DNA of 64,000 nucleotides from Bacteroidia bacterium (lineage in GTDB: Bacteria; Bacteroidota; Bacteroidia; CAIKAF01): assembly GCA_016742095.1 (NCBI GenBank), contig JACVCJ010000012.1:1-64000 (forward strand). Reading direction: 5' to 3'. Positions within the stretch are counted from its first letter, which is position 1. The number at the start of each line of letters is the position of its first letter. Positions 1-64,000 of the stretch are shown one piece after another. Made by a program: the position numbers and the translations under genes. A model generated the notes under the pieces. The model worked only from the letters and a program-made list of their open reading frames with translations, did not search any database and was not told where the DNA came from.

Positions 1-425
1 GCAGCTTCAGATGTGTATAAGGAACCGGTATGGTACAATGCCGGTAAAAGCCCCTGTCCCCTGTATTCTTTACCGATACAGGTCTGTCCGGCGCCCATGA
101 AACGTTCGGGTGGAACGGGACGGTCCTTATATCGCAGGCTGCGCAGCTCCTCGTACATGGGAGCCAGAAGGGGTATCTCGTTACGTAACACCGGGGAAAG
201 GGTAAGGGCATAGGCGACCACTTTCCCGTTGTGCAGTGCGATCAGCTGGGGCGAATGTGCCGCCATCCGGCGCAGCAGGTCCAGGTCGTGTCTCAGGGTC
301 ACAAAGCCTTCTGCCTGTTTTTCATCTTCGGCAAGCTCCGTGACCAGGTTCTGTTTTTGCAGGTCCAGTATGCCCTGCAGCTGTTCTTCCGTTTCGGCCG
401 TCGTTATGATCAGATCCTCGTACAT
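1..425 (-). CDS. GNAT-family N-acetyltransferase, 3' part cut by window edge
   Basis: About 141 codons are visible, read leftwards from an ATG at 425; the end lies outside the window. The translation starts MYEDLIITTAETEEQLQGIL and carries GNAT hallmarks: a mid-protein strand (LIALHNGKVVAYAL) and a C-terminal block GKEYRGQGLLPALY, which is the acetyl-CoA-binding R/Q-x-x-G-x-G/A loop. The substrate is unknown. It is divergent from the MocR-type regulator at 525, and the 99-bp gap holds a dyad operator, so local control by that regulator is likely (inference). The residues nearest the edge (YHTGSLYTSEAA) fit the family poorly, and the underlying DNA resembles a sequencing adapter; see findings. 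Confidence 0.8.
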   Translation of the reverse strand, partial: MYEDLIITTAETEEQLQGILDLQKQNLVTELAEDEKQAEGFVTLRHDLDLLRRMAAHSPQLIALHNGKVVAYALTLSPVLRNEIPLLAPMYEELRSLRYKDRPVPPERFMGAGQTCIGKEYRGQGLLPALYHTGSLYTSEA

Positions 426-467
426 GTATAGATCGTCTTGTTTTTCATTACAAAGCTCCGTGTATTT

Positions 468-511
468 TTTGTATCAATACAGATACAATTTTGTTATTTT
501 TGACCGATACA
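468..511 (+). promoter_or_regulatory. Promoter and dyad operator of the MocR gene
   Basis: A -7 element TATTTTTG (495-502) has a TTTG at 468-471. It is overlapped by the inverted repeat TTGTATC (469-475) / GATACAA (482-488), with a further GATACA at 506-511, just before the ATG at 525. MocR regulators usually bind repeated half-sites in the gap to a divergent gene, so this is probably its own operator (inference). Confidence 0.6.
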
Positions 512-524
512 GTTTGTCAGGATC

Positions 525-1958
525 ATGAAAGCAAAAAACACGCCGGAAAAAGAACACCTGTACCTGCGGATCGCCGGTATCATGGAAAAGCAGATCGCCA
601 GAGAGGTCTGGAAAGTTGGCGATAAACTGCCTTCCATACGGATGATCTGCCGCGAGCACGGCGTAAGTATGAGTACGGCCATGGAGGCCTATTACGAGCT
701 GGAACGCAAGGCCCTGATCGAGTCCCGGCCGCAGTCGGGGTATTATGTGGCCCGTTCGCCGCGCAAACGTCTGCCCGTACCGCAGACCAGCAAACCTTCG
801 GATGCCGAACGCTGCGGGGAACAGGAAGACCTGATCGGGAAAGTGTTCCACAGCCTGAGCAACCGGGATATTACGCGGCTTTCGCTGGGTGTGCCGGCCG
901 ATGAACTGCTGCCCATCGCCCGCCTGAACAAGGGACTGGTACAGGCCATGCGCGAACTGCCGGGCAGCGGCACCGCGTACGAAGATGTACAGGGAAACCC
1001 GCGTCTGCGGCGCCAGATCGCCCGCTGGGCCTTTTCCTGGGAAGGCCGCCTGTCCGAAGAGGACATCGTGACCAGCGCAGGCTGCATGAATGCCCTGGCG
1101 TATTGCATTATGGCCCTCACCAAACGTGGAGACACCATTGCCCTGGAAAGTCCGGTATACACGGGAATTCTGCAGCTGGCGCACAACCTGGGACTGAAAG
1201 TACTGGAACTGCCCACGCACGCGCGTACGGGTGTGGACCCCGACGACCTGAAGAAAGTCCTGCCTAAAAGTAAGGTCTGCCTGCTGGTGAGTAATTTCAA
1301 CAATCCCCTGGGCAGCTGCATGCCGGAGGAGAACAAGCAGGCCGTGGTGCGGCTGATGGAGCAGTACAATGTGCCCCTGATCGAAGACGATATTTACGGC
1401 GATGTGTACTTCGGCGATAATCGTCCGAAATGCTGCAAGACCTATGACGAAAGCGGTATCGTGCTCTGGTGCGGTTCGGTCTCCAAGACCCTGGCCCCTG
1501 GTTACCGCGTGGGCTGGGTGGCGCCCGGCCGTTTCACGGAACAGATCGTACGCCTTAAACTCCTGCATTCGGTTTCTTCCACCACCATTACGCAGGAAGT
1601 GATCGCGCGTTTCCTGGAGAACGGCCGTTACGAAAGTCACCTGCGCCGCCTGCGTCATACCCTGTATGCCAACAGCCTGCAGTTTACCCGCGCCATTGCC
1701 GATTATTTCCCGGAGGGTACACGTGTAAGCCGCCCCCAGGGTGGTTTTGTGCTCTGGGTGGAATTGCCTGAAAAGATCGATACGGCCGAACTGTATGAAG
1801 AGGCCATCCGCCATAAAATAAGCATTGCACCGGGGGCTATTTTTACGCTGAAAAAACAGTTCAGCAACTGTATGCGCCTCAGTTACGGACTGCCCTGGTC
1901 TGAAAAGCTGGATGATTCGCTGATGCAGCTGGGCAATATGGTAAAAAGACGTATGTAA
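525..1958 (+). CDS. MocR/PdxR-type transcriptional regulator (GntR HTH + class I aminotransferase domain)
   Basis: The 477-residue protein has the MocR layout. Residues 1-75 are a GntR winged helix (KLPSIRMICREHGVSMSTAMEAYYELE). About 110-470 is an aminotransferase fold-type I domain with the PLP lysine K321 in GSVSKTLAPGYRVGW, SNFNNPLG and EDDIYGD motifs. Such proteins use bound PLP as a sensor and control a neighbouring amino-acid, amine or vitamin B6 gene rather than acting as free transaminases. It is divergent from the GNAT gene and ends convergently with the DapA-like gene. A second MocR lies at 3468. The ligand is unknown. Confidence 0.92.
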   Translation: MKAKNTPEKEHLYLRIAGIMEKQIAREVWKVGDKLPSIRMICREHGVSMSTAMEAYYELERKALIESRPQSGYYVARSPRKRLPVPQTSKPSDAERCGEQEDLIGKVFHSLSNRDITRLSLGVPADELLPIARLNKGLVQAMRELPGSGTAYEDVQGNPRLRRQIARWAFSWEGRLSEEDIVTSAGCMNALAYCIMALTKRGDTIALESPVYTGILQLAHNLGLKVLELPTHARTGVDPDDLKKVLPKSKVCLLVSNFNNPLGSCMPEENKQAVVRLMEQYNVPLIEDDIYGDVYFGDNRPKCCKTYDESGIVLWCGSVSKTLAPGYRVGWVAPGRFTEQIVRLKLLHSVSSTTITQEVIARFLENGRYESHLRRLRHTLYANSLQFTRAIADYFPEGTRVSRPQGGFVLWVELPEKIDTAELYEEAIRHKISIAPGAIFTLKKQFSNCMRLSYGLPWSEKLDDSLMQLGNMVKRRM

Positions 1959-1963
1959 AGGAA

Positions 1964-2005
1964 TACAGGAAAGCCGGGTATTCTCCGACTCTCCTGTACG
2001 TTTTT
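1964..2005 (+). terminator. Rho-independent terminator of MocR gene
   Basis: TACAGGA (1964-1970) pairs with TCCTGTA (1992-1998), followed by TTTTT (2001-2005), right after the stop at 1958. Confidence 0.6.
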
Positions 2006-2007
2006 GT

Positions 2008-2889
2008 TTACAGGGCGCCGCAGTTCTCTAAGATCTGCTTCAGCTCCTGTTTTTCTGCCGGGCTCAGCGGCTGCAACGGACTGCGCAGGTGTCCGGCCTC
2101 TACGCCCTGGAGCTCCAGACCGGCCTGTATTGCCCTGGGCAGGCCTTTGGCCACGATAAAGCGCAGCAGTTCGCTCTGGCGGTAAAACAGGCTGCGGGCT
2201 TCCTCCAGCCGGTCCTGCTGCACGGCTTCATACAGACTTCGGTTCAGTTCCGGCACCAGGTTGGGTGCTGCTGTACACCAGCCTTTCGCGCCGGCGGCAA
2301 AGGCGGCCAGGGCCAGCGGGTTGGAACCGTTGTAGAATGCAACGTCTTCCCCCAGCTCGCTGCGCAGACTGTGCATACGCTGTATATCGCCCGTACTTTC
2401 CTTGATCATGCACACATTAGGGATCTGCAGCAGGCGTTTCAGCAGAGCCGGCGCCATGTCCAGTCCGCCTGTGGCCGGATTGTTATAAGCCATCACGGGA
2501 ATGGAAATACTGCCCGCCACGGCTTCGTAATGCCTGTAGATCTCTTCTTCACTCAGTTTCCAGTAACTCATGGGAATGATCATTACGGCGTCCACTCCGG
2601 CTTTTTCGGCAAAACGGGCATGATGTATGGTGCGTTCTGTAGTGAGATGCGATACACCGGCCAATATAGGCAGGCGGCCGTTCACCTGTTCGGCCGTGGC
2701 CGTGATCAGGGCTTCGCGTTCGGCATCGTTCAGGTAGGGAAGTACACCGGTACTGCCCAGGGGCGCAATGGCATCGGCTCCCGATTGTACCAGGCGTTCG
2801 GTAAGCCGGCGGAAGAGGGACAGGTCTACCTGTCCGTTCTCACGGAAAGGAGTAACGGAATAGGCAATGATACCTTTTAGTATAGTCAT
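2008..2889 (-). CDS. Dihydrodipicolinate synthase/N-acetylneuraminate lyase family protein
   Basis: The 293-residue TIM-barrel protein has the family signatures: GSTG at 45-48 (pyruvate carboxylate binding), the catalytic tyrosine Y135 in PVMAYNNP, and the Schiff-base lysine K163 in MIKESTGD. Family members condense or cleave pyruvate-type 2-keto acids with an aldehyde. The biosynthetic DapA role is not implied, because the gene sits with a cupin gene and a divergent MocR regulator, which suggests an inducible catabolic aldolase or lyase (inference). It lies 20 bp downstream of the cupin gene, probably in one transcript. Confidence 0.9.
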   Translation of the reverse strand: MTILKGIIAYSVTPFRENGQVDLSLFRRLTERLVQSGADAIAPLGSTGVLPYLNDAEREALITATAEQVNGRLPILAGVSHLTTERTIHHARFAEKAGVDAVMIIPMSYWKLSEEEIYRHYEAVAGSISIPVMAYNNPATGGLDMAPALLKRLLQIPNVCMIKESTGDIQRMHSLRSELGEDVAFYNGSNPLALAAFAAGAKGWCTAAPNLVPELNRSLYEAVQQDRLEEARSLFYRQSELLRFIVAKGLPRAIQAGLELQGVEAGHLRSPLQPLSPAEKQELKQILENCGAL

Positions 2890-2909
2890 AGTTTATTTTA
2901 GTATAATTA

Positions 2910-3368
2910 TTAAAGATCGCGCCCTTCTTCTTCGCGCAGGGCCACGCCTAAATTCTGTAGCTGGGGTGCATTTTCACAGGCGATGTACCGGGCCGGTTCC
3001 GAATTGCTCAGGTTCTGGTGGCAGTGCCAGGCCCAGGAGGGAATGTACACTGCATCGCCGGCCTGCCATTCTACTTTTTCGTCTTCGATCTCCGTATAAC
3101 CCTTGCCTTCGAGTACATACAGCACGGTCTCGTATGTGTGCCGGTGCCGGTTGGTCAGCTGTCCGGGTAACAGTCCGCCGATGGTCATGCTCACATTCTG
3201 CGTGGGCAGGTCCACAAAAAATACGGGATGTTTGCGCTCGCCGGAGAACTGATCATGTGCGCCGGCACTTTCCACGGCCGGGTGGATCAGCTTTCCGGGT
3301 TTTACAAATACAGGCCGGGCATAGGTCTGGTGAAAATCTGCCGATGTGAAATTTTTTGGATCATTCAT
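2910..3368 (-). CDS. Cupin-domain protein
   Basis: A 152-residue single-cupin protein. Motif 1 is G(70)-x4-HRHTYE with H75, H77 and E80. Motif 2 follows as AGDAVYIPSWAWHCH with H115 and H117. These are metal ligands typical of small dioxygenase- or isomerase-like cupins, somewhat like gentisate-dioxygenase cupins. It is the first gene of a two-gene unit with the DapA-like lyase and is divergent from MocR at 3468. A role in the same small-molecule pathway is likely but the reaction cannot be named. Confidence 0.85.
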   Translation of the reverse strand: MNDPKNFTSADFHQTYARPVFVKPGKLIHPAVESAGAHDQFSGERKHPVFFVDLPTQNVSMTIGGLLPGQLTNRHRHTYETVLYVLEGKGYTEIEDEKVEWQAGDAVYIPSWAWHCHQNLSNSEPARYIACENAPQLQNLGVALREEEGRDL

Positions 3369-3425
3369 GGTCTTACTTTTTTTAGATGAATTAATGATGT
3401 CTGGAATTCCACTGCAAATTTTGTG

Positions 3426-3473
3426 TATTTTTGGATGGTCATACTACGCCAGTTTTAACTAAAACAGATGGTC
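3426..3473 (+). promoter_or_regulatory. Promoter region of second MocR gene with GATGGTC direct repeats
   Basis: A -7 match TATTTTTG (3426-3433) is followed at once by GATGGTC (3434-3440). The same heptamer recurs at 3467-3473, 33 bp (about three helical turns) away, overlapping the start codon. Spaced direct repeats are the usual MocR-binding layout; the assignment here is inference. Confidence 0.45.
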
Positions 3474-4928
3474 CAGATGCTACGACCCTGGAAAACGATA
3501 CTCAGCATAGAATTAGACTGCGGAAAAGCCGTGTTTCAGCAGATCGCCGACGGCATTATACAGGAAATACGCCGGGGCCGTCTGAAACCGGGTACGCCAC
3601 TGCCGGGTACACGGGTACTGGCCTCCGATCTGGGGGTGAACCGTAAGACCGTGGTTACAGCCTACGAAGAACTGATCGCCGAAGGCTGGCTGGATACGGC
3701 CTATAAAAAAGGGACCTTCGTTTCTCTGAAATTGCCCGAAACCAGGGGACGTAAAAAGCTACATCTTCCTGCGGAAAAACCCGCTTTTCATTTTAATGAA
3801 TTCGACCGGAAGTTCGTTCTACATAACACAGAGAATATTTCTCTTGAGTTTAACGACGGCCTGCCGGATGTGCGCCTGGCCCCCCTGGATGCATTGGCCC
3901 GGGCGTATAAGCGTATTTTTCAGCAGAAGGCCCGCTGGCGTATGATGAGCTATGGCAGCGAAAGGGGAGAGGAACGTCTGCGTACGGCCATTGCTGCCAT
4001 GTTGCTGCACGACCGCGGACTCTTTACATCCGATAATGGTATATGCATCACGCGGGGTAGCCAGATGGCGCTGTATCTTACTGCACAGACCCTGGTAGAA
4101 CCCGGCGATACCGTGCTGATCGAAACACCCGGTTATCCCCCGGCCCGGGAAGCCTTCCGGAAAGCGGGCGCGCAGATCATACCTGTACCGGTGGATGCCG
4201 GCGGACTGCGTACCGATCTGCTGGAGGAGATATGCCGCAAACAGCGCGTAAAAGCCATATACGTTACCCCGCACCACCAGTTCCCGACCACCGTAAGTAT
4301 GAAGGCCGACCGCCGCCTGGAGCTGATCGCCCTTTCGAACCGCTATGGCTTTGCCATTGTGGAAGACGATTATGACCACGAGTTCCATTTTGGTATGCGC
4401 AGCATCCTGCCCCTGGCCAGCGACGAACAGGCTGCCAACATCATTTATATAGGTTCGCTCAGTAAACTGCTGGCTCCCTCCGTACGTGTGGGGTATGTGA
4501 TTGCTTCCCCGGCATTCATACAGTCGCTGGCGTCTTTACGTATACTCATTGACCGGCAGGGTGATCCCGTACTGGAAAATGCCGTGGCCGAACTCATGGA
4601 AGAGGGTGAAATAAGCCGCCATGCCCGCAGGGCCCTGGCTGTATACAGGGAGCGTCGCGAACATATGGAACAGTGTTTACAGAAAGAGTTAAAAGACAAG
4701 GTATATTTCAGCCGGCCGGAAGGAGGTCTGGCTTATTGGGTGCAATTCCGGAAACAACAGGATATGGACCTTTTGTTACGTAAAGCGAACAGTAGAGGAT
4801 TGGGTATTATGCCGGCTGAACCCTGTTCGTTTAACGGAACAAGGCTGAATGCCCTCCGCCTGGGTTATGCTTCCTTAACCCCGGAAGAAGCGGCAAGGGG
4901 AATACAGATCATCCGGGACATATTGTAA
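3468..4928 (+). CDS. MocR/PdxR-type transcriptional regulator (second copy)
   Basis: A 486-residue PLP-dependent GntR regulator. It has an N-terminal winged helix (about 15-85; PLPGTRVLASDLGVNRKTVV) and an aminotransferase domain with K333 in YIGSLSKLLAPSVRVGYV, HHQFPTTVSM and VEDDYDHEF. It is a paralogue of the regulator at 525 but clearly diverged. It is divergent from the cupin/DapA-like pair, so control of those two genes is the simplest reading. The start at 3468 could instead be the in-frame ATG at 3477. Confidence 0.92.
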   Translation: MVQMLRPWKTILSIELDCGKAVFQQIADGIIQEIRRGRLKPGTPLPGTRVLASDLGVNRKTVVTAYEELIAEGWLDTAYKKGTFVSLKLPETRGRKKLHLPAEKPAFHFNEFDRKFVLHNTENISLEFNDGLPDVRLAPLDALARAYKRIFQQKARWRMMSYGSERGEERLRTAIAAMLLHDRGLFTSDNGICITRGSQMALYLTAQTLVEPGDTVLIETPGYPPAREAFRKAGAQIIPVPVDAGGLRTDLLEEICRKQRVKAIYVTPHHQFPTTVSMKADRRLELIALSNRYGFAIVEDDYDHEFHFGMRSILPLASDEQAANIIYIGSLSKLLAPSVRVGYVIASPAFIQSLASLRILIDRQGDPVLENAVAELMEEGEISRHARRALAVYRERREHMEQCLQKELKDKVYFSRPEGGLAYWVQFRKQQDMDLLLRKANSRGLGIMPAEPCSFNGTRLNALRLGYASLTPEEAARGIQIIRDIL

Positions 4929-4932
4929 GAAA

Positions 4933-4962
4933 GTCCCGCCGCGTCAAACGACGGGACCCTGA
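4933..4962. terminator. Bidirectional hairpin between convergent genes
   Basis: GTCCCG (4933-4938) and CGGGAC (4952-4957) form a stem between the MocR stop (4928) and the thioredoxin-like stop (4968). No long T-run follows. Confidence 0.5.
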
Positions 4963-4967
4963 AGGGT

Positions 4968-5201
4968 TTAGCCTTTTACGTCGGCCAGGCTGGCACCGAA
5001 ATTGATATGAAGTACATTGCCCGAACCGGTTAAAAGGGCCGGAACGGACTTAACACCGGCTTTTTCCGCTTCGGCGATACGGCTTCGGTCTTCCCCGAGA
5101 TGCACTACTTCTACGTTAGCGGCACCGATCAGGTCCAGGATCTCCTGCTCTGCACTTACACATACGGGACAGCCGGCATGATAAAAAATGACTTTGTTCA
5201 T
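4968..5201 (-). CDS. Small thioredoxin/glutaredoxin-like protein
   Basis: A 77-residue protein with a CPVC redox motif (C11-C14) after a first strand KVIFYHAG and the cis-proline loop KSVPALLT; the size is that of a minimal thioredoxin or glutaredoxin fold. No signal peptide, so it is cytosolic. The partner is unknown. A minus-strand -7 match (CAAAACTA on the plus strand, 5244-5251) suggests its own promoter. Confidence 0.85.
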   Translation of the reverse strand: MNKVIFYHAGCPVCVSAEQEILDLIGAANVEVVHLGEDRSRIAEAEKAGVKSVPALLTGSGNVLHINFGASLADVKG

Positions 5202-5320
5202 TGTGAAACTGTTGTTAAAATTTGCATGGCATTATTGCCGCTACAAAACTACTTTCCACAGCCGGGGCCTGTTTCCGCCAGTTTTGTAATTTTGAGGCAG
5301 AACTGGTCCCCTGCCTGCCG

Positions 5321-5366
5321 TTTGCTGGTATTGAAAATAGATGTATATTTGTCGACTGATTAGTCG
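5321..5366 (+). promoter_or_regulatory. tetR promoter with palindromic operator
   Basis: TTTG (5321-5324), 19 bases, then TATATTTG (5344-5351), both perfect matches to the Bacteroidota consensus. The 14-bp dyad CGACTGATTAGTCG (5353-5366) lies at the predicted start of transcription, as expected for TetR autorepression. Confidence 0.75.
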
Positions 5367-5372
5367 GTTTTT

Positions 5373-5936
5373 ATGCTGGATAAACGAAAGGAAATATTAT
5401 CTGCGGCCCTGCGGCTTTTTGCAGAGTCGGGCTTTCACGGTACGCCCACGAGTAAGATCGCGCGGGAAGCCGGGGTGGCCAACGGTACCCTGTTCCATTA
5501 TTTTGCCACGAAAGATGAGCTCATCGTGGCCCTGTACATCGATATAAAAGAGCGACTGGCCTGTCACATAGAAGAACATGCGGCCGACGACGGTTCCCTG
5601 AAAGGGCGTCTCAAAGAGCAGTTCCTGAATGCCCTGTACTGGGCCCTCGATCATTCCGACGAATTCCGCTTTATACAACAGTTCGTGTCTTCGCCGTACC
5701 CGGCCCTGGTGCCACATGAACAGATCGAAATGCACACGCGCAAACATACGCAGCTGCTGCAGAAGGCCATCGAGGACGGCAAGATCAAATCCCTGCCGGT
5801 CGACTATATTTTTATGCTGATCAACAGTGTGATCATGGGCCTGCACGGCTATTTGGACAGTAACGATTTTTCGAAATCGACGCAGCACGAACTTATCAAC
5901 GAAACGTTCGAACTCCTCTGGGATATGCTGCGCTAA
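5373..5936 (+). CDS. TetR/AcrR-family transcriptional regulator
   Basis: A 187-residue protein with a classic TetR HTH at residues 5-50 ([36 protein letters not shown]) and a helical ligand domain. A dyad operator overlaps its own promoter, and a near-identical dyad precedes the MBL-fold gene 45 bp downstream. It is probably the repressor of both. The ligand is unknown. Confidence 0.93.
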
Positions 5937-5955
5937 AAAAATTAAATTCAAGGTA

Positions 5956-5971
5956 GATTGATTAGTCAATC
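5956..5971 (+). promoter_or_regulatory. Second TetR operator, upstream of the MBL-fold gene
   Basis: The palindrome GATTGATTAGTCAATC shares the core TGATTAGTC with the dyad at 5353-5366 and lies 10 bases before the ATG at 5982. Confidence 0.65.
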
Positions 5972-5981
5972 TGTGAATAAA

Positions 5982-7112
5982 ATGAAACGATTTAAACGAA
6001 TAATTAAACGAACAATGATCATAACAAGCTCTGTTATTGCCATACTGGTCCTTGCGGGCGTATTGTTCATGCAACAGCCCCGCTTTGGCCGGGCTCCTTC
6101 GGGCGCGCGCCTGGAGCGTATCAAACAGTCGCCGCATTATGCCGACGGCGCTTTCCAGAACCTGAGTCCGACCCCGGCCCTGGCCGAAGGCAAGACCTTT
6201 GCCGGCGTATTGTGGGAATTTCTTTTTTCGTCCCGCGAACGCCTTAAACCGCTGGATTCCATTCCTTCCGTAAAGACCGATCTGCTGGATCTGCCTGCAG
6301 GGGAAAACGTGCTGGTATGGTTCGGGCACTCGTCCTACTTTATGAAGATCGACGGCAAAACTTTCCTGGTGGACCCGGTGCTCAGCGGGGCGGCCTCTCC
6401 GGTATCCTTTACCACCCGCAGTTTTAAAGGCAGTGATGTATATACGCCCGAAGATTTTCCGCATATCGACTACCTCTTTATTTCACACGACCACTGGGAC
6501 CACCTCGATTATGAGACCGTAATGGCCCTGAAACCGAAGATCGGCACTATTGTGACCGGTCTGGGTACGGGCGAACACCTGGAACGCTGGGGCTTTGATC
6601 CGGCTATGGTCCGCGAGGAGGACTGGAATACCGAGGTGAAACTCGACAGCGGCTTTACCGTGTATACCACGCCGGCCCGGCACTTTTCGGGACGCGGCTT
6701 CCGCCGTAACCGTGCGCTCTGGACCTCTTTTGCGCTGCATACTCCGGGCATGCGGCTGTATATCGGGGGTGACAGCGGTTACGATACCCATTTTGCCGAG
6801 ATCGGTAAAAAGTACGGGCCTTTCGACCTGGCCATTCTCGAGAACGGACAGTACGACGAGAACTGGAAATACATACACATGATGCCCGAACAGGTAGTGC
6901 AGGCTGCTGCTGATCTGCATGCGGTGACGCTGTTCCCCGTGCATTCGTCCAAGTTCGCACTGGGCAACCACGCCTGGGACGATCCGCTGAAACGGGTTAC
7001 GGCAGCCGCAAAACAAAAAGGCCAGAAACTCATTACACCGCGTATCGGCGAAAAGGTAAGCCTGGGCGATAGCACGCAGCTTTTTACGGAATGGTGGACA
7101 GACCTGCGCTGA
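5982..7112 (+). CDS. Membrane-anchored MBL-fold hydrolase (NAPE-PLD/UlaG-like)
   Basis: A 376-residue metallo-beta-lactamase-fold protein. One N-terminal membrane anchor (about 11-30, IITSSVIAILVLAGVLF) precedes the domain with metal ligands H169, H171, D173 and H174 in SHDHWDHLD, then GDSGYDTHF and FPVHSSKF. The overall pattern resembles bacterial homologues of N-acyl-phosphatidylethanolamine phospholipase D. I chose the ATG at 5982; a TTG at 5958 is in frame but lies inside the operator. Regulation by the adjacent TetR protein is likely. The substrate, perhaps an envelope lipid, is inference. Confidence 0.88.
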   Translation: MKRFKRIIKRTMIITSSVIAILVLAGVLFMQQPRFGRAPSGARLERIKQSPHYADGAFQNLSPTPALAEGKTFAGVLWEFLFSSRERLKPLDSIPSVKTDLLDLPAGENVLVWFGHSSYFMKIDGKTFLVDPVLSGAASPVSFTTRSFKGSDVYTPEDFPHIDYLFISHDHWDHLDYETVMALKPKIGTIVTGLGTGEHLERWGFDPAMVREEDWNTEVKLDSGFTVYTTPARHFSGRGFRRNRALWTSFALHTPGMRLYIGGDSGYDTHFAEIGKKYGPFDLAILENGQYDENWKYIHMMPEQVVQAAADLHAVTLFPVHSSKFALGNHAWDDPLKRVTAAAKQKGQKLITPRIGEKVSLGDSTQLFTEWWTDLR

Positions 7113-7357
7113 TGTTTGAAAAACATAAATTTTAGCGAAAAGATATTTTAGGTGAGCAGACTCCGGGCAATGCGCAGTGTTTAGTGTGATCATATGCCGT
7201 CGGGAAGAAGATGTAGGCAGAGGCAGGTAAACAGCAATGATGAAAGGAAAACTATTCTGTTTGAATTATACAAATACCTGTTTCGTTTTAACAAGGACCG
7301 TATGCCCGGGGTTTCTCACCTTTGTTTCGTTATAAACAACAACCAAAAACAGCAATT

Positions 7358-8380
7358 ATGAAATACAATCTATTGGGAAATACGGGTCTGCTGGTTTCCG
7401 AGCTTTGCCTCGGCACTATGACCTTTGGCGGACAGGATGCCGGTATCTGGAGTGCGATCGGGAAATTACAGCAGGACGAAGTGAACGGACTTATGAAAAC
7501 CGCCCTGGACGCGGGAATTAACTTTGTAGATACGGCCAATGTATATTCCTACGGCCAATCGGAAGAACTGCTGGGACGTTCGTTACAGCAACTCGGTATC
7601 AAACGCGACGAGATCGTTATTGCAACCAAGGTGCGCGGACGCATGAACGAAAAACCCAACAGTGCGGGTCTTTCCCGTTACCATATATTTAATTCGGTGG
7701 ACCAGAGCCTGCAACGCCTGCAGACGGACCATATCGACCTGCTGTATGTACACGGTGTGGACCCGCTGACGCCGGTGGAAGAGATCATGCGTTCCCTGAA
7801 CGAGATCGTGCTCAGTGGTAAGGTACGCTACATTGCCGTATGTAACTGGCCTGCCTGGATGGTGATGAAGGCCCGCGGTATTGCACAGGCCAACGGCTGG
7901 AACAATTTTGTGGGTTTACAGTATTACTATTCGGTGGCCGGCCGCGATATCGAGCGCGAAATTCTGCCCCTGGCCAGGGACCAGAACCTGGCCGTAATGC
8001 CCTGGAGTCCGCTCGCCGGAGGTTTCCTCAGCGGTAAATATACCCGTGATAATGCTGCCGGAGAAGATTCCCGCCGCCTGGTGTTCGATTTTCCGCCGGT
8101 GAACAAAGAAAAGGCTTACGACATTATCGGTGTAATGGCAGAGATCGCTTCGCAGCACGGCAAAACGGTGGCTGAAGTGGCCCTGGCCTGGGTACGTCAG
8201 CAGCCCGGAATTACCAGTACCATCATCGGTGCCAAACGCCCGGAACAGCTGGAACACAATATCCGCTCCACAGAACTGGAACTTACGGCAGACAATCTGC
8301 TGCGTATTGCGGAGGTAAGTGCACTGTCTGCCGAATACCCCGGCTGGATGGTGGAGCGCCAGACGGCAGACCGCAGTTAA
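7358..8380 (+). CDS. Aldo/keto reductase
   Basis: A 340-residue NADPH-dependent AKR with the full tetrad: D58 and Y63 (FVDTANVYSYGQSEE), K91 (IATKVRG) and H132 (LLYVHGVDP). C-terminal cofactor loops IIGAKRPEQLEHN are present. The length and N-terminal motif RLGNTGL-like (LLGNTGLLVSELCLGT) match the YajO/Tas-like group. The ATG at 7358 starts the conserved MKYNLLGNTG; an in-frame TTG 12 codons upstream is rejected. The 245 bases upstream hold no other gene. Confidence 0.93.
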   Translation: MKYNLLGNTGLLVSELCLGTMTFGGQDAGIWSAIGKLQQDEVNGLMKTALDAGINFVDTANVYSYGQSEELLGRSLQQLGIKRDEIVIATKVRGRMNEKPNSAGLSRYHIFNSVDQSLQRLQTDHIDLLYVHGVDPLTPVEEIMRSLNEIVLSGKVRYIAVCNWPAWMVMKARGIAQANGWNNFVGLQYYYSVAGRDIEREILPLARDQNLAVMPWSPLAGGFLSGKYTRDNAAGEDSRRLVFDFPPVNKEKAYDIIGVMAEIASQHGKTVAEVALAWVRQQPGITSTIIGAKRPEQLEHNIRSTELELTADNLLRIAEVSALSAEYPGWMVERQTADRS

Positions 8381-8409
8381 GCAGAGAATTCCATATATAT
8401 ACCATGTTT

Positions 8410-8449
8410 CAGAAAAGGGGATGCACAGGCGTTCCCTTTCCTGTTTTTT
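8410..8449 (+). terminator. Terminator after aldo/keto reductase
   Basis: CAGAAAAGGG (8410-8419) pairs, with one mismatch, with CCCTTTCCTG (8434-8443), followed by six Ts. Confidence 0.6.
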
Positions 8450-8479
8450 GTAACGCTTTACGATGCGCACTCGGGCTCA

Positions 8480-8554
8480 TACCTTTGTGCTTTTAAACGC
8501 AAGGATGATATTGCCACCATGACCCTGGAAGATAAAACCAGTATCCGTGAATAA
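8480..8554 (+). other. Orphan -7 element with an 11-codon ORF (possible gene remnant)
   Basis: TACCTTTG (8480-8487) is a perfect -7 match. It is followed at 8519 by ATG and 11 codons (MTLEDKTSIRE) ending at 8554, then an A+T-rich stretch and the ABC-F terminator. It could be a leader peptide or the stump of a deleted gene; nothing more can be seen. Confidence 0.25.
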
Positions 8555-8578
8555 AAATTGTTGCATATACTAAAATAA

Positions 8579-8614
8579 AACGGCCGGCTGGAAAAGCGCC
8601 CGGCCGTTCTTTTT
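8579..8614. terminator. Strong terminator, likely bidirectional
   Basis: AACGGCCGG (8579-8587) and CCGGCCGTT (8600-8608) form a perfect 9-bp stem with flanking A- and T-runs, adjoining the ABC-F stop at 8615. Confidence 0.8.
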
Positions 8615-10204
8615 TCAATACAGTCCGATCGTACGTTCTGTGTGTAATTGTTCCAGGAAATGTGTATCGTGTGACACTACGATCAGCGTACCCTGGTACT
8701 CCCGTACAGCTTCCGTCAGGATCTCGATGTTCTGCATATCCAGGTTATTTGTCGGTTCGTCCAGTACGATCAGGTCGGGCGCTTTACTGCCGATGTTCAG
8801 GCAACAGAGTATCAGCCGCATGCGTTCCCCGCCGCTCAGTACGGCACAGGGTTTATCCCAGTACGTTCTTGTGAACAGGAATCGGTTCAGCCGGATCTTG
8901 ATATCGTGTTCCTGTAACCCGGACGTATTAAACTGCTGTGCCTGTTCGTATATACTTAGTTCATCTTGGAGTAAAGAATAGTCCTGATCAATGTACACAG
9001 CTCTGTCGCTGTTCCGCTGTATTTTACCGGAAGATTGTTCCAGGCGCCCTAACAGCATACGGATAAGACTGCTTTTACCGGAGCCGTTCGGGCCCTTCAG
9101 TGCAATGCGTTCTCCACTGTATATACTAAAACTAAGGGGCTGCTCCCACAGGTTCTGATCATTATACGAAATCTGCACTTTTTCAGCCTGGAACAATAAC
9201 TTGCCTTTATGTAATACGGAGTTGTCAAAATCGAACTTCATTTTGTCGCGGCCGGGCAATTCCTCCCGCAGTTCGCGCAGTTCCTGTGCAAGATCTCCTG
9301 TTTTTTCAGCATGTACGTTTTTGATACGTGCCGTACTTTTTTCAGCACTGTTTTTAAACGTATTCAGCATAATGGTGGGTAATCCGGCCTTGTCCTGCTT
9401 TTTACGTCCGCGGGCATCCAGTTTCTGCTGCCTTTCCAGGCTTTCGCGCTCTGTTTCCTTTGCTTTGCGCAGGGCTTTTTCTTTGCTTTTCAGGTCCTGG
9501 TCCAGCGCCTGAACTTCGATCTGCTTCTGTTCTGCATAAAAGGTGTAATTCCCGCCGTACACCGTAATACCATGTTTACTCAGTTCGTATACCGGGCTCA
9601 GCAGGTCCAGCAGCCTGCGGTCGTGACTTACGATAAGCATGGTACAGGTGGCCGACCGTATGAATTCGTACAACTTTTCGCGACCTTCCGTATCCAGGTG
9701 ATTACTGGGTTCGTCCAGCAATACAATTTCGGGTTTATGTATCGTAATTCCCGCCAGGAAAACCTTTGTTTTTTGTCCGCCGCTGAGTGTGCCCATCGAC
9801 TGCTGCAGGTCCGGGATGTCCAGCTGCCAGTATGCCAGTGCTTCCCGGCAACGTTCTTCAAGGGTCCAGTCCTCGTTCAGCGTATTCAGGTGCGTTTCTG
9901 TTACGTTACCTGCCAGTATTTCCTGCAGGGCCTGTAATTTTTCTCCCACGTTCAGGGCCTGTGCAATGGTAAGATCGTTGAAACGGCCGTATACCTGCGG
10001 AACGTAATAGGGCTGTGTGCTGCAGCTGATATGTCCTTCCGAAGCCTGCAGGCGGCCGGCCATAAGTTGCAGCAGGGTGGACTTCCCAGAACCGTTATTC
10101 CCGATCAGGGCGGCTTTATCGTTTTTAGAAAGACTCAGGTTTATATCGCGGAACAATACGTCCTTATCCGGGTGTGTATACCCGATGTTTTGTAAAATAA
10201 GCAT
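8615..10204 (-). CDS. ABC-F family ATPase (ribosome-associated)
   Basis: A 529-residue protein with two ABC cassettes and no membrane segments. Cassette 1 has Walker A GNNGSGKST (about 36-44), LSGGQ and LLDEPSNHLD. Cassette 2 has GPNGSGKSS, LSGGE and VLDEPTNNLD. A charged linker full of K/E/R (about 230-300) joins them, as in ABC-F translation factors that work at the ribosomal E site and, in some cases, give antibiotic resistance. The linker is short and the sequence is not enough to assign Uup, EttA or a resistance class. Its predicted promoter lies about 100 nt upstream, leaving a long leader. Confidence 0.93.
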   Translation of the reverse strand: MLILQNIGYTHPDKDVLFRDINLSLSKNDKAALIGNNGSGKSTLLQLMAGRLQASEGHISCSTQPYYVPQVYGRFNDLTIAQALNVGEKLQALQEILAGNVTETHLNTLNEDWTLEERCREALAYWQLDIPDLQQSMGTLSGGQKTKVFLAGITIHKPEIVLLDEPSNHLDTEGREKLYEFIRSATCTMLIVSHDRRLLDLLSPVYELSKHGITVYGGNYTFYAEQKQIEVQALDQDLKSKEKALRKAKETERESLERQQKLDARGRKKQDKAGLPTIMLNTFKNSAEKSTARIKNVHAEKTGDLAQELRELREELPGRDKMKFDFDNSVLHKGKLLFQAEKVQISYNDQNLWEQPLSFSIYSGERIALKGPNGSGKSSLIRMLLGRLEQSSGKIQRNSDRAVYIDQDYSLLQDELSIYEQAQQFNTSGLQEHDIKIRLNRFLFTRTYWDKPCAVLSGGERMRLILCCLNIGSKAPDLIVLDEPTNNLDMQNIEILTEAVREYQGTLIVVSHDTHFLEQLHTERTIGLY

Positions 10205-10316
10205 AGTGATCGTATTTCTTTTTCAACAGAATAAAAACGGGAAGCAACGCGGCTTGACCCTTATACCCGGAAAGAAATGATATCCTACACTATGCGTAAC
10301 TTTTGATTTGTGCAGG

Positions 10317-10348
10317 CAAAGGTACAAAATATTCAGATAAGGTTGCAA
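10317..10348 (-). promoter_or_regulatory. Promoter of the ABC-F gene
   Basis: On the minus strand TTG (10348-10346), 21 bases, then TACCTTTG (plus-strand CAAAGGTA, 10317-10324). The leader to the ATG at 10204 would be about 105 nt. Confidence 0.6.
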
Positions 10349-10413
10349 TTGATTGATTTTGAGAATTTATGTATGGTCGTTCTCTGTATATTATGCTCAG
10401 AAATTCGCGCACT

Positions 10414-11418
10414 ATGTTTATCAACCCTTCCTTTATGGCCGATATACGGGGCATTATCCTGCAGAGCCGGGAACATGCCGTACGTGCGGTGGACCATCAG
10501 CGCACACTGATGTACTGGCATATCGGCCGCCGTATTTTTGAAGAAGAGCAGCAGGGGCGCAAAAGAGCGGAATATGGAAAATACCTTATCCGGTATCTTT
10601 CTGCGCAGTTACAGCCGGAATTCGGAAGTGGGTTTTCGGTCCGGCAGATCAATCTGTTCCGGCAGTTTTACCGGGCATTCCCAATTGTGCACACACTGTA
10701 TGCACAATTGAGCTGGAGTCATTACAAGCTTTTGCTGGCAATGGATACAGAAGATCAGCGGGCATTTTACATTGCGGAAACACTCCGGAACAACTGGTCC
10801 GTACGGCAACTGGAACGGCAGGTCCGCAGCAGCCTGTACGAACGCCTCCTGGCGGGAAGCGACCGGGAAAAAGTACTGGCGATAGCGCGCAGGGAACAAC
10901 TTCCGGAGGAAGCTGCTGCTGTTATTAAAGATCCTTTGTTCCTGGAGTTCCTCGGACTTAAAGGCGATAAGGCCCTCTACGAAAAAGACCTGGAACAGGC
11001 CATTATTACACATCTGCAGGACTTCCTGCTGGAACTCGGCAATGGTTTTGCCTTCATTGCCCGGCAAAAACGTATACATATCGATGGCGATGATTTTTAT
11101 ATCGACCTGGTTTTGTACAACCGCCTGCTGCAATGCTTCGTAATTGTAGAGATCAAAACCGGGAAGCTGACGCACCAGGACCTGGGCCAGCTGCAGATGT
11201 ACGTAAATTATTACGACCGTGTGGAAAAGGCCGCGCATGAAAATCCCACGATCGGTATTTTGCTTTGTGCATCTAAAAATGATTCAGTCGTGAAATTCAG
11301 CCTGCCGGAAGGGCAAAAGCAGATCTTTGCCAGCCGTTATCGTCTATACCTGCCTACGGAACAACAACTGATTGATGAAGTGCAGAAAGAACTGAAACAC
11401 TTCCGGGAGAAAGAATAA
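10414..11418 (+). CDS. YhcG/DUF1016-type PD-(D/E)XK nuclease-domain protein, copy 1
   Basis: A 334-residue protein. The DUF1016 N-terminal domain (about 1-140; SREHAVRAVDHQRTLMYWHI, FGSGFSVRQINLFRQFY) is followed by a YhcG nuclease domain with the PD-(D/E)XK signature: D in DDFYIDLVLYN, EIK in FVIVEIKTGK, and the downstream GQLQMYVNYYD. The start was set at 10414 because the paralogue at 16716 begins at the same aligned residue. YhcG proteins are often seen near restriction or mobile genes but their substrate is unproven. A second copy in opposite orientation lies 4.3 kb away. Confidence 0.9.
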   Translation: MFINPSFMADIRGIILQSREHAVRAVDHQRTLMYWHIGRRIFEEEQQGRKRAEYGKYLIRYLSAQLQPEFGSGFSVRQINLFRQFYRAFPIVHTLYAQLSWSHYKLLLAMDTEDQRAFYIAETLRNNWSVRQLERQVRSSLYERLLAGSDREKVLAIARREQLPEEAAAVIKDPLFLEFLGLKGDKALYEKDLEQAIITHLQDFLLELGNGFAFIARQKRIHIDGDDFYIDLVLYNRLLQCFVIVEIKTGKLTHQDLGQLQMYVNYYDRVEKAAHENPTIGILLCASKNDSVVKFSLPEGQKQIFASRYRLYLPTEQQLIDEVQKELKHFREKE

Positions 11419-11489
11419 AGCAGACAAATACGGGTAATACCCATCGGTGGGTTGCGTTGTAAAAGAAGATAAAACGCATGAAACCGGTA

Positions 11490-11600
11490 TGTTGCGGGCG
11501 TGTCCCTCCTGCGTCGGGCCGGGCTGTACGCTCCAAGTCCTCGTCCTTCTGCGTCGGACTGCGGGCTTTCCGCTGCCATCCCTCACGCGGACGTACGTAA
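11490..11600 (-). ncRNA. Putative structured RNA or REP-like element
   Basis: Two imperfect copies of a unit (TGCGTCGG, then CGGGCTnTnCGCT on the plus strand) lie 40-42 bases apart, at about 11509-11534 and 11549-11577. They are enclosed by an outer stem GCGTG (11498-11502) / CACGC (11584-11588), with a local hairpin between the copies. The block is far more G+C rich than its flanks and non-coding in character. It resembles intergenic elements I know from other Bacteroidota genomes (possibly flavo-1 RNA), but no database match was made. The strand is uncertain. Confidence 0.4.
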
Positions 11601-11610
11601 CACGATACAA

Positions 11611-11739
11611 CTATTCGCTCTTCGATGGATTGGTCATTTCCCGTTCCTTCCAGGTCCCGGTTTTGCCGTTGAGCCGGTCGTGATAGTATTCCAGCACCGC
11701 AGATAAAAGAAAGAGGCAGGACAGGAAGTGGCTTTTCAT
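11611..11739 (-). CDS. Small ORF with hydrophobic N-terminus (42 aa)
   Basis: ATG at 11739 gives a 42-residue peptide MKSHFLSCLFLLSAVLEYYH... ending NPSKSE, with a signal-peptide-like core (SCLFLLSAVL). The structured element begins right after its stop. It may be a real small secreted protein or the stump of a longer gene cut by the element. It lies downstream of, and in the same direction as, the TPR gene. Confidence 0.35.
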   Translation of the reverse strand: MKSHFLSCLFLLSAVLEYYHDRLNGKTGTWKEREMTNPSKSE

Positions 11740-11790
11740 AGTCAGACTGTTGGTCGAGGAACGTTAAAGATAAATAATATCTGTTACAGC

Positions 11791-12672
11791 CTATTTTTTT
11801 CCGCCTACAGTCTTAAACCCATATAGTATTTTGGGGTCTTCATGATCATACATGGAAATATAAACAAGCTTTTTAACCGCTTCACCCTTTTCGTTCGTAT
11901 AATGTATTTCGTATTGGTCAAGCATGGCAATACCTAAAAACCCTTTGTCTGATTTATATCCACAACAACTACCTACACGCTCATAACTGACCGGTTTCCC
12001 ATTTACGTCGCGTAGCAGATTCAGGTACGCTCTCTCATTGGCTGGTCCACCATCAGGGCCTGGTCCGACTTTAACAGGATTTTCAGAAGTAAAACCGTAT
12101 TTATCATTATCGGCAGTTTGGGTAAGATAGAGTATCGGATATACGTCTCCTGGTTCTTCCTTACATTTATTTACCTTGCTTTCTGATTGTTTATCACCCA
12201 GTTTGTACGCAAGATTATAGTCCTCACATGCCTTATCTCTTTTTCCCAATAAATTATATAAAGTGCCTCTGTTATATAGAGCATCAATATATTTGTTGTC
12301 AACTTTTATCGCCTTATTAAAATCGGCCAGGGCACCTTTATAATCTGTTATATCCTGTTTTGCACAGGCTCGCCCGTTATAGGATTTTTTATGTTCCGGA
12401 TTTAATCTAATAGCTTCGTTAAAATCAAGAATTGCTTCTTCGTATCTTCTCTGCCAGCTTTTTACGGTAGCTCTGTTATACCAGAGTATAAATTCATCAT
12501 TCTTCAGAGCTATTGCCTGATCAAAGCAGTTTATTGCTTCATCCAGCTTTTCTGATTGGATGGCTTCTATTCCTTTTTGAAATAGGGAATCTACAGATTG
12601 GCAAAATAAAACAGGAGAGAATACAGAGCAAAAGACCGTAACCAGTAATCTTTTTATGATGCACTTTTTCAT
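11791..12672 (-). CDS. Secreted TPR-repeat protein with a C-terminal GSCC domain
   Basis: A 293-residue protein. A signal peptide (MKKCIIKRLLVTVFCSVFSP) is followed by four TPR units (about 30-165: FQKGIEAIQSEKLDEAINCF, LWYNRATVKSWQRRYEEAIL, KSYNGRACAKQDITDYKGAL, DALYNRGTLYNLLGKRDKA). The C-terminal domain holds GPGPDGGPANERAYLNLLRD and a Cys pair in RVGSCCGYKS. I have seen similar Cys-pair domains in Bacteroidota lipoproteins, but the function is unknown. The start at 12672 was preferred to 12708 because it gives a clean signal peptide. Codon use is clearly A+T richer than in the neighbours, which hints at transfer. Confidence 0.8.
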   Translation of the reverse strand: MKKCIIKRLLVTVFCSVFSPVLFCQSVDSLFQKGIEAIQSEKLDEAINCFDQAIALKNDEFILWYNRATVKSWQRRYEEAILDFNEAIRLNPEHKKSYNGRACAKQDITDYKGALADFNKAIKVDNKYIDALYNRGTLYNLLGKRDKACEDYNLAYKLGDKQSESKVNKCKEEPGDVYPILYLTQTADNDKYGFTSENPVKVGPGPDGGPANERAYLNLLRDVNGKPVSYERVGSCCGYKSDKGFLGIAMLDQYEIHYTNEKGEAVKKLVYISMYDHEDPKILYGFKTVGGKK

Positions 12673-12847
12673 AGGGGAGAACAGAATGTAATTGTTTTGA
12701 TAATGCAAACGTTTTTTAGAGTGTTTTATTGAGGTTAAATCGCTAAATGAGTTTTAAAAAATGTTAGTAGAGAGAAAATAAGTGTTGATTTTCTTGATGG
12801 CAAAGTGTTGATGAATGTTGAATAGGTTATAGAGATGAGAAATATCG

Positions 12848-13399
12848 TTAGGGTACCTTTCTTACAAACAACCCCGGGTAATCGACCACTAATCCCTCTG
12901 CATTCACCTGAATATCTGCCTCAAAGTCGTTCGGTACATTTTCGTAATGATAGACATACTCCGAAATGCGCCGGTATTTCTGCTGTACGGGCCGGATCTC
13001 CCCGGCGATCAGGTCGAGGTAAATTATGGAGATCAGCTGCTCTTCGCCTTCGCGCAGGTCCAGGCGGCGTATGGGCAGGGTATTCGTAAAAGGTGTAAGA
13101 GGAATGTCCACGTCCAGGCAGCCGTCGAATTGGGGTGCGGGTTGGCCGTTCAGTGTCCGGCTGTCCCTTGTATCGCTTTTCAATACGATGTTTTCCCAGC
13201 GGTCGCCGTAGCGGCTCTGCAGTTCCAGGTATTGGGTTTCCCATTGCGGATTCGTGTGCAGGCGATAATCTACGCGGTAAATGTTCCCTTCGTATATACC
13301 CGCGATCACGGATTCCACGCGCATTCCACCGGCTGTTCCATACAGCTGGCAATGCTCCAGGGAGTAATATGCACGGCCGGTCCAGAGAATTTGTTCCAT
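12848..13399 (-). CDS. Putative glycolipid-binding protein family (PF06475-like)
   Basis: A 183-residue cytosolic protein starting MEQILWTGRAYYSLEHCQLY. The LW-G-x3-SLE-C start, the VDYRLHTNPQWETQYLEL strand and the LPIRRL...QLISIIYLDL C-terminal half match the putative glycolipid-binding family. The biochemical role is not established. The reading frame is open further upstream, to 13750, but that stretch is only the shadow of the VOC gene. It lies 7 bp downstream of the VOC gene, so the two are co-transcribed. Confidence 0.75.
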   Translation of the reverse strand: MEQILWTGRAYYSLEHCQLYGTAGGMRVESVIAGIYEGNIYRVDYRLHTNPQWETQYLELQSRYGDRWENIVLKSDTRDSRTLNGQPAPQFDGCLDVDIPLTPFTNTLPIRRLDLREGEEQLISIIYLDLIAGEIRPVQQKYRRISEYVYHYENVPNDFEADIQVNAEGLVVDYPGLFVRKVP

Positions 13400-13406
13400 T
13401 ACGACC

Positions 13407-13787
13407 TTATCCCGTAAAAACTGTTGTTCTGTCCACGAAACAAACCGGGTTGCCGAAGGGGTCCCAGGCATAGAAGAGACGTTCGCCCCAGGGCATGGTG
13501 CTGATATCCGGATCGATATACTCGCTGGCCGATTCCAGGAATTTGCGGTGCACAGCCTCCAGCTCATCGGTAGCGATGTAAATGAACTGGTTCTCATGGA
13601 ATGACCAGGGCCTGTCGATACCATCACCGTCGGCCAGGGGATCGTAGCAGGCCAGTATGGTACCTTCCAGGTTGAAATAGTGCCGGCCCGGAGAGACCCG
13701 CTGCCCGGCCTGCCTGAAAATGCCGGCGTAGAAACGGGCCGCTTCTTCAATATTCTTTACGGGCAGTATAATGCGATACAACTTCAT
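13407..13787 (-). CDS. VOC-family (glyoxalase/bleomycin-resistance-like) protein
   Basis: A 126-residue vicinal-oxygen-chelate protein with paired babbb modules: MKLYRIILPVKNIEEAARFYAGIF at the start, then FIYIATDELEAVHRKF, and the typical end WGERLFYAWDPFGNPVCFVD. It is the size of the glyoxalase/dioxygenase superfamily's small stand-alone members; the substrate cannot be told. It is followed at once by the glycolipid-binding-like gene. Confidence 0.88.
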   Translation of the reverse strand: MKLYRIILPVKNIEEAARFYAGIFRQAGQRVSPGRHYFNLEGTILACYDPLADGDGIDRPWSFHENQFIYIATDELEAVHRKFLESASEYIDPDISTMPWGERLFYAWDPFGNPVCFVDRTTVFTG

Positions 13788-13832
13788 AGCAAACCCAAGT
13801 TACAAAAAAAGCGGGACAGGCCCGTCGTTCTG

Positions 13833-14378
13833 TTAAACGGTCCCGGTCGTTTCCGGTACTTTTTTGGCCTTGCGCTTCAGGACCAGGGCGCTGATCAGGG
13901 CAACGAGCAGACCGATCGGCAGCACTTCCATATAGGTAAGCAGCACCACCCACACGGGATTTTTGTACATCTGGCGGTAGCCGTCTATTTCTTCGGACTT
14001 TTCAGCCAGTTCCTGTGCCGTAGCTCCGTCGCGCACGCAATTGTTCATGACATGTTCGCCGTATTTTTCGATAAAATCGGGTACCCACAGGTAATACATA
14101 AAAAGCCAGGCCACTACGTACATGGTAGAGGCTATAAAGGCGATAAGTGCTCCGGTCTTAAACGCTTTCCAGAATGAAATAACCCCAGCCAGACGCCGGT
14201 TCCGGTAATCGCGTACGCCGGCAAAGACCAGGGAAAAGACCACGATCATGGAGGCATAACCTACAATATCATTGGCTTTAAAATCGGGCCGGTTATACAT
14301 CAGGTGGATCATCCAGACCAGGTTTGCGGTGAAAAGTACGCCTATGATCAGGCCGAAAATAAGTACGGTTTTCCTCAT
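13833..14378 (-). CDS. DUF4199 membrane protein
   Basis: A 181-residue inner-membrane protein with four predicted helices: about 4-24, 40-58, 78-98 and 145-166. A soluble segment rich in E/K lies between helices 3 and 4. The spacing fits the DUF4199 family common in Bacteroidota; its role is unknown. It lies downstream of a membrane-bound LuxR-type regulator, with a large hairpin and its own -7 element in between, so it is a probable target of that regulator. Confidence 0.8.
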   Translation of the reverse strand: MRKTVLIFGLIIGVLFTANLVWMIHLMYNRPDFKANDIVGYASMIVVFSLVFAGVRDYRNRRLAGVISFWKAFKTGALIAFIASTMYVVAWLFMYYLWVPDFIEKYGEHVMNNCVRDGATAQELAEKSEEIDGYRQMYKNPVWVVLLTYMEVLPIGLLVALISALVLKRKAKKVPETTGTV

Positions 14379-14411
14379 AAATTTTCTGTTTGAAATGAAT
14401 TAAAAACGCTG

Positions 14412-14481
14412 CAAAAATACAGGCCGGATAACAGAAAAGCCTCATACTTTAGTACCAAAAACGGTACTAAACAAAAGTATG
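14412..14481 (-). promoter_or_regulatory. Promoter of DUF4199 gene and upstream dyad
   Basis: Minus-strand TATTTTTG (plus CAAAAATA, 14412-14419) lies 34 bases before the DUF4199 ATG. Just upstream is a nested inverted repeat: CATACTT (14443-14449)/AAGTATG (14475-14481) and TAGTACC (14450-14456)/GGTACTA (14463-14469). It could end the luxR transcript or be an operator. Confidence 0.5.
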
Positions 14482-14489
14482 AATTTTTG

Positions 14490-14969
14490 CTAAGGTGTGA
14501 TCCTGAGTCTTTTAGATTTTTCGATGGCCTGCGTGCGACTCTTCACGTCCATTTTTACAAAAAGATTGGAAGCATGGGTTTTTATGGTGCTGACCGAAAG
14601 GAAAAGTTCGGCGGCAATTTCGGCATTGCTCAGGCCCCGGCTCATGCATTGCAACACCTCGTATTCCCGGCTGCTCAGGTTCAGTTTCTGAAGCTCCGTT
14701 TCGTTAATTCCGGCGTCCGCGGTCAGGGGAACGGGAATTTCCTTTTCTACAATAACGGTACGTACCTCCGGACTGCGTAAGCGGAAGGCCAGCCATATAC
14801 CCAGCACGGTAAAGAACAGGGCGATGAAGCCGGTATAGACTTCCTCTGCCTGGTCGGTGATCAGGAATTTCCACTGCAGCCATTTCAACAGCAATAACAG
14901 TAGGGCCATCAATGTACCATACCATAAAATGTACCTGTTCCTGAGATAAATGTTCTTAAGTGTGTTCAT
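14490..14969 (-). CDS. Membrane-anchored LuxR-type HTH regulator
   Basis: A 159-residue protein with two N-terminal membrane helices (about 12-32 and 44-62) and a C-terminal LuxR/GerE helix-turn-helix (about 95-155): LSSREYEVLQCMSRGLSNAEIAAELFLSVSTIKTHASNLFVKM. There is no receiver domain, so it is a one-component membrane-bound regulator. The link to the downstream DUF4199 gene is by position. Confidence 0.9.
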   Translation of the reverse strand: MNTLKNIYLRNRYILWYGTLMALLLLLLKWLQWKFLITDQAEEVYTGFIALFFTVLGIWLAFRLRSPEVRTVIVEKEIPVPLTADAGINETELQKLNLSSREYEVLQCMSRGLSNAEIAAELFLSVSTIKTHASNLFVKMDVKSRTQAIEKSKRLRITP

Positions 14970-15063
14970 TGTAAGGGCTTAAAGGTATGTAAATTCCGAA
15001 CAGCCTTTTGTTTTATATTTTTCATATCTTTAGTAGGAACAGTCTGAATTTTGAAAACAAGAT

Positions 15064-15717
15064 ATGATGCGCTCATTTTTATACTTATTGATGTTTTTTC
15101 TCTATTCTGGAGGGATGTATGCACAAAAGTTCTCGCTGCAGGTTGAAACGCTTACTGACAGATATTTCCTGACATTATCCGAAGAGCAGAAACCCTTTTT
15201 CAGAGCCTTGCTTAAACAACGGACACAAAGGTCCTGGCTGAAGCGGATTGACAAGCAGACCTATGATTACGCCTTCATTGAGGAACGCGTTTGCTTCGGG
15301 GAGCGGAGGAGAGAAGTAACGGAGCGTTATTTTATAGCTAATGACAGTATTCCAAAGTATGTATACATGAACGGCAAAAGTGTAGATCCGGCAAAGATTT
15401 ACGACGGATTCACGGTCTGGTATTCAAAAAATGTAACGTATTACACAACACTTCATCCTTTGAAAGAAAAATATTCTGCCCTGGCGGCGGTTTGTGAATT
15501 ACCCTATGATAGTGTACAGATATGGTCGCACGGTTGTGTCACTCCTGCTGATGCTAAGGAAACGTTTACAGCACGGCGCAGCGAAGAACTTAAAAAGACC
15601 TGGCAGATACAAACCATGATCGATCGACAGAAGCAACAGGTAGTGGTTTCGTTGCAGTATGCGCCTGAACATCCGATTTTTGTGACTTTAAGTTATAACG
15701 GCGTGTGGGACTGGTAA
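15064..15717 (+). CDS. Secreted protein of unknown function
   Basis: A 217-residue protein with a signal peptide (MMRSFLYLLMFFLYSGGMYAQ) and no domain that I recognise. The mature part is rich in K/R/Y and contains two cysteines (CELPYDS and HGCVTP). It stands alone between the LuxR gene and the second YhcG gene. Its composition is more A+T rich than the housekeeping genes. Confidence 0.65.
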   Translation: MMRSFLYLLMFFLYSGGMYAQKFSLQVETLTDRYFLTLSEEQKPFFRALLKQRTQRSWLKRIDKQTYDYAFIEERVCFGERRREVTERYFIANDSIPKYVYMNGKSVDPAKIYDGFTVWYSKNVTYYTTLHPLKEKYSALAAVCELPYDSVQIWSHGCVTPADAKETFTARRSEELKKTWQIQTMIDRQKQQVVVSLQYAPEHPIFVTLSYNGVWDW

Positions 15718-15726
15718 ACGAGGGAA

Positions 15727-16716
15727 TTACGGTCCGTTTACCTTTTTTAATTCCTGCAGTAATTGCTGTTCGCTGGGGAGATACAGCTGATATTTGCTGG
15801 CGATGATGGACCGGTTGTTCTCCGGCAGGGAGATCTTTACCATGGCGTCGTTCTTATCGGAACACAGCAATACGCCGATGGTCGGATTTTCGGAATCCTG
15901 TATTTCAAAACGATCGAAATAGTTTACGTACATCTGTAATTGACCGAGGTCCTGGTGGGTCAGTTTATGTGTTTTTATTTCGAACAGAACGAAACACCGG
16001 AGCAGGCGGTGGTACAATACCAGGTCCACAAAGAAATCGTCTCCGCCGATGTGCAGTCGTTTCTGCCTTGATACAAAAGAAAACCCGTTGCCCAGTTCCA
16101 GTAAAAAATCCTGCAGATGATGAATAATGGCCTGTTCCAGGTCTTTTTCCATATACAGTTCCTGGGGGTGCAGGCCGAGAAATTCCAGTACCATCGGGTC
16201 TTTGATAATATCCGTAGCATGTTCCGGCGTTGTTTCGCCCCGGGCCAGTGTAAGCAGTTTTTGAGCATCGCTGCTGAGCAGAAGCCGTTCGTAGAGCTGA
16301 CTACCGATCTGTCTTTCCAGCTGGCGGGCCGTCCAGTTGTTTTTACCGGCTTCGAGCATGTAAAATTCCCGTTTATTGTTGTTTTCCAGTGACAGGAACT
16401 GCTTATAATGTGTCCAGCTGAATTGCGTCCGCAGTGCGGACGTAATCGGGAAGGTCCGGTAAAACTGCCTGCAACGTTCCAGCTGCCGCACAGAAAAACC
16501 CCTGCCGAATTCAGGCTGTAAGGCTTCTGAAAGACGGCGTATCAGGTAGCTGCCGTAATCGGCCCGGTCTTTGCCGGACTGCTCTTCTTCGAAAATGCGC
16601 CGGCCGATATGCCAGTACATTTTTACACGGGTATGGTCCACCGCCCGTACGGCTTCGGCGCGGCTTCGCAGGATAAGCGTACGGATATCGGATGTAAAAG
16701 GGTCCTGTTCTTGCAT
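15727..16716 (-). CDS. YhcG/DUF1016-type PD-(D/E)XK nuclease-domain protein, copy 2
   Basis: A 329-residue paralogue of the protein at 10414, alignable end to end with most residues identical by eye. The DUF1016 part (SRAEAVRAVDHTRVKMYWHI, FGRGFSVRQLERCRQFY) precedes the nuclease core DDFFVDLVLYH, FEIKTHK and GQLQMYVNYFD. The frame stays open 126 codons further upstream, but that stretch has no counterpart in copy 1, so the ATG at 16716 was chosen. It is inverted relative to copy 1. Confidence 0.9.
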   Translation of the reverse strand: MQEQDPFTSDIRTLILRSRAEAVRAVDHTRVKMYWHIGRRIFEEEQSGKDRADYGSYLIRRLSEALQPEFGRGFSVRQLERCRQFYRTFPITSALRTQFSWTHYKQFLSLENNNKREFYMLEAGKNNWTARQLERQIGSQLYERLLLSSDAQKLLTLARGETTPEHATDIIKDPMVLEFLGLHPQELYMEKDLEQAIIHHLQDFLLELGNGFSFVSRQKRLHIGGDDFFVDLVLYHRLLRCFVLFEIKTHKLTHQDLGQLQMYVNYFDRFEIQDSENPTIGVLLCSDKNDAMVKISLPENNRSIIASKYQLYLPSEQQLLQELKKVNGP

Positions 16717-17012
16717 GGGAGGTAAACAAGTGCTAAAATAAATCGCAGAAATACATTGTGCAACCTTTACTGATCCCGGTTTTAGTATGAGCAGCAGCTT
16801 TTTAGATCTATGTATGCAAAATTCTGCCCCGCCCGGATAAAATGTTAAGCGAACTGGAAATTTTCCATGTCTGCGGAAAATTATGGATGTGCGGGGACAG
16901 TAGCTGTCATCGTTTTTATGTATAGTATCCTTTTTGTAACCGGTATTCAAAATGTAATTGATTACTAAAGTATAGTAATGTGCCGTATCTTTGTATCGTA
17001 AAAAGCAATACG
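16717..17012. other. Intergenic region between yhcG copy 2 and pirin
   Basis: No gene is seen. It has a short dyad-rich patch (about 16850-16905, including GGAAATTTTCC and GACAGTAGCTGTC) and, at its right end, the pirin promoter and operator. Confidence 0.5.
16961..16993 (+). promoter_or_regulatory. Pirin promoter with ATTACTA-N5-TAGTAAT operator
   Basis: A perfect inverted repeat ATTACTA (16961-16967)/TAGTAAT (16973-16979) sits just before the -7 element TATCTTTG (16986-16993), covering the -33 position. The layout suits a MarR/HxlR-type repressor encoded elsewhere. Confidence 0.6.
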
Positions 17013-17885
17013 ATGATACAACGTAAGATAGACTATGTAAAAGACAGTCCCGCGCACCCCGGATTCCTGGGCGAAGGACACCTGGCCTCGGCACTGATCG
17101 ACGGCAGTAATTTTAAACAGAGCGATCCCTTTATCCTGCTGATGGACGACCGGCTGGACCTGCCCGGCGGTGAACCTGTGGGCGGACCGCATCCCCACGC
17201 AGGTTTTGAAACGGTAACCCTGGTATTACAGGGCGATGATAAGGAATGGAAGACCGGCAGCCTGGAACTGATGACGGCCGGCAGTGGCATTATACATACC
17301 GAAGAGATCAGTGTCCGCACACGGCTGCGCATCCTGCAGCTCTGGCTGGTACTGCCCCCGGAAAAACGCTGGATCCGGCCTTCCTGGCAGCTGCTGCCCT
17401 CCGAAGCTGTGCCCGTACTGGAAAATAAAGACATGAAACTGCGGCTCTACAGCGGGAGCAGTTATGGTCTGGTCTCGCCGCTGCAGAATCATACTCCGTT
17501 CACGCTTGCGGAATTCAGCCTGAACGCCGCCGCAGAAGCAGAACAGGAACTTCCCGCATCTTACAACGGTTTTGTATATGTAACGGAAGGGACCTTATAC
17601 ATCGGTGACCGGGAAATAAAACAGGGACAGACGGCCTGGTTCGACAGACCTGCTACAACGGATGTAACTTCCGTCCGCTTCCGGGCCGGGGAGCAGGGGG
17701 CACATGTTGTGCTGTATGCCGGTGAGCCCCAGAACGCGGCCATAACGGCGCACGGGCCTTTTATCGGCGACAGTCCCGAAGACATCAGCCGCCTGTACCG
17801 CGATTACCGTCAGGGAAAAATGCCGCATCTGAATGATCTGCCACAGGCGCAGAAAACCATATACAAAGCGGAAAAGGCCGCCTGA
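17013..17885 (+). CDS. Pirin-family bicupin protein
   Basis: A 290-residue pirin. The N-terminal cupin carries the metal motif HPHAGFETVTLVL and later IIHTEE, and the C-terminal cupin ends in the pirin-C pattern (HGPFIGDSPEDISRLYRDYRQGKM). Some bacterial pirins act as quercetinases or redox-responsive partners; which applies here is unknown. The ATG at 17013 follows the -7 box by 19 bases; an in-frame GTG at 16980 lies upstream of the transcription start and is rejected. Confidence 0.93.
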   Translation: MIQRKIDYVKDSPAHPGFLGEGHLASALIDGSNFKQSDPFILLMDDRLDLPGGEPVGGPHPHAGFETVTLVLQGDDKEWKTGSLELMTAGSGIIHTEEISVRTRLRILQLWLVLPPEKRWIRPSWQLLPSEAVPVLENKDMKLRLYSGSSYGLVSPLQNHTPFTLAEFSLNAAAEAEQELPASYNGFVYVTEGTLYIGDREIKQGQTAWFDRPATTDVTSVRFRAGEQGAHVVLYAGEPQNAAITAHGPFIGDSPEDISRLYRDYRQGKMPHLNDLPQAQKTIYKAEKAA

Positions 17886-17902
17886 ACGCCCTCCGTACGC
17901 TT

Positions 17903-19600
17903 TTAAAAGGAATAAGGAAAAGCCCTCTCCAGTATAGCCTCTGTATCGATACCGGCCGTACTGAAGGCCCCGAAATTCGAGGACGGGGTATGTTGAATTC
18001 TCGTTTGAATAAAGGCCTCGCTTACAAAAGCCGGTGCATAGGCATGGAGCATGCAGGCCTGTACACACAGCATCAGGCGTTCGGTGAGGAGGCGTGCCGT
18101 CCCTTCCATTTCCTGCGGCTCCTGCCGGAACAGGAACACCAGTTGTTCTATGGCCTTTTGCAGGTCTTCGTTACCGCCGGCCAGGCGCTTCAGTTCCGTA
18201 AGCACTTCTTTTACCAGTTCCGGCTCTTTGCCCATGGCACGCAGTACGTCCAGGCACATTACGTTGCCGGAGCCTTCCCAGATGGAGTTCACGGGCGCTT
18301 CGCGGAACAGTCGGCCCAGGATACCTTCTTCCACATAGCCGTTGCCGCCGAATACTTCCATGGCCTCGCCGGTAAGGGAAACCGCACGTTTGCATACCCA
18401 GTACTTGGCAGCGGGAGTAATAAAACGCTTAAATGCTTTGGACAGCGGGTCTGCGTCTCCTTTTTCAAAGGCTTCGGCCAGGCGCATGGCCGTTACCGCG
18501 GCCGCTTCGCTTTCCAGTGCAAAATCGGTGAGTACGCTGCGCATCAGGGAGTGTTCGTACAGGTGTTTGCCAAAAGCCCGGCGTTTACGTGTATACGCAA
18601 TGCATTGTACGGCCGCCTGCCGTATGATGCCGGCACTGCCCAGCACGCAGCAGAGGCGGGTATAAGTGGCCATTTCAATAATGGTTGGAATACCGCGGCC
18701 TTCTTCGCCGATGAGTATACCCCAGGCGTCCTGGAACTCTACTTCGCTGCTGGAATTGCTCTTATTGCCCACTTTGTCCTTGAGGCGCTGAATGCGCACC
18801 GGGTTCTTTGTTCCGTCGGGTTTCCAGCGGGGTACAAAAAAGCAGGCCAGCGCATCGCTGTCCGTAGTGCGGGCTACCACCAGGTGGGCATCGCACATGG
18901 GGGCCGAAAAGAACCATTTATGTCCGCGCAGCAGGTAGGCCTCTCCGCGGCCGGGTTTATCCACAGGCGTTGCGGAAGTAGTATTGGAACGTACGTCGGA
19001 ACCGCCCTGTTTTTCGGTCATGCCCATGCCGATCCATATCGATTTTTTCTGTTCGATGGGCAGGTCGCGTTCGTCGTATTCGCGGCTCCGTATTTTGGAT
19101 TCGATCTGTTTCCATAGCTCCGGTTCCTTTTTCAGTACGGGAATAGCCGCCTGGGTCATGGTGGCCGGACAAAGGGAACCGTCTTCCACCTGGGCCTGCA
19201 GCATGAAATTTACGGCCGAAAAAGCCCAGCGCCCGTTCTTATCATCTTCGAAAGGACGTGAGATCAGTCCGGCCTTCTTGGTAAACTCCATGAACCAGTG
19301 CCAGGCAGGATGAAATTCCACGGTGTCGATACGGTTTCCGCGGCTGTCGAAGGTACGCAGCACTGGTGTGTACTGGTTGGCCGTATGGGCCATCCGCATT
19401 ACGTCTGCCTTGCCGATCTCTGCACCGATACGGGTCAGTTCCGGCAGTGTCCAGTCCGCGCCGATGCGCTGCAGGTATTCGTTCAGTATCACATCCGTGC
19501 TGAAGAGATTGTAATCCGAAATTTCGGCATATTGATTGTGCACTTCGTGTGTTTCCCAGGCCGCTTGGCCGGTAGACGTATCAGTAGTATCCGCTTGCAT
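17903..19600 (-). CDS. AidB-like acyl-CoA dehydrogenase family flavoprotein
   Basis: A 565-residue protein of the acyl-CoA dehydrogenase fold, with the longer AidB layout: an N-terminal extension (YNLFSTDVILNEYLQRIGADW), a FAD-binding middle domain (GMGMTEKQGGSDVRSNTT, HKWFFSAPMCDAHLVVART) and a C-terminal helical bundle (GEAMEVFGGNGYVEEGILGRLFREAPVNSIWEGSGNVM). AidB of E. coli is linked to protection from alkylating agents, but many homologues may be true dehydrogenases. It is convergent with pirin. Confidence 0.92.
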   Translation of the reverse strand: MQADTTDTSTGQAAWETHEVHNQYAEISDYNLFSTDVILNEYLQRIGADWTLPELTRIGAEIGKADVMRMAHTANQYTPVLRTFDSRGNRIDTVEFHPAWHWFMEFTKKAGLISRPFEDDKNGRWAFSAVNFMLQAQVEDGSLCPATMTQAAIPVLKKEPELWKQIESKIRSREYDERDLPIEQKKSIWIGMGMTEKQGGSDVRSNTTSATPVDKPGRGEAYLLRGHKWFFSAPMCDAHLVVARTTDSDALACFFVPRWKPDGTKNPVRIQRLKDKVGNKSNSSSEVEFQDAWGILIGEEGRGIPTIIEMATYTRLCCVLGSAGIIRQAAVQCIAYTRKRRAFGKHLYEHSLMRSVLTDFALESEAAAVTAMRLAEAFEKGDADPLSKAFKRFITPAAKYWVCKRAVSLTGEAMEVFGGNGYVEEGILGRLFREAPVNSIWEGSGNVMCLDVLRAMGKEPELVKEVLTELKRLAGGNEDLQKAIEQLVFLFRQEPQEMEGTARLLTERLMLCVQACMLHAYAPAFVSEAFIQTRIQHTPSSNFGAFSTAGIDTEAILERAFPYSF

Positions 19601-19710
19601 ATTTCTGTATTATCTGGTTCTGTGGCGGCAATGCCTGTACCAAATATACGCGTTTCGAAAGGATTCGGACGGGACGGATTATTTTTTCCGCGGCCTGAGG
19701 TGTTTGTAAA

Positions 19711-19738
19711 TAAAAAAGCCTCCCGATTGAGAGGCTTT
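19711..19738 (-). terminator. Terminator of tRNA-Lys
   Basis: AAAGCCTC (19715-19722) and GAGGCTTT (19731-19738) form a stem. Read on the minus strand it ends in a T-run, downstream of the tRNA. Confidence 0.8.
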
Positions 19739-19764
19739 CCCGGTTAAAACGGAACTTTATTTAG

Positions 19765-19837
19765 TGATCCCGCTGGGGCTCGAACCCAGGACCCCAACAT
19801 TAAAAGTGTTGTGCTCTACCAACTGAGCTACGGAATC
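19765..19837 (-). tRNA. tRNA-Lys (UUU)
   Basis: A 73-nt cloverleaf on the minus strand. The acceptor arms are GATTCCG/CGGGATC (one G-T pair) and the D-loop is AGCTCAGTTGGTAGAGC. The anticodon loop CTTTTAA has anticodon TTT at 19804-19802, and the T-arm contains GGTTCGAGCC. CCA is not encoded. A full promoter lies upstream. Confidence 0.97.
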
Positions 19838-19876
19838 AGATGTTTTCCGTGGGTCCCGTTTTAACGTTTCGGGGTG

Positions 19877-19907
19877 CAAATATACGGAGCTAAACATCAC
19901 TACCAAA
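19877..19907 (-). promoter_or_regulatory. tRNA-Lys promoter
   Basis: On the minus strand TTTG (19907-19904), 19 bases, then TATATTTG (plus CAAATATA, 19877-19884). Confidence 0.75.
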
Positions 19908-20022
19908 CTTTTTTCAAAAAAAAATCCCAAGCACTTCGTGATCAGTGATTTTAAAATTTTAACGTGTTTTTGGAAACGTTTGTTTCCCTTTTTGCGTTAT
20001 TTGTTACGCATTGAACGTACGC

Positions 20023-21984
20023 ATGAGAAACCAGATATACCTGATCTTTTTACTATCCGGATTATACTCCGCCCCAGCCTTTGCACAGCAGAAATTCGAC
20101 CCCTCGGCCTGTGAGCCCACCACCGATAAAGAAATTCTGAAAGAATATAAAAAAGCTGAAAAACTCAGCGGTAAGGAAAAAATAGCGGCCCTCAACAAAG
20201 TGATGGCGGCAGATAACAACTGCCACGAAGCGCTTTTTGACCTGGCCATGGCCTATATCCAGACCAAAAGCCCGGAAAAGGCCCGCTACTGTTTCGAAGA
20301 GCTGATGAAACTCTGTGAAAACTATTCGCCCTATACCTGGTTTCACCTGGGCAATATTTACATGGCCTCCGAAGAATACGACAAGGCGGCTAAGATGTAT
20401 GAAAAATGCATGGCCTACCAGAGCGAGACCGTGAACCTGGGCGATGAAGATTACAAAGCGGCCAAGGCCGGCCTGGAGCAGGCTAAAAGATCGGTACAGA
20501 TCCTGGGCAATGCCGTTCCTTACGATCCGAAAGCCGTGAGCGGCGTATGTACCGCTATGGACGAATACCTGGGCATTATCTCCCCGGATAACCAGCTGAT
20601 GTATTTCACCCGCAAATACCCCGATTCCAGGAGCGATATCGGTTTCAGGGAGGTGTTCATGGTATCGGAGAACGAGGGCAATTTTATGTTCGATGCCGGT
20701 AAGGCGCTGCCCCTGCCGTTCAATTCGGGCTTTAACGTAGGCGCTGCTGCACTTACGGCCACCAACGACGAAATGTACCTGGTGATCTGCGACGAGAATC
20801 GCCCCGAAAACTGCGATATTTTTCATTCGCGTCGCGAGATCGACGGCTGGTCGCAGCCTCAGCGTTGTCCCACGCCGCTGAACGCGCCGGGTTTCTGGGA
20901 TTCACATCCCACCGTATCTTACGACGGCAGCCAGATGGTATTTGCCTCCAACCGCCCGGGCAGTGCCAAAGATCCCAATACAGGCCGCGAGAGCATGGAC
21001 CTGTTCTATTCGGAAAAGAAAAGCGACGGGACCTGGTCTACGCCGGTAGCCATGGGGCCGGAGATCAATACGTCCAACAACGAAGGGCACCCCTTCCTGC
21101 ATTCGGACAGCCGCACGCTGTATTTTTCGTCCCGCGGGCACAACAGCATCGGCGGGTACGATTTTTACATGAGTAAGCAGAACCCCGACGGCAGCTGGAG
21201 CAAGGCCAAAAACCTGGGCTCGCCCATTAATACCAAAGAAGATGAACGCGGGCTGTTCGTAAGCCTCGACGGGGCCATGGCCTTTTTCTTCGGCAAAGGT
21301 GTGCAGGGCGGCGTAGGCGGACTGGACCAGTACCAGTTCCCGCTGTATGAGGCCGTGCGCCCCGACAAGATCAAAATGGTAAAAGGAGAGGTCCGTAACG
21401 ATGAGTCCGTACCCGAAGTGCCGGCCACCGTGGAGGTAAAGAACCTGCGCACCAATGAGATAAAGACCGTAAGTGTGGATAAGGAAACGGGTAAATACGT
21501 GGCCGTGGTGAATACCGAGGACGATCACCTGATCACGGTAAAACAGCCGGGTGTGGCCTTTGCATCGCAGCTGATCGAGAAAGAAGTGCAGGAGCCCCTG
21601 GTGATGGGTAAGGACCTGGACGTAAAAACGATCGAAGTGGGACAGGCCTACCGCATTAATGATATCAATTTCGCAACAAACAGTTCGGCGCTCAATACCA
21701 AAGCGGCACGCATCATCGAGGAGTTTGCCTCTTTCCTGAAGACAAATCCGCAACTGCGTATAGCCATCCACGGTCATACCGATAACGTGGGCGACGATGC
21801 TGCCAACCAGCAGCTTTCTGCCCAGCGTGCCCGGGCCGTGTACGATTTCCTGGTGTCGAAAGGCATTGCCGCCGAACGTCTTGAACACAAAGGCTTCGGT
21901 GAAACAAAACCGGTGGCCGACAACGCCACTGAAACGGGACGCGCCCGAAACCGCCGCACGGAATTCGTTATCCTGCAGAAGTAA
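20023..21984 (+). CDS. PorE-like TPR / PD40 propeller / OmpA envelope protein
   Basis: A 653-residue exported protein. The signal peptide is about 1-22 (LIFLLSGLYSAPAFAQ). TPR units follow at about 45-160, then WD40-like PD40 blades at about 200-430 (PTVSYDGSQMVFASNRPG, TLYFSSRGHNSIGGYDFYMS). A carboxypeptidase-regulatory-like strand segment spans about 440-520, and an OmpA peptidoglycan-binding domain about 545-650 (HGHTDNVGDDAANQQLSAQRARAVYDFL, NRRTEFV). This order is that of PorE of the type IX secretion system. No lipobox cysteine is seen at the signal cleavage, unlike typical PorE, so the identity is likely but not certain. The start was moved from an in-frame TTG to the ATG at 20023. 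Confidence 0.88.
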   Translation: MRNQIYLIFLLSGLYSAPAFAQQKFDPSACEPTTDKEILKEYKKAEKLSGKEKIAALNKVMAADNNCHEALFDLAMAYIQTKSPEKARYCFEELMKLCENYSPYTWFHLGNIYMASEEYDKAAKMYEKCMAYQSETVNLGDEDYKAAKAGLEQAKRSVQILGNAVPYDPKAVSGVCTAMDEYLGIISPDNQLMYFTRKYPDSRSDIGFREVFMVSENEGNFMFDAGKALPLPFNSGFNVGAAALTATNDEMYLVICDENRPENCDIFHSRREIDGWSQPQRCPTPLNAPGFWDSHPTVSYDGSQMVFASNRPGSAKDPNTGRESMDLFYSEKKSDGTWSTPVAMGPEINTSNNEGHPFLHSDSRTLYFSSRGHNSIGGYDFYMSKQNPDGSWSKAKNLGSPINTKEDERGLFVSLDGAMAFFFGKGVQGGVGGLDQYQFPLYEAVRPDKIKMVKGEVRNDESVPEVPATVEVKNLRTNEIKTVSVDKETGKYVAVVNTEDDHLITVKQPGVAFASQLIEKEVQEPLVMGKDLDVKTIEVGQAYRINDINFATNSSALNTKAARIIEEFASFLKTNPQLRIAIHGHTDNVGDDAANQQLSAQRARAVYDFLVSKGIAAERLEHKGFGETKPVADNATETGRARNRRTEFVILQK

Positions 21985-22037
21985 AGTTTAGCACCTGCTT
22001 TTCGGCAGCTTCAAAAAAAATATGTAGGTTTACACCC

Positions 22038-24167
22038 ATGCGGCAGCGGCTTATATATCTTCTGACGGCAGCAGTATTGCTGTGCTTCGGATGCCAGGGT
22101 AGCAACGAATACCCCCTGGACGCCTCTTCGCTCAATTATCCCAATAACAAGAAAAGCCGTACCGATAAAGTATTCATTTACGAACGGGAAATTCCCGACC
22201 CCTACCGCTGGCTGGAAAACCTGACCCAGGACGAAGTACTCGACTGGGCCAAGGCGCAGAATGAACTCTCGTTCCGTTACCTTTCCCTGCTGAAGGACCG
22301 GGGACGTATTTCCGAAGGCATGAAGCGCTACCTGGCCAGTGAGACCGTGCTCAAAGCCTCGCGCGATGGTAAGTGGTACCTGATCGAACGTTCCGAGGGA
22401 CAGTCCGGCCGGCAGTTCATCTACCTGTATGCCGACGGCGCCAGTAAACCTTCGGTGATCATTGAACCACAGGCGCTTGAGAATTCACAGAACGTGGCCT
22501 TCGGTGTCTCCTGTATCTCGCCCGACGGCAGAATGCTGGCTTTTACCGTACGCAACATCACCAGCGGACAGGAACGCATCTATATACGAGATCTGGAGAC
22601 CGGCCGTTACGTGGACCGGCCTTTTGCCTGTGCACCCAACACCAGCCTGAGCTGGGGACCTTTCGGCGGATTTTATTACAACAAGGCCATGGTCACGGCC
22701 AAAGGCATCAGTGTACCTTTTGCACTCTATTACCACAAAGCGGGCACCAGTCCGGCCAGCGATATCGTGGTACATGCCGATGAATATACGCCCGACATGC
22801 AGCCTTCCGCTTTCCGCACGGCAGACAACCGCTTTTTAGTGGTAACGGAGACTAATGGAGATTTTACACGTATGTTCTACAAACCGCTGACCGAAGAAGA
22901 TGGCAAGCCCATGACCCGCCTGCTGGAGCTGATCGGTTTTTCGGCGTCGATCGTAGATAATTACGCCGACCGTTTCCTCGTGCTGACCAATTTTGATGCT
23001 CCGAACGGCCGCGTCGTGATCGTAAACCCGGCAGAACCGGAGCCCGGCAACTGGATCACTTTTATTCCCGAAGGAAAAGAGATCAGGGACCGCGTGTACT
23101 CCATCGCCGGTAAATTCTATTCTAAATGTAAATCCGACGGCGACCTTGTGGTCTTTGCCTACGACAGCCTCGGCCGCAAGAACTATGAGTTTCGCATGCC
23201 CGGTTTCGGTACGCTCGACGGCCCCAGCGGCCGCCCGACCTATAAGGACGTGCTGTTCACGTACCGCTCGTTCATGCAGCCGTCTACCGTATACAAACTG
23301 TTTCCCGATCAGAACCGCTTTGAACCTTTTCTGTTGGCCCCTGCGGGTCCCGACTCCAGCAATTACGTGGTCGAACGGGTATTTGCGCCGGCCCGCGACG
23401 GAGTACGCATTCCCATTTCCCTGTATTATAAAAAAGGACTTAAGAAGAACGGCGAAAACCCGCTGATGATCTATTCCAACGGTTGCCTGGGCAAAGCCCT
23501 GCGCTCTACATTTGCCGCGCACCGGCTGCCTTTTGTGGATGCGGGCGGTATTTTTGCCGTGGTGCATATCCGGGGTGGTTCCGAATACGGAGATCCCTGG
23601 CACAGTGCGGCCACCGGGCTGCAGAAAAAAGTATCGAGCCAGGACCTGCTGGCCTGTGTCGATTACCTGGTGCTGAACAAATACACCCGCGAAGGCCATA
23701 TTGCGGCGGGTACCGACGAAGGCGGAATGACCGTGCTGATGACCGCCGTGAACGAACGCCCTGAACTGTTCAAAGTGGTGGTGGGTAAGAACGGTATTTA
23801 CGACCTGCTGAATTTTGAACGTTACAACAACGCCACCGTCTGGCGCAAAGAGTTCGGTTCCGTAACGGATTTCGAAGAATTTGAGAACCTGCTGAAACTT
23901 TCGCCCCTGCACAACATACGCGAAGACCGTACCTATCCGGCCCTCTACCTGGAATGCGACCTGACCTACCGTTTTGTATCTGCCGTACATTCCTGCAAAT
24001 TTGCTGCCACGCTCCAGGACAAGATCGGTAAAAAAACACCGGTGCTCATCCGCATAAACCAGGAGGCCACAGGGAACAACAAACTGCAGGAAACCTACGA
24101 GTGGACGGACCGCTGGGCATTTATTATGTATCACCTGGACATGAAACCCAACCGCTACAACCTGTGA
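22038..24167 (+). CDS. Prolyl-oligopeptidase-family (S9A) lipoprotein lacking the catalytic triad
   Basis: A 709-residue protein. A lipoprotein-like signal ([12 protein letters not shown]) precedes an S9A N-terminal segment ([22 protein letters not shown]), a propeller region and an alpha/beta-hydrolase domain ([15 protein letters not shown] is well kept). The nucleophile motif GGSNGG reads GTDEGG, with D560 in place of Ser. The Asp loop DHDDRV reads DLTYRF (641-646), and the AGHG loop reads ATGN (677-680) with no His. The oxyanion Tyr region YGYGG reads YSNGC. It should therefore be enzymatically inactive. Its stop overlaps the GTG start of aroC by four bases, so the two are coupled. Confidence 0.85.
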
Positions 24168-25252
24168 ACAGTTTCGGACATATCATACGGCTAACCAGCT
24201 TCGGGGAATCGCACGGCAAAGCCATCGGTGGCGTACTCGACGGCTTCCCGGCCGGCATCGTGATCGATACGGAATTTGTACAGCAATACCTGGACCGTCG
24301 CAAACCGGGGCAGAGCGAGCTTACCACGGCCCGCAGGGAAGAAGACACGGTGCAGCTCCTTTCCGGAATTTTCGAAAATATGTCTACGGGTAGTCCCATC
24401 GCCTTCCTGATCCCCAATGCCGATCAGCGCAGCGGCGATTACGACGCCCTGAAAGACGTATACCGCCCTTCGCACGCAGACTATACCTACGAAAAAAAAT
24501 ACGGCCTGCGCGACCACCGCGGCGGCGGACGCAGCAGTGCCCGCGAAACGGCTGTGCGTGTGGCCGCGGGAGCCCTGGTGATACACTGGCTCAAACGCCA
24601 GGGCATTCATTTTTATGCCTATGTAAAGCAGGTATATACCATTTCAGTACCCGTGCCTTACGGAGAACTGGAGCTTGAAAACGTATATGCATCGCCTGTG
24701 CGCTGCCCGCATCCCGAAACCGCCCTCCGTATGGAAGAAGCCATTCTGCAGGCCAAAGCCGAAGGCGATTCCCTGGGCGGCATCATCGAACTGGTGATCC
24801 GTAATGTACCCGCCGGACTGGGCAGTCCCGTGTATGCCAAGCTGCATGCTGCACTGGGTGCGGCACTGCTTTCCGTGAACGCGGTGAAAGGTGTGGAGTT
24901 CGGCTCCGGCTTCAGTTCGGTACAATACAAGGGCAGCGAACTGAATGATGCGTTTTACGCAACAGACGAAGGTGCCGTAAAGACCCGAACGAATCATTCC
25001 GGTGGTATACAGGGCGGCATCAGCAACGGCGAAGACATTGTGGTACGTATCGCTTTTAAACCTACGGCCACCATTGCCCGCAAACAGGCTACGGTAGATG
25101 CTGCGGGCAACAATACCGAAATAGAAGCGGCCGGACGGCACGATCCCTGTGTGCTGCCGCGTGCCGTACCCATTATAGAAGCCATGGCCGCACTGGTCAT
25201 CGCCGATCATCTTTTATTGAACAGAACTGCGAAAAACACCTGGAACATATGA
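24164..25252 (+). CDS. aroC: Chorismate synthase
   Basis: A 362-residue enzyme that converts 5-enolpyruvylshikimate-3-phosphate to chorismate with reduced FMN. The family signatures are intact: FGESHG near the start, [41 protein letters not shown] and [14 protein letters not shown]. The start is the GTG at 24164, which begins the conserved [18 protein letters not shown] and overlaps the previous stop (GTGA); no ATG is available nearby. Its own stop overlaps the symporter start (ATGA). Confidence 0.96.
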
Positions 25253-26550
25253 CTACGAAAAAGAGAAAATTTCCACTGCATTTACAGATACTGGCGGGTA
25301 TCCTGCTGGGCCTGGGCTGGGGTTTGCTGGCCGTAAACATCGGTATGGCCGATTTTACAAAGGATTTTATCAAACCTTTCGGTACCATATTCGTGAACCT
25401 GCTTAAAATGGTGGCCATTCCCATGATCGTTACTTCACTGATCATCGGGGTAACCAGCCTGAAAGACATTAATAAACTGAGCCGTATGGGCGGCAAAACC
25501 CTGGGTATTTTTATTCTGACCACGGTATTTGCCATTACCATCGGGGTAGTTATAGCCAATGTGGCCAAGCCGGGTTCGGGTATTCCCGAAGAGACCAAGA
25601 CCAAACTGATGTCGGCCTATGCCGATAAGGCGGCTGCCAATTCAGAGTCGGCCGAATCTTTTTCGCAACAGGGTCCCCTGCAGCCCCTGGTCGACCTTTT
25701 CCCCGAAAACCTGCTGAATGCCGCCACAGATAATGCCAATATGCTGCAGATCGTACTGGTGGCCATCCTGGTAGGTGTGGCCCTGATCCTGATCCCTGCC
25801 CAGAAGTCGGAACCGGTGGTACGGGTGTTAGACGGCCTGAACGACGCCGTGCTGAAAATTGTGGACATCATCATGTACCTGGCGCCCATCGGGGTGTTTG
25901 CCCTCATCAGTTCGGTAATTACCGAGGTGGCCGGCGACAATCCTTCCGAAGCCATCGGGCTGCTCACGGCCCTGGGTAAATACGTGATTGTGGTACTGGT
26001 GGGCCTTTGCCTGCACGTGATCCTGGTGTATATGCCTATGGTAAAGTTCCTGGCACGCCGCAGTCCGCTCTGGTTCCTGAAGAAAATGCGCCCGGTGCAG
26101 CTGCTGGCCTTTTCTACCAGTTCGTCAAACGCAACACTGGCCCTCAACATGGAAAATGCCGAAAAGAACATGGGCATCGATGAAGAGGTGACCGGTTTTG
26201 TACTGCCCCTGGGAGCTACCGTAAATATGGACGGCACCAGTATGTACCAGGCCATTGCCGCTATTTTCATTGCACAGGCCCTGAATATCGACCTCAGTCT
26301 TACCGACCAGATCATGATCGTGGTTACGGCCACCCTGGCTTCCATCGGTTCGGCCGGTGTGCCCGGTGCCGGCATGGTCATGCTGGTGATCGTACTGAAT
26401 TCCATTAATGTACCCGCCGCCGGTATCGCACTTATTATGGGGCCCGACCGCATCCTGGACATGTGCCGCACCGTGGTGAACGTTACCGGTGATACCACCG
26501 TGGCCAGCGTGGTGGCACGCAGCGAAGGACTCCTGCACGATCGTGAATAA
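25249..26550 (+). CDS. Dicarboxylate/amino acid:cation (Na+ or H+) symporter, DAACS family
   Basis: A 433-residue membrane protein of the GltP/GltPh type. The helical hairpin motif [17 protein letters not shown] (serine-rich HP1 tip), the TM7 [14 protein letters not shown] (NMDGT) and the HP2 [15 protein letters not shown] are present, and the C-terminus has [19 protein letters not shown] with the substrate-binding Asp, Arg and Asn. It probably takes up glutamate, aspartate or C4-dicarboxylates. It is translationally coupled to aroC. Confidence 0.95.
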
Positions 26551-26562
26551 TTATGAACGGCC

Positions 26563-26593
26563 TTGACCGGCATTGTGTTTTTGTATACTTTTG
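26563..26593 (+). promoter_or_regulatory. rnpA promoter
   Basis: TTG (26563-26565), 20 bases, then TACTTTTG (26586-26593), 7 bases before the ATG at 26601, giving an almost leaderless transcript. Confidence 0.65.
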
Positions 26594-26600
26594 TAGCGGA

Positions 26601-26996
26601 ATGAAGTTTACACTTTCACTACAGGAAAAACTCAAAAGTAGTATGGCCGTGGGGGCCGTATTTACAGACGGTACGGCTATCCGTTCCGGCGGACTTCTGG
26701 TGCATGTGAAGGTACTCCCGCGGACCGAAGGCGAATACGAGCCTGTTAAAGTGGCCTTTGCCGTATCTAAACGGCGTTTCAAACGTTCGGTGGACCGTAA
26801 TTATATCAAACGCATCATGCGCGAATGCTACCGTCTGCAGAAAATGAACACGGAAGACGATTTTTTCCATACGCACCGGCTGCACATGGTCATTTCCTAT
26901 ATCCATTCTGAGCGGCCCGATTTTCAGCAGCTGAAACTACAGATGGAAAAAGGCCTGGGCAAAACCCTGCAGCATATACGCAGCAACGGAATATGA
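26601..26996 (+). CDS. rnpA: Ribonuclease P protein component
   Basis: A 131-residue basic protein that binds RNase P RNA for tRNA 5' maturation. It shows the RNR signature [22 protein letters not shown] and the N-terminal [12 protein letters not shown]. The ATG at 26601 was chosen over an in-frame upstream ATG at 26553 because it matches the family start and follows a promoter. It overlaps yidD by ATGA, a pairing conserved widely in bacteria. Confidence 0.95.
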
Positions 26997-27223
26997 ACTT
27001 TTTCAGCAAAACCCTCGCATATCTCGGTATCGGACTCATAAAGTTCTACCAGCTGGCCATTTCGCCCTTTATGCCCAATGCATGCCGGTATACGCCCACC
27101 TGCTCGCAATACGGGCTCGAAGCCTTCCGTAAATACGGGTTTTTCAAGGGTTTTGTGCTCACTGCCAAACGCATGTCCCGTTGTCATCCCTGGGGCGGCA
27201 GCGGTTACGATCCCGTTCCTTAA
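26993..27223 (+). CDS. yidD: Membrane protein insertion efficiency factor
   Basis: A 76-residue YidD protein: [37 protein letters not shown], with the conserved Cys pair ([10 protein letters not shown]) and the end [14 protein letters not shown]. It is a membrane-associated helper of YidC-mediated insertion and is coupled to rnpA, as usual. Confidence 0.97.
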
Positions 27224-27294
27224 GAGAATTTTATGATATCCGGGCAATCTTTTTGCCTCTAAAATCGTTACATTTCGGAATATTTTTCCCGAGA

Positions 27295-29025
27295 ATGAAA
27301 CTGAACAGAAAATATATATTCGGCGGTCTGACTGTTTCGCTGATCGGCTTCAGCAGCTATGTGGCGGTCAACGACTACTTCGAGATATCCAAGAACCTCG
27401 AGATCCATGCCGAACTTTTCAAAGAACTGAATACCTATTATGTAGATCAGACAAATCCAGGCGAACTGATGCAGACCGGCATCGACGCCATGCTGAGATC
27501 GCTGGACCCCTACACGAACTATTTCCCGGAAAACTCCGTGGAAGACGCCCGTTTTGCGGCTACCGGAAGTTACGGCGGGGTAGGGGCTACGTTCCGCGTG
27601 ATCAATAACCGCGTGATGATCGCGGCGCCTTATGAAAAAGGCCCGGCCCAGGCGGCAGGCCTCATGCCCGGCGACATCATCATTGAGATCAATAACCGCG
27701 ACGTAAGGAACCTGCCACCGGAAGAAGTACTACAGCTGCTGCGCGGCGCGCCGGGTTCCAAAGTGGACATCAGGATCCTACGCGATACCGAAGAAAAACT
27801 GGTAAAAGTAGTACGCGCCGAAATTTCGGTGAAGACCGTACCTTATTACGGCATGCTGGCTCCGGAGATCGGGTACATAAAGCTGTCCAAATTCAAGGAA
27901 GATGCTTCCCAGGGCGTGCGTGACGCGCTCACCGACCTGAAGAGCAAAGGACAGCTGAAAGGCCTGGTGCTGGACCTGCGCGGGAATCCCGGCGGATTAC
28001 TGCGCGAAGCGATCAATATCTGCAACCTGTTCATTCCCAAAGGGAAACTGGTGGTTTCTACCAAGGGTAAGGTGGCCGAATGGAACAAACAGTACACCAC
28101 CGCGGGCAACGCCATGGACCCCACGCTTCCGCTGGTGGTACTGGTAGACCGTCGTTCCGCCTCCGCTTCAGAGATCGTGGCGGGGGTGATGCAGGATTAC
28201 GACCGTGCCGTGATCATCGGGAACAAAAGTTTCGGTAAGGGACTGGTGCAGACCACCCGTTTTCTCAAATACAATACCCAGCTGAAAGTGACTGTATCGA
28301 AATACTATACACCCAGCGGACGTTGTATACAGGCCATCGACTATGGCAGCAAGGAGAATGGCGAAGCCCGCCGCATCCTGGAAAGTGCCCAGCAGGAGTT
28401 TAAAACGGCCCTGGGACGCAAGGTGTACGACGGTGGTGGGGTAATGCCCGATATTGAGATAAAAGACGCTATTTTTCACTCGGTTACGCTGGCCGTACTG
28501 GCAGAGAACCTTGTATTCAAATACGCTACACTGTACCATCAGCAACATCCTTCCATCGGGAATGCCACTACCTTTACTTTACCGGATGCGGATTACAACG
28601 CATTTGCCGAGTTTGTAAAAAAAGAAGGCTTTACCTACCAGACCCCGGCAGAGAAAGCCCTGCAGTCGGTACTGAAGGAATCGGAAAAAGAACCCCTCTT
28701 TGCAGCGGTGAATGCCGAACTGAGATCGGCCGGACAAAAATTCGCTGCCGCCAAGATCCAGGGCCTGCAGCAATACAAGGCAGAACTGAAACCCCTGCTG
28801 GAAGCGGAGATCGTATCCCGCTACTATTTCGCCAACGGCCGCCTGGAATGGGAACTGCAGCACGATGCCGATGTAAAAAAGGCCATCGAGGTATTGAATG
28901 ATGCCGGCGCCTACAGTAAGATACTTTCCCCTTCCTGGAACATCCCGCGCCTGGAGACCGACACGGCCGGGGCAGCTTTCCAGAAACTGTACTTCCAGCA
29001 GATCGAAGAAGATATTGAGGACTAA
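27295..29025 (+). CDS. C-terminal processing peptidase (S41 family, PDZ-containing)
   Basis: A 576-residue exported protease. It has an N-terminal anchor or signal (about 5-25), a PDZ domain (about 90-180, YEKGPAQAAGLMPGDIIIEINNRDV) and an S41 catalytic domain with S290 in RSASASEIVAG, K315 and Q319 in GNKSFGKGLVQ (the 25- and 4-residue spacings of CtpA/Tsp). About 140 extra C-terminal helical residues (from about 420) follow, as in other Bacteroidota members. It probably trims envelope proteins in the periplasm. The start ATG at 27295 gives the anchor. Confidence 0.94.
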   Translation: MKLNRKYIFGGLTVSLIGFSSYVAVNDYFEISKNLEIHAELFKELNTYYVDQTNPGELMQTGIDAMLRSLDPYTNYFPENSVEDARFAATGSYGGVGATFRVINNRVMIAAPYEKGPAQAAGLMPGDIIIEINNRDVRNLPPEEVLQLLRGAPGSKVDIRILRDTEEKLVKVVRAEISVKTVPYYGMLAPEIGYIKLSKFKEDASQGVRDALTDLKSKGQLKGLVLDLRGNPGGLLREAINICNLFIPKGKLVVSTKGKVAEWNKQYTTAGNAMDPTLPLVVLVDRRSASASEIVAGVMQDYDRAVIIGNKSFGKGLVQTTRFLKYNTQLKVTVSKYYTPSGRCIQAIDYGSKENGEARRILESAQQEFKTALGRKVYDGGGVMPDIEIKDAIFHSVTLAVLAENLVFKYATLYHQQHPSIGNATTFTLPDADYNAFAEFVKKEGFTYQTPAEKALQSVLKESEKEPLFAAVNAELRSAGQKFAAAKIQGLQQYKAELKPLLEAEIVSRYYFANGRLEWELQHDADVKKAIEVLNDAGAYSKILSPSWNIPRLETDTAGAAFQKLYFQQIEEDIED

Positions 29026-29182
29026 GCGGTCTGCTTACAGGCCGGGTGTTCGTTTTACATACGGTCCGGAGCCCGCGTATTGTATCGTATTTGATCCCGT
29101 TGTGATCTATCCCCGCTTGTGATTGTATTGCTTTTGATACAGTTTTGATTGTATTTCGTAATTTCGCCTCAAAATAAGTTGT

Positions 29183-30385
29183 ATGCAAATAGTACCTGTA
29201 AATACTCCGGCCCTTGAAAACGAATGGCTTCATGTGGACAGGGTGATCTACAAGGGCGATCCGAACTGGGTGCCTTTCATCAAACAGGAGGTTCAGAAAA
29301 TATTTGATCCCAAAAAGAACAAACTGCTGCGTTCGGGGGAGGCCATGCGCTGGATACTGCGCGATGCAAAAGGTTCTGCCATCGGGCGTATAGCCGCTTT
29401 TGTAAATCCGCAGTACAGTAAGGAATTTAAGAACGTGGACGGCGTAGGCGGCGTGGGATTCTTTGAATGCATCAACAATAAAGAAGCCGCACACCTGCTT
29501 TTTGATACGGCCCGTAACTGGCTCAGCGAAAAAGGTATGCAGGCCATGGACGGCCCCATCAACCTGGGCGAAAAACTGAATTACTGGGGTTGTATCATCG
29601 AGAATTTCAGTGCACCGGCCACGTTCGGCATGAATTACAACCCGTCTTATTATCCCGAATTATTCCAGTCCTACGGCTTTGATGTGTATTACGAACAGCA
29701 CGTTTTTCACCGTTCGCTGCTCGATCCCGCACAGGAAGTTTTCGTACGGAAGGCCGAAATGCTGAAGCTGGACCCCGAAGTGTACGTGTCGAACATCCGC
29801 GGCTGGGACGACCATAAGTTTGCCAGGAATTTCATGGAAGTATACAACGACGCCTGGGGCGGTCACGACGGATTTAAACCCCTGACCTACGAGGCGGCCA
29901 TGAAAACCTACAAAGGTCTTAAACAGGTATATGATCCGGATATCGTAATATTTGTATTCAAAAAAGATCGTCCTATCGGGTTTTACGTAAACCTGCCCGA
30001 ACTGAACCAGGTGTTTAAGTACGTGGGAGGTAACATGAACCTGCTGGGCAAGATCAAATACGTACTCAACCGTAAGTTCCGTCACCCCAAGACCATGTAC
30101 GGCATTATCTTCGGCGTGGTAAAAGATTACCAGGGCCGCGGGGTGGAAGGCGCCATGATCAAATATGCCGAAACGGACCTGGCTCCGCTCGGACGTTATT
30201 CCGACACCATCCTGAACTGGATCGGCGACTTTAACCCGAAAATGCTGCACGTATGCGAGAACCTGGGCGCTAAACTCTGGCGCCGTTATGCTACCTACCG
30301 GTATTATTTTGACCGGGAACGTCCCTTCGAAAGAGCTCCCATCATCGGCAGAGCCCGCAGTAAGGAAGGCACACAGCACGAATAG
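29183..30385 (+). CDS. GNAT-like acyltransferase family protein (YghO-like)
   Basis: A 400-residue protein with two weak GNAT-like halves: FVNPQYSKEFKNVDGVGGVGFFECINN...LLFDTARNWLSEKGMQAMDGPIN near the N-terminus and VVKDYQGRGVEGAMIKYAETDLAPLGRYS near the C-terminus, the latter resembling the acetyl-CoA loop. It is like the uncharacterised YghO-type family. The substrate is unknown; the glycosyltransferase two bases downstream suggests a surface or lipid role (inference). Confidence 0.78.
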   Translation: MQIVPVNTPALENEWLHVDRVIYKGDPNWVPFIKQEVQKIFDPKKNKLLRSGEAMRWILRDAKGSAIGRIAAFVNPQYSKEFKNVDGVGGVGFFECINNKEAAHLLFDTARNWLSEKGMQAMDGPINLGEKLNYWGCIIENFSAPATFGMNYNPSYYPELFQSYGFDVYYEQHVFHRSLLDPAQEVFVRKAEMLKLDPEVYVSNIRGWDDHKFARNFMEVYNDAWGGHDGFKPLTYEAAMKTYKGLKQVYDPDIVIFVFKKDRPIGFYVNLPELNQVFKYVGGNMNLLGKIKYVLNRKFRHPKTMYGIIFGVVKDYQGRGVEGAMIKYAETDLAPLGRYSDTILNWIGDFNPKMLHVCENLGAKLWRRYATYRYYFDRERPFERAPIIGRARSKEGTQHE

Positions 30386-30387
30386 CC

Positions 30388-31461
30388 GTGAAGGTTCTCT
30401 TTGTACATCCTTATCCCACGGGCGAAGCCCCCAGTCAGCGATTCCGCTTTGAGCAGTATTTCCGCTTCCTGGACGAAAAAAACGTGTCGTACACCTGCGC
30501 CCCTTTCTGGGACGACGCAGGCTGGGCCGTACTCTACAGCAAAGGCAATGTACTGCATAAAATGTGGGCCCTGCTCCGCGGACTGTACCATCGTTACCGG
30601 CTTTTCCGCGGCCTGGACGCCTACGATTTTGTGTTCATTCACCGCGAGATCGATCCCCTGGGACTGGCCGTTTTCCGGCGTATGCTGAAGAAACGTAAGG
30701 AACGCGCCCGGATCATCTTCGACCTGGACGATGCCATCTGGATACCCAATTCCTCGAAGAACAACCGTTTTATGGAACGTTTCCGAAACTGGGACCAGGC
30801 TCCGGCCATTGCTTCCCTGGCGGGCCGTATCTCCGGGGGCAACGATTACCTGTGCGAATGGGCCGCAGCCTATGGCGGACAGACGACGGTAATTCCGACC
30901 AGCATCGACACCGAAAACCTGCATAACCGCACGCAGGACCAGGATACAGAGCGCGTTACCATCGGCTGGACGGGCACGCACAGCACGCTTTTTTACTTGG
31001 AACAGTACCTGCCCGTATGGCGCCGGGTACTACAGGAAAATAAAGGGGCCGAACTGGCCGTGATCTGCGATACTGAACCGCTTTTCCTGGAAGAAGGCAT
31101 GCGCTGGATCCCCTGGAACAAAAGCCGTGAGATCGAAGACCTGCTGCAGTTTCACATCGGCCTGATGCCCCTGGCCGAAGATGCCTGGGCCAAAGGGAAG
31201 TGCGGCTTCAAAGCCCTGCAGTATATGGCCCTGGGCATACCCGCCCTGGTTTCTCCGGTGGGCGTGAACACCAAGATCGTGGACGACGGCATCAACGGCT
31301 TTATCTGCAGTACCGATGCCGAATGGGAAGAGAACATCGGGAAACTGCTGCGCGACCGTGCACTACGTATACGCATGGGCAGCGCCACCCGGCAGAAAAT
31401 AGAGGCGTATTACAGCATCAATGCCCTGCGCGGGCGCTGGTTGTCGCTTTTCGGACTCTGA
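30388..31461 (+). CDS. Glycosyltransferase (GT-B fold, GT4-like)
   Basis: A 357-residue GT-B protein. It begins MKVLFVHPYPTGEAPSQRFRFEQY and has a C-terminal nucleotide-sugar domain with IGWTGTHSTLFYLEQYLPV, GLMPLAEDAWAKGKCGFKALQYMALGIPALVSPVGVN and the E-x7-E-like IVDDGINGF region. The donor and acceptor are unknown. The start is GTG at 30388, two bases after the stop of the upstream gene; no ATG is close by. Confidence 0.9.
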   Translation: MKVLFVHPYPTGEAPSQRFRFEQYFRFLDEKNVSYTCAPFWDDAGWAVLYSKGNVLHKMWALLRGLYHRYRLFRGLDAYDFVFIHREIDPLGLAVFRRMLKKRKERARIIFDLDDAIWIPNSSKNNRFMERFRNWDQAPAIASLAGRISGGNDYLCEWAAAYGGQTTVIPTSIDTENLHNRTQDQDTERVTIGWTGTHSTLFYLEQYLPVWRRVLQENKGAELAVICDTEPLFLEEGMRWIPWNKSREIEDLLQFHIGLMPLAEDAWAKGKCGFKALQYMALGIPALVSPVGVNTKIVDDGINGFICSTDAEWEENIGKLLRDRALRIRMGSATRQKIEAYYSINALRGRWLSLFGL

Positions 31462-31605
31462 GACCGGTTAACTACAGGTTAATTAACAGGTGTCATACAT
31501 TAATAAATATTCCCGCTCCGGGCCCGGCCTGTGCTGCATGACGGAATTTTTGCGGCATTGCTGCTTAATATAGATTTTACATGCTTCTCAGGCTCTTTAC
31601 AGGGC

Positions 31606-31636
31606 TTGCGGACAGGGAACGACGGCTCTATCTTTG
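31606..31636 (+). promoter_or_regulatory. Promoter of glycine-rich T9SS protein gene
   Basis: TTG (31606-31608), 20 bases, then TATCTTTG (31629-31636). The transcript start falls near 31642, which supports the ATG at 31672 rather than 31648. Confidence 0.65.
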
Positions 31637-31671
31637 GTGGGTAATCCATGCACAACAAACCACGATCAGCC

Positions 31672-33126
31672 ATGAGAAAAAACCTCAAACAGCTGCCCGG
31701 ACTCCTGTTCCTGGGAGCGGCGTTTTGGACAGCACAGGCAGATATTTCTGCACAGACACAAACATTTACCACGGCCGGACAGGCCTCGTTCACCGTGCCT
31801 CCGGGCGTACTTTCCGTTAAAGTGGAGTGCGTAGGCGGCGGGGGAGCCGGCGGACGGGTAACACCGTCGAACGTGTTCGATTCCGATGCTGCAGGCGGCG
31901 GAGGCGGCGGAGCCTATGCCTCGGGTGTGGTGCCGGTAACGGCCGGTAACACCTATTCCCTGACGGTAGGTGCCGGAGGTATCAATAACGGAACAAGTGT
32001 AGATGGTGGTGATTCTTTTTTCGATACAGGAGCTCATGTCCTGGCGAAAGGCGGTACCACCCGCAGCGGAAATGACAATGTAAGCGGTGTGCCCGGCGGA
32101 CAGGCTTCGGCCTCTGCGGGCAGCGTAAAATATAACGGCGGAAACGGCGGCGACGGTGATGAAGGCGACGCCGACGGCGGTGGCGGCGGTGGTGCTGCCG
32201 GAAGTACAGGCAACGGCTATGCCGGCAGCGGACTGATGGGCGGCGGTACACGAGCCAGTTATGGTGGTGCCGGCGGCGCTGGCGGAGATAACGGGGCACA
32301 CGGTGCGGCCGGCTCTTCCTATGGAGGCGGAGGCGGTGGTTCCAGTGCCAATGGCAGCAACGACCGCGACGGCGGCCCCGGAGCTTCGGGCATTGTGGTC
32401 ATCAGCTGGGCGCAGATCAGTGGATTTACGCCCCAGCAGATCTGCAATACAGGCAATGCAACCATTACCCTGAGCGGCACAAATCTTACCGGTACCGATT
32501 CCGTGACCATCAACGGCCTCAACATCCCTTTTACCGTTCACGGCGATACGCAGCTGGTACTTACCCTGCCGGCCAATGCGGCTTCGGGTAGCATCGTGGT
32601 AAATACGCCCAACGGCAGGGCCACCCACGCAAATACGCTGAACATCGTAACCAATTCGGTAAGCGTAAGCCAGAGCGGAAACCAGCTCACGGCCGTTTAT
32701 TCCGGTGGCGCTTCGGCAACGTACCAGTGGCTCGACTGTGTGCAGAACAATGCACCCCTGAACGGTGCTACGGCTGCGGTCTTCACGGCTCCGCAGAACG
32801 GACTGTATGCCGTTCAGGTGACGGAGAACGGCTGTGTGGTAACTTCGGATTGTTACGTAGTAAGTAACACCAGTGTGGAAGAAAACGCTAAGAACGATAA
32901 ACTGAACGTATATCCGAATCCATCCGATGGTGTGGTGTATGTTTCGGCGGAACAGGCCCTGCAAAAACTACGCGTACTCGATATTACCGGCAAACAGCTG
33001 ATGCTGCGCACGGCTTCCGGCAATAGCCAGCAGCTGGACCTCTCGGCCTTCCCTGCCGGTATTTACCTGCTGGAGATCAGTACCGGCAGCGGACAGTATA
33101 CGCGCCGCATTATGCTGAATAAATAA
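31672..33126 (+). CDS. Glycine-rich T9SS-secreted protein
   Basis: A 484-residue exported protein. The signal peptide is about 1-28. A short beta segment (TFTTAGQASFTVPPGVLSVK) leads into a glycine-dominated region (about 55-245) with runs such as GGGGGG and GGNGGDGDEGDADGGGGGG. A TIG/IPT-like domain (about 255-330) and an Ig-like segment with a Cys pair (YQWLDCVQN...ENGCVV) follow. A T9SS type A sorting domain ends it (LNVYPNPSDGVVYVS...GIYLLEISTGSGQYTRRIMLNK). It is probably a surface or matrix protein. An in-frame ATG at 31648 lies too close to the predicted transcription start. Confidence 0.88.
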   Translation: MRKNLKQLPGLLFLGAAFWTAQADISAQTQTFTTAGQASFTVPPGVLSVKVECVGGGGAGGRVTPSNVFDSDAAGGGGGGAYASGVVPVTAGNTYSLTVGAGGINNGTSVDGGDSFFDTGAHVLAKGGTTRSGNDNVSGVPGGQASASAGSVKYNGGNGGDGDEGDADGGGGGGAAGSTGNGYAGSGLMGGGTRASYGGAGGAGGDNGAHGAAGSSYGGGGGGSSANGSNDRDGGPGASGIVVISWAQISGFTPQQICNTGNATITLSGTNLTGTDSVTINGLNIPFTVHGDTQLVLTLPANAASGSIVVNTPNGRATHANTLNIVTNSVSVSQSGNQLTAVYSGGASATYQWLDCVQNNAPLNGATAAVFTAPQNGLYAVQVTENGCVVTSDCYVVSNTSVEENAKNDKLNVYPNPSDGVVYVSAEQALQKLRVLDITGKQLMLRTASGNSQQLDLSAFPAGIYLLEISTGSGQYTRRIMLNK

Positions 33127-33150
33127 GGTTCTATTTCCTATACGTTCCCG

Positions 33151-33174
33151 ACCTCGCTTATGGCGGGGTTTTTT
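33151..33174. terminator. Terminator between convergent genes
   Basis: ACCTCGC (33151-33157) pairs with GCGGGGT (33163-33169), followed by a T-run that runs to the stop of the peroxidase gene. Confidence 0.7.
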
Positions 33175-34987
33175 ATTGCCCTGCGGTGTCGGAAAGCGCT
33201 TTCATGAACCGAATAATATCGTCCATCTCCTGCCTGCTGAGCTGCAGCGGTTTGGCAGAAAGGGTCTGGCCCGGCATGTCCATTCCGCGGCCTGCCCCGC
33301 CGCCCTGGTTATAGAATTCCAGTACTTCTTCCAGGCTGCCGAAAACGCCGTTGTGCATATAGGGCGCGGTTTGTTCCACGTTACGGATGCCCGGTGTTTT
33401 AAAGGCATAGCGGTGTACGGGACGTCCGCTGAAGAGGAAACGGCCTTCGTCGGCATCCGGCACTGACGGAAAAGCGGCATCGGCAGGAATGCCCAGTATC
33501 TCGGATTCCGTCTGCTGGTAACGCGGCGGCACCAGTCCGTTGAACAGCGGCATAAAATGACAGGTAGCGCATCTGGCCCTGCCGGCAAACAGGTTAAAGC
33601 CGTTCTTTTCCGCCGGGCTGAGCATTTCGGTCTGCCCGCGCATATAACGATCGAAACGGGAGTTGAAACTCTGCAAAGAACCGATGTAGGCCCGCAGCGC
33701 TTCCAGCATGCCCAGGCTGCTGATAAGGGGAATACCGGCCTCCCGGAACAGGGCGGGGTAGAGGCTGTCGCTTTTTAGTATATGGATGATCTGCACCGGA
33801 TCTCCGCCCATTTCTTCTTTGTTGTGAATTACGTCCAGGGCCTGTTTTTCGAGCCGGGACACGCGTGCATCGTAAAATTGTTTTGTCTGCAGGGCGGCAT
33901 TCCACAGCGAGGGCGTATTGCGCAGCAGGGTGTGGCTCCCGTCGATGCTGAGCGGTTTCCGGAGCCCGTCTGCAAAGGCTTTTCCTGCATCGTGACAGGA
34001 GGCACAACTGCGGCTGTTACCGGCGGACAGGCGGGTGTCGTTGAACAGTTTTTTCCCCAGTTCCACGCGGGCCGAAGAGGCGCCTGTACCAAAGTATTCC
34101 GGGTTCCAGATGTCCTTATCGAAAAGGTGCAGGGCCTCATCGCGGAGCGGCTGCACACGTGCTGCGGGCATATACCCGAGCATACGCGCGGAATGCAGCA
34201 GCCAGCCGGAAAGCGGGTGCAGGTGTTCCCGTATGAAGGTAAGACGGTCGAAACCGGCAAAATCGCTGTTATTGCGTGCATAGTGTACGGCCTCCCGGAA
34301 CTGCCGGCGCCCCTGCCGGAACTGGATACTCCCTTCCGGTCCGGGAAACAGGGGTTTGTACAGGGCAATGAACTGCCACATACCTTCCAGCGCGGCCGCC
34401 GCCTCGGGGATGGCGTGTTCCGAATCGGGTACATCAAAACCGGTTATGCCCAGGGCCTCGATGCGGTAAATTTCCAGGCGCAGGGCGTCCCATACGATCA
34501 CGTGGAGATCGTGCGCCTCGGTATTCGCACTGTTTCGGGCCAGCAGCGCTTTGGTCTCTGCCAGCAGCAGGTCGGTCTCTGCATCCCGTTGCGCCCGGGC
34601 GGATGGGCCTTCGTTATAGATCAGGTATTCGATCACCTGCAGTCCGTGGGGCTGAATTTCCTGCGAGGCACCGCCGTCGAACTCATCGTTTACCAGGTTA
34701 GGTCCGTTGATGGCCCGTACCCGGTTCGATTCGGTATAGGCCACAAGGCACTCCGTTTTTTTATAGGCAAGGCGGCATTGCAGAAAATTTTGCTTCAGTT
34801 GCGCACTGTCGGTAGCATCCGTATTTTTCAGCAGCAGCAGGCGCCGGCCGAACTCCTGTAAATTTTGGTGGTACAGGGCGGTTACCTGTTCCCGGACAAG
34901 CGTTTCGTCGCTGCGCCGGGTAAGGCCCGTAAAAAACAGGCCGGAGATCAGGATGGCCCACACGGCCGCTTTCCGGGAGATCATCAT
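33173..34987 (-). CDS. Di-haem cytochrome c peroxidase/MauG-family protein with helical N-terminal domain
   Basis: A 604-residue exported protein. The N-terminal signal or anchor is about 8-24. Residues 25-290 form an all-helical region with imelysin-like spacing (LKQNFLQCRLAYKKTE, EIQPHGLQVIEYLIY). Then comes a di-haem peroxidase domain with CASCH (328-332) and CATCH (473-477). The C-terminus has PGIRNVEQTAPYMHNGVFGSLEEVLEFYN, typical of the family. The role may be peroxide reduction or oxidation of an unknown partner in the periplasm. The fusion of the two parts is known in Bacteroidota but poorly understood. Confidence 0.88.
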   Translation of the reverse strand: MMISRKAAVWAILISGLFFTGLTRRSDETLVREQVTALYHQNLQEFGRRLLLLKNTDATDSAQLKQNFLQCRLAYKKTECLVAYTESNRVRAINGPNLVNDEFDGGASQEIQPHGLQVIEYLIYNEGPSARAQRDAETDLLLAETKALLARNSANTEAHDLHVIVWDALRLEIYRIEALGITGFDVPDSEHAIPEAAAALEGMWQFIALYKPLFPGPEGSIQFRQGRRQFREAVHYARNNSDFAGFDRLTFIREHLHPLSGWLLHSARMLGYMPAARVQPLRDEALHLFDKDIWNPEYFGTGASSARVELGKKLFNDTRLSAGNSRSCASCHDAGKAFADGLRKPLSIDGSHTLLRNTPSLWNAALQTKQFYDARVSRLEKQALDVIHNKEEMGGDPVQIIHILKSDSLYPALFREAGIPLISSLGMLEALRAYIGSLQSFNSRFDRYMRGQTEMLSPAEKNGFNLFAGRARCATCHFMPLFNGLVPPRYQQTESEILGIPADAAFPSVPDADEGRFLFSGRPVHRYAFKTPGIRNVEQTAPYMHNGVFGSLEEVLEFYNQGGGAGRGMDMPGQTLSAKPLQLSRQEMDDIIRFMKALSDTAGQ

Positions 34988-35156
34988 TCAGAAATTTGGC
35001 TTACAAAATACGGCCGCGCGTGTTGCTCCGGTATTATTTTTCCGTTGTGTTTTCTGCCGGGATGCAGATAGCCCCTGCAGCTTAATGGTAGCATAAAACG
35101 CGCTTTATACAGGAGTAAAACGGCTTTTTTACTTTCGCCCAAAATCCCCAGACCGT

Positions 35157-37208
35157 ATGAAATATGTTGTTTCCCTGATGGCTCTTTTCAGTGCCTGTAC
35201 GCTGTATGCACAGGTAGTGATCCGCGGACCCTATATGCAGAGTCCCACGCATGAAAGTATAATACTGATGTGGCGTACCGATGCCAACAGTTCCACCAGG
35301 GTATGGTACGGTACCAGCCCGGGAAACCTCAGTCAGACCAGGATCATCAATAACAGTGTAAAAGATCATATCATAAAGATCGACGGACTGCAGCCGGAAA
35401 CGCGTTACTATTATGCCGTGGGAGATGCTTCCATGATACTGGCCGGGCAGACCGCCGGGCATTTTTTCACCACGCATCCGCAGCCGGGCAGGGAAGTTCC
35501 CGTACGGGTATGGGCCATCGGTGATTTTGGCCGCGGGAACACGGGACAGGCCGAAGTGAAAAATGCGTATATGCATGACGGCGATTCCCTGAAAACGAAC
35601 GTATGGCTCTGGCTGGGCGATAATGCCTACAACGACGGTAAAGACAGTGAATATCAGAGCAAGGTGTTCCAGGTGAACGGTTTCAGCGATGTGTTCTCCT
35701 GGCTGCCCTTCTGGCCCTCGCCGGGGAACCACGACTACGGCGAAGTATGGAGCGAAAGTACCCTGCTGGGCATTCCCTACACCAATATTCCCCTGTCCGA
35801 CCACCAGGGGCCTTATTTCGATATTGTAGAAGTGCCCCGCTATGCCGAAGCCGGCGGGTATCCCTCACAGCTGGAGGTATTTTACTCGTTCGATTACGGT
35901 AATGTGCATTTCCTCTCGCTGAACTCCGAAGTGTGGGACTATACCTTCAGCTATGACGGCATTAACCAGATGCTGGCCTGGATACACCAGGACCTGCAGC
36001 AGAATACGCGGGCCTTTACCATTGCCTATTTTCACCAGCCGCCCTACAGCAAAGGCTCGCACGATTCCGACGATGCCTACGAACTGGTGATGAAGGCCAT
36101 GCGCGAAAAAGTGATCCCCGTGCTCGAGAGTTACGATATCGACCTGGTGGTGTGCGGCCACAGTCACGTTTTCGAGCGCAGTTACCTCATCAAAGGGCAT
36201 TACGGCAACTCTTCCTCCTTTGACCAGAGCATGATCGTGAACGGTACCAATGGTAACCTTTCCCAGGGAAATCCGTATATAAAGGACGGGTCTTACGGTA
36301 CATCCGAAGGCACGGTGTACGTGGTATGCGGCAACTCGGGCAGTTCCGAGAATGCGCCTTCGCTCGATCACCCCGCCATGTTCTATACCCACGGCGGTTC
36401 TTCGGCCATGGGTTCCTTGGTGCTGGACATCCATAAGAACCGCCTCGACGCCCGCTACCTGAAATCGACCGGGGAAGTGGGGGATGCCTTTACCATACTG
36501 AAAAAGAACCTGCAACTGAACGCGCTGAACCCTGTGAGCATCTGCGAGGGTGATTCTGCGCTGCTTACGGCTTCGTTCAGCGGTGGTTCGGATAGCCTGA
36601 CCTACAGCTGGAGTCCTTCGGCAGAGACCGGGGCTACGGCCGTACTGTATCCTACGGCCAGTACAACCTATACGCTTACGGTGACCGATCTGCTCACGGG
36701 GCAGTCCGAAAGTACTTCTGTGCAGGTGAACGTGGAGCCCATGCCGCAACCGGCCATCAGTGTGATCAACGGCAATATCCTGGCGGCTTCGCCCGGCGGA
36801 TACAGCTACCAGTGGTACATCAGCGGGAATCCCATTGCCGGCGCCACGGGCCAGTATTATGCGCCGATGGTGAGCGGTTCTTATTCGGTAAAGATCAGCA
36901 GCAACAACTGTGCACGTATCTCGGACGCATTTGCCTATACGCATGGTACCACCGGGCTGGAGCTGCAGCCGGGCCTGACCGTGAGCCTGTACCCGAACCC
37001 TGCCGGCAGTGAGATACGTCTGCAACTGCCCCTGCTGCCTGAAAATGCCCGCTACCGCATCAGCGATCTGTACGGCAACCCTATCGAAGAGGGCCGCCTC
37101 AGTGCCCAGGAAACGGTATTCCCGCTCGGCCGGCTGGCCCCGGGCATGTACTTTATGCAGCTGTATACGCCGCAGGGGGCTCTCTCTATACCCTTCGTGC
37201 GGAATTGA
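35157..37208 (+). CDS. Purple-acid-phosphatase-like metallophosphoesterase with T9SS sorting domain
   Basis: A 683-residue secreted enzyme. The signal peptide is about 1-18. A fibronectin-like domain (about 20-105) precedes the calcineurin-type phosphoesterase domain (about 115-430) with the metal motifs AIGDFG, LGDNAYN, PGNHDYG, YFHQPPY and CGHSHVFERS. Then come a polycystin/Ig-like region (about 455-610) and a type A T9SS signal (LYPNPAGSEIRL...LAPGMYFMQLYTPQGA). It probably releases phosphate from organic esters outside the cell. A -7-like TACTTTCG (35130-35137) precedes it. Confidence 0.92.
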   Translation: MKYVVSLMALFSACTLYAQVVIRGPYMQSPTHESIILMWRTDANSSTRVWYGTSPGNLSQTRIINNSVKDHIIKIDGLQPETRYYYAVGDASMILAGQTAGHFFTTHPQPGREVPVRVWAIGDFGRGNTGQAEVKNAYMHDGDSLKTNVWLWLGDNAYNDGKDSEYQSKVFQVNGFSDVFSWLPFWPSPGNHDYGEVWSESTLLGIPYTNIPLSDHQGPYFDIVEVPRYAEAGGYPSQLEVFYSFDYGNVHFLSLNSEVWDYTFSYDGINQMLAWIHQDLQQNTRAFTIAYFHQPPYSKGSHDSDDAYELVMKAMREKVIPVLESYDIDLVVCGHSHVFERSYLIKGHYGNSSSFDQSMIVNGTNGNLSQGNPYIKDGSYGTSEGTVYVVCGNSGSSENAPSLDHPAMFYTHGGSSAMGSLVLDIHKNRLDARYLKSTGEVGDAFTILKKNLQLNALNPVSICEGDSALLTASFSGGSDSLTYSWSPSAETGATAVLYPTASTTYTLTVTDLLTGQSESTSVQVNVEPMPQPAISVINGNILAASPGGYSYQWYISGNPIAGATGQYYAPMVSGSYSVKISSNNCARISDAFAYTHGTTGLELQPGLTVSLYPNPAGSEIRLQLPLLPENARYRISDLYGNPIEEGRLSAQETVFPLGRLAPGMYFMQLYTPQGALSIPFVRN

Positions 37209-37297
37209 ACAGCGTTCTTTCGTCGCCTGTAAAGGGCTGCCGGTGCTGCCAAAGGGCTAATTCAGAGAATCGCGGGTGTAAAATCGGCAATTCCTGC

Positions 37298-37305
37298 TAC
37301 CTTTG
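37298..37305 (+). promoter_or_regulatory. pssA -7 element
   Basis: TACCTTTG lies 9 bases before the ATG at 37315. The predicted transcript is nearly leaderless. No good -33 match was seen. Confidence 0.5.
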
Positions 37306-37314
37306 CGGCAACTC

Positions 37315-38046
37315 ATGAGGTTCATTACAAAAAATATTGCCAATTTTCTCACCTGTACCAACCTGTTCCTGGGCTGTATCGGTATCGCACTGGTACTGAA
37401 AGAGGAATACCTGCCGGCCTTTTACGCCATGATGGGTTCAGCCCTGGCCGATTTCCTGGACGGTTTTGCCGCCCGTCTCTTCAAAGCGGACGATGGTATC
37501 GGTAAGGACCTGGACAGTCTGGCAGACGTAGTTACCTTCGGGGTGTTGCCCGGCTTTTTCCTGATGCAGTACATACGTGCTTCCGGCTTTGAATGGGGGC
37601 TGCCTTTCGGCCCGGAATACATTGCCCTGCTGGTGCCCGTTTTTTCGGCCCTGCGCCTGGCCAAGTTCAACAACGATACGCGGCAGCGCACGGGGTTCCT
37701 GGGACTGCCCACACCGGCCAATGCCCTTATCATCGCTTCTTTTGTACTCTGGGCCCTGCCTGCAGGCGAAAGCCGCTGGACCATGCCGGCCACTTTTCAC
37801 GATGTATGGGTGATCACCGGTTTTATCCTGCTGATGTGCTTCCTGCTGGTGTCCGAAATTCCACTTATCGCACTTAAATTCAAAGGCTTCGATATTAAAA
37901 AAGACTGGTTGAAGATCCTGTTGGTAATTCTTATACCGGTCATGGCCATTTTACTTAACTTTGGGGCCGCGCTACCAAGCCTGATCTTATATATCGTTAT
38001 TTCCTTTTTCAATCATAGAATGTATGAAATTCAAAGCCGAAATTGA
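37315..38046 (+). CDS. pssA: CDP-diacylglycerol-serine O-phosphatidyltransferase
   Basis: A 243-residue membrane enzyme making phosphatidylserine, the precursor of phosphatidylethanolamine. The CDP-alcohol phosphatidyltransferase signature is complete (DG-x2-AR-x8-G-x3-D-x3-D in DGFAARLFKADDGIGKDLDSLAD), within about seven to eight membrane helices. The next block, FGVLPGFF, and the FNNDTRQRTGFLGLPTPAN segment fit PssA. The ATG at 37315 begins the conserved RFITKNIANFLTCTNL. Its 3' end overlaps purS by 23 bp. Confidence 0.92.
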   Translation: MRFITKNIANFLTCTNLFLGCIGIALVLKEEYLPAFYAMMGSALADFLDGFAARLFKADDGIGKDLDSLADVVTFGVLPGFFLMQYIRASGFEWGLPFGPEYIALLVPVFSALRLAKFNNDTRQRTGFLGLPTPANALIIASFVLWALPAGESRWTMPATFHDVWVITGFILLMCFLLVSEIPLIALKFKGFDIKKDWLKILLVILIPVMAILLNFGAALPSLILYIVISFFNHRMYEIQSRN

Positions 38047-38278
38047 TGTAATGCCGCAGGACGCTCTGCTCGATCCGCAGGGTAAAGCCGTGGCCAACGG
38101 GTTAAAGAACATCGGTCTGTCTGCCGTAGAGAACGTACGTGTAGGCAAACACGTAACACTGCTGATCGACGCCGCCGACAAAACGGCTGCCGAAGCCATC
38201 GCCGACGAAGCCTGCCGCAAACTGCTGGCCAACCCGGTAATGGAAGCCTATCGTTTTACGCTGGTTGAACAGGCTTAA
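38024..38278 (+). CDS. purS: Phosphoribosylformylglycinamidine synthase subunit PurS
   Basis: An 84-residue small subunit: MKFKAEIDVMPQDALLDPQGKAV...GLSAVENVRVGKHVTLLID. It matches PurS, which bridges PurL and PurQ in purine synthesis. The neighbours are not purine genes, so it is detached from purL and purQ here. Confidence 0.95.
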   Translation: MKFKAEIDVMPQDALLDPQGKAVANGLKNIGLSAVENVRVGKHVTLLIDAADKTAAEAIADEACRKLLANPVMEAYRFTLVEQA

Positions 38279-38289
38279 TATACCACATC

Positions 38290-39360
38290 ATGCATCCCGA
38301 AAGTAAAGCGTTCCTCGAAGCTTACCTGAACAATGCCTCACCCACGGGTTTTGAAACGCCCGGACAGCAGCTGTGGCTCGACTACCTGAAGCCGTATTCC
38401 GACGATTACATTACCGACGTGTACGGCAATACCGTAGCCGTGGTAAATCCCGGTGCCGCATACAAAGTGGTGATCGAGGCCCATGCCGATGAGATCAGCT
38501 GGTTCGTGAACTACATCAACGAAGACGGACTGATATACGTGATCCGCAACGGCGGCAGCGACCACCAGATCGCACCCAGCATGCGTGTGAACATACATAC
38601 GCAGAAGGGCATGGTACAGGGCGTTTTCGGATGGCCGGCCATTCACGTACGCAAAGCCGATAAGGAAGAATCGCCGGCGTTAAAGAACATCATTGTGGAC
38701 GTGGGCGCCTGCTCCCGCAAGGAAGTGGAAGAAATGGGCATTCATGTGGGTTGTGTGATGACCTACCGCGACGAAGTGATCTACCTCAACGACCGTTTCC
38801 TGTGCGGACGCGCGCTCGATAACCGTATCGGCGGTTTTATGATCGCCGAAGTGGTAAAACGCCTGCACCAGAACGGCGTTAAACTGCCTTTTACCCTGTA
38901 TGCCGTAAATGCCGTACAGGAAGAAATAGGACTGCGTGGCGCCGAAATGATCAGCCGCCGCCTGAAACCGGATGTGGCCATTATTACCGACGTATGTCAC
39001 GATACCACCACACCGCTGTACGAACCCCGGGAACAGGGCTACCAGCGCTGCAGTTCCGGCCCGGTGCTTACCTATGGTCCGGCCGTGCAGAACAACCTGC
39101 TGAATATGATCATCGAAGTGGCCGGGGATAAGGGCATTCCTTTTCAGCGGGCTGCCGTAAGCCGCAGTACGGGAACCGATACCGATTCGTTCGCATACAG
39201 CGGCGAAGGGGTAGCTTCGGCACTGATCTCCCTGCCGCTGAAGTACATGCACACTACGGTAGAGACCGTACACCTCGACGATGTGGAGAACGTGATAAAA
39301 CTGATGTACGAATTTGTAGTACAGTTACCCGCCGGGCACGATTTCCGTTATATCAAATAG
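38290..39360 (+). CDS. M42-family metallo-aminopeptidase
   Basis: A 356-residue M42 (glutamyl aminopeptidase/TET-like) enzyme with di-zinc ligands: IEAHADEISWF, CGRALDNRIGG, AVQEEIGLRGAE, IITDVCHDT and MHTTVETVHLDD. There is no signal peptide, so it is cytosolic and probably trims peptides. It is co-directional with purS, 11 bp downstream, in a pssA-purS-M42 unit, and ends in a strong terminator. Confidence 0.93.
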   Translation: MHPESKAFLEAYLNNASPTGFETPGQQLWLDYLKPYSDDYITDVYGNTVAVVNPGAAYKVVIEAHADEISWFVNYINEDGLIYVIRNGGSDHQIAPSMRVNIHTQKGMVQGVFGWPAIHVRKADKEESPALKNIIVDVGACSRKEVEEMGIHVGCVMTYRDEVIYLNDRFLCGRALDNRIGGFMIAEVVKRLHQNGVKLPFTLYAVNAVQEEIGLRGAEMISRRLKPDVAIITDVCHDTTTPLYEPREQGYQRCSSGPVLTYGPAVQNNLLNMIIEVAGDKGIPFQRAAVSRSTGTDTDSFAYSGEGVASALISLPLKYMHTTVETVHLDDVENVIKLMYEFVVQLPAGHDFRYIK

Positions 39361-39388
39361 GCTATTTTCAACTACATAATTAAACAGG

Positions 39389-39423
39389 GACCGTCTCGCT
39401 GTCAGCGAAACGGTCTTTTTTTT
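39389..39423 (+). terminator. Terminator after M42 peptidase
   Basis: GACCGT (39389-39394)...ACGGTC (39410-39415) with an inner TCGCT/AGCGA stem, then eight Ts (39416-39423). Confidence 0.9.
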
Positions 39424-39484
39424 GGTTTGACTCCGGGTTTTGTTGCAAAAAGTGCAATAATTTATACTTTTAGTGTAAAATTTT

Positions 39485-39492
39485 TATATTTG
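39485..39492 (+). promoter_or_regulatory. -7 element of XRE regulator gene
   Basis: TATATTTG lies 24 bases before the GTG at 39517 in A+T-rich DNA. Confidence 0.55.
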
Positions 39493-39516
39493 GTAGGTAA
39501 ATTAAATTATTTCGTC

Positions 39517-39897
39517 GTGTTTGATGCATTAACCATAGGCAGTAATATCCGCAGGATGCGCGAACTGCGTAACCTGACCCAGGGGGCCGTAGCCCGTCAG
39601 CTTGGCCTTACCACGGCCGCATACAGCAATATCGAACGCGGGCAGACCGAAGTAACACTGAAACGTCTGTACGAACTGGCCGGGATCTTTAACACGGATG
39701 TAGACAGCCTCATTCACATGACGGAAGACCAGGTAGCCCGTTACCTGGGCGGTATGCCCCTGCCGGGAAAAGACCGCCGCCAGGCACAGGCCTGCAGCTA
39801 TTGCGCCGACTACCGCGAAATGATCAGCCACCTGCGCGAAGAAGTAGAATTCCTGCGTACGCTCATCCGCAACGAAAGCCAGGTTCCGAAGAAATAG
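39517..39897 (+). CDS. XRE-family HTH regulator
   Basis: A 126-residue protein with a Cro/C1-type HTH at about 9-65 (IGSNIRRMRELRNLTQGAVARQLGLTTAAYSNIERGQTEVTLKRLYELAGIF) and a C-terminal segment with CSYC followed by a short coiled coil (REMISHLREEVEFLRTLI), suitable for dimerisation or metal sensing. The GTG at 39517 was chosen because earlier in-frame codons fall before or on the -7 element; a TTG at 39490 is the only rival. Confidence 0.88.
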   Translation: MFDALTIGSNIRRMRELRNLTQGAVARQLGLTTAAYSNIERGQTEVTLKRLYELAGIFNTDVDSLIHMTEDQVARYLGGMPLPGKDRRQAQACSYCADYREMISHLREEVEFLRTLIRNESQVPKK

Positions 39898-39985
39898 CTT
39901 ATAGCTTTCGGCTCATAGCTTTCCGGACTCCGGACTTCTTACTTCGGACGTATCATTACTCCTGGCTTCGGACTCCGGACTACAA
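39898..39985. repeat. Short degenerate direct repeats
   Basis: ATAGCTTTC occurs twice (about 39901-39909 and 39915-39923), and GACTCCGGACT twice, about 50 bases apart (39926 onward and 39969 onward). Simple degenerate repeats of this kind are frequent in intergenic DNA of this lineage. No gene is seen. Confidence 0.5.
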
Positions 39986-40035
39986 ACTTTTTCTTATTTT
40001 AGCAGAAACCGAAATCAGAAATAGTAAAGAACATC

Positions 40036-40551
40036 ATGAAAAAACACGCATTTTACCTGTGCAGCGCTGCACTTGTCCTGCTGGCTTCCTGCACCAAAAA
40101 GGCAGAGTTCACGTATCAGCTCAGCAACCTGGATTTTGTTTTTGAAGCGCCCTATGCCGGTGCCGAAACCAAATCTGCCGAAGCCATACTGAACCTCGAC
40201 TCCGTTTTCAGGGCCAATAAAGCCGATATAAAACAGATAAAGGAAGTGAACCTGGACAATGTGAAATTTGAAATGCAGGATGGCCGCAACTTCGATAATT
40301 TTACCGGCCTTACCGTGGAATTCATGAGCGATAAAAACCCGACCCTGACCGTAGGCAGTATGGCCGAGGTGGAAAAAGGCGCCAGAGAAGTGACCTTCCA
40401 GGGATCGAAAGAAGCCGATGCCGATGCATTCTTCAACGAGGGCAAGTTCTTTGTGATGCTTACCTCCAACATGAAGCCCGAAGACTCATTGTCGTATACG
40501 GTAAAGGGCAATCTTACGTTCAAAATAACAGCCGCTGCCAAGGCGGAATAA
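40036..40551 (+). CDS. Lipoprotein of unknown function
   Basis: A 171-residue protein with a clear lipobox (LLASC, C20). The mature domain is beta-rich with no motif that I recognise; it contains KPEDSLSYTVKGNLTFKI at the C-terminus, typical of Bacteroidota lipoprotein folds. The next gene, 27 bp on, also encodes an exported protein. Confidence 0.75.
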   Translation: MKKHAFYLCSAALVLLASCTKKAEFTYQLSNLDFVFEAPYAGAETKSAEAILNLDSVFRANKADIKQIKEVNLDNVKFEMQDGRNFDNFTGLTVEFMSDKNPTLTVGSMAEVEKGAREVTFQGSKEADADAFFNEGKFFVMLTSNMKPEDSLSYTVKGNLTFKITAAAKAE

Positions 40552-40578
40552 TTGTATAACCGAAAAAACTGAATTACG

Positions 40579-41031
40579 ATGAGAAAAGTATTGTTAACAT
40601 GTATACTGGTACTGGCGGGGCAACTGGCCGTTTCGGCACAGGTACAGGAAGACTGGATCGTGGGCATCTGGACCCCCGGCCACGGCAAAGCCCGCGTGAA
40701 GATCGAAAAGATCGGGAATAAATATTTCGGCAAGACCGTATGGCTTAAAGAACCGAACGATCCGGAAACGGGCAAGGCCAAAGTGGACAAGAATAACCCC
40801 GATCCGGCGCTGCGTAATACCCCGCGCCTGGGCCTGCGTATCATGAAAGATTTTGTATACGACGGCAACGGTGTGTTCAGCGGCGGTACCATTTACGATC
40901 CGGAGAAAGGAAAGACCTATTGCGGAAAAATCACCATCACAAGCCAGACCACACTGGACATGCGTGGTTTTATCTGTGGCTTTAAAGCCCTGGGCCGCGA
41001 AGATACCTGGACGCGTTACAGCGGTCAGTAA
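40579..41031 (+). CDS. DUF2147 family secreted protein
   Basis: A 150-residue protein with a signal peptide (about 1-20, LLTCILVLAGQLAVSAQ) and the DUF2147 pattern IVGIWTPGHGKARVKIEK, GNKYFGKTVWLKEPND, GLRIMKDFVYDG and TYCGKITITSQTTLDMRGF. It is a small lipocalin-like beta-barrel family of unknown role. It follows the lipoprotein gene by 27 bp. Confidence 0.9.
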   Translation: MRKVLLTCILVLAGQLAVSAQVQEDWIVGIWTPGHGKARVKIEKIGNKYFGKTVWLKEPNDPETGKAKVDKNNPDPALRNTPRLGLRIMKDFVYDGNGVFSGGTIYDPEKGKTYCGKITITSQTTLDMRGFICGFKALGREDTWTRYSGQ

Positions 41032-41054
41032 GCGCTTCTATAACGTATTACAAG

Positions 41055-41086
41055 ATCCTGCCTGTGCGAACGGGCGGGATTTTTTT
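41055..41086 (+). terminator. Terminator after DUF2147 gene
   Basis: ATCCTGCC (41055-41062) pairs with GGCGGGAT (41073-41080), then six Ts. The next 140 bases hold no gene that I can see. Confidence 0.8.
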
Positions 41087-41231
41087 CGCCCGCTTCCCGG
41101 CAGCAGATCCCCGGGATGTTTAGACGAATGAAACAGGCTTGTTAAGCGCTCCAGTCTTTGAATGCCTTTCCCGGAGCGGGTTTCCCGCGATCCTGGAGAA
41201 TTCTTTTCTTGCTCTTTTTTTAGACGCCCGT

Positions 41232-41264
41232 TTTGGACGCAAGCCGTATTATGCCCTACCTTTG
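41232..41264 (+). promoter_or_regulatory. Promoter of GIN-domain lipoprotein gene
   Basis: TTTG (41232-41235), 21 bases, then TACCTTTG (41257-41264), 19 bases before the ATG. Confidence 0.7.
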
Positions 41265-41283
41265 TATTAAATTCAGAGTGATC

Positions 41284-42003
41284 ATGAAGAACATATATGT
41301 GCTATTACTGGCCGCAGTTACGGCAACCGCTTTTACTTCCTGTAAAAAGATCAACGGCAAAGGCAGTGTGATAAAGAAAACCTATACGCCCGGCGCCTTT
41401 ACCATGGTTGACCTGGAAGGCAGCGGCGACGTAGTGCTGGTAAAGGATACCGAAACCTTTGTGGAAGTGGAAACGAACGAGAACGTTTTCGATGCGATCA
41501 AAGTAGAAGTAAAGGACAACCACGTGATCCTGGGTATTAAAAAAGGATATTCCCTCGGTACCGTGAGCACACTGGTCTATTATGTGCATGCGCCTTCCAT
41601 CGTGCAGGTGGGCCTCGACGGTTCGGGGAACATCAAAGGCGGCAGCGGCGGCATGATCAACGGGAATACTTTTGCCGCCCGTATCGCAGGCAGCGGTAAT
41701 ATCGACATAAGCGATATCGGGGTGAGCACCCTCGAAGGCATCATTGCCGGTTCGGGTAATATGACCCTGGCGGGCAATGTACAGAACGCCAAACTGACCA
41801 TTGCGGGCAGCGGCAACCTGAAAGCCTTCGGCGTGAACAGCGATGTGACCGATGCCACCATTTCGGGCTCGGGCAATATCGAAACCACCACCACACAGAC
41901 GCTCAACGCCGTTATCAGCGGCAGCGGCGATATCCGTTACAAGGGAACACCTACGGTGAACGTAACGGTAGGCGGCTCGGGTAACGTAGTGAACGCCAAT
42001 TAA
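41284..42003 (+). CDS. GIN-domain (DUF2807) lipoprotein
   Basis: A 239-residue lipoprotein (lipobox TSC, C20) with a right-handed repetitive beta-strand domain. SGSGNI-type turns recur about every 18-22 residues (GLDGSGNIKG, IAGSGNIDIS, IAGSGNMTLA, IAGSGNLKAF, ISGSGNIETT, ISGSGDIRYK, VGGSGNVVNAN). This is the putative auto-transporter adhesin head or GIN domain. It is probably surface-exposed; the function is not established. The start at 41284 follows the promoter; an earlier in-frame codon at 41233 does not. Confidence 0.92.
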   Translation: MKNIYVLLLAAVTATAFTSCKKINGKGSVIKKTYTPGAFTMVDLEGSGDVVLVKDTETFVEVETNENVFDAIKVEVKDNHVILGIKKGYSLGTVSTLVYYVHAPSIVQVGLDGSGNIKGGSGGMINGNTFAARIAGSGNIDISDIGVSTLEGIIAGSGNMTLAGNVQNAKLTIAGSGNLKAFGVNSDVTDATISGSGNIETTTTQTLNAVISGSGDIRYKGTPTVNVTVGGSGNVVNAN

Positions 42004-42032
42004 GCAACAACCATTATTTTATGATAGAGGAT

Positions 42033-42072
42033 CAGAGGCCGGGACACACGAGGTTCCGGCCTCTGTGTTTTT
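42033..42072 (+). terminator. Terminator of GIN-domain gene
   Basis: CAGAGGCCGG (42033-42042) and CCGGCCTCTG (42056-42065) form a perfect 10-bp stem with a T-rich tail. Confidence 0.85.
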
Positions 42073-42081
42073 ACAGGACAT

Positions 42082-42106
42082 AAAAAACCCCGCTTTCTGC
42101 GGGGTT
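42082..42106 (-). terminator. Terminator of pdxA
   Basis: AACCCCGC (42086-42093)/GCGGGGTT (42099-42106) form a stem with a 5-nt loop. The minus-strand reading ends in a T-run. Confidence 0.85.
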
Positions 42107-42122
42107 GTCTATTCAAAAGGAA

Positions 42123-43184
42123 TTATTTCAGTTTGTTCAGTTCTTCGGGAGACAGCAGTGGCAGCGGATTGCCTGAAACATCCTTATGCTGTTTCCGTTT
42201 GCGGTGAATATCGATGGCGGCATAAATGGCATTGCGCAGTCCGCTTTCATCGGCTTTGCCCTGTCCTGCGATATCAAAGGCCGTACCGTGGTCGGGTGAG
42301 GTGCGTACGAAAGGCAGTCCCATGGTATAATTGATACCTTCCATACCTGCGATCAGTTTAAAAGGCACCAGGCCCTGGTCGTGGTACATGGCCACCACGG
42401 CATCAAAGCGGTTGTAGGCGCCCGATGCAAAGAACCCGTCGGCAGGGAAGGGGCCCATTACCGGCAGACCTTTGCTCTTCATCTGTTCAATGGCCGGGAT
42501 AATGATCTCCTGCTCTTCTTTACCGAAAAGTCCTTCGTCGCCGTTGTGCGGATTCAGGCCCAGCACGGCGATCTTCGGTTTTTTAATGCCGAAATCGCTG
42601 AACAGGTGGCGGCTTATCTGTTCCAGTTTGGCGCTCACTTTTTCGCGGGTCAGCTGGCGGCTTACGTCCTGCAGCGAAATATGCCCGGTTACCAGGGCCA
42701 CCCGCAGGTTGTTGTGTACCATCAGCATAATGGGTTCGGCGCCGGCGCGTTGGCCCAGGTATTCGGTATGCCCGGTAAAGGTATTGAGGGCTTCTTTCTG
42801 TATATTGCTTTTATCTACCGGGGCGGTCACCAGCACGTCTATCCGGCCGGCCATCACATCGCTTACGGCGGCATCGAGGGACGAAAATGCGTATTTGCCT
42901 CCCATGGCACCACGGGCATTTCCCGGGTCAAATTTCACATCTTCCTGCCAGCAGTTGATCACATTGATCTTACCGTCGGGTATCTGCGAAGCGTCCTTTA
43001 TGGCGTTAAAATGAAATTCCAGGTCCTTGATGCCTTTCTTGTAAAAGGAAAGCAGTTTGGTATTGCCGTAAATGACCGGGGTGCACAGTTCGGTGATGCG
43101 TTTATCGCCCAGGGCTTTAATGACGATCTCGGGACCGATGCCGTTGATGTCGCCAACCGTTATTCCTACACGTATCATGGTCAT
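42123..43184 (-). CDS. pdxA: 4-hydroxythreonine-4-phosphate dehydrogenase
   Basis: A 353-residue metal-dependent NAD(P) enzyme of vitamin B6 synthesis. The family motifs GDINGIGPEI, VTAPVDKSNI, FTGHTEYLG, LGLNPHNGDEG and VVAMYHDQGLVPFK (metal His and Asp) are intact. It lies 3 bp after pepA in the same direction, so the two are co-transcribed. The start could be the third codon (ATG at 43178), which gives the usual MIRVGITVGD. Confidence 0.95.
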   Translation of the reverse strand: MTMIRVGITVGDINGIGPEIVIKALGDKRITELCTPVIYGNTKLLSFYKKGIKDLEFHFNAIKDASQIPDGKINVINCWQEDVKFDPGNARGAMGGKYAFSSLDAAVSDVMAGRIDVLVTAPVDKSNIQKEALNTFTGHTEYLGQRAGAEPIMLMVHNNLRVALVTGHISLQDVSRQLTREKVSAKLEQISRHLFSDFGIKKPKIAVLGLNPHNGDEGLFGKEEQEIIIPAIEQMKSKGLPVMGPFPADGFFASGAYNRFDAVVAMYHDQGLVPFKLIAGMEGINYTMGLPFVRTSPDHGTAFDIAGQGKADESGLRNAIYAAIDIHRKRKQHKDVSGNPLPLLSPEELNKLK

Positions 43185-43187
43185 GGC

Positions 43188-44609
43188 TTACAGGCTTTTA
43201 ATAAAGTCAAACAATAAACGGACGCCGTTCCCGGTGGCGCCTTTGCCGCGGTATCCGCTGTTGCGGCCCAGGAAGGCCGGTCCGGCTATATCGAGGTGTA
43301 TCCAGGGATAATCCGTAAAATGCTCCAGGAATTTAGCGGCGGTGATCTGTCCGGCTTCGGGGCCGCCCAGGTTTTTGATATCGGCAATGTCCGATTTGAT
43401 CATATCGCCGTATTCTTTCCACATCGGGAACCACACCAGGCGTTCAAAGGTGCGGCTGCCTGCGTCTTCGAGCTGTGTTTTGTATTTACCGGCATTCACT
43501 TCCATGGCGGCAATGGCTATATCGCCGATGGCGCGAACGGCGGCGCCGGTCAGGGTGGCCAGGTCGATCACCAGTTCCGGGTTGAATTTTTTGGCATAAT
43601 GCAGGGCGTCGGCCAGGATGAGGCGGCCTTCGGCGTCGGTATTGAGTACTTCTACGGTTTTGCCGCTGTACATGGTGATCACATCGCCGGGCACCATGCT
43701 GTTGGCGCTGATGGCATTGTCCGTAAGCGGGGTAATGCCGATCACATGTACGGGAAGTCCGGCGGCAGCAACGGCGCGCAACGTACCGATAACGGCAGCG
43801 GCCCCGGCCATATCGCATTTCATGGTCTCCATACCGCTCGAGGGTTTCAGGCTGGCTCCGCCCGTATCGTACACCACACCTTTACCTACCAGTACCAGCG
43901 GTTTCTTGTTTTTTGCCTTAGCCGGTTTGTATTCCATGATCAGGAAGGCCGGTTCGTGGATACTGGCCTGGTTCACGCCCAGGATACCGCCCATTTTCAG
44001 TGATTCGATCTTCTTTTTGTTGAAGGCCTCGAACTTAATATTGTATCCGGCACACATGGCTTTGGCCTCTTTCACCAGTTCTTTTACGCCCAGGTGATTG
44101 TAGGGTTCGTTCACCAGGTCGCGGGTAAAATGCACCGCTTCGGCCAGTTTTTTCAGGCTTTGCAGATCGGCGCTGCCGTTGTACTGCAGTTTGAGGGCCT
44201 TTTCTTTGCCGTCCTTGTCTTTCTTTCCGAGGTAACGGTCAAAACTGTAGGCCGAAAGCAGGAAACCTTCCAGGAAGGCGTTCACCCAGGCGGCATCGGC
44301 CCCGGCATCGGCGATCTGTAAGGTATGGACTTTTTTACTTTTAAAGAAACTGAAGGCTTTGTTTCCCTCGCTGCGGGCAGCTTCGAGGCTCAGTGAGGTG
44401 TCTTTTTCGTCTTTCTGATCGGCCAGGTATACAAAGTGCGTATACAGGTTCAGTTCGGCATGGGCGCAGTCGCCTTCAAGCGCCTTCTGTACATAGGCTG
44501 TCTGTTCTTTGGACAGGCCCGCCTTTTTATCGGTCTTTTTATTTTTAATTAAATAGATGATATCGGAACCGGGATCCACAGACTTACTGTTATGGAGCTG
44601 AATTTTCAT
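43188..44609 (-). CDS. Leucyl aminopeptidase (M17 family)
   Basis: A 473-residue cytosolic peptidase. The N-terminal domain is poorly conserved (about 1-150). The catalytic domain has LVGKGVVYDTGGASLKPSSGMETMKCDMAGAA (zinc Lys and Asp) and the M17 signature NTDAEGRLILADAL. A minus-strand -7-like sequence (plus CTAAAGTA, 44631-44638) precedes it. It is followed at once by pdxA. Confidence 0.94.
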   Translation of the reverse strand: MKIQLHNSKSVDPGSDIIYLIKNKKTDKKAGLSKEQTAYVQKALEGDCAHAELNLYTHFVYLADQKDEKDTSLSLEAARSEGNKAFSFFKSKKVHTLQIADAGADAAWVNAFLEGFLLSAYSFDRYLGKKDKDGKEKALKLQYNGSADLQSLKKLAEAVHFTRDLVNEPYNHLGVKELVKEAKAMCAGYNIKFEAFNKKKIESLKMGGILGVNQASIHEPAFLIMEYKPAKAKNKKPLVLVGKGVVYDTGGASLKPSSGMETMKCDMAGAAAVIGTLRAVAAAGLPVHVIGITPLTDNAISANSMVPGDVITMYSGKTVEVLNTDAEGRLILADALHYAKKFNPELVIDLATLTGAAVRAIGDIAIAAMEVNAGKYKTQLEDAGSRTFERLVWFPMWKEYGDMIKSDIADIKNLGGPEAGQITAAKFLEHFTDYPWIHLDIAGPAFLGRNSGYRGKGATGNGVRLLFDFIKSL

Positions 44610-44705
44610 AGTTTCTCAATAATTTGGCCTCTAAAGTAGCAAAAAGGCGGCTATTCATTAAATTGTGATGGAAAACTGCTGTTTTTTAGCGCTGAAAAGC
44701 CTGTT

Positions 44706-45995
44706 TCAGAGTACTTCGGCGGCTACAAATGTACTGCCGCCCACAAAAATAAGATCGGAAGTATCGGCCTGGCGCAGGGCTTCTTCCAGTGCCCCGGGTA
44801 CCGAAGGTATCACCCTGCCGCGTAATCCGAAGGCTGCGGCCTGTTCTGCCAGTACTCCGGCATCCAGGGCACGGGGAATGGCCGCCTGTGTAAAATAATA
44901 GAACGCGTCCTGAGGCAGCATCTGCAGTATACCGCTTACGTCTTTATCGTTCACCATACCGATGACCATATGCAGTTGCCGGTGCGGAATGGTACCCAGT
45001 TGCTGAAGAATATACGAAATTCCGTTCTTGTTATGCCCGGTATCGGCAATTACCAGGGGATGCTGTTGCAGAATTTCCCAGCGTCCGCGCAGCCCGGTAT
45101 TGCTTTTTACTTTCCGGATGCCGTTTGCCAGGGCCTCGTCGCTGATCTGCCAGCCCCGTTTGCGCAACTGTACCACGGCCGCATATACGCCGCGTATGTT
45201 CTGCAGCTGGTATTGCCCGGTAAGCGGACTCTCCCATACCTGTAACCCGGCTTCGGGGTCCTGCAGCAGGTAATCGGCATGGGGCGCGTCTGCCGTGAAC
45301 GAACGTACGGATATATCGTACAACTGATCGGCAAAATAAATATCCGCCTGCATCTCGGCGGCTTTCCGGCGGAACACCTCTTCTGTTTCGGGTTGGGTCT
45401 CCGAAATCACCACAGGTATGCCCGCCTTGATGATGCCCGCTTTTTCCCCGGCGATCTCCGGCAGCGTATTGCCCAGGAAGGCCGTATGGTCCCAGCCGAT
45501 ATTGGTGATCAGGCTCAGTTCGGGCGTAATGATATTGGTGCTGTCGAGCCGGCCGCCCATTCCGGTTTCGATAACGGCGATGTCCACCTGCTCCTCGCAG
45601 AAGTATTCAAAGGCGAGGCCCACCGTCATTTCGAAGAACGAGGGTTCGATCTCCCGGAAGAGTTCGCGCCGGGCCATGGTGAACGCAATTACTTTTTCTT
45701 CGGGGATCATCTGTCCGTTGATGCGTATCCGTTCCCGGAAATCGCGCAGGTGCGGCGATGTATACAACCCGGTCCTGTACCCGGCTTCCATCAGTACGGA
45801 GGCCAGTATGTGCGAGGTAGAGCCTTTGCCATTGGTGCCGGCCACGTGCAGGGAGCGGAATTTGTTCTGCGGATCGCCCAGGGCGCGGCAGAGGGCAATG
45901 GTATTGTGCAGGTCCTTTTTGTACGCGGCTCCGCCGATGCGCTGGAACATAGGCAGGGCATTGAAGAGAAAATCGAGGACTTGCTGGTAGGTCAC
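44706..45995 (-). CDS. folC: Folylpolyglutamate synthase/dihydrofolate synthase
   Basis: A 429-residue Mur-ligase-fold enzyme that adds glutamate to folates. The P-loop GTNGKGSTSHILASVL, the omega-loop region IETGMGGRLDSTN and GWDHTAFLG are present, with a C-terminal glutamate-binding domain (VIADTGHNKNGI). The start is GTG at 45995, directly after the TAA of the TonB-like gene (45998-45996), so expression is coupled to the exb operon. Confidence 0.95.
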   Translation of the reverse strand: MTYQQVLDFLFNALPMFQRIGGAAYKKDLHNTIALCRALGDPQNKFRSLHVAGTNGKGSTSHILASVLMEAGYRTGLYTSPHLRDFRERIRINGQMIPEEKVIAFTMARRELFREIEPSFFEMTVGLAFEYFCEEQVDIAVIETGMGGRLDSTNIITPELSLITNIGWDHTAFLGNTLPEIAGEKAGIIKAGIPVVISETQPETEEVFRRKAAEMQADIYFADQLYDISVRSFTADAPHADYLLQDPEAGLQVWESPLTGQYQLQNIRGVYAAVVQLRKRGWQISDEALANGIRKVKSNTGLRGRWEILQQHPLVIADTGHNKNGISYILQQLGTIPHRQLHMVIGMVNDKDVSGILQMLPQDAFYYFTQAAIPRALDAGVLAEQAAAFGLRGRVIPSVPGALEEALRQADTSDLIFVGGSTFVAAEVL

Positions 45996-46784
45996 TTAGT
46001 TGCGGAATTTAAAGTCGAATACCAGGTATCCGAACTCATCGAGAGCGCCCTGTTTGGCGGTGAACTTGTATTTCATGGCTTCGCGGCGGGCCAGGTTCTT
46101 CTGGTCGGGATCGGTGATAGTGGTCTTGGGAATGCCGTCGGGGATCTTAAAACCTTCGGTAACGGCCTCGCGCACGTTGCCATCCTTGTCTACGCGTACG
46201 CGCACCACCAGTTTACCTTCTTCGGCCAGGGCATCCTTATTGATAGCACCGGGTCTTTCGCGGAACCCGCGTCCGTCCAGTCCGTGCAGGTTGATACCGT
46301 TACCGCTGCTGCGGCCGATACCACCTCCTGTGCCGCTTCCGGAGCCTGTTCCGGTACCGCTGCCGCTTCCGGTGCCCATACCGGTACCTGTTCCGCCGCC
46401 GCTGCCACCACCGGAACCGCCGCTGCTGGGGCGGCCCATCAGGGCATTGGAGTTGATCACGGGTTTGGCCGGCTGTGTGCTGGTATTCTGAGTAGGTTTG
46501 GCGGCTGTACTGGTCGGTTTGGAATCCACACCTTCTCTGGCCGTCATCATATTTTCGGCCGGCTGGGCCGGTTTGGGCCTGCTGCTTGCCTGTACGGGCG
46601 TTCCGCCGCCACCGCCGCCGCCGGCCGAACCGATGGCTTCCAGTTCGATAGGAAGAGGAAGGGGCGGATCGATCCTGATCTCCGGCATGGTCAGGAACAG
46701 CAATAACAACAGCAATAGGATATGCAGAACTACCGTAATGGCAATCCCGGTTGATGTATCGACGGTTTTTGTTGTGCTTTCCAT
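45996..46784 (-). CDS. TonB-like energy transducer
   Basis: A 262-residue protein with one N-terminal membrane helix (about 13-33, ITVVLHILLLLLLLFLTM). A long low-complexity periplasmic linker (about 55-175) is rich in P, then G/S/T (GSGGGSGGGTGTG). The C-terminal alpha/beta domain (about 185-262; LVVRVRVDKDGNVREAVTEGF) is of TonB type. The linker is glycine-serine rather than the usual proline-lysine. It forms a TonB complex with the ExbB and ExbD encoded just upstream. Confidence 0.85.
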   Translation of the reverse strand: MESTTKTVDTSTGIAITVVLHILLLLLLLFLTMPEIRIDPPLPLPIELEAIGSAGGGGGGGTPVQASSRPKPAQPAENMMTAREGVDSKPTSTAAKPTQNTSTQPAKPVINSNALMGRPSSGGSGGGSGGGTGTGMGTGSGSGTGTGSGSGTGGGIGRSSGNGINLHGLDGRGFRERPGAINKDALAEEGKLVVRVRVDKDGNVREAVTEGFKIPDGIPKTTITDPDQKNLARREAMKYKFTAKQGALDEFGYLVFDFKFRN

Positions 46785-46836
46785 ATATCTCTTTCCTGTA
46801 TGTACACCCGAAAGGCGTACAGGTTCAATTCGGAAC

Positions 46837-47253
46837 TTATCCGGGTTGTTTGCGGTCGCCGGTGATGATGACGGGCTTCCATCCGTTTTGTACGTAAATC
46901 ATATCCACAAGTTGCACAAAAACATCATAATCTACCGATTTGTCCACGGCGATCTCCACCCGCGGCTCGGCCATATCGGCCACCAGCAGCTGCAGTTCGC
47001 CCTGTATCGCTTCGTAGGGCACCTGTTTCTGGTTCACGTAGTAATTCAGGTCTTTGTCCACGCTTACCCGAACGCTTTTGGTCGCGCCCGATTTCTCGCG
47101 TGAGGTGCCTTTGGGCAGGTCTACCCGCATCACGTTGTTCTCCGCCACCTTGGTAGAAAGGATCATGAAGAAGATCAGCAGCAGGAAGATCATATCGGTC
47201 ATGGAGCTCATATTGAACTCGACCGCTACCTTATTTCTGGATCTCAGGTTCAT
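46837..47253 (-). CDS. exbD: ExbD/TolR-family biopolymer transport protein
   Basis: A 138-residue protein with a single membrane helix (about 18-38) carrying the conserved proton-path Asp in SSMTDMIFLLLIFFMIL. The periplasmic domain ends LVDMIYVQNGWKPVIITG. It is the middle gene of the exbB-exbD-tonB-like unit. Confidence 0.94.
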   Translation of the reverse strand: MNLRSRNKVAVEFNMSSMTDMIFLLLIFFMILSTKVAENNVMRVDLPKGTSREKSGATKSVRVSVDKDLNYYVNQKQVPYEAIQGELQLLVADMAEPRVEIAVDKSVDYDVFVQLVDMIYVQNGWKPVIITGDRKQPG

Positions 47254-47264
47254 ACGTTCTCTTT

Positions 47265-47990
47265 TTAAGATGGTTCGTTCAGCACGTCCATGAATTCGAT
47301 GGCGCCGGCTTCCATTTTATAGATCACACGTTCTACCTGGGCTACCAGCAGGTTATAACATACGTAGGCCATAATACCTACGATGAGTCCGCCCACGGTG
47401 GTCACCATGGCTTCGTAGATACCGCCGGAGAGGGCTTCCACCGTAATGGTGCCGCTGCTGAGGCGGGCGCTTTCGGCCATGTTGTACAAACTTTTGATCA
47501 TACCTACCACCGTACCGAGGAAGCCGAGCATGGGCGCAGCACCGGAGATGGTGGCCAGCAGGGCCATTTTGCTTTCGAGTTTCGATACTTCGAGTTTGGC
47601 CACGTTCTCGATGGCGGCGCTGATATCGTCAAGCGGGCGGCCGATGCGGGATATCCCTTTTTCGATCATGCGGGCCAGCGGTGTATTGGCGCTCATACAG
47701 AGCGAACGGGCTGCGTCGATCTTACCATGCGTGATATGGTCGCGGATATTGTTCATAAAATTGCGGTCCACCCGTCCGGCACGGCTGATGGCCATCATAC
47801 GTTCCACAAAAATGTATACGGCAATCACCGACATAATGGCGATGGGGATCATGATCCAGCCACCGAGCAGGGTCATTTCCCAGACATTGATCGGTTTTGG
47901 TTCTTCGGCCGCCTGATTCAGTAATTGTGACGCCACCTGTGCCGTTGTATCGGCAGCAGAACCCAGGTTTACTTGCATTGAAAATGCCAT
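47265..47990 (-). CDS. exbB: ExbB/TolQ/MotA-type proton channel protein
   Basis: A 241-residue membrane protein with three helices: about 36-56, 136-160 and 180-205. It has the family block MLGFLGTVVGMIKSLYNMA...ISGGIYEAMVTTVGGLIVGI (here ALSGGIYEAMVTT). It pairs with ExbD to drive the TonB-like protein. The ATG at 47990 was chosen, since the 38 codons upstream have no membrane-protein character. Confidence 0.93.
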   Translation of the reverse strand: MAFSMQVNLGSAADTTAQVASQLLNQAAEEPKPINVWEMTLLGGWIMIPIAIMSVIAVYIFVERMMAISRAGRVDRNFMNNIRDHITHGKIDAARSLCMSANTPLARMIEKGISRIGRPLDDISAAIENVAKLEVSKLESKMALLATISGAAPMLGFLGTVVGMIKSLYNMAESARLSSGTITVEALSGGIYEAMVTTVGGLIVGIMAYVCYNLLVAQVERVIYKMEAGAIEFMDVLNEPS

Positions 47991-48266
47991 AATCGTTTTT
48001 CGTTTTTGTGTGTAACGTATTATATATCGGTGCAGGTATGCCCTTCCTGTTAAACTATGTGAACAAACCGCACAGAGTACAAAGCACTTAATTAATGCGG
48101 GCATTTTGCCCCGTGTATGCCGAATTCTATGTACAGTCCGTTGTTAATTTCTTGTACAGTGCTGTTTGTACGGCTGTCCGGGGGAATTTGGACCTTTTCC
48201 GTAACAAAGCGGCGGGCTTCTGCGTTTATGCAGTAAAGGGAAGCTTTGTACTTTCGTGAAAAATTA

Positions 48267-48273
48267 AAGGAGC
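48267..48273 (+). promoter_or_regulatory. Strong Shine-Dalgarno site before the adenosyltransferase gene
   Basis: AAAGGAG sits 1-2 bases before ATG 48275, close for a ribosome site. Such sites are uncommon in this window, where most starts lack one. A -7-like TACTTTCG lies just upstream. Confidence 0.45.
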
Positions 48274-48274
48274 A

Positions 48275-48841
48275 ATGAAAATTTATACCAAAACGGGCGA
48301 CGGCGGACAGACGGCCTTATTCGGCGGAGCCCGCATACCGAAATACCATCCCCGTATCGAATCCTACGGTACGGTAGATGAACTGAACGCGTTCACGGGC
48401 CTGCTGGCCGATTCCATGGACGAAGGGGAACTGCGCGCCGAACTGCGGCATATACAGAGTACGCTGTTCACCCTGGGTTCGCACCTGGCCGCCGAACCGG
48501 GTAAAAAGAACCTCTGGGTGCCCGAACTGCACGAAGAGGAGATCGAACTGCTGGAAAAACGCATCGACGCCTGGGACCTGGAACTGCCCCCGCTGAAGAA
48601 TTTTATACTGCCGGGCGGACATATACAGGTTTCGCACGCGCACGTATGCCGCACCGTATGCCGCCGGGCCGAACGGCTCTGCATTGCCCTGCAGGCCGAA
48701 GAAGGCAATGTGCCCGAAAAAGTGATCCCCTACCTGAACCGCCTGTCCGATTATTTCTTTACCCTGGCCCGCAAACTGGCGCATGACCTGGGGGTGGAAG
48801 AGATCGCCTGGCAACCCCGGAAAAAAGATGAAAAAGGTTAA
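48275..48841 (+). CDS. Cob(I)yrinic acid a,c-diamide adenosyltransferase (PduO type)
   Basis: A 188-residue ATP:corrinoid adenosyltransferase. It has the N-terminal ATP motif YTKTGDGGQTALFGGARIPKYHPRIESYGTVDELNAF and the helical-bundle motifs HVCRTVCRRAERL and PYLNRLSDYFFTLAR. It makes adenosylcobalamin from cobalamin and ATP. No other cobalamin gene is near, so it probably serves salvage. Confidence 0.96.
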   Translation: MKIYTKTGDGGQTALFGGARIPKYHPRIESYGTVDELNAFTGLLADSMDEGELRAELRHIQSTLFTLGSHLAAEPGKKNLWVPELHEEEIELLEKRIDAWDLELPPLKNFILPGGHIQVSHAHVCRTVCRRAERLCIALQAEEGNVPEKVIPYLNRLSDYFFTLARKLAHDLGVEEIAWQPRKKDEKG

Positions 48842-48992
48842 TTTTCAATGAATTTATCAAAAAACGGGCTCTTGTATCTTAAAAAAATTACTTTTGCGCC
48901 CCGAATATTTTTTTGAAACATAAACGAAATCGTATCGTTTTACGTAATCAATAGAAGCATTCATAATTGTCAAACACAAAACCCGAGAGAAT

Positions 48993-49214
48993 ATGTACTG
49001 GACATTAGAATTGGCCTCCTACCTGGAAGACGCTCCCTGGCCGGCCACCAAAGATGAACTTATTGATTTTGCCATGCGTTCCGGCGCGCCGCTCGAAGTT
49101 ATTGAGAATCTGCAGGAAATGGAAGATGAAGGCGAAGTGTATGAAAGTATTGAAGATATATGGCCTGATTATCCCACCAAAGAAGATTTTCTTTTTAACG
49201 AAGACGAATACTGA
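48993..49214 (+). CDS. DUF2795 family small acidic protein
   Basis: A 73-residue protein, MYWTLELASYLEDAPWPATK...DELIDFAMRSGAP...YPTKEDFLFNEDEY. It matches the short, highly conserved Bacteroidota DUF2795 group; the function is unknown. A -7 match TACTTTTG lies at 48889-48896. Its neighbour is secA. Confidence 0.92.
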   Translation: MYWTLELASYLEDAPWPATKDELIDFAMRSGAPLEVIENLQEMEDEGEVYESIEDIWPDYPTKEDFLFNEDEY

Positions 49215-49244
49215 CAAAATAGCAGTATAGGCTGTTAATTTTCT

Positions 49245-49298
49245 GACAAAGATAACCTGATTCGTGGCGTTTTTCTGACGAATAGGGTTATCTTTGTC
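49245..49298. promoter_or_regulatory. secA promoter inside a large palindrome
   Basis: GACAAAGATAACC (49245-49257) and GGTTATCTTTGTC (49286-49298) are perfect 13-bp inverted arms. Inside them ATTCGT (49260-49265)/ACGAAT (49278-49283) also pair. The right arm holds the -7 element TATCTTTG (49289-49296); the left arm holds the same element facing the other way. secA begins at 49369. Confidence 0.65.
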
Positions 49299-49368
49299 GC
49301 GTTTTGCAGGTTTGGAGTAACTTTTGATATATACTCTGTACCATACAACTAATTTCAAGAAACGAACA

Positions 49369-52300
49369 ATGGGAATTTTATCCGGAATAATGAGTCTGTT
49401 CGGCGGTTCAAAATCGGAAGCCGACATCAGGGAACTGAAACCGATCGTAGATAAGGTAAACGCATTTTATCCGGGTCTGGCTGCCCTGAGCAATGACGAG
49501 CTCCGCGGAAAAACGCTGGAATTCAGAGCGCGCATACGCGAACACATCGCCGACGAGGAGAACAAAATTGCGGCCTTAAAGGCCCAGATCGCCGAAAATG
49601 CATACGACCACCCGGAAGAGAACGAAAAACTGTTCGAAGAAGTAGCGGCCCTCGAAAAAACCGTTACCAAAAAAATTGAGGAAGTGCTGGAGCGCATCCT
49701 GCCCGAGGCCTTTGCCGTGGTGAAAGAGACCGCCCGCCGCCTCAAAGAGAACGAAGAACTGGAAATTACCCCCACACAAATGGACCGCGACCTGGCAGCA
49801 AAAGGCGCGGATTTTGTGCGTATAGAGGGCGATAAAGCCTACTGGAAGAATAACTGGATGGCCGCCGGTAACCATGTAAAATGGGATATGGTGCACTACG
49901 ATGTGCAGCTGATCGGTGGTTCGGTACTGCATAAAGGACGTATTGCCGAGATGACCACCGGTGAAGGTAAGACCCTGGTGGCTACCCTGCCGGTATACCT
50001 CAACGCCCTTCCGGGCCGCGGGGTACACGTGGTTACGGTGAACGACTACCTGGCACGACGCGACAGTGAATGGAACGGTCCGCTGTTCCAGTTCCACGGC
50101 CTCACGGTAGACTGTATCGATAAACACCAGCCCAACAGCGACAGCCGCAAAGCGGCCTACGAAGCCGATATCACCTACGGTACCAATAACGAATTCGGTT
50201 TCGATTACCTGCGCGATAACATGGTGCGCAGCCCCGAAGAACTCGTGCAGCGTAAACACAACTACGCCATTGTGGATGAGGTTGACTCCGTTCTGGTGGA
50301 TGACGCCCGTACGCCCCTGATCATTTCGGGACCTACGCCCAAAGGCGATACCCACGAGTTCGATGTACTGCGCCCCCGCGTGGAAAAACTGGTGGAATTC
50401 CAGCGAAAACTTGCAAATAAAGAACTGGCCGAGGCAAAAAAACTCCTCGAAAGCAACAATAAAGAAGACGAAAAAGCCGGTGGTGAAAAGGTATTCCGTG
50501 CACACCGCGGTCTGCCCAAGAACGGCGCCCTTATCAAGTTCCTGAGCGAACCGGGCGTACGTACCCTGATGCAGAAAACAGAGAACCACTTCCTGCAGGA
50601 CCAGCAGAAAGAAATGCACAAGATCGACGATGAGCTCTTTTTCGTGATCGACGAAAAGAACAACTCTGTTGACCTTACCGATAAAGGGATCTCGCTCATC
50701 AGCGAAAACTCGTCCGACCCGAATTTCTTCATTATCCCGGACCTGAACATGGAAATGCACAAGCTGGAATCCATGGGCCTGGACAAGGACGAACTGCTGG
50801 AACGCAAAGAGACCCTGCTGCGCGATTATACCATCAAGTCGGAGCGTATCCACTCTGTGAACCAGCTGCTGAAAGCCTATGCACTGTTCGAAAAGGACGT
50901 GGACTACGTAATTATGGACGGCAAGGTGAAGATCGTGGACGAGCAGACCGGCCGTATCCTGGACGGACGCCGTTATTCAGACGGACTGCACCAGGCCATC
51001 GAAGCCAAGGAGAACGTAAAAGTGGAAGCCGCCACACAAACGTATGCCACCATTACCCTGCAGAACTACTTCCGTATGTACAACAAGCTGGCCGGTATGA
51101 CCGGTACGGCCGAAACGGAAGCCAAAGAGTTCTGGGACATTTATAAGCTGGATGTGTCGGTGATCCCGACCAACCGCCCGATACAGCGTAAAGATATGGA
51201 AGACCTGGTCTACAAGACCAAGCGTGAGAAATACAACGCGGTGATCGAACAGATCGAAAAGTACGTGAGTGAAAAACGTCCGGTGCTGGTAGGTACCACA
51301 TCGGTAGAGATCTCGGAATTGCTGAGCCGTATGCTCACCATGAAAGGGATCAGACACCAGGTACTGAACGCCAAACTGCACCAGAAAGAGGCCGAGATCG
51401 TGGCCGAAGCCGGTAAGCCGGGTACGGTGACCATTGCCACCAATATGGCGGGTCGCGGTACCGACATTAAACTGGGCGAAGGTGTAAAAGAGGCGGGCGG
51501 GCTGGCCATTATCGGTACCGAACGTCACGACAGCCGCCGTGTGGACCGCCAGCTGCGTGGTCGTGCCGGTCGCCAGGGTGACCCGGGAACTTCACAGTTC
51601 TTCGTTTCCCTCGAAGACGACCTGATGCGTCTTTTCGGTTCGGAGCGTATTGCCCGCCTGATGGACAGCATGGGCTATAAAGAAGGCGAAGTGCTTACCC
51701 ACAGCATGATCACCAGATCGATCGAACGCGCCCAGAAAAAAGTAGAAGAGAACAACTTCGGTATACGTAAACGACTGCTGGAATACGACGACGTGATGAA
51801 CCAGCAGCGCGAAGTGATCTATACCAAACGCCGCAACGCCCTGTTCGGCGATAAGGTAAGTACCGATATCTATACCATGCTGCACGATGTGTGCGAGAAC
51901 CTGGTGAACCGCCACTCCGAAGCCCGTGATTTCTCCGGTTTCGAAATGGACGTGCTGCGTATCCTGGGGATGGAAAGCCCGGTGGACGAAGCCGAGTTCT
52001 ACAAGAAAAGTACCGATGAACTGAGCGATCTGCTGCTCGATAAAGTACATGAGACCTATCGTGCCCGTATGGAACATATCCGCCAGACCGCCATGCCGGT
52101 GATCAGCGATGTGTTCAAGAACCAGGGGCATCAATATACGAATATTGTGATCCCGGTAACGGACGGCATCCGCGGTTTCCAGACCGTGGTGAACCTCGAA
52201 AAAGCGTTCCGGACCGAAGGGAAGGAGCTTACCCTGAGCATTGAAAAGGGTATTATGCTGGCCCTGATCGATAACGTGTGGAAAGAACACCTGCGCGATA

Positions 52301-52689
52301 TCGACGATCTGAAGCAGAGCGTACAGAATGCCGTATTCGAACAGAAAGATCCCCTGCTGATCTACAAACTGGAAAGTTTCAATGTATTCAAGGAAATGGT
52401 GAACCGCCTCAATGAAGACGTGGTGTCCTTCCTGATGAAAGCCTTCCTGGCATCGGGCAACCAGCAGGAAGTACGCGAAGCTCCCGTAGCCCCGAAGCAG
52501 GAAAAACTGCAGACCTCACGTCCCGAAGAGGACGGCGGCGCACAGGCACAGGAAATAGCCGAAGAGCCCCTTCCGAAGCCGGTGCAGACCCCGGTGCGTG
52601 CAGCCGTCAAAGTAGGCCGTAACGATGCCTGCCCCTGCGGAAGCGGTAAGAAATACAAGAACTGCCACGGTGCCGGAGTAAACGCTTAA
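49369..52689 (+). CDS. secA: Preprotein translocase ATPase SecA
   Basis: A 1106-residue SecA motor for Sec export. Walker A is [14 protein letters not shown], and Walker B lies in the [22 protein letters not shown] region. The nucleotide-binding domain 2 has [13 protein letters not shown] and [19 protein letters not shown] charged insertion (about 345-450) is typical of Bacteroidota SecA. The C-terminal zinc site is [14 protein letters not shown]. The ATG at 49369 starts the usual short [20 protein letters not shown]. Confidence 0.97.
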
Positions 52690-52715
52690 GCAACCGATAT
52701 ACTTTTATTTGAAAG

Positions 52716-52745
52716 ACCTCCGTACGGGATACGGAGGTTTTTTTA
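52716..52745 (+). terminator. secA terminator
   Basis: ACCTCCGTA (52716-52724) pairs with TACGGAGGT (52730-52738), followed by seven Ts. Confidence 0.9.
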
Positions 52746-53026
52746 TGCAGAAGAGTATCCGCCGGGAACACAGACCCGCAAAAGACCTGGACGGGCCTGC
52801 CGGTTTGTTGAATTTTGTGAAGTCAAAATCGTCAAAAGCTAAACAAAACAAAAGAAAATTTTCAGGTAGAATTACCTGAATTGATATACGAAAATAAAAA
52901 GTTTACATCAAGATGAAGATAATGTAAATTTCACAACATGAACATTATTAGTCTGTTGTGTCTAAAAATGGACTTCGTTGAAAACTAAACTTTAAAAAAA
53001 GATTAATTGAACATACAATTTGGCAT

Positions 53027-53034
53027 TACCTTTG
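53027..53034 (+). promoter_or_regulatory. -7 element of T9SS adhesin gene
   Basis: TACCTTTG, 27 bases before the chosen ATG. The best TTG upstream (53007-53009) is 17 bases away. Confidence 0.55.
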
Positions 53035-53061
53035 CAACACCCTAATGAAATCACCAAATCT

Positions 53062-55926
53062 ATGTTCTCCCTCAGCACCTTTATCACCCGTCCTATCTGT
53101 TATACGTATATCCTGCTCACAGGATTCGTTTTTTCACAAAATTTAACAGTTCGGGCGCAACTCACTGTAAATGAGTCGCAATCTGCGTCTCAGCTCGCTT
53201 CCCTGATCACCGGTACCGGTGTGGCCATCAGCAACGTAAGTGTAACCTGTGCCACTACCAACAACGGTCGCGGTTATGGTAGCTATAATGCGACTTCTTC
53301 CAATCTGAACATCACAGAAGGTCTTCTTTTAACCACGGGACGTGCTAATACGGCCATTGGTCCCAATAATTCCGGGAGTGCAGGTTCCTGGTCCGGTAAC
53401 AACGAGAACGCCACGCTGCCTTCTTCCTCCACCAAGACCCTGCTGCAGAACTATTCCGGCAAGACCGTGTACGAATTCTGCAAGTTCGAATTTGATATCG
53501 TTCCCCAGGGCGACAGTATCATTTTCGATTACGTATTTGCCAGCGAAGAGTACAACGAGTGGGTAGGTTCGAACTATAACGACATGTTCGGCTTCTTTAT
53601 TTCCGGTCCGGGCATCACCGGTGACGCCAATGCCGGCGGCCGCAAAAACCTGGCCAAGATCCCGAATACCAATACGCCCGTATCCATCAACACGGTAAAC
53701 AACGGTACCAATAATAACGGTCCCTGTAACAACTGCGGCTATTTCCAGAACAATTCCAACGGAACATCGGTACAGTATGACGGTTTTACCCGTAACCTGA
53801 AGGCCAAAAGTGCCGTACAGCCCTGTTCTACCTATCACCTGGAGCTGATCGTTGCCGACTGTGGCGACCGTAAGTACGACTCCGGCGTATTCATTGAAAA
53901 GATCCGCAGTAATGCCGTTACGGTTACCGGCGCTTCCATTGCGGGCATCGGTTACGACGCTGTCGAAGGCTGTAATGCCGGTGTCTTTACCTTTACACGC
54001 GGTACCGTTACCAATAAACCGCTTACGGTGAACTACTGGTTGTCGGGTACGGCGCTGAACGGTGTGGATTACCCGCTGGTAGGTTCCATCCTGCCTATTG
54101 TGCCGCGTACCATTACCATCCCGGCCAACCAGGCTTCGGCCACACTTACCATCAATGCCTATGCCGATGGTATTCCCGAACCTGCCGAAAATATCAACGT
54201 ATCGCTTTTCAATACATCCTGTCCGGCAGGTCCCGGTTCCCAGGTATCCATTAATGTACGTGATTCCATTTTCCCCACCCTGACCCCGGCCAGCGGGACC
54301 ATCTGCCAGGGTTCAACGGGTATACAGCTTACGGCCGGGAATGCATCCAACTATACCTGGGGGCCCGCAGCCGATGTAAGTTCCACTACAGGAACTACTG
54401 TAACGGCAAATCCATCCGTATCCAAAAATATTACCGTAACGGCCAACCTGGGTGGCTGTGCCGAATCGAAAAGCGCATACATCACCGTAAATCCGGCGCC
54501 TGCCGACCTGGTGCCGAACGCTTACCCGGCCGAAGCCTGCCTGGGCGGTACCGCACAGATACGCGTACCGGGTTCTGCAAACGGTGTGTCTTACCAGCTG
54601 CGCACTTCGCCTTCCAATGCCAACGTAGGTCCGGCAGTGAATGGCAACGGTGGTATGCTAAGCATGATGACCGGCAATATCTTTGCCGCACAGACCTTTA
54701 ACGTATATGCCACCAACACGGTCACGGGCTGCGCACGCCAGCTCAGTAACACGGTTACGGTCACCGTACCGGGAACGCCTTCACAGGTGGCCAATCATAA
54801 CGATGCCCGCGGCTGTTTTACATCGGGCTCCAACTGGGTCCATTTTACCCAGCCGGGTACCAACCGCATTATCGCTTCCATCAATCCCAACGGTCAGGAC
54901 CTGGGCTGGGTGGACGTACAGGAGTTCGTGAACGGTTCGCCGATCAATGTACCTGCCTGCGGCACCAATCCGGCCACGCAGCCGGAGTTCATCACTGCCG
55001 CCCTGGGTCGCCGCTGGGTGGTTGATCCGCAGACACAGCCTTCGGCCAACGTAAACATCCGTTTCTACATCAACAATACTGATTTTACTACGCTGCAGGC
55101 CGCTGCCGACGTAAACTCAAACCCCAACGATAACCTGAGCGGTATCGCTTCCCTGGGACTGAGCAAATACAGCGGCGCCAATGAGGACGGCGATTTTTCC
55201 AACAACTGCGGCAACGGTACCACACTGCTCTTCGGCCAGGCCCAGAACGGCACGGTATCTTCCCTTATCAATGGTTTCAACAGTGCCGGCCGTTATGTGG
55301 AATACGTGATCCCTTCCTTCTCCGAAATGTGGCTGCACGGCTTTAGTCCTTCGGCTCCCTCACCGCTCCCCATCGAACTGAAAAGCTTCGATGCCGTATG
55401 CGGGAACAACGGGGTAGAGGTACTGTGGACCACGGCTTCCGAAAGCAATAACGAATACTTTAGCATCGAGCGCAGCGCCGATATGAACGCCTGGGAAGAA
55501 ATAGCCCGGGTGGCCGGCGCCGGAAACAGCAACGGGGACCTTTCCTACAGCTATACCGATACGCGTCCGCTGGCCGGCGTGGCTTACTACCGCCTGAAAC
55601 AGACCGACTACAACGGCGATAACGAGATCTTTGCCCCGAAAAGCGTTTCCTGCACGGCAGGCGCCGAAAGTACCTGGTCGGTATACCCAAACCCGGTCAG
55701 CGATGTGTTCACGGTAAAGATCGCCAGCCTGAACGATATGGCCGGAGCCCGCATCCAGATGCTGGACATGAGCGGTAAGACGGTAAAAGAAAGCAATGTG
55801 AACATCTCCGAAGGAGAGAACTATATTCAGATGAACCGCGACGGCCTGGCTGCCGGTTCCTATATCATTCGCTTGATGCATAACTCCAACCAGGCGCTTT
55901 CGCCGCTGCGGGTTATCATCAGATAG
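53062..55926 (+). CDS. Choice-of-anchor L / Calx-beta-type surface protein with T9SS sorting domain
   Basis: A 954-residue secreted protein. The signal peptide is about 1-32. A choice-of-anchor L domain spans about 35-270 (FDIVPQGDSIIFDYVFASEEYNEWVGSNYNDMFGFFISG). A Calx-beta-like domain spans about 285-400 (LSGTALNGVDYPLVG). Ig-like and PKD-like segments lie at about 400-600, with paired Cys motifs. A type A T9SS signal ends it (WSVYPNPVSDVFTVKI...GSYIIRLMHNSNQALSPLRVIIR). It is probably an adhesin or matrix protein exposed on the cell surface. The start was moved to ATG 53062 because the frame's earlier codons overlap the promoter. Confidence 0.9.
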   Translation: MFSLSTFITRPICYTYILLTGFVFSQNLTVRAQLTVNESQSASQLASLITGTGVAISNVSVTCATTNNGRGYGSYNATSSNLNITEGLLLTTGRANTAIGPNNSGSAGSWSGNNENATLPSSSTKTLLQNYSGKTVYEFCKFEFDIVPQGDSIIFDYVFASEEYNEWVGSNYNDMFGFFISGPGITGDANAGGRKNLAKIPNTNTPVSINTVNNGTNNNGPCNNCGYFQNNSNGTSVQYDGFTRNLKAKSAVQPCSTYHLELIVADCGDRKYDSGVFIEKIRSNAVTVTGASIAGIGYDAVEGCNAGVFTFTRGTVTNKPLTVNYWLSGTALNGVDYPLVGSILPIVPRTITIPANQASATLTINAYADGIPEPAENINVSLFNTSCPAGPGSQVSINVRDSIFPTLTPASGTICQGSTGIQLTAGNASNYTWGPAADVSSTTGTTVTANPSVSKNITVTANLGGCAESKSAYITVNPAPADLVPNAYPAEACLGGTAQIRVPGSANGVSYQLRTSPSNANVGPAVNGNGGMLSMMTGNIFAAQTFNVYATNTVTGCARQLSNTVTVTVPGTPSQVANHNDARGCFTSGSNWVHFTQPGTNRIIASINPNGQDLGWVDVQEFVNGSPINVPACGTNPATQPEFITAALGRRWVVDPQTQPSANVNIRFYINNTDFTTLQAAADVNSNPNDNLSGIASLGLSKYSGANEDGDFSNNCGNGTTLLFGQAQNGTVSSLINGFNSAGRYVEYVIPSFSEMWLHGFSPSAPSPLPIELKSFDAVCGNNGVEVLWTTASESNNEYFSIERSADMNAWEEIARVAGAGNSNGDLSYSYTDTRPLAGVAYYRLKQTDYNGDNEIFAPKSVSCTAGAESTWSVYPNPVSDVFTVKIASLNDMAGARIQMLDMSGKTVKESNVNISEGENYIQMNRDGLAAGSYIIRLMHNSNQALSPLRVIIR

Positions 55927-55952
55927 CGCTCAACCTGTTATTTGGTGTGTTG

Positions 55953-55990
55953 TGGGGTGTGGATCTTTTTTCACATCCCACTCTTTTTTT
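55953..55990 (+). terminator. Terminator of T9SS adhesin gene
   Basis: TGGGGTGTG (55953-55961) pairs, with a G-T, with CACATCCCA (55972-55980), followed by a T-run. Confidence 0.8.
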
Positions 55991-56007
55991 AAGCCGGCGG
56001 CTTGGAA

Positions 56008-56069
56008 AAAAGCTGACAGCTAAGAGCTAAAAGCTAAAAGTGGGCATCTGCAAATAGCTATCAGCTGTA
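56008..56069. repeat. AGCTAAAAGCT-type degenerate simple repeats
   Basis: Several AGCT-centred units occur in tandem (AGCTGACAGCTAAGAGCTAA, then AGCTAAAAG, ATAGCTATCAGCTG). Similar degenerate repeats occur at 39898. No coding sense. Confidence 0.5.
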
Positions 56070-56100
56070 TTGTTTTTTCCCCGAAAAAACAGTATCTTTG
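56070..56100 (+). promoter_or_regulatory. Distal rplU promoter (P1)
   Basis: TTG (56070-56072), 20 bases, TATCTTTG (56093-56100). The dyad TTTTTTC-CCC-GAAAAAA lies inside the spacer. Confidence 0.65.
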
Positions 56101-56174
56101 CACCCTTATTAACCGGGCTCCCGGGAAGGATAAATTCAAATAAAACAATACGTTGATATTTTTTTAATAAGCGC

Positions 56175-56204
56175 TTGTTTATTTGTTTTTAATGCCTATC
56201 TTTG
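56175..56204 (+). promoter_or_regulatory. Proximal rplU promoter (P2)
   Basis: TTG (56175-56177), 19 bases, TATCTTTG (56197-56204), 26 bases before the rplU ATG. Confidence 0.7.
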
Positions 56205-56230
56205 CAGCCCATTTGAAAAAAATATTGCAC

Positions 56231-56542
56231 ATGTACGCAATTGTAGAAATAGCAGGTCAGCAGTTTAAAGTGAGTAAAGATCAGGAGATCTTTGTTCATC
56301 GTTTGGATACCGAAGCCGGTAAAACCGTTAGCTTTGAGAAAGTATTACTTATCGACAACGGCGGTAAGGTGAACGTAGGGGCCCCCGTGGTGTCGGGCGC
56401 TTCTGTAAACGCAACCGTGCTTGAGCATGTAAAAGGTGAAAAAGTTCTGGTGTTTAAAAAGAAACGTCGTAAGAGCTACCAGAAAATGAACGGTCACCGT
56501 CAGCAGTTCAGCAAAATTAAAATCGACAGCATCGCTGGATAA
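56231..56542 (+). CDS. rplU: 50S ribosomal protein L21
   Basis: A 103-residue L21 beginning [20 protein letters not shown], with the basic C-terminal block [25 protein letters not shown]. It binds 23S rRNA. The ATG at 56231 fits the family; an in-frame codon at 56183 precedes P2 and is rejected. Two tandem promoters lie upstream, as expected for a ribosomal gene, and rpmA follows 23 bp on. Confidence 0.97.
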
Positions 56543-56565
56543 TAACCTTTAAAAATTTATAAGCC

Positions 56566-56820
56566 ATGGCTCACAAGAAAGGTGTAGGTAGTTCCAAGAA
56601 CGGACGTGAATCACACAGCAAACGTTTAGGTGTGAAATTGTTTGGTGGTCAGCAGGCTATCGCCGGTAACATTATCGTGCGTCAGCGTGGAACCCGCTAC
56701 CATGCAGGTGAAAATGTTGGTATCGGTAAAGACCACACATTATTCGCACTGGCTGACGGTGTAGTTACCTTCAGTCGCAAGAAAGACAACAAGTCATTCG
56801 TTTCGGTACTTCCTGCTTAA
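56566..56820 (+). CDS. rpmA: 50S ribosomal protein L27
   Basis: An 84-residue L27: [51 protein letters not shown]. It supports the peptidyl-transferase centre and is in the standard rplU-rpmA pair. There is no N-terminal cleavage extension. Confidence 0.98.
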
Positions 56821-56851
56821 TTACAGGCTAAGTCCGGCAACAAATATTTAT

Positions 56852-56896
56852 TCCGATTTGTTCAGGCATATGCCCGGATGGATCGGATTTTTTTTT
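56852..56896 (+). terminator. Terminator of rplU-rpmA
   Basis: TCCGAT (56852-56857)/ATCGGA (56882-56887) enclose GGCATATGCC, then a run of nine Ts. Confidence 0.7.
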
Positions 56897-56935
56897 GTAC
56901 ATAATCGAAACTGAAACCACTCAATCCATAAACCG

Positions 56936-58207
56936 ATGTTACAACCGCAATACATCCGCGAAAACAAAGAAGAGATCATAGCCCGCCTGACCAGGCGTAA
57001 CCTGGATGCTGCCGCGATCGCAGAGAACATCCTGCGCCTGGACGATGCCCGTAAAGAGGCTCAGATGAATTTTGACAATGCCCAGAGTGAACTGAACCGC
57101 CTTTCACGCGAGATCGGCGAACTGATGAAACAGGGCCGCAAGGATGAAGCAACGGCACAGCGCGAAAAGACCACGGCCATGAAAGAACAGATCAAAGGCC
57201 TGGAAGAAAATATGCGTTCTGCGGAAACCGCCCTGTTCGACCTGCTGGCTACCGTACCCAATGCCCCGCACGCTTCCGTGCCCGCGGGTAAAACACCGGA
57301 AGAGAACGAAGTGGTACGTACCGTAGGCGAATTCCCCGCCATGAGCGAAGATGCCCTGCCGCACTGGGAACTGGCCGCCAGATACAAACTCATCGACTTT
57401 GAACTGGGTGTGAAAGTGACCGGTGCCGGTTTCCCGTTCTACATAAATAAAGGAGCCCGCCTGCAGCGTGCGCTTATCAATTTTTTCCTGGATGCCGCCA
57501 CCAAAGCAGGCTATACCGAATACCAGGTGCCCCTGATGGTGAATGCCGACAGTGGTTTCGGTACCGGACAGCTGCCCGATAAGGACGGACAGATGTATTA
57601 CGTGACCGAGGATGAACTGTACCTGATACCGACGGCCGAAGTGCCGCTCACCAATATTTACCGCGACGTGATCCTGCAGGAGAGCGATCTGCCCGTGAAA
57701 ATGACGGGGTATACGCCCTGCTTCCGCCGGGAGGCCGGTTCTTACGGCAAGGACGTGCGCGGACTCAACCGCCTGCACCAGTTCGATAAAGTGGAGATCG
57801 TACAGGTGGCGCATCCTGATAAAAGCTATGAGATCCTCGAAGAAATGGTGAACCACGTAGGCGGCCTGCTGCAACAACTGGGTCTGCCCTACCGGCTGCT
57901 GAAACTCTGCGGTGGCGATATGGGCTTTGCATCTGCACTTACCTACGATTTCGAGACCTACAGCGCGGCCCAGAAACGCTGGCTGGAAGTAAGCTCTACC
58001 AGCTGTTTCGAAAGTTTCCAGGCCAACCGCCTGAAGCTGCGTTTTAAAGATGCCGACGGTAAGACCCGCCTGGCGCATACGCTCAACGGCAGCGCTTTAG
58101 CGCTACCCCGCATTGTGGCCACCCTGCTCGAGAATAACCAGACGCCCGAAGGTATCCGTATCCCGGAATGCCTGGTGCCGTACACCGGTTTCGACTGGAT
58201 CCGTTAA
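56936..58207 (+). CDS. serS: Seryl-tRNA synthetase
   Basis: A 423-residue class II synthetase. The N-terminal antiparallel coiled-coil arm (about 25-105) binds tRNA-Ser. Motif 2 is TPCFRREAGSYGKDVRGLNRLHQFDKVEIV and motif 3 is HTLNGSALALPRIVATLLENNQ. The start ATG at 56936 begins MLQPQYIRENKEEII. It is the usual length for bacterial SerRS, with no sign of damage. Confidence 0.98.
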   Translation: MLQPQYIRENKEEIIARLTRRNLDAAAIAENILRLDDARKEAQMNFDNAQSELNRLSREIGELMKQGRKDEATAQREKTTAMKEQIKGLEENMRSAETALFDLLATVPNAPHASVPAGKTPEENEVVRTVGEFPAMSEDALPHWELAARYKLIDFELGVKVTGAGFPFYINKGARLQRALINFFLDAATKAGYTEYQVPLMVNADSGFGTGQLPDKDGQMYYVTEDELYLIPTAEVPLTNIYRDVILQESDLPVKMTGYTPCFRREAGSYGKDVRGLNRLHQFDKVEIVQVAHPDKSYEILEEMVNHVGGLLQQLGLPYRLLKLCGGDMGFASALTYDFETYSAAQKRWLEVSSTSCFESFQANRLKLRFKDADGKTRLAHTLNGSALALPRIVATLLENNQTPEGIRIPECLVPYTGFDWIR

Positions 58208-58239
58208 AACAGAAAGAACGTATATCTATACATAGAGTG

Positions 58240-58264
58240 AGGCGGGTATATCCCGCCTTTTTTT
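58240..58264. terminator. Terminator after serS
   Basis: AGGCGGG (58240-58246)/CCCGCCT (58252-58258) with a 5-nt loop and a T-run. It lies between the convergent serS and AraC genes. Confidence 0.85.
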
Positions 58265-58282
58265 CGTCCGCTCATGCAGGGC

Positions 58283-59077
58283 TCAGTCGCCCTGTTTTTT
58301 CCGCAGGTCCGAGGGTCTCAGGTTCGTGAATTTGTAGAACGTATTGCTGAAACCGCCCAGGGTCTCGTAGCCCAGGGAAAATGCAATTTCGCTCAGGGTC
58401 TTGTTCGTCTTTAGTATCAGCTCGATGGCCTTTATGACCCGCAGCGTTTTAAGGTATTGCAGGAAGGAAATGTGCATATTCAGCTGAAAGAGACGCGAAA
58501 TGGAACGTTCGCTCATATTGAACTCGAGGCTTACATCGTACAGGGACAGGGGTTTGTCGATATGCTGGTCCAGGTAGCGTGTAATACGCAGGAGGCGCTC
58601 ATCTTCCGTTATGGGAAGCATCAGGGACAGGGGCTCCTGGCCGAAATCGGGCAGCAGGTCCTTTAACGTGACAAGGAATCCGAAATTCTTCTCTTTTTTA
58701 TCCACATGTCTGCCATCCCAGCGCTCGGAATAATTGATCATCTGTATCAGCAGTTCATTGGCGGGGTATATGCCCAGGCGGCTGTAAAAATCGTCTTTGA
58801 GATCATCGGCCGGATAAAAGAACAGGGAGCGCAGTACCGTGGCCGAGTGGCTCACCCGTAAAATATGAGGCACATTCCTGGGTATCCACAAATAATGGCG
58901 GGCAGGCACCACATAGGTCCTGCGGTCTATGGTCACATAGGCCACACCGCCTTCCACATAGCTCAACTGTCCTTTGGTATGCTGGTGCAGCGGTATATGC
59001 TTTTCCGATTTTTCGTGCATGACAAACACCGCATCGGGTCTTTTGTCGATCTCCGGTAATAAGGCTATTAATCCCAT
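58283..59077 (-). CDS. AraC-family transcriptional regulator
   Basis: A 264-residue regulator. The N-terminal cupin sensor (about 20-110; HIPLHQHTKGQLSYVEGGVAYVTID, LWIPRNVPHILRVS) is followed by a C-terminal double HTH (about 165-262; SLYDVSLEFNMSERSISRLFQ, TLSEIAFSLGYETLGGFSNTFYKFTNLRPSDLRK). The ATG at 59077 was chosen because 41 more open codons upstream have no domain character. It is divergent from a lipoprotein-efflux locus and probably its activator; see the repeats at 59127 and 59741. Its own -7 element overlaps a copy of the binding box. Confidence 0.93.
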   Translation of the reverse strand: MGLIALLPEIDKRPDAVFVMHEKSEKHIPLHQHTKGQLSYVEGGVAYVTIDRRTYVVPARHYLWIPRNVPHILRVSHSATVLRSLFFYPADDLKDDFYSRLGIYPANELLIQMINYSERWDGRHVDKKEKNFGFLVTLKDLLPDFGQEPLSLMLPITEDERLLRITRYLDQHIDKPLSLYDVSLEFNMSERSISRLFQLNMHISFLQYLKTLRVIKAIELILKTNKTLSEIAFSLGYETLGGFSNTFYKFTNLRPSDLRKKQGD

Positions 59078-59095
59078 TTCCCTGCAATAAGAATT

Positions 59096-59109
59096 CAAAT
59101 GTAAACAGA
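59096..59109 (-). promoter_or_regulatory. Promoter and regulator box of the AraC gene
   Basis: Minus-strand TACATTTG (plus CAAATGTA, 59096-59103) is overlapped by the box TCTGTTTACA (59109-59100), a near copy of the TCTGTTTATA in the two downstream operators. The overlap suggests autorepression. Confidence 0.6.
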
Positions 59110-59126
59110 AAAACAATACCTGTCCC

Positions 59127-59186
59127 GAATGAATAAATAGTTGTCTGTTTATATGAAAAGCAGCTTTTCCCGGCAGAATATATTTG
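59127..59186 (+). promoter_or_regulatory. Activator site 1 and -7 element of the lipoprotein gene
   Basis: A 27-bp box at 59127-59153 (ends TTGTCTGTTTATA) is 24/27 identical to that at 59741. The -7 element TATATTTG (59179-59186) starts 25 bases after the box. No TTTG -33 is seen, as at activator-dependent promoters. Confidence 0.75.
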
Positions 59187-59242
59187 CGGGGCTCCGGCAA
59201 CGCATGGCGGCGGGGCCTTTTACCTACAGAATTTTATACACT

Positions 59243-59680
59243 ATGTACAGGATAAAAAAGATAAGGTACGGACTGTTGCCGGGACTGCTGGCGGCAGCTT
59301 GTATGGCGGGAGCCTGCGGAAAGAAGAATGCCGTTTTTGTGATGAAGGCCGTTACACTCGATCTTTATATACAGAAGGATACACTGCCCGCGCAGGACCT
59401 GTTCATCCGCATCGTGGATACGGGCGATGCTTCCGTGCTGGCGCAAACGGATAAATATAAAAGCGGGCAGACGCTGCCGGCCACATTTAACCTGGAACCA
59501 CACCCGGAAATACAGCTCTACAGGCAGGACGATATATCGCTGCAGCTTTGGGGCGATTCGTCAGGTTACCTTGCTGCCCGGACCATCGACCTGAAGGAAT
59601 ATACGATACTGTTTCCCATAGATATTGAGGCGGGGAGCGATTCGGTACGTTTTTCCGTTAAGGGCTCCTGGAGAAAGTAG
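59243..59680 (+). CDS. Small lipoprotein of unknown function, AraC-linked
   Basis: A 145-residue lipoprotein (signal LLPGLLAAACMAGAC with lipobox AGAC) with a beta-rich mature domain and no recognised family. The ATG at 59243 was chosen to give a normal signal peptide; earlier in-frame ATGs at 59141, 59153 and 59204 lie in the operator or too near the predicted transcript start. Its promoter shares the AraC-type box with the TolC gene, so it is probably a partner of the export system. Confidence 0.75.
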   Translation: MYRIKKIRYGLLPGLLAAACMAGACGKKNAVFVMKAVTLDLYIQKDTLPAQDLFIRIVDTGDASVLAQTDKYKSGQTLPATFNLEPHPEIQLYRQDDISLQLWGDSSGYLAARTIDLKEYTILFPIDIEAGSDSVRFSVKGSWRK

Positions 59681-59740
59681 AATTTTTCATAGGAACAGGA
59701 CCTTATGCGCTATATGCGTATATGCATGAACGAATGGCCG

Positions 59741-59800
59741 GAATGAGTAAATTATTGTCTGTTTATACAAAATGGAGCTGGGTGTGAATGCATAAGTTTG
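59741..59800 (+). promoter_or_regulatory. Activator site 2 and -7 element of the TolC-HlyD-MFS operon
   Basis: The box at 59741-59767 repeats that at 59127. The -7 element TAAGTTTG (59793-59800) begins exactly 25 bases after it, the same spacing as at site 1. Confidence 0.75.
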
Positions 59801-59811
59801 CGCGGCAAAAA

Positions 59812-61152
59812 ATGAAGGAACGTATGCGTCAGGTTTTATGGGTGGTTCTTTTGGCCCTGTTTTGTCCGAAAGAAGTAAATGGCCGGAATGTAAATAAGAA
59901 CGCAGATACATTGCGGCTGTCCCTCGCCGGGGTATGGAAAATGGCCGAAGAACACAGCCGGGCATTAAAGATCAGCGATCAGGAAGTACGCATTAGCCAT
60001 GAGGAAGTAAAGGACCTGGTGATGGAACGTTTGCCCGAGATCGGACTTTCGGGCAGTTATGAGCGGGCCAGCAATATACCCATATACGATAAGGGCCTGC
60101 TGAAGGCGCCTTCCTATCACGAGGTGATCCGGAACCTGTACCGGCTGAGCGGCGATTTTTACTTCAATATTTACAACGGGAACAAGCTCAACCTGCACAT
60201 ACGGGAAGAAAAGACCCGGCACGAGATTGCGCTTATCCGGCGCGACGAAACGGCTTCGGGCATACGTTACCGGGCCGCCGCACTCTACCTGGAATTGCAG
60301 AAACTGTTCGTTTTCAGCGGCCTGATAACGCAGGACATTGCCGAAAAAGATAAGCAGCTGCAGGAGGTAAAGGCCTTTCGCAGGGAAGGAACGGCCCTGG
60401 GCAACGATGTACTGAAAGCCGAGTTCGATCTTTCGAACCGTAAATTACTGCAGGTGCAGATCGAGAACGATATACGCATCGCTACCCAGAAACTGAATAT
60501 CCTCATCGGCGAACCCGATGCCACGGTGCTGGTCCCCGATAAGATGGAGGATTCGCTGCAGGCGATGCCGGGCACCTACGAAGATTACCTGAAAGAGGCC
60601 TTCGAGCATTCGTTCTCCTACCATATCTCCGAACAGAAAGTACACCTGAGCGAATTGCACCTGAGACAGGTACGGGCCAATGTGCGCCCGAAAATAGGCC
60701 TCACGGGCGAGTTTTACTATATGAATCCGCAGATCTTCCTGTTCCCCTACAACCCATACTGGTATTCCCTGGGCCTGGCCGGGCTCAAGGCCTCGTTCCC
60801 GGTCTCGGCGCTGTACCATAACATTCACAAGCAAAGGGCCGCCCGCTTCGAGATCGAAAAGGAACATGAGGCGCACCGGGAAGAAGAGGACAATATACGC
60901 CAGCAGGTGAACGAGGTATACCTTACTTACCGGGAAGAACTGGTAGCCATCGAGGTGAGCCGGGTAAATGTAGCCCGGGCCGAAGAAAATGCCCGTATCA
61001 TGAAACAGAACTACTTTAACCAGACGGCCCTGATCACCGATCTTTTAGATGCCGACGTACAGGTACTGCAGGCCAGGTTCGAGCTGGCTTCAGCCAGGAT
61101 AGAGGCACAGAACCAGTATTATCTTTTACGCTACATAACCGGGAAACTTTAA
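59812..61152 (+). CDS. TolC-family outer-membrane efflux protein
   Basis: A 446-residue outer-membrane channel protein. The signal peptide is about 1-26, followed by two repeated helical-hairpin halves (for example LSLAGVWKMAEEHSRALKISDQEV near 40 and YEDYLKEAFEHSFSYHISEQKVHLSEL near 250). It ends with the typical FNQTALITDLLDADVQVLQARFELASARIEAQNQYYLLRYITGKL. It forms the exit duct for the HlyD/MFS pair just downstream. The start follows the promoter; the ATG at 59788 lies upstream of the -7 box, and 59824 is an alternative. Confidence 0.93.
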   Translation: MKERMRQVLWVVLLALFCPKEVNGRNVNKNADTLRLSLAGVWKMAEEHSRALKISDQEVRISHEEVKDLVMERLPEIGLSGSYERASNIPIYDKGLLKAPSYHEVIRNLYRLSGDFYFNIYNGNKLNLHIREEKTRHEIALIRRDETASGIRYRAAALYLELQKLFVFSGLITQDIAEKDKQLQEVKAFRREGTALGNDVLKAEFDLSNRKLLQVQIENDIRIATQKLNILIGEPDATVLVPDKMEDSLQAMPGTYEDYLKEAFEHSFSYHISEQKVHLSELHLRQVRANVRPKIGLTGEFYYMNPQIFLFPYNPYWYSLGLAGLKASFPVSALYHNIHKQRAARFEIEKEHEAHREEEDNIRQQVNEVYLTYREELVAIEVSRVNVARAEENARIMKQNYFNQTALITDLLDADVQVLQARFELASARIEAQNQYYLLRYITGKL

Positions 61153-61157
61153 GGACC

Positions 61158-62216
61158 ATGAAAGCAAAATATACGGTCACCGACAGGATCATAACCAGGA
61201 TAACGGGCTGGCTCGCCGGCGCTATCGTTGTGTGCCTGGCTGCCTGGGGCGCCTATACGGTTTGGGAATATTATCATTATGAGTATACGAATGATGCACA
61301 GGTACAGGAATATGTAAATCCTGTGATCTCGAGGGCGGGCGGCTTTATTGTGGCCGTGCGGTTCGAGGAGAACCAGTTTGTACACAGAGGCGATACCTTA
61401 CTCCTGATCGATAACCGTGAATATGTGATACAGCAGGCCCAGACCGAGGCCTCCATACAACGCGAAGAGGCCCGCCTGCAGGTGCTGGAAAGTAATGTGC
61501 ATACGCTGGAAAAGCGTGCTGCATCGGACAAGGCCCAGATCAATGTGCATAAGGCCCGTGTGTGGAAACAGGAACTGGAGAACGAACGTTACGGGAAACT
61601 GTACCGCGAGGAATCGGCCACCCTGCAGCAGCTCGAAGAGGTACAGGCCACCCTGGACGTATATAAAAATGCATACCTGTCCGCTGTGGACAGCTACGAG
61701 GCAGCCATGGCCCGGATAAACGAGACCGAGGCCGAAAAGGGTGTGGTAAAGGCAGAGATTGCCCGGTTAAAGGCCCTGCTTGACCGGCATAAACTGGATG
61801 TGAGCTATACCGTGATCACGGCTCCTTACGACGGGCGCATGGGACGGCGCATCGTAGAGGTGGGGCAGATGATCGACGCCGGCGAAGTGCTGGGCTTTAT
61901 CGTGAACAATGAGACCGACAAATGGGTAGTGGCCAACTACAAGGAAACCCAGATAGAACATATGCGCCTGGGCGACAGGGTCACTTTTACCGCCGATGCT
62001 TATCCCGGTAAAACGTTCACGGGTACCATTATATCGTTCTCGCCGGCCACCGGCTCCAGTTTTTCCCTGCTTCCGCCCGATAATTCCACCGGAAACTTTG
62101 TAAAGATCGTGCAACGGGTGCCGGTACGTATCAAAGTGGAAGGGGACCGCAGCGAGCTCGATCTGCTGAAGGTGGGCATGAACGTGAACGTGTATATTCC
62201 CAAACGGCATGGATAA
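61158..62216 (+). CDS. HlyD/EmrA-type membrane fusion protein
   Basis: A 352-residue periplasmic adaptor with one N-terminal membrane helix (about 18-38). It has the biotinyl-lipoyl-like halves (YTNDAQVQEYVNPVISRAGGFIVAV; VITAPYDGRMGRRIVEVGQMIDAGE), a coiled-coil hairpin (about 85-200) and a beta-barrel (VANYKETQIEHMRLGDRVTFTADAYPGKTFTG). It is of the EmrA class, linking the MFS pump to TolC. The MFS gene overlaps it by 8 bp. Confidence 0.95.
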   Translation: MKAKYTVTDRIITRITGWLAGAIVVCLAAWGAYTVWEYYHYEYTNDAQVQEYVNPVISRAGGFIVAVRFEENQFVHRGDTLLLIDNREYVIQQAQTEASIQREEARLQVLESNVHTLEKRAASDKAQINVHKARVWKQELENERYGKLYREESATLQQLEEVQATLDVYKNAYLSAVDSYEAAMARINETEAEKGVVKAEIARLKALLDRHKLDVSYTVITAPYDGRMGRRIVEVGQMIDAGEVLGFIVNNETDKWVVANYKETQIEHMRLGDRVTFTADAYPGKTFTGTIISFSPATGSSFSLLPPDNSTGNFVKIVQRVPVRIKVEGDRSELDLLKVGMNVNVYIPKRHG

Positions 62217-63798
62217 GCTGCTGCTCATATTCCGCTCCTGGGTGCCCGAATGGCTCGTCAGGCTCATCCTCTTCAGCCTGTTGCTGCCCAGCATTGTACT
62301 GTTCTTCCTGCCCCTGGCAAATATCAATGCGGCGGCGGGGCATTACGGCAGCGAGCCGGCCGATATCCAGTTCTCTGTGGCACTGTTCTATGCCGGTTAT
62401 GCCGGCTTTTACTCACTCGAACGCCGCTTTTTTCTCTTCCTGGCCATGAAAGAGTATTTTATCCTGCTCGTTTTCCTGAATATGGCCACGGCATTTGTCT
62501 GTTACCAGACCTGTGAACTGTATGTGTTTCTGCCGGTACGCTTTATACAGGGTATGCTGTTCTCCAGCACGGTGAACCTGTCCCTGTCGCTCATGTTCAC
62601 GCGTCTGCAAAGCGAACGGGCGCGCGAGATCAGCTTTTCGGTGTTTTTCGGCAGCCTGCTCTGTGCGTTGCCCTTTACCAATTTTGTTACCGCCGACCTC
62701 ATCGACGCCTATAATTTCAGCGTGGTCTATAAAGGCGCTTTGTTCTCCTATTTGCCGGGACTGCTTATGCTGCTTATTGCCATGAACAGCGTGCGGCTGA
62801 ATGTGAAATTCCCGCTGTCGCACCTGGACTGGCAGAGTTTTGCATTGTATACGGTCATGCTGTCGCTCATCGGTTATATAATGATCTACGGTCAGGAATA
62901 TTACTGGCTGTACGACCGGCGTATACGGTTCAGTGTGGCAGGTATGGCCGTATTGTTATGCATATACTATTTCCGGCAGAGGCATATGAAGCATCCCTAT
63001 ATCGACCTGGCTGCGCTGGGCTACCGGAATTTTACGGTAAGTATGTTCCTGTTGTTCATTATGTACATATGCCGCTTTGCCCTGGTGGCCACCAATGCCT
63101 ATTTTTCAACGGTGCTGAAGTTCGATCCCATGCACGTTTCGTACATTAACCTGTTCAATTTCGGCGGACTGGTGGCGGGGGTTATCATAAGCTGTGCCAT
63201 GCTGCTTCAGCGCAGACCTATACGTTATCTGTGGCTGCCCGGTTTTATCCTGCTGCTCCTGTTCCATGTATGGATGTTTTACCTGTTCGATATCTATGCC
63301 GATGAATTCAACTATTATATTCCTTTGTTCATACAGGGCCTGGGCGTGGGGATGATCATGGTCCCTGTGATCGTATATGCCATCTCTTCGGTGCCGCTGC
63401 ACCTGGGCAGTTCTGCTTCGGCCATAGGACTTGCCGTGCGTTACCTCGGCTTTTGTGTGAGCATAGGCATCATGAATTATTTTGAATTGTACGGGAAAAG
63501 CCGGCATTTTAACGCATTCCAGGACAAACTGACCTTCACGGACCCCGTGGTGCGGCATGCCCTGGACGTACATTCCGAAAAACTTCTGGATAAAGGAATG
63601 GTCGATTTCAGATCGTCTGAGGCAGCAGATAAATTACTGGTAAATTCGGTGAACATGCAGGACCATCTCCGCTATGCCATGGATTATTACGAGCTGATCG
63701 CCTACCTGCTGGTAGCCACGATATTGTTCATAGCCATGATGCCTTTCATGAACAGAACGGTAGTGTACCTGAGATCGCGATTCCTGTCCCCGGCCTGA
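62209..63798 (+). CDS. MFS transporter, DHA2/EmrB-like efflux pump
   Basis: A 529-residue inner-membrane protein with about 14 hydrophobic helices, the count of the DHA2 (EmrB-type) drug:H+ antiporters. Characteristic helix motifs are loose, and charged motif A is weak (EYFILLVFLNMATAFVCYQTC, FIQGMLFSSTVNLS). The family role is taken mostly from topology and the EmrA/TolC neighbours. The last 80 residues contain a large extramembrane loop (about 420-485). The substrate is unknown. Confidence 0.88.
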   Translation: MDKLLLIFRSWVPEWLVRLILFSLLLPSIVLFFLPLANINAAAGHYGSEPADIQFSVALFYAGYAGFYSLERRFFLFLAMKEYFILLVFLNMATAFVCYQTCELYVFLPVRFIQGMLFSSTVNLSLSLMFTRLQSERAREISFSVFFGSLLCALPFTNFVTADLIDAYNFSVVYKGALFSYLPGLLMLLIAMNSVRLNVKFPLSHLDWQSFALYTVMLSLIGYIMIYGQEYYWLYDRRIRFSVAGMAVLLCIYYFRQRHMKHPYIDLAALGYRNFTVSMFLLFIMYICRFALVATNAYFSTVLKFDPMHVSYINLFNFGGLVAGVIISCAMLLQRRPIRYLWLPGFILLLLFHVWMFYLFDIYADEFNYYIPLFIQGLGVGMIMVPVIVYAISSVPLHLGSSASAIGLAVRYLGFCVSIGIMNYFELYGKSRHFNAFQDKLTFTDPVVRHALDVHSEKLLDKGMVDFRSSEAADKLLVNSVNMQDHLRYAMDYYELIAYLLVATILFIAMMPFMNRTVVYLRSRFLSPA

Positions 63799-63844
63799 GT
63801 CCTGCAGACAAAACCCTGTACCGAACGAAATTAAAAACAATACG

Positions 63845-64000
63845 ATGGATACAAAACCACTGAAAAGACACCAGGCCCTTCAGTCCCTGAGCAGGGAGCA
63901 TCATCACGGTCTGCTGCTCTGCCGGAAGATACGGGAGGGATTCCGGCACAACATTCCGGCCGGGCGCATTAAAAAGTATGCCGACTGGTTCTGGGAGAAC
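63845..64000 (+). CDS. Hemerythrin-like domain protein, cut by right window edge
   Basis: 52 codons are visible: MDTKPLKRHQALQSLSREHH, then HGLLLCRKIREGF...KKYADWFWEN. The RHQ...LSREHHHGL and KK..WFW patterns match HHE-type hemerythrin helices that bind a di-iron centre. It starts 46 bases after the MFS gene in the same direction, so it may be the last gene of the efflux operon. The rest of the gene is outside the window. Confidence 0.75.
   Translation, partial: MDTKPLKRHQALQSLSREHHHGLLLCRKIREGFRHNIPAGRIKKYADWFWEN

Follow-up and report, generated by a model that had tools for sequence, protein, structure and literature searches.

Two closely similar operators, each set at the same distance upstream of a promoter, are present in the stretch of DNA that we analysed as a whole (64 kb, hereafter the window), next to the gene of an AraC-type regulator. 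It is quite likely that these elements form a single mechanism. Directly upstream of each promoter, the regulator would bind a tandem pair of 18-bp half-sites in a 21-bp register and, with the promoter-proximal half-site in the place of the -33 element, would probably recruit RNA polymerase to promoters having a -7 element only. A small lipoprotein gene (lip) and a tolC-emrA-emrB-hemerythrin operon would thereby be switched on together; when bound at half-site 1 of operator 1, the regulator would probably limit its own synthesis too. A point absent from the preliminary description of this DNA is that in relatives the operator is normally single for each regulator, the second copy being found here with a lipoprotein gene that appears to have been relocated.

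Operator architecture and spacing to the promoter

Box 1 (59127-59153, GAATGAATAAATAGTTGTCTGTTTATA) and box 2 (59741-59767, GAATGAGTAAATTATTGTCTGTTTATA) are identical at 24 of 27 positions, as the preliminary description had claimed. They form the only pair of 27-mers in the 64-kb window that lie at most 5 kb apart and share at least 24 positions, and two shuffles of the window gave no such pair. The coordinates bear out the distance of 25 bases between the end of the box and the -7 element at both sites, and TTTG is indeed absent from the -33 position of both promoters. A search with the 13-base core alone, two mismatches being allowed, gave 3 matches for 1.1 expected; since this is unconvincing by itself, it is the comparative evidence that settles the observation. 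Sigma-70 consensus promoters and terminators were also sought around the boxes, and nothing useful was found.

The comparison relies on 105 distinct copies of the operator, nearly all adjoining araC orthologs of other Bacteroidota. The 27-bp box turned out to be the inner core of a longer, 39-bp operator: operator 1 corresponds to 59121-59159 and operator 2 to 59735-59773, both beginning with TGKC (at 59121 and 59735). Upstream of araC orthologs, this gapless element has the consensus TTTGGCTGGAAT-A--AAAT--TTGGCAATTTA-ATAAAAT. It is present upstream of most of the orthologs examined; the exceptions are one Hymenobacter locus and a few homologs among the most distant. Each operator is made of a pair of direct half-sites, each about 18 bp long, in a 21-bp register, i.e. 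two helical turns apart, and the column autocorrelation of the relatives' profile has its maximum at a 21-bp shift. The half-sites located with this profile, all on the plus strand, are 59121-59138 (TGTCCCGAATGAATAAAT) and 59142-59159 (TGTCTGTTTATATGAAAA) in operator 1, and 59735-59752 (TGGCCGGAATGAGTAAAT) and 59756-59773 (TGTCTGTTTATACAAAAT) in operator 2; half-site 1 of operator 1 is weaker (TGTCCC).

From the end of the operator to the -7 element there are 19 bases at both window promoters, that of lip (-7 element at 59179-59186, plus strand, TATATTTG) and that of the tolC operon (59793-59800, plus strand, TAAGTTTG). The same spacing is fixed in the relatives. With a matrix trained on 46 columns, the -7 element being left out, the TTTG of the -7 element is found at column 64 in 93 of the 105 distinct operators and at column 65 in 5, with 0-2 occurrences at each of the other columns from 44 to 71; the proportion of 93/105 is not a probability, as the sequences are related and not independent, though several families are represented among the loci. 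In sigma-A promoters of Bacteroidota, the -7 box, TAnnTTTG, occupies -12 to -5 (PMC9723704). On this basis, transcription is predicted to start near 59191 and 59805, and half-site 2 would cover the -33 position, extending from about -49 to -32; in operator 1, half-site 2 ends at the would-be -33 box. Direct repeats about 21 bp apart and a promoter-proximal half-site overlapping the -35/-33 element are the features of a class II activator site, and such a geometry would be that of an activator replacing the -33 contact. Taken as a whole, the earlier proposal of an AraC-type regulator with two operators at identical spacing and an activator-type geometry lacking a -33 box is supported.

Judged from the position of the operators, the regulator probably activates rather than represses. 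It is unlikely that it acts mainly as a repressor at both operators and is released by an inducer: the operators do share space with the promoters, operator 1 also with the promoter region of araC, but a -33 box is missing from both promoters, and the 19 bp between half-site 2 and the -7 element are constant in nearly all relatives. This is the geometry of activation, whereas for a repressor some variation in spacing should be tolerable. Taken as activator sites, these elements would yield a precise rule, in terms of operator and of spacing, for AraC-type activation at the unusual -33/-7 promoters of Bacteroidota, one that could be used for target prediction in Chitinophaga, Chryseobacterium, Sphingobacterium, Elizabethkingia and others.

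Possible autoregulation

The -7 element of araC, as read from the sequence, lies on the minus strand at 59096-59103 (TACATTTG). A third, shorter box (59100-59112, minus strand, TCTGTTTACA within TTTTCTGTTTACA) had been proposed to overlap it and to mediate autorepression. The overlap on the minus strand is real, but the role of operator is unsupported: with the half-site profile this box scores at background level, ranking about 422nd in the window, and only 1 of 105 upstream regions, the window's own, has anything like it (0 of the 104 others). Although autorepression through the third box loses its ground, half-site 1 of operator 1 could plausibly mediate it. About half of the relatives have a TAnnTTTG on the minus strand, 12-23 bp upstream of the operator, a distance that puts the araC -33 region inside half-site 1. 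In the window, the araC -33 element is expected to fall within half-site 1 of operator 1, so that the bound regulator could plausibly limit its own synthesis. A different layout is seen at locus L127, where, from L127:5291 onward on the plus strand, the operator is followed by two small genes and then by araC on the same strand; this would place araC within its own regulon.

The regulator and the pump operon

The regulator gene (58283-59077, minus strand, ATG at 59077) encodes a protein of 264 aa with a cupin-like AraC_binding domain and two HTH motifs. The sensor domain matches PF02311 with E=6.8e-8, above the cut-off, and the HTH_18 domain matches PF12833 with E=2.9e-20 (72.8 bits for a cut-off of 33.6); this combination of a C-terminal HTH pair and an N-terminal cupin-type sensor is that of the AraC/XylS family. 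The AlphaFold model (pLDDT 87.7) has beta strands across residues 17-87, and its best structure matches are AraC-family proteins. Orthologs were gathered from whole genomes and from named genomes (Chitinophaga, Taibaiella, Niastella, Chryseobacterium, Sphingobacterium, Pedobacter, Elizabethkingia, Hymenobacter and MAGs); when genome contigs were searched, a single-protein query matched nothing and an alignment query succeeded. Orthologs and homologs are 33-73% identical to the regulator. In the taxonomic family to which the window belongs, 15 other genomes were examined and no close ortholog was found, yet identity reaches about 70% in another family; this patchy distribution suggests horizontal transfer.

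The first gene of the pump operon is a tolC-like outer-membrane efflux gene (59812-61152, plus strand; PF02321, with TIGR01844 below cut-off). It probably starts at ATG 59812 or 59824, because the start of the longest ORF, 59788, is upstream of the -7 element. On the same strand come the genes of an emrA-like periplasmic adaptor (61158-62216; TIGR00998, E=4.9e-65) and of an emrB-like MFS pump of the DHA2 family (62209-63798; TIGR00711, E=4.8e-20), then a hemerythrin-domain gene (63845-64000; PF01814; L037:6346-6807) that continues past the window to 64306 in contig coordinates. The operon thus comprises all three types of component, namely an adaptor, an MFS pump and an outer-membrane protein. 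Since the curated cut-offs of EmrA and EmrB are not reached (219.7 bits against 390.8 for TIGR00998, and 71.8 bits against 230.2 for TIGR00711), we name the pump EmrAB-like and do not file it as EmrAB. The tolC gene was detected in 72 of 80 named loci, nearly always adjoining araC. The divergent arrangement usually seen is broken up in one relative, G328, which has the regulator on one contig and the operator-tolC unit on another (L122, L100).

A second operator next to the lipoprotein gene

The lip gene (59243-59680, plus strand) encodes a small predicted lipoprotein of 145 aa, with the aligned lipid Cys at residue 25. It belongs to no Pfam or NCBIfam family and a sequence search against solved structures gave no match; its structure is predicted, with modest scores, to be a C2-like beta sandwich. 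In the alignment, its homologs (26-41% identity) have in common the lipobox cysteine and, at the C-terminal end, a motif around GSW. Among 80 relatives, 23 have such a homolog as a distal gene of the pump operon, always after emrB and, in some of these 23 loci, also after DUF488 and hemerythrin genes. None of the 80 has lip between araC and tolC, the place that it occupies in the window, with its own copy of the operator. As the genome contains one copy of lip, the gene would have been moved, not duplicated. The simplest history would be that lip left its place at the operon's end for one at the front and that the operator-promoter copy arose with the move. Over 76 bp, the closest known sequence to operator 1 is operator 2 (50/76), which is barely above a Chitinophaga operator (48/76), so that a local duplication is backed more by gene order than by sequence. 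The locus may thus be a natural case in which a relocated gene seems to retain its regulation through a second operator copy, and it connects an efflux operon with a family of lipoproteins that is as yet uncharacterised.

One could object that the boxes reflect a recent local DNA duplication and that the lip-side copy has no regulatory role. This is very unlikely: likeness does run modestly beyond the box, but the two regions have largely diverged outside the operator and the -7 element, which stayed in register, and the relatives' profile scores operator 1 far above background.

Extent of the regulon

With a profile built from the relatives only, the two window sites rank first and second in the 64 kb, at 37.5 and 27.9 bits, the next site being at 3.5. 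A profile of the operator plus promoter, applied to the 3.7-Mb genome, retrieved operator 2 (E=1.9e-11) and operator 1 (E=1.9e-9) and no third strong operator, the next match having E=0.0065; this profile includes both window sites, and the relatives-only matrix agrees with it within the window. A degenerate pattern likewise found, in the whole genome, only the two operators at one mismatch at most. The strong sites combining such a box with a promoter are therefore the two already noted, and neither the profile nor the pattern brought further regulon members above background in this genome. In the other genomes scanned, each copy of the regulator is mostly accompanied by a single strong operator; the window genome is unusual in having two operators for its one regulator. 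What we have here is probably a small local AraC-type regulon of a TolC-EmrA-EmrB-like pump, with putative activation. That the operator is bound by some regulator other than the adjacent AraC protein is highly improbable: binding by the latter is our inference, and relative G328 has a strong operator on a different contig than araC, but strong operators equal regulator copies in number in most genomes scanned and the half-site layout, with its 21-bp register, suits AraC proteins.

Comparison with known systems

In E. coli, the araI1-araI2 half-sites of AraC are in a 21-bp register and overlap the -35 element, and this tandem arrangement is shared with the window operators. Binding to the promoter-proximal araI2 recruits RNA polymerase to PBAD (PMC4760080). 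The window system differs from that of E. coli by its -33/-7 promoters, by the sequence of its half-sites and by its efflux rather than sugar genes, and shows no evidence of a looping site. With MarA, SoxS and Rob, the regulator shares an AraC-family HTH and a link to multidrug efflux; it also has weak NCBIfam matches to MarA, RamA and Rob. Those proteins bind as monomers to single sites of about 20 bp and have no such N-terminal cupin sensor; in contrast, the window has tandem sites and a local regulon. The pump is made of the same three component families as the EmrA-EmrB-TolC tripartite pump, gathered in one operon, but its scores are below the NCBIfam cut-offs and tolC is inside the operon. 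The regulator of EmrAB is EmrR, of the MarR type, whereas the window has a divergent AraC-type gene. In the open-access literature we found no relevant account of an operon of this kind being controlled by an AraC regulator in Bacteroidota, which does not prove that none exists.

Possible inducing signal

The residues His21, His31, His33, Gln37, His61 and His71 are invariant in the sensor domain. A RIC-like sequence is found in 19 of 80 loci, within the stretch examined, mostly from related Chryseobacterium. RIC proteins answer nitrosative stress under other regulators (PMC9268430, in the text of which AraC is unmentioned). The invariant His and Gln residues, together with RIC and oxidase neighbours, weakly suggest that the regulator is a metal-dependent stress sensor; judging from the gene neighbours, one may guess that its inducer is a nitrosative or iron-damaging stress. 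A more general scenario would be that of a widespread Bacteroidota regulator whose cupin domain senses nitric oxide or iron damage, which controls efflux as well as hemerythrin, RIC repair and oxidase genes, and of which an operator copy follows a moved gene. We consider it doubtful; if true, the operator copy travelling with the moved gene would keep the regulon together.

Two variant loci may be mentioned. In Bacteroidetes bacterium 43-93 there are, besides the operator of araC, extra operators at L138:6798-6873 and L138:7892-7967 on the plus strand. The operator before a heme-copper oxidase subunit I gene scores 40.7 bits and has a perfect -7 element, and the one before an ScdA_N-domain gene is weaker (26.3 bits), with an imperfect -7 element. 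In a MAG (L124:3794-5964), the operator, with an imperfect -7 element (GAATATTG), precedes DUF488, unknown, hemerythrin and RIC-like genes, and there is no pump at this place.
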